A program made the position numbers and the translations under genes. Below, in pieces: positions 1 to 32,061 of a DNA stretch of 32,061 nucleotides. Each line of letters starts with the position of its first letter. Positions within the stretch are counted from its first letter, which is position 1. The notes beneath the pieces were generated by a model. The model searched no databases. It was not told the DNA's origin and was given only the letters and a program-made list of their open reading frames with translations. Source of the DNA: a virus; the IMG/VR virus record IMGVR_UViG_3300047378_000262, positions 1 through 32,061 of that record. The stretch is one strand, 5' to 3'.

Positions 1-1621
1 CATCAAAGTTGATTAATGGAGGAGTTGAATACTTCTTAGTAGTATCTGGAGTAACATTGATGTTTGCAATCTTAGATAGATTGGGATTAGGACTAACATT
101 AGCAAACGCAGAGGAATAGTTTGCACCTGAAGTACCGACAGATGCTGAGTTAATTTTTCCATCAGAATCTATTGTACAGGTTACTGTTGCTTGTGATATA
201 GTTTGACCGGTTTGAGCAACACCATTAACTACAATTGTTGGAGCAGTTGCATAACCAAAACCAGGATCTGCTATTTCTACACTAGTTACCTTACCGGCAT
301 TTACACCAGACTGTGGTACAACTAATGATAATCTACCAGATCTATGAATGTCAACATTTGTAAACGGTAAAAACAATGAAGCAAACATTTCTACTAATAA
401 AGGAATATCCTCAATTCCAATAACGCCTGGTTGTAAATCTGGCATAGAAGATAATGTAAATCTATTTGTTCTTCCATATCCAAAGAAACTTTCGCCAGTT
501 AATTGATTATGTTTGGGACCTCCAACATATCTTAATTCTCTTAGAAGCTTTTGATCATCACCTAACTCATCACGAGTTAAGAACATTTGAATTAGAATCT
601 CAGCAAAATATTTAAATCCGGCCGGATGTACAAGGCGATTATAAAAGTAATCCCATGAAGATAGATTCTGACCTGTACGTATTAGATACGAAAACTTTTG
701 GTATCTTAAACTATCTTGCACTTTAATTGTGTCTGATAAAAATCCTTTTTTATCTAAGTAGATTCCGCCCTTAGGCAAAGCTGGATTTATATCCCAGTTA
801 CCAGATGAAGGAATAAGAGTGCTATCCCAAGGATATTCAACTTCTACTTCATCATCAAAAAGAAGTCTAAAAAATACTTCAATGGAATCTGACGATCCAC
901 GTATTTTATAGTAATCGGTTATTGCTTTATATAAATTTCTTTTATTTACCTGAATCGATCGTGGAACAACAGCCGCAATTTCTTTTTGAATTAATTCCAA
1001 ATAAGCTGCGGCTGTGCTATCAATATCCATAGACTCTTCAATTGTATTAAGAGCATATGAAGCACCAGGGCCTGCCCAATATTTTATGGGCGTAGTAAGA
1101 GTTGCTGTCTGAGTATTATAATTAACATAGCTACTATTGGTTGGATGTCCAAACCTAACAGTAAGTGTTTTACCAATATCAGATGTTGATTCTGATAACG
1201 ATCCGGGTAGATTGTTACCATTACTAATATTAACATTAGATGCTGTAAGCGTATACGTAATAACAGTTCCGTCGCTATCAGTTAATGTTAAAGTGGAGTT
1301 AGCTCCATCGTCATCTGTAAAAAAGTGATCGTTTTCGTTTCTAGGATCACTAACTCTAAACACTGCTCTATCATCTAATACAACATCGACATATGTTTCT
1401 GTCTGTTGATAAATGAACTCTTCCAAGTTCATAAATTTATAATAGGCATCTAATAATAGTTGTAGCCCTCCTGAGTTTTCTAATATCTCAGAAGGTATCA
1501 ACTCTTCAGTTCTTAAATTTTCCTTTGTCTTACTTTTTGAAGATGCAATAGCTTGAACATATCCAGGTGAGGACATGTCAAATGAAAGAAGTGTGTTATT
1601 AGGTTTATGAGTTCCAGCCAT
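1..1621 (-). CDS. Large baseplate-wedge/virion structural protein in gp7 position (3' end outside window)
   Basis: Partial minus-strand gene. An ATG at 1621 opens a frame (MAGTHKPNNTLLSF...) that I followed by eye to the left edge, about 540 codons, without finding a stop. It overlaps no other gene and starts one base after the gp6 stop, so it is cotranscribed with gp6. In T4 the gene after gp6 is gp7, a large wedge subunit, and marine T4-like phages carry a large structural protein there. The middle has a long stretch rich in T, S, N and D (about residues 95-165), then a helical region with charged and aromatic residues, then a glycine- and valine-rich region near the window edge. Function as a wedge component is inferred from position; I see no motif proving gp7. 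Confidence 0.6.
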   Translation of the reverse strand, partial: MAGTHKPNNTLLSFDMSSPGYVQAIASSKSKTKENLRTEELIPSEILENSGGLQLLLDAYYKFMNLEEFIYQQTETYVDVVLDDRAVFRVSDPRNENDHFFTDDDGANSTLTLTDSDGTVITYTLTASNVNISNGNNLPGSLSESTSDIGKTLTVRFGHPTNSSYVNYNTQTATLTTPIKYWAGPGASYALNTIEESMDIDSTAAAYLELIQKEIAAVVPRSIQVNKRNLYKAITDYYKIRGSSDSIEVFFRLLFDDEVEVEYPWDSTLIPSSGNWDINPALPKGGIYLDKKGFLSDTIKVQDSLRYQKFSYLIRTGQNLSSWDYFYNRLVHPAGFKYFAEILIQMFLTRDELGDDQKLLRELRYVGGPKHNQLTGESFFGYGRTNRFTLSSMPDLQPGVIGIEDIPLLVEMFASLFLPFTNVDIHRSGRLSLVVPQSGVNAGKVTSVEIADPGFGYATAPTIVVNGVAQTGQTISQATVTCTIDSDGKINSASVGTSGANYSSAFANVSPNPNLSKIANINVTPDTTKKYSTPPLINFD

Positions 1622-1622
1622 C

Positions 1623-3494
1623 TTATCTTAGCCTTGAGGTCGTTGAATAGTCAATTGTGCCAGAAGATCCGGACACTGATATAGTATCAATACTTGGAGT
1701 AATTTGAACTCTTAAAGGATCAATTGCAATTAGCTGATCTCTTTTAGGAGCAAGGTCCAAGGAATTAGGAACAACAGTAATTCTTATTGTATCTGGAGAA
1801 TCATCGTCTGGTAAAAAGTTACTTAATGTAATTGTTCCGTTTTGTACATTGATAAGTCCTACGTTATTTAGCACAGTAACATTTTCACCGTTAATTACTT
1901 TATAGACAATAACTTGTCTGTTAGTAGAACCATCAATTGGAATATCTCCAAAATATACATCTCCTCCATTAAGTCTAAATACTGTTGAAGATATAATAAA
2001 GTTAGTAGACGATCCTGAACTAAAGAATGGTGAAGTAAATTGTAAATTAAAGTTATTGTCTTTATTAGCAGAAAATTTATTTGGAGTAATCGTCATAAAC
2101 ATATAAGGTCTAACGTTACTGTTTTGAATTGAAGGATCTGCATTATCAATTGCCTTCAACAGCTGTGAGTGTCTAAACACTCCATCAAATTTATTTAACT
2201 CATTAAAATTATAATCCGCAACAGTATCACGTACAACTGCGGTAAGTTCTACTGGAGATCTATCGGTTAAGTTTGGATTATATTTAAACGAAACATCCAG
2301 ATCAAGATATGTAAAGTTAGGATCTACAATGTAAGGAGTAATAGATACAACACTCTTACCTTTTAATATTGCATTTGTTATTTCTATTTTTTCGTTTGCT
2401 GTAAGTGAATCTCCAACAAGTGGTTTAATAGAGATGTAAATAGAACCATAATCTGGTGGATTGTTGTCTTCACCACCCCAGGTTGAAATTGAATTAATGT
2501 TAGTAAATTCTTTTTGAATAATTGCTCTATAGTCATCTGAAGTTACTGCTCTATTCTGTGATGTAAAAGTGAGAGGAGCATTAAAACGTATTGACTCATT
2601 TGTTTCTTTTACAGTACCACCGGCCGCCTTACTGAGAGTAGTAATCGCAATATTGCCATAACCTCCGATATTATCTACCATAGTAAATAAGTTTGCTCCA
2701 TTTGAATCTGGACCATTTGTAAACACGTAGTCTAGTGTAACAATATTATTATTTAAAGGCTTCTTACCGGTTACACCATCTCCAAAGTATACTTCGAAAT
2801 ATTCATTCGAATTTTCTTGTAGGTAATATACACGGCTTGAAGAATCAACGTTAATTAATGTTTCAAACTTAGTATAGTTATCATATGATGTAGATAGTTC
2901 ATTCGCTTGAATGAGAACTCTTAATGTTGAAGTGTCTGCATCATCATCTGATATTTGATACTTCTGATTTTCAATATCGTTATCAACTCTATATAAAAGT
3001 TTCTTCCTTGTACCTTCTGCGATAATAACATTATCAAAAACATATTTGTCTGCTGCAACCTCACTTAATACTGCGGATTGCTCATTTAGCACAATGTATC
3101 TGTAATTCCTTCCATCTACATTCGTTGTTAGCTTAGCGCCTCGAGGTAAAGTCAACGATGCTGGCTTATTGGTATTCTCTTCTTGCGAAACGTCAACTGT
3201 AATAGTGACAGTGGCTCTTGGCGCTAAGACTGATCTTGGTATATAACCGAGTAACTTTGCACGAGTAACAATGTTACCACGAATTTGTGCTGAATCTAAG
3301 AATGCTTCGTTAAGGGCAAAGTGTGCGGCCATTGCATTGTAATGTGTATTGTATGCCAACACGTCAAGTAGTGAAGATAAACCTGAACCTTCGAAGTCAT
3401 GACTACTAAACTCTGTCTGAGTTTTTAGATAGTTCTTCAAATTACTTTTAATCTGATCGAAATCAAGTTCTGTTACATTTAAATTAGTTGCCAT
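1623..3494 (-). CDS. 6: Baseplate wedge subunit gp6
   Basis: 623-residue protein, close to T4 gp6 (660). The N-terminal region with the segment SGLSSLLDVLAYNTHYNAMA (about residues 38-57) and the following LNEAFLDSAQIR is the hallmark of the gp6/J-type wedge family. In T4, gp6 dimers form the inner ring of the baseplate that links the wedges and rearranges on sheath contraction. It sits directly after gp25 (6-base gap) and before the gp7-position gene, the usual T4 order. The C-terminal half is rich in beta-forming residues. The start is ATG at 3494. Confidence 0.93.
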   Translation of the reverse strand: MATNLNVTELDFDQIKSNLKNYLKTQTEFSSHDFEGSGLSSLLDVLAYNTHYNAMAAHFALNEAFLDSAQIRGNIVTRAKLLGYIPRSVLAPRATVTITVDVSQEENTNKPASLTLPRGAKLTTNVDGRNYRYIVLNEQSAVLSEVAADKYVFDNVIIAEGTRKKLLYRVDNDIENQKYQISDDDADTSTLRVLIQANELSTSYDNYTKFETLINVDSSSRVYYLQENSNEYFEVYFGDGVTGKKPLNNNIVTLDYVFTNGPDSNGANLFTMVDNIGGYGNIAITTLSKAAGGTVKETNESIRFNAPLTFTSQNRAVTSDDYRAIIQKEFTNINSISTWGGEDNNPPDYGSIYISIKPLVGDSLTANEKIEITNAILKGKSVVSITPYIVDPNFTYLDLDVSFKYNPNLTDRSPVELTAVVRDTVADYNFNELNKFDGVFRHSQLLKAIDNADPSIQNSNVRPYMFMTITPNKFSANKDNNFNLQFTSPFFSSGSSTNFIISSTVFRLNGGDVYFGDIPIDGSTNRQVIVYKVINGENVTVLNNVGLINVQNGTITLSNFLPDDDSPDTIRITVVPNSLDLAPKRDQLIAIDPLRVQITPSIDTISVSGSSGTIDYSTTSRLR

Positions 3495-3500
3495 ATTATT

Positions 3501-3950
3501 TTACCTTAAACGTCGTAATACGATTTCTACATCATCTGTAGTATCGAATTCTTTTATTCTAAATTTTACTAGTATTCTGTATGAGTTTGCATCGGGCTCA
3601 TCTACTATATTAACAAATACAATATCCACCCGTTGTTCTCCTGCTTTTACACATCTTATTATATTCTTACGCAATGTTTGCTTTGTAATCTCATCTGCTG
3701 GTTCAAAGAGTAATGCTCTTAGATTTGCACCTACTCCCAGATTAAATGGCTTCTCATAAAAGTTAGTGAGAAGTAAATTACGTACTGCATACTTAATTGC
3801 TGCATCATCCTTTAGAGGAATAATATCTTTACGTATAGGATGAAGCGCCAGATTTAAATCTATATCAGTCCATTGTTTTAGACGTGAAGACGTGGAAGCT
3901 TTACGAACATCCCCTATGACCGATCTATCTGATAATATTTGTGTAGACAT
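3501..3950 (-). CDS. 25: Baseplate wedge subunit gp25
   Basis: 149-residue member of the gp25/GPW lysozyme-like fold family (T4 gp25 is 132). The conserved central segment is visible: AVRNLLLTNFYEKPFNLGVG followed by LFEPAD, which corresponds to the family's EPR-type core motif. gp25 joins gp6 and gp53 in the core wedge and helps nucleate the sheath. A TATAAATA late promoter lies five bases upstream of the ATG, and a good AAAGGAG lies upstream of that promoter (3964-3970), so transcripts from this promoter could be leaderless, while read-through transcripts keep a distant ribosome site. See the findings for this architecture. Confidence 0.93.
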   Translation of the reverse strand: MSTQILSDRSVIGDVRKASTSSRLKQWTDIDLNLALHPIRKDIIPLKDDAAIKYAVRNLLLTNFYEKPFNLGVGANLRALLFEPADEITKQTLRKNIIRCVKAGEQRVDIVFVNIVDEPDANSYRILVKFRIKEFDTTDDVEIVLRRLR

Positions 3951-3955
3951 ACTAG

Positions 3956-3963
3956 TATTTATA
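3956..3963 (-). promoter_or_regulatory. T4-type late promoter (TATAAATA) before gp25
   Basis: Exact TATAAATA on the minus strand in the 18-base gap between the upstream gene and gp25. This is the T4 late promoter consensus, recognised by the gp55 sigma factor with gp33 co-activator. Only five bases (CTAGT) separate it from the gp25 ATG. Confidence 0.7.
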
Positions 3964-3968
3964 CTCCT

Positions 3969-5276
3969 TTATTCAATGATTAACAATTTCTTGTCGGATA
4001 ATGGTGAAGAAGTTAAAGACAATTCTGTAGAATTCCATATATAATCTGTTGATTCGGTTAATTCAATATTGTCTAATATAACAGTAGGACTTCCTGTAAT
4101 TGGAAGACTTCTTGCTGGGCTATACTCTGTTACATTTTCTTCTGTTGTAAACTCATATACGCCACTCATGTCTGTGGCCACTGCTGCTAAGGAAGGTAAT
4201 GTTGCTCCACTACCAACCAAAGAAGTTAATGTTATATCAGTCGCTATTGTAACACTTGACGGTAATCCAATTAGTTTTAAGAAATCACAGAACGTAAATG
4301 TAATCCATTCAATCAATGCACCAAGACCAATTGCATTAAAGAACTTCTGTACTTTCTGCATCCATTCTTGTATAAGAAACTTAGGCCATTCTTCACCGAA
4401 GTTTTTCATACGTCTTTTAAACCTATCCATTTTTCTTTCTAGGCTTTCTACAAAATCAGTTGGTTCACCGCCTAACAAATCCAATATACTAAATCCAACA
4501 ATCTGTAATCCTTCTAATAAATCAATTGCTTGTTTTCTTAATTCGTGTTTTAAATCTGCCGGTGCTGATTTGATCTGGGCTTCTATTGATTGTATAGTAC
4601 TTTCTATTAATCCTTGTACATTCAGCTCAGTTAAACTTGGAAGAGCCGGTAAACCTAATGCTTCCCATATTGTACTAAACTTATCAATCAGGCTTCCAAA
4701 CAAACCATGCAATACTCCTAATGCACCTTTATTTAGCTGAGTCATAACATATTCCCAGACTGCTTCTACTTTCATATCTGGAGATTCTAATCCATATGTA
4801 CCATCAAATGATTTATAAATGTCTGGTAACATTGGATAGAAGGTATCTATATTCAAGGCAAACTGCGCCTTTATCGTACTCTTATATGTTGGATCAGAGA
4901 ACAGTTTTACAATATCCACACTGATACCAAATGGTGGAACCGGAATCGCAAAGGATACTGGTATCACAGCCGATATAATCTCTAAGAACTTTGCCTGTAT
5001 AAAGAGATGATACTCTTCTATCATGGCATTGATTCTCTTCTCCCATTCTACTTCAGGTATATCGAGCGTACCAAATACTGGATAAGAGATAGATACTGGA
5101 AAGTTGCCGAGACCAGATCGTATACCATCTAATAGGTCACGAAGCTTCTGGGCTTCATCGGCCAAACCTTGCATCTCTAACTGTGCGATCAGATTCGTGA
5201 TCTGATTAAATATATTGACCAGGTCACCAGGCTTTGGTAAGAGGCTAGCCTCACATGGTATCGCGATCGTTTTCAT
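3969..5276 (-). CDS. Conserved T4-like virion/baseplate protein of unknown function
   Basis: 435-residue protein between the gp5-like spike and gp25. I do not recognise a named family. It is largely helical: residues 15-50 look like a coiled coil (NIFNQITNLIAQLEMQGLADE), and residues 210-320 are helix-rich with many K and E. There are several short hydrophobic patches (for example IISAVIPVSFAIPVPPFGIS near 100-120). The last ~60 residues turn beta-rich (SPTVILDNIELTES). The start overlaps the gp5-like stop by one base (TAATG-type junction), so translation is coupled. The position inside the hub/wedge operon makes a structural or assembly role likely. A similar-sized gene at this place is, from memory, usual in marine T4-like phages. 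Confidence 0.65.
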   Translation of the reverse strand: MKTIAIPCEASLLPKPGDLVNIFNQITNLIAQLEMQGLADEAQKLRDLLDGIRSGLGNFPVSISYPVFGTLDIPEVEWEKRINAMIEEYHLFIQAKFLEIISAVIPVSFAIPVPPFGISVDIVKLFSDPTYKSTIKAQFALNIDTFYPMLPDIYKSFDGTYGLESPDMKVEAVWEYVMTQLNKGALGVLHGLFGSLIDKFSTIWEALGLPALPSLTELNVQGLIESTIQSIEAQIKSAPADLKHELRKQAIDLLEGLQIVGFSILDLLGGEPTDFVESLERKMDRFKRRMKNFGEEWPKFLIQEWMQKVQKFFNAIGLGALIEWITFTFCDFLKLIGLPSSVTIATDITLTSLVGSGATLPSLAAVATDMSGVYEFTTEENVTEYSPARSLPITGSPTVILDNIELTESTDYIWNSTELSLTSSPLSDKKLLIIE

Positions 5277-5782
5277 TATGCATTCAGTCTTATATTGGTT
5301 GCGACGACATCTATTGTACCGTCCGCATTCATTGTCAACCGTGATCCGGTCTTATGCTTTATATTAATACGTTCTGAGCCAGAGGTATTGTCAACCTCTA
5401 TGATATGGCCGGCTTCGGTTTTGTGTACCTTATTGGTAGGAGGGTTGAGTTGGGCCTCAGTGGGAATGTCAATCGTCCCATCAGTCGTGGATGCGATCGA
5501 CCCCAGTATAATGGCATCCTGCGCACTTGGACCGTCACGGAAAAAACCCACGACCCAGGATCCAACCATTAGCTCATGGTTAGAGCCGAACCCTTTAAAG
5601 GAAGAGGAGGTATTTGGCATCATGACCGTCGACCAGTTTAGATGTGACTTATCAATCGTCTCATCATAGAAACCATAAGGCATCACCTTCACTCTATTGG
5701 ATAAGAGAGGATCGTCGATATCAACAACTGATCCAATGAACCAGGTAAACTGACTACCTATGAATTGATCTAAGTTTTTCAT
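5276..5782 (-). CDS. 5: gp5-like baseplate hub spike protein, without lysozyme domain
   Basis: 168 residues from ATG at 5782. An in-frame GTG at 5794 is possible, but a strong GGAGG (5788-5792) lies five bases before the ATG and would be inside the longer version, so I choose the ATG. The N-terminal ~95 residues look like the OB-fold of gp5/VgrG spikes: FIGSVVDIDDPLLSNRVKV, then MVGSWVVGFFRDGPSAQDAI. Then comes the start of the triple beta-helix with the VgrG-like segment HIIEVDNTSGSERINIKHKT and a short repeat (RLTMNADGTIDVVATNIRLNA). T4 gp5 (575) has a lysozyme domain between these parts; here there is no room for it. It trimerises on gp27 at the tail tip by family analogy. Confidence 0.85.
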   Translation of the reverse strand: MKNLDQFIGSQFTWFIGSVVDIDDPLLSNRVKVMPYGFYDETIDKSHLNWSTVMMPNTSSSFKGFGSNHELMVGSWVVGFFRDGPSAQDAIILGSIASTTDGTIDIPTEAQLNPPTNKVHKTEAGHIIEVDNTSGSERINIKHKTGSRLTMNADGTIDVVATNIRLNA

Positions 5783-5852
5783 CGCGGCCTCCACACCAGA
5801 TTTTTACCCGGGAAAATTTTTTGAGTGCATATGTTTGAAAATAAATCCACGA

Positions 5853-7163
5853 TTATGCCTTCTCTATGTTATCTAATGACTCTATATAGGAGTCTTTCTT
5901 GAGTAATACCTGCATGATATACTCATCTTCAAATCTATGATCAATAGAGGTAACAAGGTATTTACCTGATAGGTATTTGTCTTTACCACGTTCATTCTCT
6001 GCATTATCAACAGATTTAATAATATCACACTCAATGACCATACCCACACACAGTTTAAAGTCTCCGTATATATCAATAGTTAATACCGTACCATCCATGT
6101 TCTCTATGTATGCATTTGCCGTAAGCATATCGGTATCATTCGGTGCATGGTAGTTAGACCCACCGCTGGCAGCCGAAGTGTTCAAACTCACATAAAAGTT
6201 AGTCGATTCGCGGTGGCTCTCAATGGCCCTATCATCAAAGTCTAGCTTACTGGGTAGTAGACCATTCTTATTTAATTTGAGGGTCTTACCGTTGCCATAC
6301 CTGTATATAGTCTTCTTATATTTCTTCTGCGCAATATCAAGAGTGTGTAGTGTAGACGAATAAGCTCCCGCCGCTGCCTGTTTATACTTAGACATATTTA
6401 AATCGGTAGAGAGTTTCAGTATTCTATTCTTTAATCCTTTTATATGGTTATCCGATCCAGGCGTTGTGGTCATTGTAGGCGCATGCTTAAATGTATTATA
6501 GCTATCCTTATTGATCATATTCTCATAGGAATCAAAGAATATACCTTGGCCAAGTGTCTCATAGAAGAAGAAAGGACTTCCGTTGTCATAAGATCTTCTT
6601 GTTAACCAGTTAATTAAGTATATTGGTCGCATCCTTGGGTATATACCGGTGATTGTTTGTTTAGTTTCTGTATTGATTGATAGTTCTTTTGGGTTAATCT
6701 TGAGTTCGTCTGTACATATATTTTGTATTAAGGCGCCAGGTACATTGTTAAAAGGTTTAGATATGGTCTTCAGTTGTGACATATACGCATGCTCAGAGAT
6801 ACATTTGAACACATATGTCTGTGTGCCTGGCTTTAGTTTAGCAAACGAAGATACCTCTGCGATCCTAAACGAATGACTGTACTTGTCTGTTTCCCCTCCA
6901 GCTAGTCTTCTCGTGATCAGTAGGTCCAGTACCTCTCCACTCACGACTTTTAGTTTTTCGAGCACATTTGCAGCATCCAGTATATTGATATCACATTGCA
7001 AGGATCCTGCATAGAGACTCTCTCTTATACTGATTTGCCCTACCAGGTCTGTTATATCTCGCACTTCTCCATTACTGGCAGTGATTATTACCTCTGCCAA
7101 GTCATATGATGATGGTACTAATGCCTCAGAACCATTGGCCAGCTTACTATTGACTCTACTCAT
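5853..7163 (-). CDS. 27: Baseplate hub subunit gp27
   Basis: 436-residue protein (T4 gp27 is 391). Family features are the N-terminal beta-domain opening with ITDLVGQISIRESLYAGSLQ (about 38-57) and ANVLEKL. The central part has FKCISEHAYMSQLKTISKPF and the tube-domain motif IYPRMRPIYLINWLTRRSYD with FFFYET. It ends with a beta-rich stretch carrying GMVIECDI and GKYLVTSIDHRF. gp27 trimers form the hub cylinder that carries gp5 and adapts six-fold to three-fold symmetry. The gene overlaps the end of gp53 by eight bases and is followed by the gp5-like gene 70 bases on, matching its physical partner. Confidence 0.85.
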   Translation of the reverse strand: MSRVNSKLANGSEALVPSSYDLAEVIITASNGEVRDITDLVGQISIRESLYAGSLQCDINILDAANVLEKLKVVSGEVLDLLITRRLAGGETDKYSHSFRIAEVSSFAKLKPGTQTYVFKCISEHAYMSQLKTISKPFNNVPGALIQNICTDELKINPKELSINTETKQTITGIYPRMRPIYLINWLTRRSYDNGSPFFFYETLGQGIFFDSYENMINKDSYNTFKHAPTMTTTPGSDNHIKGLKNRILKLSTDLNMSKYKQAAAGAYSSTLHTLDIAQKKYKKTIYRYGNGKTLKLNKNGLLPSKLDFDDRAIESHRESTNFYVSLNTSAASGGSNYHAPNDTDMLTANAYIENMDGTVLTIDIYGDFKLCVGMVIECDIIKSVDNAENERGKDKYLSGKYLVTSIDHRFEDEYIMQVLLKKDSYIESLDNIEKA

Positions 7164-8052
7164 TGTTGATTATCGCCTCATACTTGTCTGCGAACTGTGT
7201 TATATACTTAGGATCTATCACTCTTATCTTTGATCTTGCCTCATTTGTATCGAATAGATATGCTCTATTGGTTCTAAACGATATTTGACTGGTCGGCTCT
7301 CCTCCAGATATGAATATTCCGTTCGATACAACTCTCTTCTCATCCGGATTATGGTAATGTAGGAATGGTTGTACCTCATTTCCATTACTATCAGTATATT
7401 CTATGGTGTCTTCTGCTCCTGCGGCAGGTCTGTAGTAAGAATGCGGCGCATCCAGGTACTTATATACGTCATATGTGTTCACACTATCTTCTGATTTGTT
7501 ACCTGTTACCCCTTCTGTTGCATTTTGAGGGCCTGGTTTACTGTTACCAATGAATGTTCCTACTACATCTTGCAAGACTAATTGATTCATATCGGCATTC
7601 TTTTTGATTAACGTGCCGGTTGCCCCACTGTTTGTACCTGTTATAGTCTCTCCTAGCTCGAATCTACCTGATAGACTGTTTTCTTGAGCAAGTATTACAC
7701 CTATATCGCCGCTTTCTTTTATACTTGGGTTGGTCGTAATGACTGTTCCGGCGAATTCCTCATCCATATACTTGTGTAGCTTCTCTTGGCTCATTGGCCA
7801 GGCAGCAAGACCATCATGTAGGAAGTCATTTACGATGAAGAAGGTCCAGTAATACTGTGTTGTGCCATATAGGCGTTGTGATACGATGTCTGGTCTCTCA
7901 CCATTCTTGACATTATAGAATGCATATGCGTTAAGATCATCAAGATATGCATCTAATGGGCGAGCTGCCCTATAGATATTGACCACCTTTTGCAAGATGC
8001 CATTACGATCGAAGTCGTAATCAAGCTTTGGAAACTGTCTGAAGTAACTCAT
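7156..8052 (-). CDS. 53: Baseplate wedge subunit gp53
   Basis: 298 residues, longer than T4 gp53 (196). The N-terminal ~110 residues match the gp53 family: PDIVSQRLYGTTQYYWTFFI, then NDFLHDGLAAWPMSQEKLHKY, with the characteristic 'YG-x2-QYYW' core seen in T4 as YGNPQLYW. The extra C-terminal ~180 residues include a likely inserted beta-rich segment (GELGETITGTNSGATGTL-like, residues about 125-165) and a Y-rich tail (HSYYRPAAGAEDTIEYTDSN). gp53 bridges gp25/gp6 between wedges. Starts two bases before the gp48 stop region in the same operon. The extension is likely a lineage feature and not a fusion error. Confidence 0.85.
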   Translation of the reverse strand: MSYFRQFPKLDYDFDRNGILQKVVNIYRAARPLDAYLDDLNAYAFYNVKNGERPDIVSQRLYGTTQYYWTFFIVNDFLHDGLAAWPMSQEKLHKYMDEEFAGTVITTNPSIKESGDIGVILAQENSLSGRFELGETITGTNSGATGTLIKKNADMNQLVLQDVVGTFIGNSKPGPQNATEGVTGNKSEDSVNTYDVYKYLDAPHSYYRPAAGAEDTIEYTDSNGNEVQPFLHYHNPDEKRVVSNGIFISGGEPTSQISFRTNRAYLFDTNEARSKIRVIDPKYITQFADKYEAIINNE

Positions 8053-8053
8053 A

Positions 8054-8944
8054 TTATTCTCCTCCTAGGACTTCTGCCCCTCTATCGATTGCAGTATTAG
8101 ATAGATCGGCAGTATATGCGGCTGCTTCTCCAGGGGTATCTGCAGTTGCACCAACCACGTGGCCTGCATCGTCGTAACCATCCTTATATACAAGATCTTC
8201 GCCGTATAGGTCATCTCTTGTGATTGCACGTACCTCTTGGAAGGTCATTGATATGTCTATTTCTGTTGGCGCTGCACCTAATACACCATCATTTTCATGG
8301 AATGCATTGCCTGTTGCGTTATAGTTTGCGGCCATTGTAGTAAGATATGTATCAATAATACGTGGCATATACTTATTTGGTTGACCACCTGACATGAATT
8401 GAATACGAAACGTCGGTGGATACTCTAATGAACCAGTACCTCTCTCCTTTGGATACATGTATTTGCGAAATGCATTCTCTATCTTATGGGCAGTCAATGA
8501 CTCTTCTTTTGATGTTGGTACAAGCTTAAATGCAAATTCGAATGATCTTACATTGACTCCTTCGAAGGTTGTGGCAGTATATGGATTGACGACAAGGCCT
8601 GATTTGAGCTCGAATGCAGTTGCAAGACCACCGGAGATACCGCCTCCTGCCTTGAATTTGCTTGTGAGCTTTGCAACCAGGTCAGATCCAGTCTTTGATT
8701 TTGTACCGCCGGTGCCTGCTCTACCACCAAGTCTTTTATCCTGTGCGATAGAACCAATTGAACCAAGCTCTGAACTACCATAATTCATACTATCGCTTGA
8801 TGCCATACCTATTGGTATAAACAGATGGATGTCTGTGAATTCGCCTACTTCACCCCTTGCCATTGAAAATGAGACATGAGGAAAGCCTTGTTCAGACACT
8901 TTTGACCTCAGAGTCTCAGGGAATGTTAAAATTGTGTGTGACAT
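8054..8944 (-). CDS. 48: Baseplate tail-tube cap/initiator protein (gp48, possibly gp54)
   Basis: 296 residues. The diagnostic region is VRSFEFAFKLVPTSKEESLT followed by IENAFRKYMYPK (about 128-165), then PPTFRIQFMSGGQP and a closing EIDISMTFQEVRAITRDD. This is the tube-fold signature shared by gp48 and gp54, which cap the hub and start the gp19 tube. Adjacent gp53 favours gp48, as in T4-like marine phages. An internal glycine-rich stretch (about 70-105) is probably flexible. It is the first gene of the minus late operon, with a late promoter at 8993-9000 and AAAGG just before the ATG. Confidence 0.8.
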   Translation of the reverse strand: MSHTILTFPETLRSKVSEQGFPHVSFSMARGEVGEFTDIHLFIPIGMASSDSMNYGSSELGSIGSIAQDKRLGGRAGTGGTKSKTGSDLVAKLTSKFKAGGGISGGLATAFELKSGLVVNPYTATTFEGVNVRSFEFAFKLVPTSKEESLTAHKIENAFRKYMYPKERGTGSLEYPPTFRIQFMSGGQPNKYMPRIIDTYLTTMAANYNATGNAFHENDGVLGAAPTEIDISMTFQEVRAITRDDLYGEDLVYKDGYDDAGHVVGATADTPGEAAAYTADLSNTAIDRGAEVLGGE

Positions 8945-8959
8945 ATGCCTTTTTACCTT

Positions 8960-8967
8960 TATAAATA
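8960..8967 (+). promoter_or_regulatory. T4-type late promoter (TATAAATA) for gp4 and plus-strand operon
   Basis: Exact TATAAATA (followed by G) on the plus strand, 32 bases before the gp4 ATG at 9000. It faces away from the minus-strand late promoter 25 bases on, forming a divergent pair. No strong Shine-Dalgarno is visible between it and gp4. Confidence 0.75.
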
Positions 8968-8992
8968 GTAATACATTTAATAACTATAGATC

Positions 8993-9000
8993 TATTTATA
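8993..9000 (-). promoter_or_regulatory. T4-type late promoter (TATAAATA) for the gp48-gp53-gp27 operon
   Basis: Exact TATAAATA (followed by G) on the minus strand, 48 bases before the gp48 ATG at 8944. Its first base pairs with the A of the gp4 start codon on the other strand. Divergent partner of the site at 8960-8967. Confidence 0.75.
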
Positions 9001-9443
9001 TGGCTTACAAGGGCAAATACACAGTAAAGAACAAAAAGAAATACGCAGGTGATCCTACGAAGGTGACATATCGGTCATTATGGGAGCGCAATGCATTCCG
9101 TTGGGCAGAGTCTAATCCACAGGTACGTGCATGGAACAGCGAAGAGATTGTTGTACCATATAAGTGCAAGACAGACAATAAGCTGCATAGGTATTTCGTT
9201 GATATGCTTATTGAAATGACAAATGGCGAGGTTATCCTGGTTGAGATTAAGCCAAAAAAGCAAACAACTCCTCCAAAGGCTGCACGTAAGACCAAGAAGC
9301 ATTTGAATGAGGTAACCACATACATCAAGAATACATCTAAATGGAATGCTGCACAACAATTTGCAGCGCATAAGGGATGGAAGTTTCAAATATGGACTGA
9401 AGATACTTTACGCAATTTAGGCATCAAAGTGTTGAAAGGATAG
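9000..9443 (+). CDS. 4: Head completion protein gp4 (TnsA-like nuclease fold)
   Basis: 147 residues from ATG at 9000; an upstream in-frame ATG at 8934 would include the late promoter and is rejected. Family features are the N-terminal TYRSLWERNAFRWAESNP (23-40) and EEIVVPY (48-54). The PD-(D/E)xK-type core is D68 in RYFVDMLIEM and E82-I-K84 in VILVEIKPKKQT, consistent with the TnsA-endonuclease-like fold of this family. In T4, gp4 acts with gp2 in completing the packaged head; the intact nuclease residues here suggest it may trim or process DNA at the portal. Very basic C-terminal half. First gene of the plus-strand late unit. Confidence 0.88.
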   Translation: MAYKGKYTVKNKKKYAGDPTKVTYRSLWERNAFRWAESNPQVRAWNSEEIVVPYKCKTDNKLHRYFVDMLIEMTNGEVILVEIKPKKQTTPPKAARKTKKHLNEVTTYIKNTSKWNAAQQFAAHKGWKFQIWTEDTLRNLGIKVLKG

Positions 9444-9451
9444 TATAAATA
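9444..9451 (+). promoter_or_regulatory. Late promoter-like TATAAATA five bases before the next start codon
   Basis: Exact TATAAATA followed by G, directly after the gp4 stop. Five bases (GTATC) separate it from the ATG at 9457, the same geometry as at gp25. A GAAAGGA lies upstream of the promoter, 16 bases from the ATG. Confidence 0.55.
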
Positions 9452-9456
9452 GTATC

Positions 9457-10047
9457 ATGGCAAGTTTATTCGACACATTACAAGCACAAGCATTTAGGGC
9501 TGGAGTTGCTCCTCGTACGAAGGATGCTCAGCAATGGTTTCAGCGTAACGTCAAGAAGTTAGGTGATGTGAATCGCCGAAGCTTACTCAAGGACGATGCA
9601 TTAGATGTAACCACTAAGCCAAAAGCAGGCGATATGCTTATGTATTTCTATGATCCAAAGCATAAGGCAACACTACCATATTATGATAGATTTCCTCTTA
9701 CAATCATGGTAGAACCTGCAGAAGGTGGATTCTATGGATTGAATCTGCACTATCTCGCCCCTGGTGTTCGTGAAAGATTTCTTGATGAGTTGATGAAATT
9801 AGGCCCAAAGAACATGAATGACACAACACGTTTACAGCGAATGAGGTATAAGACACTCAAAGGTGTTACTAAATATAAAGAATTTAAGCCATGTTTCAAG
9901 CATTATCTTATGAATCATGTAGAATCTAGGATGGTAAGAGTGCCTATGACTGAATGGTCTATTGCAATATTCTTACCAACAGAACAATTTAAAAACGTTA
10001 AAGCACAATCAGTGTGGAGATACTCAAGGAAACAATACGCATCATGA
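9457..10047 (+). CDS. Conserved T4-like phage protein, unknown function
   Basis: 196 residues, basic, no signal peptide or membrane segment. A central beta-rich block is prominent: AGDMLMYFYDPKHKATLPYY (57-76), then DRFPLTIMVE and GFYGLNLHYLAPGVRERFLD. I recognise this block as common in marine T4-like phages, where the gene lies beside gp4 or baseplate genes, but I cannot attach a function. The 'YFYDPK...LPYYDRFPL...GLNLHYL' pattern is compact enough to be a small enzyme-like or virion-assembly domain. It overlaps the next gene by four bases (ATGA). Confidence 0.6.
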   Translation: MASLFDTLQAQAFRAGVAPRTKDAQQWFQRNVKKLGDVNRRSLLKDDALDVTTKPKAGDMLMYFYDPKHKATLPYYDRFPLTIMVEPAEGGFYGLNLHYLAPGVRERFLDELMKLGPKNMNDTTRLQRMRYKTLKGVTKYKEFKPCFKHYLMNHVESRMVRVPMTEWSIAIFLPTEQFKNVKAQSVWRYSRKQYAS

Positions 10048-10706
10048 ACAGTATAGACAACCTTAAGGCAACAATAGCGAAGAAAGGTGGAGTTGCAATG
10101 CAAAACCGCTTTCAAGTATTCTTTACTCCACCAACTGCGAATAGCCTTAAGTCTTTACTTAATTCAGATCCTAAAGTATTAGTAGGTGACATTGCAAAGA
10201 ACGCTATATCAGGTGGAAGTCTTAAAAATATGATACCTGATCCACGTGATATATCAATACTATGTGAGTCGGTAAACCTACCTGGTAGACAGATCACTAC
10301 AATAGATTACACTGCTGAAAAGCAATCGATTAAGATACCTTATGGTGCTATAAACGAAGATGTTACTATGTCTTTCATACTCACTAATGATTATTACATG
10401 AAGAAACTATTTGATTCATGGCAGTCAGGTGTGTTTGATATGGAAAGATATAGAGCAGGATATAAAAAAGATTTTACGACTGATATAATTATACAACAAT
10501 TAAATCAGCAAAATATACCGATCTATGGTGTTAAACTGGAGAATGCATTTCCAGTTACTGTAAGCTCGATAAATATGGATAATAATAGTGAAAATACTAT
10601 CCAGAAACTGAATGTGACTTTGAGTTACGAAAACTTTGTGACCGAGGACATAGTAGATACGATTAAATCGACTGCTGGTGTCATTGGTGCAACACTTGGT
10701 ATTTAA
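10044..10706 (+). CDS. Tail-tube-fold protein (gp19/gp54-like)
   Basis: 220 residues from the ATG at 10044 that overlaps the upstream stop (ATGA); an upstream in-frame ATG at 10014 lies inside the previous gene and is less likely. The pattern NRFQVFFTPP near the N-terminus, CESVNLPGRQ (about 76-85), then IPYGAINEDVTMSFILTNDY, KLFDSWQSGVF and a late YGVKLENAFPVTVSSINMDN is typical of the contractile-tail tube fold. The ordering 'small beta start, CxxxxLPG, fold core, D-x-W' matches gp19-type tubes; gp54, the tube initiator, shares the fold. Its place beside gp26 and gp29 favours a hub or initiator role over the main tube, which I do not see in this window. Confidence 0.7.
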   Translation: MNSIDNLKATIAKKGGVAMQNRFQVFFTPPTANSLKSLLNSDPKVLVGDIAKNAISGGSLKNMIPDPRDISILCESVNLPGRQITTIDYTAEKQSIKIPYGAINEDVTMSFILTNDYYMKKLFDSWQSGVFDMERYRAGYKKDFTTDIIIQQLNQQNIPIYGVKLENAFPVTVSSINMDNNSENTIQKLNVTLSYENFVTEDIVDTIKSTAGVIGATLGI

Positions 10707-10723
10707 TATAATAGGAGAATATA

Positions 10724-11431
10724 ATGGCTTTACCACAGCTAAATAATGCAAGATATGAGGTAACAATACCTTCAACAGGTCAAACGGTAACGTATAGACC
10801 ATATCTGGTGAAAGAAGAAAAGATTTTAATGATGGCGATGGAGTCTAATGATAGTAAAATGATCATGAAAGCTACATCTGACGTTATTAAAGCGTGTGTA
10901 TACGAAGATATAAACATAGATAAATTGGCAATGTTTGACATTGAAACATTATTTATTGCACTAAGATCTAAATCGGTAGGCGAAAGCATTGATTTAAACA
11001 TTAAATGTGATGAGTGTGATGCAAAAAATGATTTGCAGATAAGCTTTGATGATATAAAGATGCCTGAAATTGATGAAGACTCTAAGATTATTATGGTGAC
11101 TGATGATGTAGGTATTACATTAAGATACCCATCCTTTAAAGACATTGGATCTATGAAGCCAGGCACTGAAGAATCAATTGAAGGTGCTATGAATTTAGTA
11201 GTGCAATGTATCGATAATATCTTTGATGACGATGGTGTATATGATGCAAAGAATGAAACAAAGAAAGGTTTAACTGATTTTGTAGAGTCTTTAAATAATG
11301 CACAGTTTATTAAGTTATCAGAATTCTTTCAGGATACGCCTTCATTGTCATACGACATGACTTTTGAATGTGTTTCATGTAAGCATAAAAATGTACAGGA
11401 GCTTAGAGGTCTTCAAAGTTTTTTTACGTAG
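10724..11431 (+). CDS. 26: gp26 baseplate hub/assembly chaperone protein
   Basis: 235 residues, family T4_baseplate (gp26), as judged from the N-terminal PSTGQTVTYRPYLVKEEKIL with MMAMES and the LFIALRSKSVGE block (76-87). Two Cys pairs, C95-x2-C98 (IKCDECDAKN) and C216-x2-C219 (FECVSCKHKN), form a likely zinc site. The zero-frame ends at TAG (11429-11431) after FF-T. The last FF codons are TTT TTT within a run of seven T at 11419-11425, a canonical slippery heptamer; a -1 shift would extend it by 63 residues into the next frame for a 297-residue product. gp26 is needed for hub assembly in T4. ATAGGAG upstream of the ATG. Confidence 0.82.
   Translation: MALPQLNNARYEVTIPSTGQTVTYRPYLVKEEKILMMAMESNDSKMIMKATSDVIKACVYEDINIDKLAMFDIETLFIALRSKSVGESIDLNIKCDECDAKNDLQISFDDIKMPEIDEDSKIIMVTDDVGITLRYPSFKDIGSMKPGTEESIEGAMNLVVQCIDNIFDDDGVYDAKNETKKGLTDFVESLNNAQFIKLSEFFQDTPSLSYDMTFECVSCKHKNVQELRGLQSFFT
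11419..11425 (+). other. Candidate -1 ribosomal frameshift site (T TTT TTT)
   Basis: Seven T read as AG-T TTT TTT in the gp26 frame, fitting X XXY YYZ. The zero frame stops six bases later (TAG at 11429-11431). The -1 frame continues TAC GTA GGC and stays open to TAA at 11614-11616. I did not find a clear strong hairpin downstream by eye. Confidence 0.6.
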
Positions 11432-11466
11432 GCCTCTCTCATGATAGCTTAGTTAATCACTATAAG

Positions 11467-11616
11467 ATGAACTTTGCAATGATACAGCACCATAACTGGA
11501 GCTTAACGGAATTAGATCAGATGATGCCTTGGGAACGTGAGATATATGTTACCCTATTAGGAGATTGGATCAAAGAAGAGAATGAACGAATTAAAAAGGA
11601 ACAAAGGAGACAATAA
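11467..11616 (+). CDS. 51: Small gp51-position frame, likely C-terminal extension of gp26 by frameshift
   Basis: From ATG at 11467 the frame gives 49 residues: MNFAMIQHHNWSLTELDQMM then PWEREIYVTLLGDWIKEEN and a charged tail. There is no Shine-Dalgarno before this ATG. The same frame is open back to the T7 slippery run, giving 63 residues after the shift, beginning YVGLSHDSLVNHYK. The sequence 'HHNWSLTELDQMMPWERE' resembles the T-part of GT-type tail assembly chaperones (aromatic, then LxELxxMPxxE). In T4 gene order gp51, a hub assembly catalyst, follows gp26, and T4 gp51 is much longer, so the name is positional. The TAATG stop/start couples it to the next gene. Confidence 0.6.
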   Translation: MNFAMIQHHNWSLTELDQMMPWEREIYVTLLGDWIKEENERIKKEQRRQ

Positions 11617-11939
11617 TGTCTGAAGAAGTAATTAAGAAGTTAGATCATCCCGCTGATACCAACGGTGATGGCAAAGTATCTGACGAAGAACATGATATGT
11701 ATCTTGATGCAAAGCGTAAAGAGCTTGAAGATGCAGATGCAATGCGTGATGCTCAAAGAAATATGACATGGTTTGCATTGTTTGGATTAATACTATACCC
11801 ATTTGCGGTTGTTGTAGCATCGCTTGTAGGGCTTGATGAAGCGGCCAAGACTTTAGGGTCTATGGCACCTACATATTTTGTTGCAGTTGCTGGTATTGTT
11901 GCAGCGTTCTTTGGCACTCAGGCAATGGGTAAAAAATAA
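11616..11939 (+). CDS. Small EF-hand membrane protein, unknown function
   Basis: 107 residues. Residues 14-25 (DTNGDGKVSDEE) form a textbook 12-residue EF-hand loop with D1, N3, D5 and E12 ligands. A charged helix follows (LDAKRKELEDADAMRDAQRN), then two hydrophobic segments, about residues 52-70 (FALFGLILYPFAVVVASLVG) and 83-100 (APTYFVAVAGIVAAFFG). A loop with EF-hand, helix and two membrane helices suggests a calcium-responsive membrane protein. It sits between gp26/gp51 and the tape measure; a similar gene occurs, from memory, in other marine myoviruses. It could be a virion or injection component. Starts in TAATG overlap with the upstream frame. Confidence 0.7.
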   Translation: MSEEVIKKLDHPADTNGDGKVSDEEHDMYLDAKRKELEDADAMRDAQRNMTWFALFGLILYPFAVVVASLVGLDEAAKTLGSMAPTYFVAVAGIVAAFFGTQAMGKK

Positions 11940-11948
11940 GGATAAGAC

Positions 11949-13769
11949 ATGGCAGAAGATAGCGGATTGACCCCAAATAGTTCTAATACACAAGAAAGAA
12001 CACTCCTTGATGTTGTAAACGAGTTAAAAGAGCTTAACCAAGCTACGCAAGTCGCTCAAGACTCTGCAACATATACTCAAGATCTAAGAGATTATGTCAC
12101 AAGTCAAGGTGATAACCTATCTTCACGTCAATTAACGGCCATTAATGATCTCATCTCTGCTATTAGTGAAGGTGAATTAGATCAAATGGAAGCTGATAAA
12201 GAACGTATCGCAAGAAACGAAGAGCGTAACGATCTATTAGAATCTATTGCCAAGTATACTAGCTTAAGTCTTGATCAATTGCGTGAAGAATTTGGTGGTA
12301 AAGATCGTAGTATTATCATGGGAATGCTTATAAATGCAGCCATTAGAGGTGCAATTATCGGTGTGATGAAAGGTATTTACGATTCATATAAGTTTTTAGG
12401 CAAAGGTTTTCTTGCTGTAGGTAAGGGTATTGGTAAGTTCTTAAGACTTGATAAGTTCTATAAAGCAATGTCAACATCAGTATCTAGTGCCATGAAGTCT
12501 GCCGTTGCAAACATTAAAGGTATGTTTGGCGGTGGTGGTAAGCCCGGCATGATGGGTAAAATGATTGCTGCTGTAAAGGTTGGTATAACAAAGATGATGC
12601 CGTTTATAAAGGATCTTGGCACGTTAGTTAAAACTATCGCAACAAATGTTAAAGCAATAACAGTAGGTATTGGTGGTTTCTTTGCAGGAGCGATGGGATC
12701 TCTTAAAGCTCTTACGAGTCTAAACTTTAAGCCTACAATGTTGTCTAAACCATTCATTGCTGCATCTAAGTTAATGGGTAGATTCTTTGCTCCTTTAAAA
12801 GACTTTACACAATTGTTTGCTAGAGTGTTCGAGCCAATGATTAAAAATTTAAACGCTGCCGGCAAATCGACAAAAAGTGCATCTAAAGGTGTACAGACAC
12901 TAGGTACTACTATAGTTAACTTCTTTAAAGCGCTTAAACCTGTTAAAACTGCATTTGGTGTACTTGGTAAGGTAGCGGCAGCATTCTCTGGTATTGGTAG
13001 AGTGTTTGGTAGGTTATTCTTGCCAATTACTATCATCATGGGTATTTTTGATGGTCTGAAAGGTGCAAATAAAGAGATGGAAAAGTATAAAGACGCTGGA
13101 TTCTTCTCTAAGTTATTTGCAGGTACTATGGGATTCTTGAGCGGTGTGCTTCAAGGTCTTATTGGTATACCACTTGATCTATTAAAGAGTCTTGTTGGTT
13201 GGATTGCAGGTAAGCTTGGTTTCGAAGGTGTTCAAGAATTCTTAAGTAACTTCTCATTTGCTGATAGTATAGGTCAATTGTTTAGTGCTATTATCGGTGG
13301 TGTTATGGGATTTGTGCAAAGTATCAAAGATACTATTGCTGATATCGGTATTATGGGTATGGTACAAAACCTTGCTCTTGATTTATTAAAGATATTTAAG
13401 AAGATTGCATTATTTCCAACCGCAGTCGCTGCTGGTGCAGTTAAAGGATTAGCTGCTGCATGGCCAGGCGGTAAAACTCCTGGTGAAGCTTTCATGGAAG
13501 GATTCAATAAAGTATTTACTCTGGGTGATGCCAAGATAGATGCAATGAAAGTACAAGGTGATGGTATGACCGAATCAGGTGAAGAGATTAAAGCTACATC
13601 AGAAGAAAATGCAGCGGGACAAGCATCTCTTGCCTCAAGAGCTGCTGAAGCAGGTGGTAATCTCGTCGATGCATCTAAAAATGCTGTAACTAACGTCGGT
13701 GATACTATCATTCAAACTATCTCACCAAACGATAATACTGCTGCTACTGTCGCTGGTCCATACGGATAA
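11949..13769 (+). CDS. 29: Tail tape measure protein gp29
   Basis: 606 residues, near T4 gp29 (590). Predicted almost wholly helical: a charged coiled-coil N-terminus (residues 1-110), then long hydrophobic, glycine-rich helices (about 120-160, 205-250, 310-365, 380-425 and 440-460), and a less structured C-terminal tail rich in A, G and T. This is the usual make-up of contractile-tail tape measures, which set tail length and enter the membrane at injection. Its length suggests a tail of about the T4 size. It follows the tail chaperone-like genes as in phages where G/GT precede the tape measure. No cysteine was noticed. GGATAAGAC-type weak ribosome site before the ATG. Confidence 0.85.
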   Translation: MAEDSGLTPNSSNTQERTLLDVVNELKELNQATQVAQDSATYTQDLRDYVTSQGDNLSSRQLTAINDLISAISEGELDQMEADKERIARNEERNDLLESIAKYTSLSLDQLREEFGGKDRSIIMGMLINAAIRGAIIGVMKGIYDSYKFLGKGFLAVGKGIGKFLRLDKFYKAMSTSVSSAMKSAVANIKGMFGGGGKPGMMGKMIAAVKVGITKMMPFIKDLGTLVKTIATNVKAITVGIGGFFAGAMGSLKALTSLNFKPTMLSKPFIAASKLMGRFFAPLKDFTQLFARVFEPMIKNLNAAGKSTKSASKGVQTLGTTIVNFFKALKPVKTAFGVLGKVAAAFSGIGRVFGRLFLPITIIMGIFDGLKGANKEMEKYKDAGFFSKLFAGTMGFLSGVLQGLIGIPLDLLKSLVGWIAGKLGFEGVQEFLSNFSFADSIGQLFSAIIGGVMGFVQSIKDTIADIGIMGMVQNLALDLLKIFKKIALFPTAVAAGAVKGLAAAWPGGKTPGEAFMEGFNKVFTLGDAKIDAMKVQGDGMTESGEEIKATSEENAAGQASLASRAAEAGGNLVDASKNAVTNVGDTIIQTISPNDNTAATVAGPYG

Positions 13770-13790
13770 AAAAAGGGACCCGAAGGTCCC
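13768..13790 (-). terminator. Intrinsic terminator with UUCG loop for the gp32 transcript
   Basis: On the minus strand GGGACC-TTCG-GGTCCC (13775-13790) followed by seven T (13768-13774). A six-bp GC-rich stem with a stable UUCG loop and a T run is a strong intrinsic terminator for the leftward units. Confidence 0.85.
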
Positions 13791-13811
13791 TTAAAAATCG
13801 CCATTTTGCCC

Positions 13812-13833
13812 GCGCTCTTCCCGAGCGCTTTTT
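13812..13833 (+). terminator. Intrinsic terminator for plus-strand tail operon
   Basis: On the plus strand GCGCTC (13812-13817), loop, GAGCGC (13823-13828), then TTTTT to 13833. Terminates the gp4-gp29 unit 43 bases after the gp29 stop. Confidence 0.75.
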
Positions 13834-13853
13834 AAGACATGCATGGTCTTTTT
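13834..13853 (+). terminator. Second plus-strand hairpin with T run
   Basis: AAGAC (13834-13838), seven-base loop ATGCATG, GTCTT (13846-13850), then T to 13853. Weaker five-bp stem directly after the first terminator; a backup. A weak palindrome lies just before the gp32 stop (GTTTAG and CTAAAC, about 13865-13884). Confidence 0.5.
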
Positions 13854-13893
13854 ATTATCTCCTGTTTAGTATATATTGCTAAACAATCTGATC

Positions 13894-14799
13894 TTAGCCT
13901 TGTTGAGCAAGTTTGTCGAAGTAAGACAATGTGTCTTCTTCACCCTCATCACTACTATTAAGCGAAGCACTATCAGCCGCAGCCATTACAGGTTGCTCTA
14001 CCACAGGGGCTGATTCCATCATTGGGGCAGTATCCATTGACGCATGTCCTGCATCAATACCTAGTACTTTATTTAACTTAGCTTTAAGTTCGTCGTACGA
14101 CTTATAGTTTTTAGGATCAGTGAAGTCTGCTAGAGAATATAGCTTATTGTATACCTCTTCTAGTTGACCTTCATCACCGTTATATAGTGCCGCTGCTGTA
14201 GCAAACTCTGACTTATCATAGTTTACCCAACCTTCAACCTTTCGAATCTTAAGTTTAAAGTCAGCACCTTCCCAAAAATCATAAGGATTTACTGGTTGTT
14301 CATCTGCAAATTGTGGTTGCATTACATCCATGATTTTATCAAAGATCTTTTTACCAAATTTGTAAAGGAATACCTTTCCTTCGTTTTGTGGGTTAGCAGG
14401 GTCAGATACAACTAAGATGTTTGACGCATAGTGTAAACGTCTCTTTCTATCCCTTGCTGTTGCTTTATCCTCATCACGACCAGAGTTCCATAACACAGAG
14501 TTCATCTCTGATACTGGATCATCTTGACCGATAGTAGTTAAGCTATTTTCGATATACCATAGACCAGTAGGACCTTTAAAACCATGATCCCAATACCTTA
14601 CCCAAGGAAGATCTTCACCTTCTTTAGCTGGTAGGAATCTGATTACGGCATAACCGTTTCCTGCTTTATCTCTGGTTGGTTTCCAAAACCTATCATCGTC
14701 ATATGACTTTGTTTCGGCTTTAGTAGACACAGCTTCCGCTGCTTGTACGAGTTTGTCGATTGACGAGCCTCGTGAGCTCTTTAGATTTGCAAATGACAT
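13894..14799 (-). CDS. 32: Single-stranded DNA-binding protein gp32
   Basis: 301 residues, as in T4 gp32. The N-terminal LAST-like basic start is MSFANLKSSRGSSIDKLVQA. The core has FWKPTRDKAGNGYAVIRFLP (39-58), then VRYWDHGFKGPTGLWYIENS and the conserved DPANPQNEGKVFLYKFGKKI (about 134-153). The acidic C-terminus (SSDEGEEDTLSYFDKLAQQ) is the protein-interaction tail. In T4, gp32 holds zinc with Cys77, Cys87, Cys90 and His64; at the matching place here the sequence is DPVSEMNSVLWNSGRDED, with no cysteine anywhere I can see, so the zinc site is lost. It coats replicating ssDNA. A promoter and an ~80-base leader lie upstream. Confidence 0.95.
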   Translation of the reverse strand: MSFANLKSSRGSSIDKLVQAAEAVSTKAETKSYDDDRFWKPTRDKAGNGYAVIRFLPAKEGEDLPWVRYWDHGFKGPTGLWYIENSLTTIGQDDPVSEMNSVLWNSGRDEDKATARDRKRRLHYASNILVVSDPANPQNEGKVFLYKFGKKIFDKIMDVMQPQFADEQPVNPYDFWEGADFKLKIRKVEGWVNYDKSEFATAAALYNGDEGQLEEVYNKLYSLADFTDPKNYKSYDELKAKLNKVLGIDAGHASMDTAPMMESAPVVEQPVMAAADSASLNSSDEGEEDTLSYFDKLAQQG

Positions 14800-14884
14800 A
14801 TATTTTCTCCGTATTGCATTGTATTAAGACGTAATTGTCTTTTCTATTTTTATTGCTGAAATATCCACTTCATACATAATGTAT
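14800..14884 (-). promoter_or_regulatory. gp32 5' leader with small hairpin
   Basis: About 79-base untranslated leader from the TSS expected after the -10 at 14885-14890 to the gp32 ATG. It contains AAGAC, six bases, GTCTT (hairpin around 14826-14841), an A-rich run and CGGAGAAAAT before the ATG. T4 gp32 represses its own translation at a leader element; a similar control is possible but only inferred. Confidence 0.4.
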
Positions 14885-14913
14885 ATTATAACACAAATGT
14901 GTTACTTTGTAAA
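14885..14913 (-). promoter_or_regulatory. Early/middle promoter (TTTACA-N17-TATAAT) for gp32
   Basis: Minus strand TTTACA (14908-14913), 17 bases, TATAAT (14885-14890) then ATAC. One of six sites with the same spacing; it overlaps the 3' end of the gp59 coding frame. Confidence 0.75.
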
Positions 14914-15492
14914 CCCTTTTGTCAATAAACTTAAACATTTATCTCGATTAAAGTTTACAAATGGTTCATATTTCTCGATCAATCTACGAGTATCAGGCCA
15001 TATAATGGTATCTGATATGTTCTTAGATTCACGATCAATGAACTTAAATATGGCGTTAAGAATAACAACAGTCTCTAAACTAATCTCTTCTTGCAGCCAT
15101 AACTTTACAACAAGAGGATGTGCATTGTCGCTTGTCTTAAACAAGTAGTCGAATGACACATTCTCTTCTGTTAATCTATTTATATCAATAGAAAACACAC
15201 GATGAATACTTTCTTGAATTCTTTTGTGTTCCCTATAATTTTGTTCTCCCTCTTCATCCATCATATCACCAATATAGCTTTTACCAGCTTTAAAGTTGGC
15301 AACATAATAGTCCTTTAGTTCTCCGTTGTGCTTACGTCCAAGCTTTGCAAAGAAATACTTATCCTTGCGCTTAAAGAAAGAGTTAGGTGTGACGTTAGAC
15401 TTAAAATTATATTTAACTGCATCATAGCTAGACTCAAAGTGTAGCTTTAATGCATTATATAGCTTGTAAGATTCAAATGGATCTGTACTCAT
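14902..15492 (-). CDS. 59: gp59, loader of gp41 DNA helicase
   Basis: 196 residues (T4 gp59 217). The N-terminal KLYNALKLHFESSYDAVKYN (10-29), followed by KRKDKYFFAKLGRKH (41-55), closely matches the T4 pattern (YKLYLMIKQHM...YDVIKYN...KRRDKYFFQKL). The central block NFKAGKSYIGDMMDEEGEQN is also gp59-like, and the C-terminal domain is helical. It loads the replicative helicase onto gp32-coated forks. It overlaps gp33 by four bases (ATGA), matching the T4 order 33-59-32. Confidence 0.92.
   Translation of the reverse strand: MSTDPFESYKLYNALKLHFESSYDAVKYNFKSNVTPNSFFKRKDKYFFAKLGRKHNGELKDYYVANFKAGKSYIGDMMDEEGEQNYREHKRIQESIHRVFSIDINRLTEENVSFDYLFKTSDNAHPLVVKLWLQEEISLETVVILNAIFKFIDRESKNISDTIIWPDTRRLIEKYEPFVNFNRDKCLSLLTKGFTK
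15177..15184 (-). promoter_or_regulatory. Possible late promoter TATAAATA inside gp59
   Basis: Exact TATAAATA on the minus strand inside the gp59 coding frame, about 380 bases before gp32. T4 also drives gp32 from upstream sequences in late infection. In AT-rich coding DNA it may be chance. Confidence 0.3.
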
Positions 15493-15728
15493 ATTGGTAG
15501 CTTATTACCCTTTTTGCCTCTGATTAAATTAAGTCTCATTGCTTCAGCTTCCATTTTATCTTTAAGAGAATCTGTTAGTAACTTTTTCAAGTTAGTGTAA
15601 TCCATGCCTCTCTTTTCTATAATAAATGTAGCTGCGTCTATATAAGACATATTTCCCTTTGCCACTAGTTGTTCTACGGCTGTGGAAAACCGTTTCCTTG
15701 TCATAATTTTTTGTTCTAAATCAATCAT
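15489..15728 (-). CDS. 33: gp33-like late transcription co-activator
   Basis: 79 residues (T4 gp33 112). Helical with a basic N-terminus TRKRFSTAVEQLVAKGNMSY (10-29), then DAATFIIEKRGMDYTNLKKLL and a C-terminal LNLIRGKKGN...PI tail. Position between an unknown gene and gp59 reproduces T4 order 33-59-32. gp33 bridges RNA polymerase beta-flap and the gp45 sliding clamp at TATAAATA promoters, and several such promoters are visible in this window. The short length matches gp33 in marine T4-likes, as I recall. Confidence 0.72.
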   Translation of the reverse strand: MIDLEQKIMTRKRFSTAVEQLVAKGNMSYIDAATFIIEKRGMDYTNLKKLLTDSLKDKMEAEAMRLNLIRGKKGNKLPI

Positions 15729-16876
15729 AATACCCTAAGTAGTATGCAATCGGCATTGATTCTACCATTAGGAACACTTACTTTCGTCGTTAGCGTATCC
15801 CAGACTTGTTTGTCGATTTGCTTTATTGTTTTACTTAAGATCAATGGAAGTATATCGTCAGGCTTTCTTAAAGTAGTTACCCTACTCTCATCGCCGATAT
15901 TCTTTATGGTAGTACCACTTACCTCAAACCCTTTAGTTGAATTTGAGTTATACTGAGTTAATTTCCTCGTCTTAGTATTATACACAAATAGAACTTCTTT
16001 ACCAGGAATCATCACAGGATTTACCGACATTAGTTTTGCGTCGATATCTTCAACCTTATACTTAAGGTTTTTTACCTGTACATCAGAAGCTTTAGGCTTC
16101 TTAATCCTTGGAACTCTTGCTGCTTTATTAGCAACCTTTAATTTATCTAAATCTTCGAAGATGGTCTCCATAGTGGTTATCATCTTATTTTGATTAGTTC
16201 TTTTAATATGAGAGAATGCTTCTACAGCTTGATCACACGTTTTATCGTATGCATCTTTAACTGGTTGATACTCTTGTTCAACCATTGACTTAAACATATT
16301 AAGCGCTGAACCTTTTAGACCATATTGCTTAAATAACTTATAGGCATCAAAGTTTACTTTAAAATTTCCTTCTAACCATCCATCAACAACTGCATCCCAA
16401 TCATCCATAATAGTCTCAAGGATTTTTGCTTTTTGCCTTTGTTGTATTGTAACAACAGGTTTTGCAGCAGCTTTATCTTCGATCTCTTCAACAGTAATTA
16501 ACGCTAATTCGTACAGCTCTTTAAATTTTTCTTCTGCTGCTGCTAACTCTTCTTCATTATATTCGTAACCTCTATAATGAATCTTAGTCAACTTACCTAG
16601 GTAACCAAACTCATAGTCTTTTAATTTTTTAAAAGCTTTTATCTGATCTTTAGTGTATCCAAATTTCTCTTCTGCAAACTGTAATATTGTAGGTACATAG
16701 TCCTTGGTCTTATAAAAATAATTATACCAATGTGCTGCCTTCTGCCATTTAGTATGACGACCTTCAACACCTTCGGCAGTCTCGCCTGGTTGAAAGATTG
16801 GTTCAGGTCCCATATACTTATCGTCAATGGTTACTCTGTTCTTCCTCATACTTGTTCTTACTTTATTTTCCGCCAT
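15725..16876 (-). CDS. Conserved unknown protein upstream of gp33
   Basis: 383 residues, strongly basic and helical for the first ~260 residues (many K/E; for example EEELAAAEEKFKELYELALI, then KAKILETIMDDWDAVVDGWL), ending in a beta-rich domain of ~100 residues (VLFVYNTKTRKLTQYNSNST, then VSGTTIKNIGDESRVTTL). No membrane segment. I do not recognise the family; a gene of this size with a similar make-up occurs upstream of gp33/59/32 in marine T4-like phages. Because the -1 neighbour is a transcription factor and the next genes are replication proteins, a DNA- or replication-linked role is a reasonable guess only. It has its own promoter (16906-16934) and overlaps gp33 by four bases. Confidence 0.6.
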   Translation of the reverse strand: MAENKVRTSMRKNRVTIDDKYMGPEPIFQPGETAEGVEGRHTKWQKAAHWYNYFYKTKDYVPTILQFAEEKFGYTKDQIKAFKKLKDYEFGYLGKLTKIHYRGYEYNEEELAAAEEKFKELYELALITVEEIEDKAAAKPVVTIQQRQKAKILETIMDDWDAVVDGWLEGNFKVNFDAYKLFKQYGLKGSALNMFKSMVEQEYQPVKDAYDKTCDQAVEAFSHIKRTNQNKMITTMETIFEDLDKLKVANKAARVPRIKKPKASDVQVKNLKYKVEDIDAKLMSVNPVMIPGKEVLFVYNTKTRKLTQYNSNSTKGFEVSGTTIKNIGDESRVTTLRKPDDILPLILSKTIKQIDKQVWDTLTTKVSVPNGRINADCILLRVL

Positions 16877-16905
16877 AGTTTGCTCCTTTCATAATATATG
16901 AGTAC

Positions 16906-16934
16906 ATTATAACACACTCTTTCACAAATGTACA
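16906..16934 (-). promoter_or_regulatory. Early/middle promoter (TGTACA-N17-TATAAT) for the unknown gene-gp33-gp59 unit
   Basis: TGTACA (16929-16934), 17 bases, TATAAT (16906-16911) then GTAC. GAAAGGAG lies further down, before the ATG at 16876. Confidence 0.8.
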
Positions 16935-16936
16935 TA

Positions 16937-16989
16937 GGCAGGACACACTTTTTTCAAATGATAAGGAGTAGATTAAAGTGTGCCCTGCC
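16937..16989 (-). repeat. 15-bp inverted repeat / long hairpin between units
   Basis: Arms 16937-16951 and 16975-16989, GGCAGGRCACACTTT-type, 23-base loop. The single difference gives a G-U pair in the minus-strand RNA but an A-C mismatch on the plus strand, so the structure fits minus transcripts. It starts six bases after the stop of the upstream small gene and ends just before the -35 at 16929. No T run follows. Could be a terminator, processing site or mRNA stabiliser. Confidence 0.6.
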
Positions 16990-16995
16990 ATAAAC

Positions 16996-17223
16996 TTATA
17001 CCCTTTCGTAATTCTTGATACCGCTAACATAATTTTCAGCAGCATTTTCTGCGTACATTTCATTGTGAGCTTTATACCATTCAATACCTAATGACTCTCC
17101 ATCGATATACATACGTATACCGTAGTATGGATGATCTCCAAATGATCTTAATACTTCAGCTTTACGATTCTTAAATTCACTAGAACCACTGTACTCACTG
17201 AGTAACATATACTTACTTGACAT
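16996..17223 (-). CDS. Small conserved phage protein, unknown
   Basis: 75 residues with an aromatic, alpha/beta pattern: MLLSEYSGSSEFKNRKAEVL, then HPYYGIRMYIDGESLGIEWY and NEMYAENAAENYVSGI. No membrane segment. I do not recognise it. It is the last gene of a packed small-gene run; it overlaps the upstream gene by 11 bases and is followed by the long hairpin at 16937-16989. Confidence 0.6.
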   Translation of the reverse strand: MSSKYMLLSEYSGSSEFKNRKAEVLRSFGDHPYYGIRMYIDGESLGIEWYKAHNEMYAENAAENYVSGIKNYERV

Positions 17224-17425
17224 CGCCGTTCTCCCACATTTCTTTTAGTTTTACGTATGTTAATACGCGAATTTGTTCACGATCCAGATCCGGATGTTTT
17301 TCTCGCAGTTCTCTACGAACTTTATGTTTTACTTCAGAATCACGTATCATGAGATACGCACCTCCACATGTAAACGCGAAGAACACTAATCCAACTAGTG
17401 CGAATATTGTTGATAAAATTTCCAT
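17213..17425 (-). CDS. Small single-pass membrane protein, unknown
   Basis: 70 residues. One membrane helix at about residues 5-27 (STIFALVGLVFFAFTCGGAY), then a charged cytoplasmic-type tail (KHKVRRELREKHPDLDREQI). Start ATG at 17425 one base after the upstream gene. Unknown function; small membrane proteins in early regions are often involved in host takeover or exclusion (inference). Confidence 0.6.
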   Translation of the reverse strand: MEILSTIFALVGLVFFAFTCGGAYLMIRDSEVKHKVRRELREKHPDLDREQIRVLTYVKLKEMWENGDVK

Positions 17426-17426
17426 G

Positions 17427-17732
17427 TTATTTTCCTATATGTTCCACGTCTTTTCGTGGAATAACTTGATATGCACCTTTGTTGTATGCTGGTGCGACTG
17501 TAAAATTCTTGGATTCTTCTGCTTTCCAAGAGGTGTCTTCAGGAGTCTCGTACCGAGAACTTCCTGTATAAGATGGATATTTGTTGTTAAACTCTTCCAT
17601 CTTTATTTCTGCAAAAGACTTTTCTGTCTTAAGCGGTTTGAATTCTTGTTTGACCTTACGTCTTGGAGTAAGTGCCTTCGTCTTTCTCTTACGACCGTGT
17701 TGATCGTATCTTATTGAGCCTATATAATTCAT
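17427..17732 (-). CDS. Small basic protein, unknown
   Basis: 101 residues, very basic in the first 30 (RKRKTKALTPRRKVKQEF), probably disordered or nucleic-acid binding. A tyrosine/serine-rich middle (NNKYPSYTGSSRYETPEDTS) follows. I recognise no family. Overlaps the gene upstream by four bases (ATGA). Confidence 0.55.
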   Translation of the reverse strand: MNYIGSIRYDQHGRKRKTKALTPRRKVKQEFKPLKTEKSFAEIKMEEFNNKYPSYTGSSRYETPEDTSWKAEESKNFTVAPAYNKGAYQVIPRKDVEHIGK

Positions 17733-17947
17733 ACATTTCCTGGTGCTTCAATAAGCAACTGGGCCATTGGCTTTTCTTCTGATACTACAACGAAAGTTCC
17801 ATCACGAAATTCACGTGTAACCAACCCTGAGTTATATGCCTTTTCGACATATCCGTCTTGTCCTAGAATGTACTCAACTTGACCTGCCCATGACTCTACA
17901 GCCATTTTACGTCTTTGGTACTCTACTGCATCAGTGTACTGTGTCAT
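17729..17947 (-). CDS. Small phage protein, unknown
   Basis: 72 residues, helix then beta: VEYQRRKMAVESWAGQVEYI, then GYVEKAYNSGLVTREFRDGT. No membrane segment, no known motif. Its first codons overlap the 52-residue gene upstream in another frame. Confidence 0.55.
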   Translation of the reverse strand: MTQYTDAVEYQRRKMAVESWAGQVEYILGQDGYVEKAYNSGLVTREFRDGTFVVVSEEKPMAQLLIEAPGNV

Positions 17948-18089
17948 ATGAACTCCTTCCTAATTCTGCTAATCTTATTAGCTCTTTTAACTTTTGATCC
18001 CAGAGTTGTTTAAACTCTGGATTTTGTGCTCTATCACGAGCTTCTCTGAGAGCTATAACTCTTGCTATTGTTCTACTAGTCCCAGTCAT
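17931..18089 (-). CDS. Short gene of 52 residues, unknown
   Basis: Reading directly from the sequence, an ATG at 18089 opens MTGTSRTIARVIALREARDR, then AQNPEFKQLWDQKLKELIRL and ends TGA at 17931-17933. It is helical and basic. The ATG overlaps the stop of the upstream gene and the 3' end overlaps the next gene, the same tight stacking as its neighbours, and AGGAAGGAG lies inside its end to serve the next start. This supports a real gene below the usual length cut-off. Confidence 0.6.
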   Translation of the reverse strand: MTGTSRTIARVIALREARDRAQNPEFKQLWDQKLKELIRLAELGRSSYDTVH

Positions 18090-18345
18090 TTTTCATTTCA
18101 TTGTATACATCCATATACGAAGATCCTGCAATATAGTCTTGAGTCTCCTTTTCGGTGTAATACATATTTTCCTCTTTGAAGCATTCCAGTGAACCTGGAG
18201 ATTGTCGAGCTGCCTTCTTCATTGAAGTAGTCAACCTTGGCGCTTTGTATTTAGGTTTTGAGTAAACCTTATTTACAGCACTTTTAAATTCTTTTTCTGC
18301 GCGTGCCTTTTCTGCGGCCGCTTTAATCATTGCCATTCTATCCAT
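18076..18345 (-). CDS. Small basic protein, unknown
   Basis: 89 residues. An alanine/lysine-rich helix (MIKAAAEKARAEKEFKSAVN) with a second basic part (SKPKYKAPRLTTSMKKAARQ), then an acidic, aromatic C-terminus (DYIAGSSYMDVYNEMKNDWD). No membrane segment. Promoter at 18372-18400 and AAAAGGAATAG before the ATG make it the first gene of a small operon (18345 leftward). Confidence 0.6.
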   Translation of the reverse strand: MDRMAMIKAAAEKARAEKEFKSAVNKVYSKPKYKAPRLTTSMKKAARQSPGSLECFKEENMYYTEKETQDYIAGSSYMDVYNEMKNDWD

Positions 18346-18371
18346 AATCTATTCCTTTTAAATATTAGTAT

Positions 18372-18400
18372 ATTATATCACAGTGTACAGTGAATGTACA
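18372..18400 (-). promoter_or_regulatory. Early/middle promoter (TGTACA-N17-TATAAT)
   Basis: TGTACA (18395-18400), 17 bases, TATAAT (18372-18377) then ATAC. A second TGTACA lies within the spacer. Drives the 18345 leftward small-gene run. Confidence 0.8.
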
Positions 18401-18408
18401 CAGTTATT

Positions 18409-18627
18409 TTAATTAATTTCTTCTACAGTAATCCTGTATTTTTTGCCATTGATGTCTGAACATTCAATAGTCTTTTTTGTTGTTTGCATCCAACCTTCTT
18501 TATGCAGGTCCATCTTGACTCGATCAACACTATCAATTAAACCATTAGAGTTATCAGAATCTACCTGAAGTCCAGGTTTAATAATAGTGTGTGCGATGTA
18601 GTCACAATACGCCATAGTAAAAGCCAT
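18409..18627 (-). CDS. Small phage protein, unknown
   Basis: 72 residues, no membrane segment. Pattern CDYIAHTIIKPGLQVDSDNS, then DSVDRVKMDLHKEGWMQTTK and a beta C-terminus (GKKYRITVEEIN). No known family. Overlaps the upstream gene by one base (TAATG). Confidence 0.5.
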   Translation of the reverse strand: MAFTMAYCDYIAHTIIKPGLQVDSDNSNGLIDSVDRVKMDLHKEGWMQTTKKTIECSDINGKKYRITVEEIN

Positions 18628-18842
18628 TATGCTGCGTCCTCATCAGAACCAAACATCGAACTCCAACACGATGGAGTACAACCGGAGATTAAGAACTCCC
18701 GCTGATCCACGGTCGCTTCAGGCATTGCATCCTGAATAAGAGCACCGCCTGCTTGCCACAGAGCAAATTGCTCTGGAGTAGCATTGATACTCATGATGTT
18801 GGTTAGACCACTAACCGGACTTGTTTTTTCACATAAAATCAT
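18627..18842 (-). CDS. Small conserved phage protein, unknown
   Basis: 71 residues. The segment ATVDQREFLISGCTPSCWSS with MFGSDEDAA reminds me of a short phage family with a 'REFL-x-TGxTPxxW-x2-MFG' motif, but I cannot attach a function. The start is not certain: ATG at 18842 follows two bases after the previous gene, and an internal ATG (residue 17) would give a shorter version without SD support. Confidence 0.5.
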   Translation of the reverse strand: MILCEKTSPVSGLTNIMSINATPEQFALWQAGGALIQDAMPEATVDQREFLISGCTPSCWSSMFGSDEDAA

Positions 18843-18843
18843 A

Positions 18844-19065
18844 TTATTTCACCCATACTTTGTTATACTTTGACGGAAGATTCTCACATGAGAACTCGTC
18901 GTTCTTTGCGTAATTTACTACGCCAACACACTCATTGGTAGTGTTAGACCAATATACGTCTGGAAGATCCAGAGCGGTTTCTAAGGCGCTTACGCTAAAC
19001 CCTAGTACCATACCAGCTGCTGAACCTAGTACAACAGCTTTAATTTTGTCTTTATTAGTCAACAT
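18844..19065 (-). CDS. Small secreted or membrane-anchored protein, unknown
   Basis: 73 residues. An N-terminal hydrophobic helix (VVLGSAAGMVLGFSVSALET, about 11-30), then a short outside domain: VYWSNTTNECVGVVNYAKND with C47 and C59 (FSCENLPSKYNKVWVK). The pattern 'ECVxVVN...SCENLPxKYNxVWV' occurs, as I recall, in marine phages; function unknown. The cysteine pair suggests a disulfide in the periplasm. Confidence 0.6.
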   Translation of the reverse strand: MLTNKDKIKAVVLGSAAGMVLGFSVSALETALDLPDVYWSNTTNECVGVVNYAKNDEFSCENLPSKYNKVWVK

Positions 19066-19066
19066 A

Positions 19067-19342
19067 TTACGCTACCTCCAACATTCCAAGAGGACAGTTC
19101 CAAAGTAGACCGTCGACTCTAACAACCGCTTTTGTTCTGTTAATCTTAGTCACTTCGCCGTGCGTGGTAATACCATCGTTATTTTCAAACTTAACTTTAG
19201 TACCAATAGAAAGTTTAGACTTAACACCTTGAGCTTTAATCGCTCTTAGTTGTTTTTGCTTAATTTTAATCAATTCGATAACCTCATTCATTTCATCAGT
19301 AGAGTTGATTGAGTTGATTGCGTTTAGTATAGATTTTTTCAT
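19067..19342 (-). CDS. Small protein with KOW/SH3-like C-terminal domain, unknown
   Basis: 91 residues: a helical lysine-rich start (EVIELIKIKQKQLRAIKAQG) then a small beta-barrel-like part (KVKFENNDGITTHGEVTKIN, then AVVRVDGLLWNCPLGMLEV). The 'GxxVxxxxx..G.V.KIN' form is typical of small RNA/DNA-binding SH3 or KOW domains (inference). Promoter at 19378-19406; followed by a chain of small genes to the left. Confidence 0.6.
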   Translation of the reverse strand: MKKSILNAINSINSTDEMNEVIELIKIKQKQLRAIKAQGVKSKLSIGTKVKFENNDGITTHGEVTKINRTKAVVRVDGLLWNCPLGMLEVA

Positions 19343-19377
19343 AATTTAGATTCCTTATCAATTTTGTTTATGGGTAT

Positions 19378-19406
19378 ATTATACCATGGTTTTTAGGGTT
19401 TGTACA
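19378..19406 (-). promoter_or_regulatory. Early/middle promoter (TGTACA-N17-TATAAT)
   Basis: TGTACA (19401-19406), 17 bases, TATAAT (19378-19383) then ATAC. Preceded on the minus strand by an A run and GTG, an UP-element-like stretch also present at 30957. Confidence 0.82.
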
Positions 19407-19447
19407 CACTTTTTTTAAAAATAGTATATAGTTTTTATACATATTTG

Positions 19448-19864
19448 TTATATGTAACACCTTTTATATAACTCTTCTTCACGTTTGTATGCTTCACGTT
19501 CCCATGGAGCATTATCATAGCTATAGTTACGTGGTTTCTTACCCTTCCATGACATACTATAACCACATAGTTCGCCACGTAAGTACTGTTTTGCATGAAC
19601 CATTTCATGAGCAAGAGTTTGCATTATCTCTTCATACGGAAGCTTTTCACCCTGAGATTTACGTGCTATAGACATATCAACGTAACCTTCTTTTGGATCT
19701 CCCCAGCATAATCCTTGACTATCATGATCAAGAGTAGTCTTAAAAGTAATAAAAATTACCTTAGAATACATACGGTTAATACCAAGCTCTTTACAGAGAA
19801 GATGTGCATACGCATGGACTTTCTTCTTGTCTTTGATCTGACCTTTGATTACTATTTGTGGCAT
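19448..19864 (-). CDS. Phage zinc metallopeptidase with HExxH motif
   Basis: 138 residues. The zinc motif is H86-E87-M-V-H90 in TLAHEMVHAKQYLRGELCGY, with a downstream glutamate candidate in PWEREAYKREEE (E122/E124), as expected for small gluzincin-type or SprT-like peptidases. The WKG segment and the closing ERE-AY pattern occur in phage and bacterial proteins of this shape. It has no signal peptide, so it acts in the cytoplasm. Target unknown; it may process phage or host proteins. Own promoter upstream at 19891-19919. Confidence 0.8.
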   Translation of the reverse strand: MPQIVIKGQIKDKKKVHAYAHLLCKELGINRMYSKVIFITFKTTLDHDSQGLCWGDPKEGYVDMSIARKSQGEKLPYEEIMQTLAHEMVHAKQYLRGELCGYSMSWKGKKPRNYSYDNAPWEREAYKREEELYKRCYI

Positions 19865-19890
19865 GACTGACTCCGCGTTAATATGTGTAT

Positions 19891-19919
19891 ATTATACCCC
19901 AGTTTCTAGTAGATGTACA
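19891..19919 (-). promoter_or_regulatory. Early/middle promoter (TGTACA-N17-TATAAT) for metallopeptidase
   Basis: TGTACA (19914-19919), 17 bases, TATAAT (19891-19896) then ATAC. Located between the end of the cyclase gene and the metallopeptidase ATG at 19864, so it starts an early unit just after the late unit ends. I saw no intrinsic terminator between them. Confidence 0.8.
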
Positions 19920-19959
19920 CAACTATTTTAGCTATTTTTAGATCATTTTGTTATATAGA

Positions 19960-21804
19960 CTATAACTTTGGTGAATAAATGGTTATAAGCTCTTCTTTGC
20001 CCTTTACCTTGATTTTACCTATTTCCTTGCACTTATACTCATCCGGAAGCTGTTCTTGAGTATATGATGATATGATTGTTTTATAGTCTACATACTCATG
20101 TCGTGCGGCAGTTGCCTCGAGACGGGCTGCAAGGTTGACTGCATCTCCAATGACTGAGTAATCGAATCTGGATTCAGAGCCCATGTTACCAACAATGCAA
20201 TCCCCGGTGTTAACGCCAGTACCGACATTAATATCAGGAAGACCTCTTGATTTATATACCTCTTTAAGTTCATTAGTTTTAGCCTCTATTTCAATTGATG
20301 ATTTGACTGCCATTTCAGCATGGTTATCACAAGGCAATGGTGCATTCCAGAATGCCATGATACAGTCGCCCATGTATTTGTCTATGGTTCCACCGTTGTT
20401 TAATATGATTTTAGTCATAGCATCAAGGAATTCATTAACCAATTCTACTAATCCTTCTGGATCGTCATTGTTTTTATAGTGCTCTGATATTGGAGTAAAC
20501 CCACATATATCCATAAACAAGAAAGACATCTCTTTACGATCTCCTCCTAATCTTAACAACTCAGGATTCTTTTGTAGTAGATACACCTGCTTCGGATCTA
20601 AGTAAGTTTCAAATTGCTTTTTAATCTGTTGTCTTAACATGAATTGCTTATAGAAATTACTAAAGCTTGATGAAGCAAAGGTAATGATATATAATATCAT
20701 TGAGTAAGTCATATCAAGGAGAATCTGAGATTCGTACCAGAAGTAGAAAGAAGCGCCAACTGAAGATGCAACAGTCGCAAAGAAGATTATCATGGACCAA
20801 ACAATTGGAAGGTGGTATACAGCTAAGACGATTACCAGAGCACCAATTGACATTACCAGGATTTCAAGAAGGTCTGTCCACACAGGACGAGAGATTGAAA
20901 CTTCATCCATTATCGACTGAATGGCGGCAGCCTGAATCTGATGAGCAGGCATTAATCCAGCTGGAGTTGGAATTTGTGAAGCCAGACCTTTTGCAGTCAG
21001 ACCAATAAAAACAGCTTGGCCACCGAGATTTGGTAACTCACTGCCGTATTCTATCTCTGTAAATTTATAGTTAGGATTAATCCAAAAAGAACCATTCGCA
21101 TCTGAAGGTATTCTAAAAGGTCTTATTATAACTTCTTCAACACCTACCTCATTTACTTTTATCGTATAAGATAACCTATCTTGCATAACTCTTATTGTTT
21201 CTAATGCGAACGAAGGGTATAGTTTATCATCTATTTGAGACACAAGGGGAATTCTTCTTACTAATCCATCAACCTCTGGCATAGCATTAATTAAACCGTG
21301 TCCCCATGCTTCCTTCTCTAATTGAGGTATATTAGTAACAAGGCCGTCGTATTTAATTAACCAGTCTAATGGATCTCCAGAACCAAATGTAGCAGTACCA
21401 ACATAAGGTGCCGTTTTACTTCTACCATCCGGATCAGCGTCTTGAGCGAGTATAACACCATTTGAGTTTATCCACGAAGCAAATACTTCATCGCCAGCAA
21501 ACCTATCAGCTTCTGGAAACATAATAGTAAATCCTATCATTCCCGCATTTGCTTCTCGTAAGTCTGATAACATTTGAGCGTATTGATGTCTTGGGAAAGG
21601 ATATTGACCATACTTAGCAAGTGCTTCTTCGCCAATATTGAGTAAGACTACTCCATTACCAAAATCAGTTTCTGGAATAGTTCTTATATAACTGTCAAAA
21701 GTGTTAAGTCTTAATTGTTCTACTGGAGTTGGATCTGACACTCTTATACCGATAAGCAAAGAGGCTAATATGATTGTGGTCCATATTGATGTTAAGTATT
21801 TCAT
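19960..21804 (-). CDS. CHASE2-domain class III adenylate cyclase
   Basis: 614 residues. An N-terminal membrane helix (7-22) is followed by a periplasmic CHASE2 domain (about 30-305; VVLLNIGEEALAKYGQYPFP, FIMFPEADR-like motif at 93-101, DGLVRRIPLV), three more membrane helices (about 312-330, 334-357, 362-382), a linker helix and a C-terminal class III cyclase domain (425-614). Catalytic residues are complete: metal ligands D432 (MDICGFT) and D480 (DKYMGD), adenine-type K476, and N557/R561 in VIGDAVNLAARLE; S550 sits at the second base-recognition position. It should make cAMP in response to a periplasmic signal. Last gene of the late run, 79 bases after the curlin gene. A phage-encoded full-length sensor cyclase is highly unusual. 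Confidence 0.93.
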   Translation of the reverse strand: MKYLTSIWTTIILASLLIGIRVSDPTPVEQLRLNTFDSYIRTIPETDFGNGVVLLNIGEEALAKYGQYPFPRHQYAQMLSDLREANAGMIGFTIMFPEADRFAGDEVFASWINSNGVILAQDADPDGRSKTAPYVGTATFGSGDPLDWLIKYDGLVTNIPQLEKEAWGHGLINAMPEVDGLVRRIPLVSQIDDKLYPSFALETIRVMQDRLSYTIKVNEVGVEEVIIRPFRIPSDANGSFWINPNYKFTEIEYGSELPNLGGQAVFIGLTAKGLASQIPTPAGLMPAHQIQAAAIQSIMDEVSISRPVWTDLLEILVMSIGALVIVLAVYHLPIVWSMIIFFATVASSVGASFYFWYESQILLDMTYSMILYIITFASSSFSNFYKQFMLRQQIKKQFETYLDPKQVYLLQKNPELLRLGGDRKEMSFLFMDICGFTPISEHYKNNDDPEGLVELVNEFLDAMTKIILNNGGTIDKYMGDCIMAFWNAPLPCDNHAEMAVKSSIEIEAKTNELKEVYKSRGLPDINVGTGVNTGDCIVGNMGSESRFDYSVIGDAVNLAARLEATAARHEYVDYKTIISSYTQEQLPDEYKCKEIGKIKVKGKEELITIYSPKL

Positions 21805-21825
21805 ACGTATATATCTATAAATCTT

Positions 21826-21841
21826 CCCTTGAGTGCAAGGG
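21826..21841 (-). other. Perfect hairpin CCCTTG-N4-CAAGGG between curlin gene and cyclase
   Basis: Six-bp perfect stem (21826-21831 with 21836-21841) in the 79-base gap before the cyclase start. No T run follows on the minus strand, so it is not a clear terminator; it could pause, protect or process the transcript. The cyclase ATG follows some 20 bases later. Confidence 0.5.
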
Positions 21842-21883
21842 GGAATCCGTATTTCATTCGTATCTTTCTCCGTAAACTACTCA

Positions 21884-22654
21884 TCACTCTTGTGTTACTG
21901 ATACATTACATCCACCAAAAGTCATACAATCAATGCTTAGACTATATGTTTGGTTCATAGTACTCATTTGTTTTAAAATTAAATCTGTTCCGTATAAACC
22001 ATCAAGTGTTACGTTTGCGTTGTGTGTTGCACCGTTACCTTTTTGACGAATAAACACATCGTTCTCGTCATTATATATTGTTAAATCTGTGTTCTTACTA
22101 CCGTTGCTTTGTTGCTTTATTTGAACTTTATTATTATCGCCTGCTAAGTGTAAATCAAAGTCATGGCCATCCGATGCACCAGTTTGGTTTGTTTGTTGAA
22201 CTGCTAATTGATTATAGTCACCGTACATAGTAATATCTATTTCGTGACCACCACTTTCATAGTTATCCACCCACCAAGTTAAATCAGTATCAGAATCAAG
22301 TGTAGTCCATGCAGCACCTTGAGCAAGTTTCATCTGATTACCTGTTCCACTTAATTCATCAAAAGTGATTTCATTAGGAAGTCCGCCTGTTGTTGTATTG
22401 ATCTGGACCAAATACATATCTAGGCTTGATACTGTAATATATGAATTTCCATCTAGCATCTCAATAGTATTATTATAACCATATTGATCAACACCTAATT
22501 GAAGGTTATCGCCAGATTGTTCTAATGATATTACGTTATCATCAGCATTTGCAAATAGTGGTGCTACAAGTAGCGACAATACGATAATAGGCCAAAATAA
22601 AACACTTAACCATATTAAAGCTTTCATTGAATATTCTTCTAATTTATCTAACAT
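21884..22654 (-). CDS. Curlin-repeat (amyloid) secreted protein, paralogue 1
   Basis: 256 residues from ATG at 22654 (AGGTG eight bases before). The signal segment is ALIWLSVLFWPIIVLSLLVA with cleavage after FANA (about 36). Then a curlin repeat: NVISLEQSGDNLQLGVDQYG-type, followed by about four degenerate units of the form hydrophobic-x-hydrophobic...GD-N-x-(V/L)-x-(I/V)-x-Q (MYGDYNQLAVQQ, LAGDNNKVQIKQ, DENDVFIRQ). The pattern of Q/N at the strand ends is that of CsgA/CsgB. A C-x5-C pair (CMTFGGC) lies near the C-terminus. Likely exported by the Csg pore encoded two genes upstream and assembled as fibre on the cell surface. It shares the first repeat and C-x5-C with the gene at 23719. Confidence 0.8.
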   Translation of the reverse strand: MLDKLEEYSMKALIWLSVLFWPIIVLSLLVAPLFANADDNVISLEQSGDNLQLGVDQYGYNNTIEMLDGNSYITVSSLDMYLVQINTTTGGLPNEITFDELSGTGNQMKLAQGAAWTTLDSDTDLTWWVDNYESGGHEIDITMYGDYNQLAVQQTNQTGASDGHDFDLHLAGDNNKVQIKQQSNGSKNTDLTIYNDENDVFIRQKGNGATHNANVTLDGLYGTDLILKQMSTMNQTYSLSIDCMTFGGCNVSVTQE

Positions 22655-22655
22655 A

Positions 22656-23765
22656 TTAATTCACCTGATTTATATAGATAAGGATATCTTCACCCTCATT
22701 TCCTGTAATTATTCCGTCCCATGTTGGTGTAATTGTATCTACTGTAAAGTTGCCGCCTGCTCCAAATTTAAGTCTAATCACGCCATTAATGTTTCTATAT
22801 AATACTAAAGATCCATCTTGTAAAAACACATTAAACTGTGATTCATCATTAAATCCTCTTGCCGCACCTTTAATATTAAATTCACCTAATGTATCGAATA
22901 GATCTGAACTATCTATAATGTCCAATACATCAACTAAAAACTCTACATCTAGTTCATCAATATCTAATTCACTGAATTCGTCAAGAGTATCTTCTTCTAA
23001 TTCGTCTTCTTCTAACTCAGTAAACTCTAAAAAATCTATATCCAATAGGCCTTGATCTTCATTCGTATCATCAGCCATTTCTTCTTTTATCCTCTCCTTT
23101 ACTTCTTCAGGAGGTGATACAATAAACATGTTGTCAATTAATGATGGTGTAATACCGTTAACTTTAATTGATTGTGTTGGTGATGAATCTAATGAAGATA
23201 CCATTGTTGCGGCATAGGCTTCGTTTAATGTAACTACTCCACCTTCGTTAGAAACTACTATCTCGCCAGATGGATCACCATTTTCATCTGGTAGCAGAAT
23301 AATTAGGCTTCTACCTAACTCATCTACAGTTGTTGTAAAATCAGTTCCCCGTACGGCAATTGAGGCCGTAGGAGTCTTGATATCAATATTGGCTTTATTT
23401 ACTAATCCTAATCTTCCGGATGCAAATCTTGCCGTTCCCATTGTAAACTTCATACTCATTTTTGAGAGCGAAGGATCAGGGTCATAATATATTTCGTCTA
23501 TTAGTACTTCAGAATGCTCTTTTAAAGATAATTGAGCCTTATCTAAAAACTCAATAAGCATTCTTCCGTTACCAGTTTTTGCTTCATCATTTAATTCGAT
23601 AGGTATCTGATTAGATACTTTTATCTCTTCATTATTACGCACAATCTGGCTTACGCCAGTTGACTCTACTATGTCACCAATGGAATCAGCATAAGTGATT
23701 CCAGAGATGAATAGTAAGCTAAGAATCCCCAGCTGCGTCTTTTTGATTGATTTGTACAGTAGCAT
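22656..23765 (-). CDS. Secreted FecR-domain protein
   Basis: 369 residues. Signal peptide about 1-26 (GILSLLFISGITYADS). The FecR-type domain (about 35-150) has the motif KTPTASIAVRGTDFTTTVDE with a preceding GRMLIEFLDKAQLSLKE region. It is followed by an acidic stretch (about 225-290, E/D/L repeats such as FTELEEDELEEDTLDEFSEL) and a beta-rich C-terminus. Unlike the membrane anti-sigma FecR proteins it has no transmembrane helix after the signal, so a soluble periplasmic role, perhaps as a ligand for the CHASE2 domain of the cyclase, is likely; FecR and CHASE2 genes often neighbour each other in bacteria (recollection). The start overlaps the upstream curlin gene by 47 bases with no clear ribosome site. 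Confidence 0.82.
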   Translation of the reverse strand: MLLYKSIKKTQLGILSLLFISGITYADSIGDIVESTGVSQIVRNNEEIKVSNQIPIELNDEAKTGNGRMLIEFLDKAQLSLKEHSEVLIDEIYYDPDPSLSKMSMKFTMGTARFASGRLGLVNKANIDIKTPTASIAVRGTDFTTTVDELGRSLIILLPDENGDPSGEIVVSNEGGVVTLNEAYAATMVSSLDSSPTQSIKVNGITPSLIDNMFIVSPPEEVKERIKEEMADDTNEDQGLLDIDFLEFTELEEDELEEDTLDEFSELDIDELDVEFLVDVLDIIDSSDLFDTLGEFNIKGAARGFNDESQFNVFLQDGSLVLYRNINGVIRLKFGAGGNFTVDTITPTWDGIITGNEGEDILIYINQVN

Positions 23766-24459
23766 TGTCTGATGTAATATCTAGATTGATGATAGCATTA
23801 GGAGTTGCACAAGGTGAACCTCCTACACAAGTACCTGAAATCTGATTAATATCAATGTCACCACTATCTCCATTCCACTCTACAGTTAATGATTGAGAAC
23901 CATCGTTTTGTAATGTGTTAAAGTTATTGCTGTCACCAGTAATATCAAAGTTCCAAGTTACATCATCAGATTCGAAATCTAAATCAAATATATTTGAACT
24001 ACCTAACAGAATTAAATCTGCATCTAATCTTTCTGCACTTGCACCAACTTTACCTTGATCTATATCAAATGTGTTACTGTCTCCAGTAATAGCAAAATCA
24101 TAGTTAGAATCGTCTGAGCTTCCAGTATATCCAATGTTCCAATCAACTTCGTTAGAATCGCCTGTTAACGCAAAAGTTAAATCAGAGTTATTCATATCAA
24201 TTGGTCCATATATCAAGTTTTGATTTCCTATCATGTCGATATCAAAAGTCAAACCTGAACCCACAATTGTCATATCAGAACCTGAACTAGAAAAATCGTC
24301 TAAACCGATTTTGTTACCATATCCAACCTGATCAATATACAACGTTAATGTATCACCGCTTTGTTCTATCATAATTTCATTATCGTCAGTTGCTTGTGCG
24401 AAAACAGAATTTGCTGTAAATAGAAATAGCACTGTTGCTATACTAATTAATTTATTCAT
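23719..24459 (-). CDS. Curlin-repeat (amyloid) secreted protein, paralogue 2
   Basis: 246 residues. Signal peptide about 1-22 (LISIATVLFLFTANSVFA). The first mature unit NEIMIEQSGDTLTLYIDQVG matches paralogue 1. Then repeats of the form F-x-ITGDSN-x-(F/V)-D-(I/W) occur about six times (ALTGDSNEVDW, AITGDSNTFDID, LLGSSNIFDLD, DITGDSNNFNTL, WNGDSGDIDINQ, ITSDNATVQINQ). A C-x5-C pair (CVGGSPC) precedes the last repeat. Acidic and glycine/asparagine rich, without other domains. Overlaps csgG by eight bases, so it is translationally coupled to it. Most likely the cargo for CsgG export. Confidence 0.82.
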   Translation of the reverse strand: MNKLISIATVLFLFTANSVFAQATDDNEIMIEQSGDTLTLYIDQVGYGNKIGLDDFSSSGSDMTIVGSGLTFDIDMIGNQNLIYGPIDMNNSDLTFALTGDSNEVDWNIGYTGSSDDSNYDFAITGDSNTFDIDQGKVGASAERLDADLILLGSSNIFDLDFESDDVTWNFDITGDSNNFNTLQNDGSQSLTVEWNGDSGDIDINQISGTCVGGSPCATPNAIINLDITSDNATVQINQKDAAGDS

Positions 24460-25408
24460 TTATCGTTTCCTCTTTGTTTGCATGCCTTTCGTTTTTCCCA
24501 TCAACTTGATGAGGATGCCTATGGCCTGCGGTTAAATCCCAGAACTTACGGTCGTGGCCCTGGTAGATTAATTCCAGTACAGCAGCCTCAATAGCTGACC
24601 GTACTGCATACGTCACTGACTCATTATTTCCCACTCCGTCCTCATACTCGATAAGTTGCGTGCCTTGTTCATAGAACCTAAACACATCACCCGACGAGCC
24701 GTAAGAAAGTACCGATTTCTTAGCTTGGACGTTTAACAAAACTTCACCTGTCAATACAGACACTGCTCTCACAGATACTGTAACAACATCTTTACGATAC
24801 ATCCTACTAAAACCAACGCCGAGAGTTCTTGCACCTCGGCCTCCAGTTTCCATATTCGTATCATAACCTATAATACCACCCTCAATAATCATTCCTGCAA
24901 ATAAGAGTGGGCCAACACCATTTGGTTCTACACCATTAGCTTTAGCGACATCTTGACGAGTAGATCTTACTATTTGTCTTTCTCGTACAAGATTGTCTAT
25001 TCCTTGCCTTTCTACTACTCTAAACCAGGTTCCTCCACCTGCTGTTTTGAGAGCATCTATTAACATTTCAGTACCGCCTTGGGTAACTGCAGTAGAAAAC
25101 GATGCTATATTATCTACTGATTTTCTTTGACCTGTTAAATCTTTAAATCCATACACTGCAACTACTGGTTGAACCTTTGCTGCCGGCAAATTAAGAAGAT
25201 CTACAAACGCTGGAAGCTTTACAGCTTCTGGGGCATCAACACATATATACTTTCTGGCCATTGCCTTTTGTATGCCCATTTGTGCGTGTCTATTAAAGCC
25301 TTCATCATATTTGCCATTAAGATCATTACAATCCTGTGGGTTATCACTCCACTGTGGAACAGATGCGCATCCACTAAGCAGTAATAATACTAATAGATAC
25401 TTACCCAC
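24452..25408 (-). CDS. csgG: CsgG, curli outer-membrane secretion pore lipoprotein
   Basis: About 318 residues from GTG at 25408, with AGGA eight bases upstream; an alternative TTG at 25426 adds six residues and has weaker support. Lipobox LLLLSGC with acceptor C14. Matches to E. coli CsgG are clear: VERQGIDNLVRERQIVR, IEGGIIGYDTNMETGGRGAR, KSVLSYGSSGDVFRFYEQGT, and the C-terminal IYQGHDRKFWDL. The constriction segment is IASFSTAVT, keeping the Phe but replacing Tyr51 and Asn55 of E. coli by Asp and Ser (by my hand alignment). The mature N-terminus is about 45 residues longer, with two extra cysteines. It forms the nonameric outer-membrane channel for curlin. Overlaps csgF by eight bases. Confidence 0.93.
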   Translation of the reverse strand: MGKYLLVLLLLSGCASVPQWSDNPQDCNDLNGKYDEGFNRHAQMGIQKAMARKYICVDAPEAVKLPAFVDLLNLPAAKVQPVVAVYGFKDLTGQRKSVDNIASFSTAVTQGGTEMLIDALKTAGGGTWFRVVERQGIDNLVRERQIVRSTRQDVAKANGVEPNGVGPLLFAGMIIEGGIIGYDTNMETGGRGARTLGVGFSRMYRKDVVTVSVRAVSVLTGEVLLNVQAKKSVLSYGSSGDVFRFYEQGTQLIEYEDGVGNNESVTYAVRSAIEAAVLELIYQGHDRKFWDLTAGHRHPHQVDGKNERHANKEETINE

Positions 25409-25907
25409 CGTCTGAATCCTGGCCAAAGTTACCAGTTCCTACTGGTATCTCAATAACTGTAGTTGTTCCGTCGGAATCTACAATTGTCATTTTAATAAAC
25501 TCTGAACCATCTTCGTTTGTTATAACTTCATATGTTACTACATTACCTTCTAGTGTAAATGAACCGTATCGCACCGATCCATCGTTACTAAACATAGATT
25601 CGACAAGTTGTTTAGACATCTGAGCATATATTCTACTCTCTAAATTACGTATAAACTTGGCCATAGTTGTATTTGCTTCTTCTCTTTCAGCAGCTTTTCT
25701 TGCAGCTTCTAAAGCATCTACTATAGCCTTTTTTCTTGTATGTTCTATATTATCAATTGTTAAATAATGTGCTCCAGTTCCTACTCCACTAAATGATGGA
25801 TTTTTAAAGCCAAATTTAATTTCATCTGCTTGTACTACAAGGCTTTGTAAAGCCAATACAAATATTCCAGTTAATAATACGTCTTCAAGTTTTATCTTCA
25901 TCTTCAT
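25401..25907 (-). CDS. csgF: CsgF, curli secretion cap/nucleation accessory protein
   Basis: 168 residues. Signal peptide about 1-27 (LTGIFVLALQSLVVQA). The mature N-terminus FGFKNPSFSGVGTGAHYLTI is the CsgF signature (E. coli: FQFRNPNFGG...GAFLL), the segment that plugs into the CsgG beta-barrel neck. A charged coiled linker follows (KKAIVDALEAARKAAEREEA), then a beta C-terminal domain ending in glycine. In E. coli, CsgF couples the CsgG channel to the nucleator on the surface. Start at ATG 25907, overlapping the holin-like gene by 23 bases. Confidence 0.9.
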   Translation of the reverse strand: MKMKIKLEDVLLTGIFVLALQSLVVQADEIKFGFKNPSFSGVGTGAHYLTIDNIEHTRKKAIVDALEAARKAAEREEANTTMAKFIRNLESRIYAQMSKQLVESMFSNDGSVRYGSFTLEGNVVTYEVITNEDGSEFIKMTIVDSDGTTTVIEIPVGTGNFGQDSDGG

Positions 25908-26163
25908 TCTCTTTTATTTTCTTCTGCCTCTCTCTATATTCTAAAACAACCTTTACTTTTTCTTGCAGTCGTATCATATCTTGATCAAGCATTCTAATTT
26001 GATCAATTAGTCTTATAAGACCCATATGCATTTCTTCAAGTTTTGGATCTAGTTCTTCATTAATAAACTTCCATATGAAAAACACGAAATAAGCCATTCC
26101 TACAATGGCTACAGTCGTAAATCCGTACTGCTCGATTAAAACCGCGGGGTTTAAAGCATCCAT
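25885..26163 (-). CDS. Small membrane protein, holin-like (paralogue A)
   Basis: 92 residues. One membrane helix at about 12-32 (GFTTVAIVGMAYFVFFIWKF), then an amphipathic charged helix (LDPKLEEMHMGLIRLIDQIRM then DQDMIRLQEKVKVVLEY). The single-helix plus amphipathic-coil form resembles BhlA/UviB-like holins. It aligns without gaps with its neighbour at 26167. Location in a run with endolysin two genes upstream supports a lysis role, but I cannot prove holin function; it could be a spanin-like or sensor component. Confidence 0.6.
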   Translation of the reverse strand: MDALNPAVLIEQYGFTTVAIVGMAYFVFFIWKFINEELDPKLEEMHMGLIRLIDQIRMLDQDMIRLQEKVKVVLEYRERQKKIKENEDEDKT

Positions 26164-26166
26164 ATA

Positions 26167-26463
26167 TTAGTCTCTTCTAACGTCTATTTTGCCGTCTTCT
26201 ACAAAGTTTTCAGACCTAGCTATTCTATCTATAGGTGGGGTTAACTCCAACGCGCTAGAAACTAACATATCTATCTTTATTATTTCGTTATTCATTGTTC
26301 GGGCCCTATTTTCCAGGCCCTTGGTGAATATATTAAGAGTATCTATTTGATCTAAAACACCTGATAACATTTGCTTTATAATAGTGAATATAAAAAACCC
26401 AGACGCTAAAGCGCCTGCAATTGGTAATCCTACATCACTGATAAGACCAAATATATCTGGCAT
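26167..26463 (-). CDS. Small membrane protein, holin-like (paralogue B)
   Basis: 98 residues. Membrane helix at about 10-30 (VGLPIAGALASGFFIFTIIK), then an amphipathic part (LDQIDTLNIFTKGLENRART, NNEIIKIDMLVSSAL). Same layout and an ungapped alignment to paralogue A (G-x3-A/V-x3-G/A-x2-F/Y-F-I/V-F-x-I), pointing to a tandem duplication. Three bases separate the two. Overlaps the next gene upstream by one base (TAATG). Confidence 0.55.
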   Translation of the reverse strand: MPDIFGLISDVGLPIAGALASGFFIFTIIKQMLSGVLDQIDTLNIFTKGLENRARTMNNEIIKIDMLVSSALELTPPIDRIARSENFVEDGKIDVRRD

Positions 26464-26708
26464 TAGCTACTTTTAGCGATGCTTACGACTTTAAGTCCAG
26501 CTCCACCTTCCAAGGTATCAGCTGGCATTTTAGAAACTAATTCAATTGCTTTACTTGGAATTGTCATAGTTCCAATAACAGTAGAGCCAGTCTTCTGAGT
26601 TAATGTCATATCAGCAGCAGTACTATTATATACTCTTACCAATGTTGCATTGTTTAACGTTGTAGCTGATGTTAAGTCGCCCTGACTTCCTAACAATTTG
26701 ATTTTCAT
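26463..26708 (-). CDS. Small beta-rich protein, unknown (possible virion protein)
   Basis: 81 residues, beta-rich and threonine-rich: ATTLNNATLVRVYNSTAADM, then GTMTIPSKAIELVSKMPADT. Small proteins of this look are common as phage virion decorations or fibre accessories (inference). No signal peptide or membrane helix. AGGAGAAAAG precedes the ATG. Confidence 0.5.
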   Translation of the reverse strand: MKIKLLGSQGDLTSATTLNNATLVRVYNSTAADMTLTQKTGSTVIGTMTIPSKAIELVSKMPADTLEGGAGLKVVSIAKSS

Positions 26709-26720
26709 TCTTTTCTCCTA

Positions 26721-26912
26721 TTATAAACTTACTAAATTAAGCTCATTTAATGTTTTATGCCAGTCTGAATATCTAAAAAGACCTTGCTTTTCATGACACC
26801 AATACCAACCTTTACTTTCCTGTTCCTCTTGTGGAATACTAGATTCGACCTTTAAAGGGCCTCTAATCTTCCCATAAGTCTTTCTGCTCTGTTCGTTACT
26901 TGCTTGTACCAT
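26721..26912 (-). CDS. Small protein overlapping endolysin end, unknown
   Basis: 63 residues, ATG at 26912 with AAGGGAG nine bases upstream. Overlaps the last 61 bases of the endolysin in another frame. Content: basic start (KTYGKIRGPLK) and an aromatic block KGWYWCHEKQGLFRYSDWHK. The clear ribosome site and the tryptophan-rich domain argue it is real. A spanin or cell-wall binding role is possible but unproven. Confidence 0.5.
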   Translation of the reverse strand: MVQASNEQSRKTYGKIRGPLKVESSIPQEEQESKGWYWCHEKQGLFRYSDWHKTLNELNLVSL

Positions 26913-27322
26913 CTTGAATCTCTCCCTTCAACAGCCGCTACCGGCCAATCACCACATTGCAGCGCTGCGTTGTGTTTTTTAAATTTACTTAAGCGCGTAA
27001 GTCCCATGTTGAACATCATGTTCGCAATGACTTGTTTCACTTCTTGTGGATATCCATCCCACCCGTCGTGTAATTTTTTACAATCCTCGATTACTGTTTC
27101 TACATCCTTGGCAAAACATTTAATGACTCTATCCTCTGCCACTGGAGTACCGACCTCCAACCCATGTTCTGGGTCTCCTTCAAGTACCAAGTGTCCAATG
27201 CCAAATGTAGCATAACCGAGGTGATCATGATAAATTTCATTTACTTGTCCCTCGTCTATAATTAATTGTTCTCTTAACTGATCTACATCAATCACCGTTT
27301 TTTCTTCTTTATTCCAAAACAT
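26852..27322 (-). CDS. Endolysin, T4 lysozyme-type (GH24)
   Basis: 156 residues. Catalytic set of T4 lysozyme is in register: E24 (IIDEGQVNEIYHD), D33 and T39 (YATFGIGHLV), matching T4 E11, D20 and T26 with the same spacing. Later conserved parts are ANMMFNMGLTRLSKFKKHN and DSRWYKQVTNRAERL. It cleaves the peptidoglycan glycan strand. No signal peptide, so it relies on a holin to reach the wall. It lies at the head of the lysis-like section between the fibre genes and csgF. Confidence 0.92.
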   Translation of the reverse strand: MFWNKEEKTVIDVDQLREQLIIDEGQVNEIYHDHLGYATFGIGHLVLEGDPEHGLEVGTPVAEDRVIKCFAKDVETVIEDCKKLHDGWDGYPQEVKQVIANMMFNMGLTRLSKFKKHNAALQCGDWPVAAVEGRDSRWYKQVTNRAERLMGRLEAL

Positions 27323-27332
27323 TTTATTTCCT

Positions 27333-27650
27333 TTAAATATATTCTAATTCAGCAGATACACACCAAGTTTGGTATGCAGCTTGAAATGCCATTTCATTTT
27401 CATGAACATGTGGCTCTTCATGTGTTGCTGTCGTTCTTTGATCTTCAGGTATACTATAAACTTTTGTATATGTATCGATTAGATCGCTTTCATTAGCTAC
27501 TGATACCTCAAACTCTTCGGTATTTCCATCACTATCTATGACATGGCTTTGAACCTCTATAGTACTTGTGGAATATTTTTTAAAATTCCACGTAATAGAA
27601 GTACTTTCGCCTGCTTCATTTCTTTCAACTGTATATGTAGATGTTATCAT
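27333..27650 (-). CDS. Unknown small protein of the late operon
   Basis: 105 residues, beta-rich N-terminal half (STYTVERNEAGESTSITWNF, STIEVQSHVIDSDGNTEEFEV) then a histidine-rich piece (HEEPHVHENEMAFQAAYQTW). No membrane segment. It stands between the fibre-like protein and endolysin with a ten-base gap on either side; structural, chaperone or tail-fibre accessory are all possible. Confidence 0.5.
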   Translation of the reverse strand: MITSTYTVERNEAGESTSITWNFKKYSTSTIEVQSHVIDSDGNTEEFEVSVANESDLIDTYTKVYSIPEDQRTTATHEEPHVHENEMAFQAAYQTWCVSAELEYI

Positions 27651-27662
27651 TTTAAATTCTCC

Positions 27663-28442
27663 TTAGAAACAAGCGGTGGATGTAGCGACACCACGTGCAT
27701 ATAGTAAATAACTGCCTAAAACGCCATCAGCATATCCAGACTTTCTCGCTCTTGCAGTAATAAAGGTATAAGCATTTATAGTATTGCTGTTGTAACATTC
27801 AGCATTTGCATTTGCTTTAAATTGAAATCCTACTGATTGGTTATTACTTACATTCTGATACGTGTTATCCGCGGCAGCGTAAGTTGCTCCTGTTGGTGTA
27901 CTAGTTCCACTAGCAGCGGCCGATCCAAAAGTACCAGTTGTAGTAGGAGTAGTCCAATCTAATGCAATAGAAGTAACGCCTGTTACATTAAATCTTCCCA
28001 TCGTTACGTAAGTTGTACTTAAAGTTGTACCACTTCCAGATGTATTATAATAAGTTGAAGAGTTAACAGATGCTTGTTCTTTTATTTCTAAGTAAACATA
28101 AGGATCTGCTCTTCTCAATCTTACAAAAAATCCACCACCAGCGTTAAATACAATAGAGCCAGAAATCGACCTAGTTGAATAAGCAGCATATTGCGTGGTA
28201 CCACTAGAGGCTTGTCGCATATAGTTAGTAGTAGTCATTGTAGACAATGAAGATGCTCCATAGAAATCAGCAAAATCTATCTCTGTACCTAGTGTACTAT
28301 TAATAGTTCTACCAGATGCAGCCGTTAAATTTCTAATATCAGTATCATTTAACGAAGAGACTGATGAGGCCGCATAACCAGACCCTGAAGCCTCTACGTG
28401 AATATCTGCTAATGATATTGCTCCTGATGTTTGTAATGCCAT
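27663..28442 (-). CDS. Fibre-like virion protein, shared N-terminal tag
   Basis: 259 residues, S/T/G/A-rich and beta-rich, no signal peptide. N-terminus MALQTSGAISLADIHVEASG matches that of the next gene (MAL..S..ISL.DI..E). Further elements: SSLNDTDIRNLTAASGRTIN and DFADFYGASS, a segment I associate with marine phage tail fibre or neck proteins, then variable beta repeats and a final CF. Likely a fibre or adhesion protein that binds host receptors (inference). Confidence 0.6.
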   Translation of the reverse strand: MALQTSGAISLADIHVEASGSGYAASSVSSLNDTDIRNLTAASGRTINSTLGTEIDFADFYGASSLSTMTTTNYMRQASSGTTQYAAYSTRSISGSIVFNAGGGFFVRLRRADPYVYLEIKEQASVNSSTYYNTSGSGTTLSTTYVTMGRFNVTGVTSIALDWTTPTTTGTFGSAAASGTSTPTGATYAAADNTYQNVSNNQSVGFQFKANANAECYNSNTINAYTFITARARKSGYADGVLGSYLLYARGVATSTACF

Positions 28443-28452
28443 ATATTATCCC

Positions 28453-29322
28453 TTAGAATATTACCTGTGCTTGCGCGGTTAAGTCAGCTTTAACGTATAC
28501 GTAGTATGTTGGTGAGCTAGCTTTAGTAAATGTGAATTTAAATATTGGATCAGCTGATACATACGAGCTTTGTTGTGAGATCGGGTAACCGCCATAAGCA
28601 TCAGCAAAACATTCAATATCTACCCTTAAAGTTTGAGGGGTAAAAGAGCTACTTGTTTGAACTGGTATTGTTGCAGTACCGGTATGTGTCCACAGATCTG
28701 TTCCGCTGTTATAGGTCAATGTATTAAAACCAGCCTTAGTCACACGAATTTCTGCATTACTAGTACCACCAGTAATACTTCCATTTTGATCTATTTCAAC
28801 TGCACATTTATATCCGCTATCAATACCTATAATTTCAATTGAAGGGTTGGGTGGGAAATCAGATGCACCAGTACCTAAAATAACTTGAGTTCCGTCTGGT
28901 TCGTAATAGCGATCGTCTTCATCAATTGCGAACCTTGCGTTCGCGACTGGTATAGCATGAATTCCAATATTTCCTGAAAGATTATAATATATATGAAACC
29001 TAGCCATAGCTTCAGCATCAGCTTGGTCTCCTGCTCCCGTCTCTGTAGATTCTGCTTGTGAGAAAATACCTCTACTTGGATTGCCGGTTTCATTACCTCT
29101 AACTGTAAAATCAGCATAGACTGCCGACCAAGCATGAAACTCTGACATATTATATGGCTCAGTTCCATTCGGAGTTCCGGTAATATCTACTCCGGTATAA
29201 TCGTCTGTCCCATTTACTGATAATCCTTTAAGACTTACGTGGGTTCTTACAGTAGTAGATCCTTGTTTTTCATTAAGAATATCTTGTAACGATATCTGAT
29301 TTGGTGAACTTGGTAGTGCCAT
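28453..29322 (-). CDS. Fibre-like virion protein with similar N-terminal tag
   Basis: 289 residues, beta-rich. N-terminus MALPSSPNQISLQDILNEKQ shares the ISL-x-DI-x2-E pattern with the protein at 27663. Then PYNMSEFHAWS and a jelly-roll-like run (GDQADAEAMARFHIYYNLSG, GYKCAVEIDQNGSITGGTSN). The TAATG overlap with the upstream gene couples it to the 87-residue protein. Tail-fibre or baseplate decoration role inferred from composition and location. Confidence 0.6.
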   Translation of the reverse strand: MALPSSPNQISLQDILNEKQGSTTVRTHVSLKGLSVNGTDDYTGVDITGTPNGTEPYNMSEFHAWSAVYADFTVRGNETGNPSRGIFSQAESTETGAGDQADAEAMARFHIYYNLSGNIGIHAIPVANARFAIDEDDRYYEPDGTQVILGTGASDFPPNPSIEIIGIDSGYKCAVEIDQNGSITGGTSNAEIRVTKAGFNTLTYNSGTDLWTHTGTATIPVQTSSSFTPQTLRVDIECFADAYGGYPISQQSSYVSADPIFKFTFTKASSPTYYVYVKADLTAQAQVIF

Positions 29323-29585
29323 TACTTAATAATCTCCGTAATTAAATCTTCGAATTGTTCTATTTTCTCGACTCTATTCGGCCATAAAATATATTCCTTT
29401 TCAGGATTCTTTTTTAAATTTGTTAAAAGGGGAAGTATAGAGTTGTAAAGCTTATTTAGCTTATCCTCTAATTCTTGTGCGGTTGCTGAAGCAGTTGATG
29501 CCTCAGTCTTTACTGATTGTACGGCTTCAAGCTCGTTTTCATCAACGGCTGTAAAACCAAAATCGAAATCTAATAAATCACTCAT
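29322..29585 (-). CDS. Small conserved virion protein, first gene of late run
   Basis: 87 residues. N-terminus MSDLLDFDFGFTAVDENELE, then a helical coiled region (ASATAQELEDKLNKLYNSIL) and KNPEKEYILWPNRVEKIEQF. I recognise this 'LDFDFGF ... LYNxIxPLLxNLxKNPEKxYIxWPNR' shape from other marine myoviruses, where it is listed as a structural protein of unknown role. AGGAG five bases before the ATG and a TATAAATA promoter at 29604-29611 make it the head of a late operon. Confidence 0.72.
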   Translation of the reverse strand: MSDLLDFDFGFTAVDENELEAVQSVKTEASTASATAQELEDKLNKLYNSILPLLTNLKKNPEKEYILWPNRVEKIEQFEDLITEIIK

Positions 29586-29603
29586 ATAATTCTCCTGTAC
29601 TGT

Positions 29604-29611
29604 TATTTATA
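29604..29611 (-). promoter_or_regulatory. Late promoter (TATAAATA) starting the fibre-lysis-curli operon
   Basis: Exact TATAAATA on the minus strand, 18 bases before the ATG at 29585, with a GGAG between. Every gene from there to 19960 is tightly packed on the same strand, with a single gap above 12 bases (79 before the cyclase). Confidence 0.78.
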
Positions 29612-29636
29612 CAAGTTAGAATGTTAAACTACTGAT

Positions 29637-29750
29637 TTATTGGTCGGAACATTGTCGTTGCAGTTCTTTCAGTGTTTCTATGAGTTCTTCTATTGTACTA
29701 ACATCCTGAGGATTCTCAGTGTCAATTTCTACGTTTATTGTTATTTTCAT
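29637..29750 (-). CDS. 37-residue protein, unknown
   Basis: ATG at 29750 overlapping the stop of the gene upstream (ATGA). Reads MKITINVEIDTENPQDVSTI, then EELIETLKELQRQCSDQ and TAA at 29637-29639. A short beta strand then an amphipathic helix. The overlapping start supports a real gene. No family recognised. Confidence 0.55.
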   Translation of the reverse strand: MKITINVEIDTENPQDVSTIEELIETLKELQRQCSDQ

Positions 29751-29926
29751 AATCCAATTAATGCCCAGCCATGATTAGCTATAGCGTTGAGTATAATAAA
29801 CAAACATGTAGCCATATGAGTAAGCCACCAAACGGTTCTAATACAAGCAATAGTATTAGCTTGTTTATCCGTCTCTCCGACTTTTTCTCCTAGACTTTTA
29901 GCCCATATTCTCCACCATTTACCCAT
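29747..29926 (-). CDS. Small single-pass membrane protein, unknown
   Basis: 59 residues from ATG at 29926; a GTG six bases upstream (29932) is also possible. N-terminus GKWWRIWAKSLGEKVGETDK, then a hydrophobic helix (ACIRTVWWLTHMATCLFIIL). The 'KWWRxWAxSLGEKVGE...' start occurs in other marine phages as I recall. Unknown function. Confidence 0.6.
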   Translation of the reverse strand: MGKWWRIWAKSLGEKVGETDKQANTIACIRTVWWLTHMATCLFIILNAIANHGWALIGL

Positions 29927-30089
29927 GGCCACGTTTAACTAATTCATTACGAATTTTTTGTTTCTTTTTATTTGGAGTATTGTTATTCTCCAAAGAAGCT
30001 TTCAACTCTTCTAACGGTGTAGATCTCATATAAAAATTTTGCGTATTGCCCTTTCGGTCTTTTTGACTCGATTGAAATTTTATCGGCAT
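29919..30089 (-). CDS. 56-residue basic protein, unknown
   Basis: ATG at 30089 with GGAG upstream. Reads MPIKFQSSQKDRKGNTQNFY, then MRSTPLEELKASLENNNTPN and KKKQKIRNELVKRGHG, TAA at 29919. A pattern 'FYM...PxxEL...KxKIRNELVKRG' is familiar from T4-like marine phages. Stop overlaps the next gene. Confidence 0.62.
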   Translation of the reverse strand: MPIKFQSSQKDRKGNTQNFYMRSTPLEELKASLENNNTPNKKKQKIRNELVKRGHG

Positions 30090-30091
30090 TA

Positions 30092-30670
30092 TTATTCTCC
30101 AGTTATATAATTATATATATGCTTCCACTTCCAAAATCTTTCAATATCACCATCATAATATGCGTTATGTTCGTGAGCAACTAATATAGAGTTTAGTCCA
30201 AAGCTTTTACCAACTTCTGCATTTTCAGGTTTATCTTCAATCCAATAACAACCAGTTCCTTCGTACTTTTTAAGCTCTTCGTCTTTATCAGCACCGCAAG
30301 GTAGGAATATAAAGTCATCCCATATTTCCTTACCAAACAATAATTCTAAATTCTGAATTCTTAATTTTTGTGCATACCTATTCGTAGACAAAGATGTAAT
30401 ACAATGGAACTTATATCCATGAAGCATGTTTAGTCTTTTCATATAATAAACTGCATCTCTTAATGGTGGTAAGAATGCAATAGCAGCTGAATCATTAAAC
30501 TCAGCAACAAACTTTTTACCAGCTTCAGGAACTAGATTGAACCTTTTAGCAACATTATACTGTGAAGCATCATGTGTTGGAAAACCTTTATGGTTCATAT
30601 ATTGAGTGAATGAATATTCCCAATCACATAAAACTCCATCACAATCTACTAAAATTATGTTCTCTTTCAT
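30092..30670 (-). CDS. HAD-superfamily phosphatase, 5'-nucleotidase-like
   Basis: 192 residues from ATG at 30670 with GAGAG before it (the upstream TTG would give MRDN-). HAD motif I is D9-C-D11-G-V in ILVDCDGVLCDWEYSF; motif II is the SLST segment in CITSLSTNRYAQKL; the acidic motif IV is IEDKPENAE. Cap residues and WD segments resemble the 5'(3')-deoxyribonucleotidase group common in phages. It likely dephosphorylates nucleotides, supporting DNA synthesis pools (family-level inference). Confidence 0.82.
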   Translation of the reverse strand: MKENIILVDCDGVLCDWEYSFTQYMNHKGFPTHDASQYNVAKRFNLVPEAGKKFVAEFNDSAAIAFLPPLRDAVYYMKRLNMLHGYKFHCITSLSTNRYAQKLRIQNLELLFGKEIWDDFIFLPCGADKDEELKKYEGTGCYWIEDKPENAEVGKSFGLNSILVAHEHNAYYDGDIERFWKWKHIYNYITGE

Positions 30671-30678
30671 ATTATCTC

Positions 30679-30900
30679 TCAATGAAACACTCTTTCCTTT
30701 CCATCAATAACTAGCTTATCAATGTGAACATTACCTCTTAAATCCATAAACCCTTGGCTGATAATCAACTCACAAAGTTGATCCCAAGCGTTGTCGTCTT
30801 TAGAGACTGCCAAATCCACCATCTCTTGTTTATATAATGGCACTTCCACTAGTACGTTTTCGTTAACAACTAGTCTTCCTTTTATTACATTTTTACTCAT
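30679..30900 (-). CDS. Small early protein, unknown
   Basis: 73 residues from ATG at 30900, preceded by GAGG at six bases; the frame continues upstream to an ATG at 30915 that would lie before that ribosome site. Beta-rich and acidic: KNVIKGRLVVNENVLVEVPL, DDNAWDQLCELIISQGFMDL, GNVHIDKLVIDGKERVFH. First gene after the promoter at 30929-30957. Unknown. Confidence 0.58.
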   Translation of the reverse strand: MSKNVIKGRLVVNENVLVEVPLYKQEMVDLAVSKDDNAWDQLCELIISQGFMDLRGNVHIDKLVIDGKERVFH

Positions 30901-30928
30901 TTGTTTCCTCATCATTTAATATAGGTAT

Positions 30929-30957
30929 ATTATAACACACAATAAATGATTTGTACA
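30929..30957 (-). promoter_or_regulatory. Early/middle promoter (TGTACA-N17-TATAAT)
   Basis: TGTACA (30952-30957), 17 bases, TATAAT (30929-30934) then ATAC. An A run and GTG precede the -35 on the minus strand. Drives the 30900 leftward unit. Confidence 0.82.
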
Positions 30958-30971
30958 CACTTTTTTGCAAT

Positions 30972-31181
30972 TTATTTAAAATATTTTTCCAACATTTCAA
31001 ACTTATCAACATACTCTGCCATCATGCCTAGCTCTTTCTCAAGAGTTTCCATTTGATCAGAATGTTCACCAACTGACACTTGATTGCTTAAAATAATCTC
31101 TGCGTTCATTTGATGCTTTGCAGCTTGTGCCTGCATATAGTCCATAGATGTCTTTACCATCTGATCTCTAAAGTTTTTCAT
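30972..31181 (-). CDS. Small coiled-coil protein, unknown
   Basis: 69 residues from ATG at 31181 (GGGAG upstream; a TTG at 31193 would add MGDN). Nearly all helical: MDYMQAQAAKHQMNAEIILS, then EHSDQMETLEKELGMMAEYV. Methionine- and glutamine-rich. Possibly an assembly or regulatory partner of the exonuclease upstream; unproven. Confidence 0.55.
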   Translation of the reverse strand: MKNFRDQMVKTSMDYMQAQAAKHQMNAEIILSNQVSVGEHSDQMETLEKELGMMAEYVDKFEMLEKYFK

Positions 31182-31182
31182 A

Positions 31183-31866
31183 TTATCTCCCAAATAATTT
31201 TCTACGTTTATATTCTGCTATTGTATCTAATAGCTTTGTTGTCCAGTTATCACGGTGCTCAATAAATACTTGAGCTCCTTGATCACCTGCGATTAAGGTT
31301 ACCAATTGTGTAATAGGCATACCAGTTCTTTCTTCCCACATAATTGCATATGCAGTTTCTTGAGTAAAGTAACCTTCACAATACTCTTTCTTTTTAGGTT
31401 TTGCTGAGGTTTTATAATCTATAATAGATGGTTTACCATTCCATACACCAACACAATCGACTCGTCCAGCAACACCTAAATGTTCTGAATATAATGCTGC
31501 TTCTTGAGCATAAACCTTGGTAAGGTTTTTATCTAGTATGTCTTTTACTTCCATAAAGTTTGACTTAACAACAAGATTAGCATCCTGAAAATAGTCTTCT
31601 TCATTATCAACGTATCTTTCTAAGACTTCATGAACAGCTGTTCCACGAGTTGAAGCTCGATGAGAAACTCTATTGGCTTCTTCGTCTCCGACACGTGCTC
31701 TCCATCTTTGTATAGCTTCTTCGCTTAAGATTGAAAGTACTGTTGTAATAGAAGGATACTTAATACCATTAGGGGCGGCATATTTTCTGCCAGTATCAGT
31801 AGTGTTTGCCACCATGTCATCGTAGCCAAGATCAATTGATTCATGTTTAAAGTTTCCCATTTTCAT
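31183..31866 (-). CDS. RecB/PD-(D/E)XK family exonuclease
   Basis: 227 residues. N-terminal PNGIKYPSITTVLSI, then the GxxxHxxxE motif RGTAVHEVLERYV (H79, E83), then the PD-(D/E)xK core: D137 in GRVDCVGVWNGKPSIID and D150-Y-K152 (IIDYKTSAK). This is the RecB-type nuclease arrangement, as in the MGME1-like phage exonucleases. It would degrade or process DNA ends, probably for recycling host DNA or recombination. AAGGA upstream of the ATG at 31866; overlaps the PhoH-like stop by 20 bases. Confidence 0.85.
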   Translation of the reverse strand: MKMGNFKHESIDLGYDDMVANTTDTGRKYAAPNGIKYPSITTVLSILSEEAIQRWRARVGDEEANRVSHRASTRGTAVHEVLERYVDNEEDYFQDANLVVKSNFMEVKDILDKNLTKVYAQEAALYSEHLGVAGRVDCVGVWNGKPSIIDYKTSAKPKKKEYCEGYFTQETAYAIMWEERTGMPITQLVTLIAGDQGAQVFIEHRDNWTTKLLDTIAEYKRRKLFGR

Positions 31867-32061
31867 ATAATTCCTTTGTCATAATAAAGTCTCTCACAAA
31901 TCCGCTTCGAACAATGTCTTCCCATTTAAATTCGATGTGATCAAAAGAGTTCATGTGTTGGATAATATTAATAAATTCTTTAATACCATCCTGATCACCC
32001 TTTCGGGTGAAGTCTGATTGATAATAATCACCAGACATAATAAATCTGCAGTCTTCACCAA
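31847..32061 (-). CDS. phoH: PhoH-like ATPase, C-terminal fragment (5' end beyond window)
   Basis: Only the last ~71 codons are inside the window. The frame is open to the right edge (upstream codons read GEDCRFI before the internal ATG at 32038), so that ATG is not the true start. The motif GEDCRFIMSGDYYQSDF with QHMNSFDHIEF and KWEDIVRSGFVRDFIMTK matches the C-terminal end of PhoH-family P-loop proteins of T4-like phages ('SGDYRQTDF... IxF...DIVRSxFV'). PhoH-like genes are widespread in marine phages; function in phage is debated. Confidence 0.85.
   Translation of the reverse strand, partial: GEDCRFIMSGDYYQSDFTRKGDQDGIKEFINIIQHMNSFDHIEFKWEDIVRSGFVRDFIMTKELYENGKL

Follow-up and report, generated by a model that had tools for sequence, protein, structure and literature searches.

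Curli genes are carried by some of the ocean's most widespread phages, and no agreement on their role has been reached so far. The window analyzed here, 32,061 nt of IMG/VR record IMGVR_UViG_3300047378_000262, is a fragment from a bacterial virus of marine origin and contains such genes. The best explanation of the whole, to which we give a probability of about 45%, is that the phage encodes a cassette for exporting a surface fiber, in which a FecR protein would serve as anchor, a CHASE2-cyclase would provide sensing through cAMP, and attachment would be altered.

Gene content and layout of the module

The initial annotation described six genes in the order CsgF, CsgG, curlin, FecR, curlin and CHASE2-cyclase. 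The ORF listing of the window bears this out, with six ORFs within 19960-25907, all on the minus strand and spaced by -47 to +79 nt between neighbors. Pfam matched the CHASE2-cyclase, FecR, CsgG and CsgF proteins over its cut-off, whereas the two curlin-like proteins fall below it. Two further genes at 25885-26463, encoding twin membrane proteins of ~95 aa upstream of the six, had been overlooked, and with them the module comprises eight genes.

CsgG (24452-25426, 324 aa) was matched by PF03783 at 1.9e-51 in Pfam and by the E. coli CsgG chains in the PDB at 5e-45, which identifies it as the outer-membrane export channel of type VIII secretion; its signal, judged by eye, is of the lipoprotein type. 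CsgF (25401-25907, 168 aa) was matched by PF10614 at 9.6e-14, over the cut-off, and by phrog_35372 at 7.4e-38. The first curlin-like repeat protein (23719-24459, 246 aa) lies just under the Pfam cut-off for PF07012 (E 9.9e-4), and the second (21884-22654, 256 aa), the position of which is kept in the phages HTVC008M and Melnitz, also lies under it (E 0.014). A profile of the first (alignment A5) matched 8c50 at 0.005 and the 'major curlin subunit' 8enq at 0.0073, both of them curlins and the sole PDB matches at E<=1. Structure prediction, which had been suggested as a check on these proteins, gave a beta-solenoid for the first (pLDDT 80), but PDB curlin structures were absent among the fold matches listed for the model. 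Foldseek returned no PDB match for it at E<=0.001, and further fold comparison turned up beta-solenoids, SufB/SufD among them, at Z up to 16.5, matches that indicate the class of fold rather than kinship.

The secreted FecR-domain protein (22656-23765, 369 aa) was matched by PF04773 at 4.1e-8 and by phrog_37870 at 1.8e-65. Its AlphaFold2 model, of middling confidence (pTM 0.47), opens with a signal-like helix, and the FecR region follows directly. Residues 57-212 of the model match the PupR signaling domain at Z 15.2, which together with PF04773 identifies a FecR/cell-surface signaling domain, and residues 26-120 match the 'cell surface anchoring domain' of 5ix9 at a modest and commonly met score (Z 7.0). 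By a pattern that was devised after inspection of four FecR proteins and that counts T and Y as hydrophobic, a curlin-like strand closes the FecR protein in all 124 sequences and is likewise C-terminal in 127 of the 133 relatives of the second curlin, but in only 17 of 139 for the first. By comparison, the same strand was found in 0/142 CsgG proteins, 1/143 CsgF proteins, 2/181 cyclases and 19/2191 other ORFs. These strand counts take one locus per cluster (single linkage on shared 60-mers), namely the one with the most module genes, so that co-occurrence is favored and two loci, L156 and L159, are hidden. Pfam detected no cytoplasmic anti-sigma domain in the FecR protein at E<=0.1, and because of this and the curlin-like C-terminus we reject the iron regulator as the main reading of the protein.

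The CHASE2 membrane adenylate/guanylate cyclase (19960-21804, 614 aa) was matched in Pfam by PF05226 (CHASE2) at 4.3e-40 and PF00211 (class III cyclase) at 1.2e-19, and by phrog_35576 at 6.1e-195. D432, K476, D480, N557 and R561, which we take to be the metal, base and transition-state residues of a class III cyclase, are all present, and 188 of 194 cyclases retain an intact catalytic set.

The twins (25885-26163, 92 aa, and 26167-26463, 98 aa, both on the minus strand) match phrog_18771 at 5.7e-25 and 2.6e-21, respectively, and the second ends in a D-x-R-x-D tail, as do its relatives. Holin-like genes near the module had been claimed, and the twins do match the holin-annotated phrog_4898 in 9 of 18 cases at E<=0.1 (best 1.1e-5), but phrog_18771, the function of which is unassigned, is matched by all 18, better than or as broadly as phrog_4898. 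By sequence the twins are weakly holin-like. The gene or genes ahead of csgF are named histidine kinase in PMC9599517, and the twins are probably the same genes. We reject a kinase identity for them, as the 19 Pfam families matched at E<=1 by 18 twin proteins include no kinase family. Two of the module genes may need new labels in place of the published 'histidine kinase' and 'iron regulator'.

Farther upstream, the claim of an endolysin finds its counterpart in a lysozyme-domain gene at 26852-27322 (PF00959, 4.6e-6), the best PHROG of which is a baseplate-hub tail lysozyme. The genes at 27663-29322 that had been put down as fiber genes matched no named family in Pfam or PHROG. A late promoter had also been proposed. 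The motif TATAAATA, presumably the T4 late promoter motif, occurs 6 times in the window against 5.5 expected by chance, a difference that is not significant, and we reject the argument from site count. The placement of the sites is more favorable, as five of the six lie no more than 49 nt ahead of a gene start on the same strand, going by the gene list compiled for this analysis. The site at 29604-29611 (minus strand), 19 nt ahead of the gene at 29585, precedes the gene run leading into the module and is a plausible candidate for a late promoter serving that run. Expression of the module late in infection is predicted as likely.

Conservation among phages and bacterial operons

Annotations of pelagiphage HTVC008M and of methylophage Melnitz show the same gene run, and the order csgF-csgG-curlin-FecR-curlin-cyclase is shared by the window and both isolates. 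The initial annotation took the whole set to be undescribed, which is wrong: the module appears in PMC7029224 (2020), in PMC9004378 (2022) and, most notably, in PMC9599517 (2022), which lists CsgF, CsgG, CsgA/B, FecR, another CsgA/B and an adenylate cyclase but no CsgE in pelagiphages. The type VIII modules of HTVC008M, Melnitz, pelagimyophages and HTVC023P-type podophages have identical genes in identical order with two small genes ahead, and show no essential difference from the one described here apart from the label 'histidine kinase' where we find ~95-aa membrane proteins. The module of the window is a further instance of this published pelagiphage curli-type module. It resembles the canonical E. 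coli curli system (type VIII) in its CsgG and CsgF homologues and curlin-like cargo, and differs from it in the added FecR protein and CHASE2-cyclase, in diverged curlin repeats and in that no CsgE, CsgC or CsgD was found in the module. This agrees with the initial annotation: a Pfam scan of module and flanking proteins on this fragmentary record found no CsgE, and CsgC and CsgD were not found in the module.

csgF adjoins csgG in 45/45 clusters. Co-occurrence of the genes, proposed earlier as a test, held: all 73 viral loci that extend at least 8.5 kb beyond csgG have FecR, the cyclase and one or more curlins, in a set that was selected by similarity to the queries and not deduplicated. The twin genes precede csgF-csgG in 175 of 182 loci. 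Related loci were taken as the 80 nearest per query, some scans cover only the matches listed, and a single contig often contributed several loci as pieces; the 73/73 and 175/182 counts, like those of csgG (205 of 343 viral loci) and of the 183 loci considered below, were drawn from all 343 loci without choosing. These counts support the claim of a curli-type export cassette that is conserved and includes a CHASE2-cyclase arm. We reject an assembly error or contamination by bacterial DNA, since isolate genomes carry the gene run and csgG is present in that many viral loci. At L429 and L432, there is no cyclase within 3.4 kb after the second curlin.

Operons of csgF, csgG, one or more curlins, FecR and CHASE2-cyclase also occur on two bacterial contigs, one from a Caulobacteraceae MAG (L164) and one from genome G395 (L282), likewise of the order Caulobacterales, and they offer a handle on the origin of the module. 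They have the same genes and order as the phage loci, and their CsgG and cyclase cluster with those of the phages; they differ in that twins were not found alongside, the cyclases, at 688 and 691 aa, are longer and the flanking genes are bacterial. In the CsgG and cyclase trees, the two Caulobacterales sequences and the phages meet in an unresolved fork, and a single clade of all phage cyclases appears in only 38% of bootstrap trees. Long branches lead to L155, L161 and L163 in the CsgG tree and to L043, L003, L165 and L283 in the cyclase tree.

A type I-like cassette beside the same cyclase

We also find, in other large phages, a second version of the cassette with a different export machine. 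Where upstream sequence amounts to 2.4 kb or more (183 loci), the exporter accompanying the cyclase is of the curli type in 155, type I-like in 26 and neither in 2; many loci were retrieved with the cyclase as query, and cyclase-bearing loci are favored in the sample for that reason. The near-identical contigs L156 and L159 carry the cyclase without an exporter. The type I-like cassette (L165, L303, L315, L325, L338, L341, L343 and others) shares with the curli type a CHASE2-cyclase of the same clade, a FecR domain on the exported protein and usually the twins. It differs in having TolC-type, HlyD-type and short ABC-like membrane proteins in place of CsgG and CsgF, and a giant cadherin protein headed by a FecR domain as its apparent cargo in place of curlins. 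In L165 and L343, the TolC-type proteins match OEP at 5.2e-46 and 6e-49 and the HlyD-type proteins match HlyD_3 at 1.7e-17 and 1.2e-17, respectively. The short membrane protein has an ABC-transporter-like match (phrog_2392, 1.9e-9) but no ATPase; PF00005 is over cut-off ~14 kb from the cassette on the L343 contig and nowhere on the L341 contig. Of 24 new HlyD loci, only L378, L379, L385 and L393 lie on contigs beyond those found in the cyclase scan.

The L341 contig (G792) encodes a phage DNA polymerase, ribonucleotide reductase, ligase and baseplate-tail-fiber connector, and a few of its genes resemble those of the window; we therefore read it as a large tailed phage belonging to a different lineage. 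On the L343 contig there is also a match to the baseplate-tail-fiber connector. T4 major capsid and Terminase_6N families are absent from both of these long contigs. No printed account of the type I-like cassette was among the matches listed, a search with most subscription papers and preprints outside its scope, and TolC, HlyD, cadherin and 'type I secretion' are absent from the main texts of PMC7029224 and PMC9599517.

Possible roles of the module

In the explanation that we favor, CsgG and CsgF would form an outer-membrane channel for the two curlin-repeat proteins, which, judging by their family, would give rise to an adhesive fiber on the infected cell. Sequence and fold suggest that the N-terminal part of the FecR protein remains in the envelope, where it would act as an anchor, and that the curlin-like strand at the C-terminus connects the protein to the fiber. 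The pairing of the genes suggests that the CHASE2 domain reads the periplasmic FecR protein and that the membrane cyclase makes cAMP in response. The phage may benefit from changed attachment, either through aggregation of cells and virions or because rival phages are blocked. Fiber display on the infected cell is moderately supported; the sensing link between FecR and CHASE2 and the benefit to the phage are inferred. A FecR-CHASE2 pair is known from the Burkholderia BiofilmReg operon (PMC5192318), where a periplasmic FecR protein likewise adjoins a CHASE2 membrane sensor; it differs in having a LysM-FecR protein, a histidine kinase output with a response regulator, and no exporter. CHASE2-cyclases of S. 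meliloti are described as sensing via an outer-membrane protein in PMC13001267. The absence of clumping in Melnitz cultures, noted in PMC9004378, counts against an adhesive coat. The favored explanation is also weakened by the sub-cut-off curlin repeats, the modest 5ix9 match, the failure to find CsgE in the module or a cAMP receptor in two isolate phage genomes, and the loci with a cyclase but no exporter (L156, L159) or with no cyclase in the 3.4 kb following the second curlin (L429, L432).

Among the roles proposed in the initial annotation, the adhesive coat fits best, because in the other phage group a cyclase of this kind sits beside another exporter, the cargo being a FecR-cadherin protein. 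A breach of the outer membrane is a poorer fit, and control of metabolism by cAMP is without a known receptor. That a second group of phages has the same sensor, another exporter and an adhesin-like cargo indicates surface display as a shared purpose, which can be tested. A tentative extension is that marine phages share a modular cassette that serves to 'export and report', its common parts being an exported FecR-domain protein, a CHASE2-cyclase that would sense this protein and usually the twins: FecR would anchor the displayed polymer, a curli or type I-like exporter would be plugged in, and cAMP would report successful display, such that the coat is both built and monitored.

It is also possible, but unlikely, that the module times lysis, as put forward for Melnitz in PMC9004378. 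CsgG-CsgF would then have been repurposed as a gated pore (pinholin or secretin), which would open the envelope once the phage is ready; the holin-like twins and the lysozyme would be its partners. Both the lysozyme-domain gene just upstream and the holin-annotated matches of half of the 18 twins compared are in keeping with this. Lysis timing leaves unexplained the curlins, the FecR protein and the cyclase, as well as the type I-like exporter and cadherin cargo beside the same cyclase elsewhere. The twins usually accompany the cyclase in both exporter types, yet they are missing at L299, L317-L322, L358, L362, L373, L374, L376 and L378. We regard as similarly improbable that cAMP is the main product, redirecting host metabolism or late phage expression, and that the exporter merely supplies a periplasmic signal. 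The pairing of one cyclase with two exporter types and the intact catalytic residues speak for such a role. Against it stand the retrieval of many loci through the cyclase itself and the lack of a phage cAMP receptor, as a cyclic-nucleotide-binding domain (PF00027) was found in 0/2 isolate phage genomes; a literature search gave no usable account of SAR11 cAMP receptors.

We see still less of a chance that an open CsgG channel admits larger nutrients or cofactors to the periplasm, the other genes being passengers or regulators, with FecR as an iron sensor. Uptake is suggested in PMC7029224 and PMC9599517, and the failure to find the CsgE gate in the module would suit it. The FecR protein, however, has no anti-sigma domain in Pfam, and a type I-like set does not serve as an uptake channel. 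Moreover, FecR, cyclase and curlin accompany csgG at every locus with room for them, unlike passengers.

Gene content and conservation of the module

The initial annotation placed six genes in the order csgF-csgG-curlin-FecR-curlin-CHASE2-cyclase (window 19960-25907), and this arrangement was confirmed on the minus strand of the linear 32,061-base viral record, where adjacent genes overlap or are separated by at most 79 nt. Among the window proteins, the CHASE2 and class III cyclase, FecR, CsgG, and CsgF matches were over the Pfam cut-offs, both curlin-like proteins scored under the cut-off, and four of the six match PHROGs families without a function. The proposal that the whole set was undescribed is incorrect, since the set is present in isolate phages and in published work (PMC7029224, PMC9004378, PMC9599517). 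A tblastn search of 50,697 phage records located CsgG, CsgF, FecR, and the cyclase in the pelagiphage HTVC008M (two records) and in four records of the methylophage Melnitz, with a gene order identical to that of the window in the HTVC008M and Melnitz genomes compared. The available text of the respective papers describes csgF-csgG with unnamed neighbors in pelagimyophages (PMC7029224) and, in pelagi-podophages and pelagi-myophages, the fuller set that includes FecR, the cyclase, and another curlin (PMC9599517); the latter paper also reports transcripts, and viral curli proteins at every one of 65 ocean stations. The window module belongs to this published kind, and what is new here is the comparative results. 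An unannotated csgG-like sequence with 41% identity to the window protein occurs in OR851715.1, a 1,499-base record labeled Salmonella phage, and is perhaps a bacterial fragment.

All ORFs of 343 viral loci (the window, HTVC008M, and Melnitz plus 340 from IMG/VR; not deduplicated) were searched with profiles built from the first three, and csgG was found in 205. The genes co-occur, with FecR, the cyclase, and at least one curlin within 8.5 kb in all 73 csgG loci with room (not deduplicated) and two curlins in 68 of them. Clustering by shared 60-mers gave 71 clusters, 45 with csgG; csgF adjoins csgG in all 45, and FecR, cyclase, and curlin were each present in 19 of the 19 testable csgG clusters. 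The profile scan of ORFs revealed no second curlin in L155, L158, L161, and L469, and in L429 and L432 the 3.4 kb beyond the second curlin showed no cyclase. Very large viral contigs also bear the curli module (L428, 250,519 bases; L429, 216,820; L432, 339,794), and on these the cyclase is displaced by more than 3 kb or not seen within reach.

Two small membrane proteins of ~95 aa, here called the twins, are encoded ahead of csgF (window 25885-26463). Both genes lie upstream of csgG in 175 of 182 loci with room (the exceptions being L299, L358, L362, L371, L373, L374, and L376) and in 42 of 44 csgG clusters; in L473 the module is inverted relative to them. The unit is therefore eight genes rather than six, the twins joining the six-gene module. 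According to the available text of PMC9599517, csgF is always preceded by a histidine kinase, sometimes two. No kinase family was among the Pfam matches of the twins, and 9 of 18 weakly match a holin-annotated PHROG. We infer that the twins are the genes published as histidine kinases.

Bacterial operons of the same layout

Ten phage cyclases were used to scan 84,980 bacterial and archaeal genomes, which yielded at least 80 loci; among the matches listed CsgG accompanied the cyclase in one of 80, L164. This Caulobacteraceae MAG contig, which also bears glycosyltransferases, a peptidase, and a TonB receptor, has the order csgF-csgG-curlin-curlin-FecR-cyclase (L164:5992-12049). A second operon, csgF-csgG-curlin-FecR-cyclase (L282:7476-13499; assigned by profile and by eye, with Pfam for CsgG only), was found with the FecR profile on a 705,567-base contig from the same taxonomic order, flanked by genes that read like TonB receptors. 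Both operons lie outside any evident prophage. In the CsgG tree the two fall into one group with 17 phage sequences (100/99), and five other alphaproteobacterial CsgG lie outside it; the cyclase tree likewise places the two with 26 phage sequences (100/97) and leaves 25 other bacterial CHASE2-cyclases outside.

Operons of this layout look rare in bacteria. Of 398 genomes sampled from the order, 2 had a FecR match better than 1e-60, as did 1 of 385 from the class (again that of L164) and 1 of 105 from the family of the L282 genome. CsgF exceeded the cut-off in 6 of the 385 class genomes; the five besides that of L164 have csgG and curlin-like genes nearby, with no FecR or cyclase profile match within ~9 kb. 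FecR and the cyclase are stated, in the available text of PMC9599517, to be outside bacterial curli operons, and the L164 and L282 operons indicate that this statement needs qualifying. FecR domains of the phage type in Alphaproteobacteria (L253-L281) often sit within very long open frames of up to 6,913 aa, perhaps encoding large surface proteins.

A type I-like cassette beside the same cyclase

The next closest cyclase, L165, is on a contig binned as Rickettsiales, and part of it (residues 245-643) is matched at 100% by a viral contig, L326. Its locus (L165:3-8256) encodes a cadherin protein, a TolC-type protein, a short ABC-transporter-like membrane protein, and an HlyD-type protein, followed by the cyclase and twins. 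Further examples are L343:1578-12470 and L341:2513-12515, and no printed account of such a FecR-cadherin cassette was found in the literature searched. Scanning with the L165 cyclase found 302 relatives; among the best 80 viral loci, many carry the set and others end just before it; the twins are absent from several, L317-L322 among them. Curli-module genes occur at L299, L358, L362, L364, L366, L369, L371-L374, and L376 of these 80, and at L299 and L362 they lie beside a type I-type cyclase. These two are hybrids (L299:1-10536 and L362): after the type I-like genes and one CHASE2-cyclase comes a curli set in inverted orientation, with a FecR protein and another CHASE2-cyclase that is shorter (548 aa).

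Over all loci, 183 cyclases have at least 2.4 kb upstream, and of these 155 are accompanied by curli-module genes, 26 by type I-like genes, and two by neither. The latter, L156:343-4403 and L159, are near-identical contigs with no exporter within 2.4 kb upstream, where the neighbors of the cyclase are unrelated genes. An HlyD homologue scan returned 27 loci, and all 24 new ones have the cyclase, just four being contigs not already recovered with the cyclase. No ABC ATPase adjoins the type I-like exporter: that of the L343 contig is ~14 kb away, and the L341 contig has none over the cut-off.

The record holding L341 (G792) carries phage DNA polymerase, ribonucleotide reductase, ligase, and tail-connector genes, with no match to a T4-type major capsid. 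Genes near the window module (19448-19864, 15725-16876, 30092-30682, and 31183-31866) have relatives in G792 (tblastn 1e-10 to 5e-42), and thus the two phage groups have more in common than the cassette.

The FecR domain, the exported polymer, and signaling

In the window FecR protein as modeled (pLDDT 72, pTM 0.47), a signal-like helix comes before a FecR region, and a stretch of low confidence at 233-292 separates this region from a C-terminal beta-domain. The PupR signaling domain (6ovk, Z 15.2) is matched by residues 57-212, and 5ix9, at a modest Z of 7.0 (rmsd 2.5 over 73; Foldseek E 1.9e-3, rmsd 1.1), by residues 26-120. The 5ix9 structure carries the title 'cell surface anchoring domain' and is classed as an antifreeze protein; we take it to be the retention region of a giant type I-secreted ice adhesin of Marinomonas. 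All 124 distinct phage FecR sequences, many closely related, end in a curlin-like strand, defined as two hydrophobic residues (T and Y included), each followed by any residue, then Gln with no more than four residues after it. The same pattern ends 127 of 133 second curlins, compared with 0 of 142 CsgG, 1 of 143 CsgF, 2 of 181 cyclases, and 19 of the 2191 remaining mechanical ORFs. Owing to a longer tail, the first curlin fits the pattern in just 17 of 139; inspection by eye showed the curlin-like end in the L164 FecR and not in that of L282. In the type I-like cassette, an N-terminal FecR domain over the Pfam cut-off was present, together with cadherin domains, in three of three giant cargo proteins scanned (RTX repeats in one), and the phage FecR profile matches all 14 giant cargo proteins over 900 aa, which represent seven distinct sequences or groups. 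Thus, whichever of the two exporters is present, the exported polymer carries a FecR domain, either through a curlin-like tail or as the head of an adhesin-like protein.

One possibility is that the module supplies a pore, as proposed for Melnitz in the available text of PMC9004378, and another is that it serves uptake. The chief argument for surface display over both is that the curli exporter is swapped for a type I-like one. Aggregation of cells is a further possibility, and the chief argument against it is that no clumping was observed in Melnitz cultures, as reported in the same text. The module probably acts late in infection; its polymer would assemble into an anchored fiber, the CHASE2-cyclase may sense the FecR protein, and the phage would presumably benefit.

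With L164 and L165 set aside, the bacterial loci have 12 of their 24 FecR ORFs no more than 500 nt from the cyclase (12 of 78 loci), versus 4.1 ORFs expected from random placement, a crude control. The available text of the sources presents FecR and CHASE2 as a pair in a Burkholderia biofilm operon (PMC5192318) and CHASE2-cyclases of S. meliloti that respond through an outer-membrane protein (PMC13001267). A cAMP receptor domain was found in neither isolate phage genome (HTVC008M, Melnitz), compared with 11 of 14 control genomes. Of 194 cyclases (192 phage, 2 bacterial), 188 retain the residues that we take to be those for metal, base, and transition state, the exceptions being one cut by the contig end and five of the Melnitz type. 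The Melnitz-type cyclases (L003:13529-15580; L080, L082, L420, and L460) have Asp at the base position and Ser in place of the usual transition-state Asn, and thus their activity may differ.

Follow-up and report, generated by a model that had tools for sequence, protein, structure and literature searches.

Curli genes have been described in phages before. CsgF and CsgG were reported earlier (PMC7029224), and a full module that also holds a FecR-domain protein and an adenylate cyclase (AC) is known from pelagiphages of the Podoviridae and Myoviridae, where its genes are given as HK, CsgF, CsgG, CsgA/B, FecR, CsgA/B and AC (PMC9599517). According to the same paper, in whose text the string "chase" does not occur, FecR and AC lie outside bacterial T8SS operons. 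A role of CsgGF in lysis has been proposed for phage Melnitz (PMC9004378), and the role in ocean phages of curli genes, which are absent from the hosts, is considered an open question (PMC7029224, PMC9599517, PMC9004378). Among bacteria, the CHASE2 cyclases CyaD1, CyaD2 and CyaK of S. meliloti signal via the outer-membrane barrel NsrA to Clr (PMC13001267), and CyaD1 (SMc02176) adjoins the FecR-domain protein SMc02177 and Clr (PMC5498481). The CHASE2-cyclase clusters of Campylobacterota hold a FecR-domain outer-membrane protein (PMC9239204).

Phage Origin of the Contig

The window, i.e., the whole stretch of 32,061 nucleotides that was analyzed, contains a gene for a membrane-bound receptor cyclase among genes that match the phage families gp6, gp25, gp53, hub, tube cap, gp4, gp2, tail tube, gp32, gp59 and exonuclease. 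The roles of these families comprise the baseplate wedge, hub, tube cap, head closure, DNA end protector, tail tube, gp32-type SSB, helicase loader and exonuclease; the contig is a genuine marine T4-like phage. Judged by gp6, Melnitz and HTVC008M come closest among the isolates, with only ~39% identity; judged by gp32, these are phage C48C1 and cyanophages (56–58% identity). The same gene block is found, at 99% identity, in a phage contig of 101 kb (L003).

The probability that the gene belongs to a contaminating bacterial contig, or is a chance ORF, is negligible. Although the protein family stems from bacteria, T4-like structural and replication genes are found on both flanks, and the same block is present in the 101-kb contig as well as in the isolates HTVC008M and Melnitz. 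The tree of cyclases separates the phage and phage-like sequences, with full support, from 32 bacterial homologues. These observations refute the contamination reading. Placement inside a bacterial clade on a contaminating contig, the outcome against which the sequence-only reading had cautioned, was thus not observed, and its view that a receptor-type cyclase is encoded by a true phage is borne out, as dozens of phage contigs share the whole module. The homologue sets were limited to the 80 best candidates out of at least 600, and all trees were made by quick searches and rooted at the midpoint.

The top "bacterial" cyclase matches (L084, L085, L086 and L087) are filed in metagenome-assembled genomes (MAGs) of Saprospirales, Flavobacteriaceae, Sphingobacteriales and Synechococcus. 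They were rejected as bacterial: inspection revealed phage genes on L085–L087, L084 has the full module in phage order, and all four nest among the phages. Their placement in these MAGs is likely due to binning errors.

Organization of the Curli Module

The cyclase is the last gene of a curli (T8SS) module whose genes all lie on the minus strand, in the order TM2, TM1, CsgF, CsgG, curlin, FecR-domain protein, curlin and cyclase. The features of the window that are relevant here are as follows (coordinates, strand, description):

19960–21804, minus strand: CHASE2–3TM–class III adenylate cyclase (P0001, 614 aa); Pfam CHASE2 and Guanylate_cyc, catalytic residues, AlphaFold model matching CyaB/CyaC catalytic folds
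21884–22654, minus strand: Cur2, second curlin-repeat protein (256 aa); weak Curlin_rpt match (E-value, 0.014), position conserved in phage loci, counterparts in HTVC008M and Melnitz
22656–23765, minus strand: FecR-domain protein (369 aa); Pfam FecR (E-value, 4e-8), top model match to the PupR cell-surface signalling domain (6ovk)
23719–24459, minus strand: Cur1, first curlin-repeat protein, CsgA/B-like (246 aa); Curlin_rpt (E-value, 1e-3), NCBIfam CsgA (E-value, 6e-5, below the cut-off)
24452–25426, minus strand: CsgG, outer-membrane curli secretion pore (324 aa); Pfam CsgG (E-value, 2e-51)
25401–25907, minus strand: CsgF (168 aa); Pfam CsgF (E-value, 1e-13)
25885–26163, minus strand: TM1, small protein (92 aa) with one hydrophobic segment and a charged helix-like tail; phrog_18771 (E-value, 6e-25), conserved in phage modules
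26167–26463, minus strand: TM2, small protein (98 aa), the first gene of the module in relatives; phrog_18771 (E-value, 3e-21)
29604–29611, minus strand: nearest exact T4-type late promoter motif TATAAATA upstream of the module in the window; exact match, precedes gene 29322–29585

A phage curli module with a cyclase as its last gene is already known. HTVC008M (KC465899) and Melnitz carry the module in the same order, and their last genes are annotated as "adenylate/guanylyl cyclase" and as cyclase, respectively. The receptor cyclase is therefore not the isolated surprise as which it had been presented from the sequence alone, but the last gene of the module described in PMC9599517. Compared with these pelagiphages, the genes and their order are the same, whereas the window virus is distant (gp6, as given above) and its cyclase shares 46.5% and 35.3% identity with those of HTVC008M and Melnitz, respectively.

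One difference from the published module concerns the two genes before csgF, which have been read as histidine kinase genes (PMC9599517). No kinase domain was found in either product by Pfam and NCBIfam searches, and the proteins comprise 92 and 98 aa only, so that this reading was rejected for the window. TM1 and TM2 instead belong to one family (phrog_18771), each with one hydrophobic segment and a charged tail. The curlin repeats are weak in both curlin proteins of the window. In a set biased towards close relatives of the query, all 37 phage contigs that extend for more than 7 kb past CsgG carry the genes for FecR, the second curlin and the cyclase. The genes of the module mostly overlap in relatives, the sole gap (median, 125 bp) being that before the cyclase; in the window, this gap between the second curlin gene and the cyclase gene is only 80 bp.

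Architecture and Catalytic Residues of the Cyclase

The region 19960–21804 is open on the minus strand only, starts with ATG and encodes 614 aa. Pfam analysis revealed a CHASE2 domain at residues 16–324 (E-value, 4e-40) and a Guanylate_cyc domain at residues 424–608 (E-value, 1e-19). In the AlphaFold model (mean pLDDT 87, from a 39-row alignment; the structure-model alignments were built without two deposited phage records), four long helices (7–23, 309–331, 334–359 and 366–399) are located where expected: one precedes the CHASE2 domain, which has a mixed fold, three follow it, and the catalytic domain comes last. This is the layout of a CHASE2 receptor cyclase, with CHASE2 flanked by one N-terminal helix and by further helices. 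The four membrane helices given with the CHASE2 domain in the sequence-only reading are thus found in the model, while the hydropathy scan yielded only three clear membrane segments. The catalytic part of the model matches P. aeruginosa CyaB (TM 0.86 on target) and Spirulina CyaC.

Residues D432, K476, D480, S550, N557 and R561 are all found at the positions given by the sequence-only reading, among them the two metal-binding Asp (D432, D480), the transition-state Asn (N557) and the Arg (R561) of class III cyclases. A full-length class III cyclase with complete catalytic residues in a phage is thereby confirmed by the ORF, Pfam matches, residues and neighbouring genes, with the addition that it is encoded on the minus strand, which had not been stated. 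In an alignment of 88 phage and phage-like rows, which include a bacterial contig (L088) grouped with the phage-like ones, D432, K476, D480 and R561 are invariant (88/88), and the N557 column is changed only in Melnitz. S550 is present in 86 of these rows, the exceptions being Melnitz (Asp) and L088 (Thr), and in 74 out of 75 bacterial homologues.

The Ser at position 550 had been singled out for a test of ATP versus GTP preference. In the alignment, this Ser is the norm of the lineage, hardly varying among phage and bacterial relatives, and it was rejected as an oddity of specificity. The solved cyclases CyaB (3r5g) and CyaC (1wc1) resemble the window cyclase in catalytic fold and residues, differ from it in the sensory part, and have Lys at the K476 column and Thr, not Ser, at the S550 column. 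By contrast, Cya2 (2w01, titled guanylyl cyclase) has Glu and Gly at these columns. K476 and S550 conform to base recognition of the ATP type (Lys plus Asp, Thr or Ser). Because they correspond to the Lys/Thr of CyaB and CyaC, unlike the Glu/Gly of Cya2, the enzyme is expected to prefer ATP and to produce cAMP. Given the Thr/Ser exchange, we take the cyclase to belong to class IIIb.

The dN/dS values of the cyclase gene (0.03–0.13, unsaturated pairs) indicate that it is under purifying selection; together with the residues fixed in 88/88 rows, they place the ORF far from chance. Judging by these comparisons, the enzyme is probably active. In the cyclase of Melnitz EXVC039M (L083 9001–11049), Asp takes the place of S550 and Ser that of the catalytic N557, and a C-terminal tail of bacterial type is retained; this enzyme may be altered or inactive, and its activity is doubtful.

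A Bacterial Operon with the Same Parts

An operon composed of csgF, csgG, curlin, curlin, FecR and CHASE2-cyclase genes was found in two genomes assigned to Caulobacteraceae (L088/G020 and L297/G722), out of 299 Caulobacteraceae genomes sampled. Its positions, at different chromosomal sites, are:

L088:5992–12049: bacterial curli–cyclase operon
L297:12242–18262: bacterial curli–cyclase operon

L088 is part of a Caulobacteraceae-assigned MAG with 52–67% GC, in which glycosyltransferases, an S9 peptidase and a TonB receptor surround the operon. The G722 operon, inserted between unrelated chromosomal genes, shares 93% (cyclase, FecR) and 96% (CsgG) identity with that of L088. These two operons are counter-examples to the statement that FecR and AC are located outside bacterial T8SS operons (PMC9599517). 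All six gene types are shared with the phage module in nearly the same order, and in the midpoint-rooted quick tree the L088 cyclase branches as the fully supported sister of the phage cyclases as a whole. The tree of CsgG, which has long branches and a midpoint root, joins L088 and G722 to 23 of its 24 phage rows (support, 91). The bacterial operon differs in lacking TM1 and TM2, in having both curlins before FecR, and in a cyclase that keeps the C-terminal tail lost in most phages. The differing sites in the two genomes resemble those of a mobile cassette.

This cassette-like behavior bears on an alternative explanation, according to which the cyclase is active and late but unrelated to curli, its cAMP redirecting host metabolism or the CRP regulon, and the shared operon being a moving cassette. 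Besides the different chromosomal sites, it is in line with the lack of nearby curli genes at the CHASE2-cyclases of most bacteria found. Nevertheless, none of the 37 phage contigs with a sufficient flank departs from the linkage with CsgG, FecR and curlin, and the csgF–csgG–curlin–FecR–cyclase order also occurs in bacteria. Both observations argue against this explanation, which we regard as rather unlikely.

FecR-Domain Protein as a Candidate Partner

The FecR-domain protein of the module consists of an N-terminal helix resembling a signal peptide, the FecR domain, an acidic linker and a C-terminal beta domain, and its model is closest to the PupR cell-surface signalling domain (6ovk). It does not correspond to an anti-sigma regulator of the FecIRA type. 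No Pfam match to an anti-sigma domain was found in the protein, which has the signalling domain only, and no sigma factor or receptor was recognised among the neighbouring genes examined.

FecR genes were searched for around bacterial CHASE2-cyclases with profiles built from phage and bacterial matches, and genome-wide with PF04773. Among 54 bacterial loci with enough upstream flank, a FecR gene is found within 600 bp of the cyclase gene in 18, from several lineages, although about 11 of these 18 are from Thalassospira; in 31 of the 54, no FecR was detected in the fetched stretch. The number of FecR matches per genome is only 1–7, and in two genomes (G018 and G019) the sole match found adjoins the cyclase by coordinates. 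The recurrence of FecR genes beside CHASE2-cyclases across several lineages of bacteria suggests that the two proteins form a signalling pair, and a role of FecR as partner of the cyclase fits better than regulation by iron citrate.

The system of S. meliloti likewise combines CHASE2 receptor cyclases with a FecR gene beside cyaD1 and an outer-membrane protein upstream in the signal path. It differs in that curli genes are not described for it and that the gene for its cAMP receptor, Clr, is close by; the search of the phages yielded no cNMP-binding protein. In the reported tests, SMc02177 was dispensable for signal perception (PMC5498481), which counts against a partner role of FecR.

Late Promoter Motif

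Of 45 relatives, 27 (25 of the 43 distinct sequences) have an exact TATAAATA no more than 60 bp ahead of the gene that opens the module. The reverse strand yielded 0 occurrences, and composition shuffles averaged 0.4, with at most 4. Directly before the cyclase, it occurs in one of 76 loci, and a late motif at this position was rejected. CTAAATA showed no enrichment as a promoter motif, and sigma-70 promoters and terminators were at chance level. Directly before the module of this window, no exact TATAAATA was found. The nearest one (29604–29611) may serve as promoter of the minus-strand genes that run into the module, and a 144-base gap (26709–26851) lies between the two. The description of the locus as a late operon in the sequence-only reading thus gains comparative support, from relatives.

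The motif is also compatible with another explanation, in which the module, including the cyclase, would help to time lysis or to run a gated outer-membrane pore, a role suggested for CsgGF of Melnitz (PMC9004378); the cyclase would time or gate the pore. In addition to this published hypothesis and the late motif in relatives, a lysozyme gene (26852–27322) is located upstream on the same strand, and the module opens with two small proteins of one hydrophobic segment each. However, a simple pore would not need the curlin-repeat proteins and FecR, which are kept, and a link between cAMP and lysis is not established. This explanation appears improbable.

Proposed Function of the Module

The reading that we prefer, to which we give an even chance, is that the cyclase acts as a late-expressed sensor of the curli module that converts ATP to cAMP, with the FecR-domain protein as its periplasmic partner. 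The cyclase would be an inner-membrane receptor with an N-terminal helix, a periplasmic CHASE2 domain, three helices and a cytoplasmic class III catalytic domain of the homodimer type, which would convert ATP to cAMP. The module, from the two small membrane proteins to the cyclase, would be made late in infection; the secreted FecR-domain protein may address the CHASE2 domain from the periplasm, and, through cAMP, the pair may inform the cytoplasm of the condition of the curli pore, the fibres or the outer membrane. The suggestion made from the sequence alone that cAMP would be raised on a periplasmic cue is plausible. The direct basis of this reading consists of the domains, residues, purifying selection, synteny, the late motif in relatives, the bacterial FecR–CHASE2 neighbourhood and the two-genome operon, from which we infer enzymatic activity, contact between FecR and CHASE2, the nature of the signal, a receptor for cAMP and an advantage for the phage.

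A phage-encoded cAMP receptor was rejected, as no cNMP-binding protein (PF00027) was found in nine module-bearing phage records, including the complete HTVC008M and Melnitz; therefore, any cAMP receptor must be that of the host. A CRP-type regulator of the host would be the likely downstream target. Nothing useful on cAMP receptors in SAR11 was found in the literature.

Class III cyclases are used in bacterial defence too, and the cyclic nucleotide might interfere with nucleotide-signalling defence of the host as a decoy or by receptor competition. The receptor-type anchor, late-promoter motif and curli/FecR linkage are ill-suited to such a role, and K476 and S550 point to conversion of ATP to cAMP; counter-defence is very unlikely.

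Extending the preferred reading of a curli-linked sensor cyclase, the phage may encode a complete trans-envelope circuit, in which the curli pore and fibres are made late, FecR reads their state and the CHASE2 cyclase turns it into cAMP in the dying cell, the whole being a ready-made operon taken from, or exchanged with, alphaproteobacteria. We propose this tentatively, as possible but somewhat doubtful.

Compared with the main texts of the papers searched, the FecR–cyclase pairing, the late-promoter motif before the module and the bacterial six-gene operon appear to be new. The advance over the known module lies in a more precise statement of its regulation and likely partner protein. With FecR and cyclase as a pair of bacterial type, a late motif and a bacterial operon, the question of the phage curli genes becomes one of specific tests, and both the iron-regulation reading of phage FecR and the claimed absence of FecR and cyclase from bacterial curli operons are called into question.

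Other Genes of the Region

Upstream of the curli module, the gene at 26852–27322 encodes a T4-type lysozyme (Pfam Phage_lysozyme; E-value, 5e-6). Downstream of the cyclase, the gene at 19448–19864 encodes a putative small metallopeptidase (SprT/M91-like, HEMVH motif). In several relatives, an extra small membrane-type protein (85–91 aa, with an end like ...ELAYIALPMSVLAFYGLSIYAIFKYIQRKFS) is encoded between the second curlin and the cyclase; it is located at L010:1108–1374, L011:7077–7343, L019:590–856, L032:8721–8978, L057:3844–4104 and L086:9726–10001, among others.
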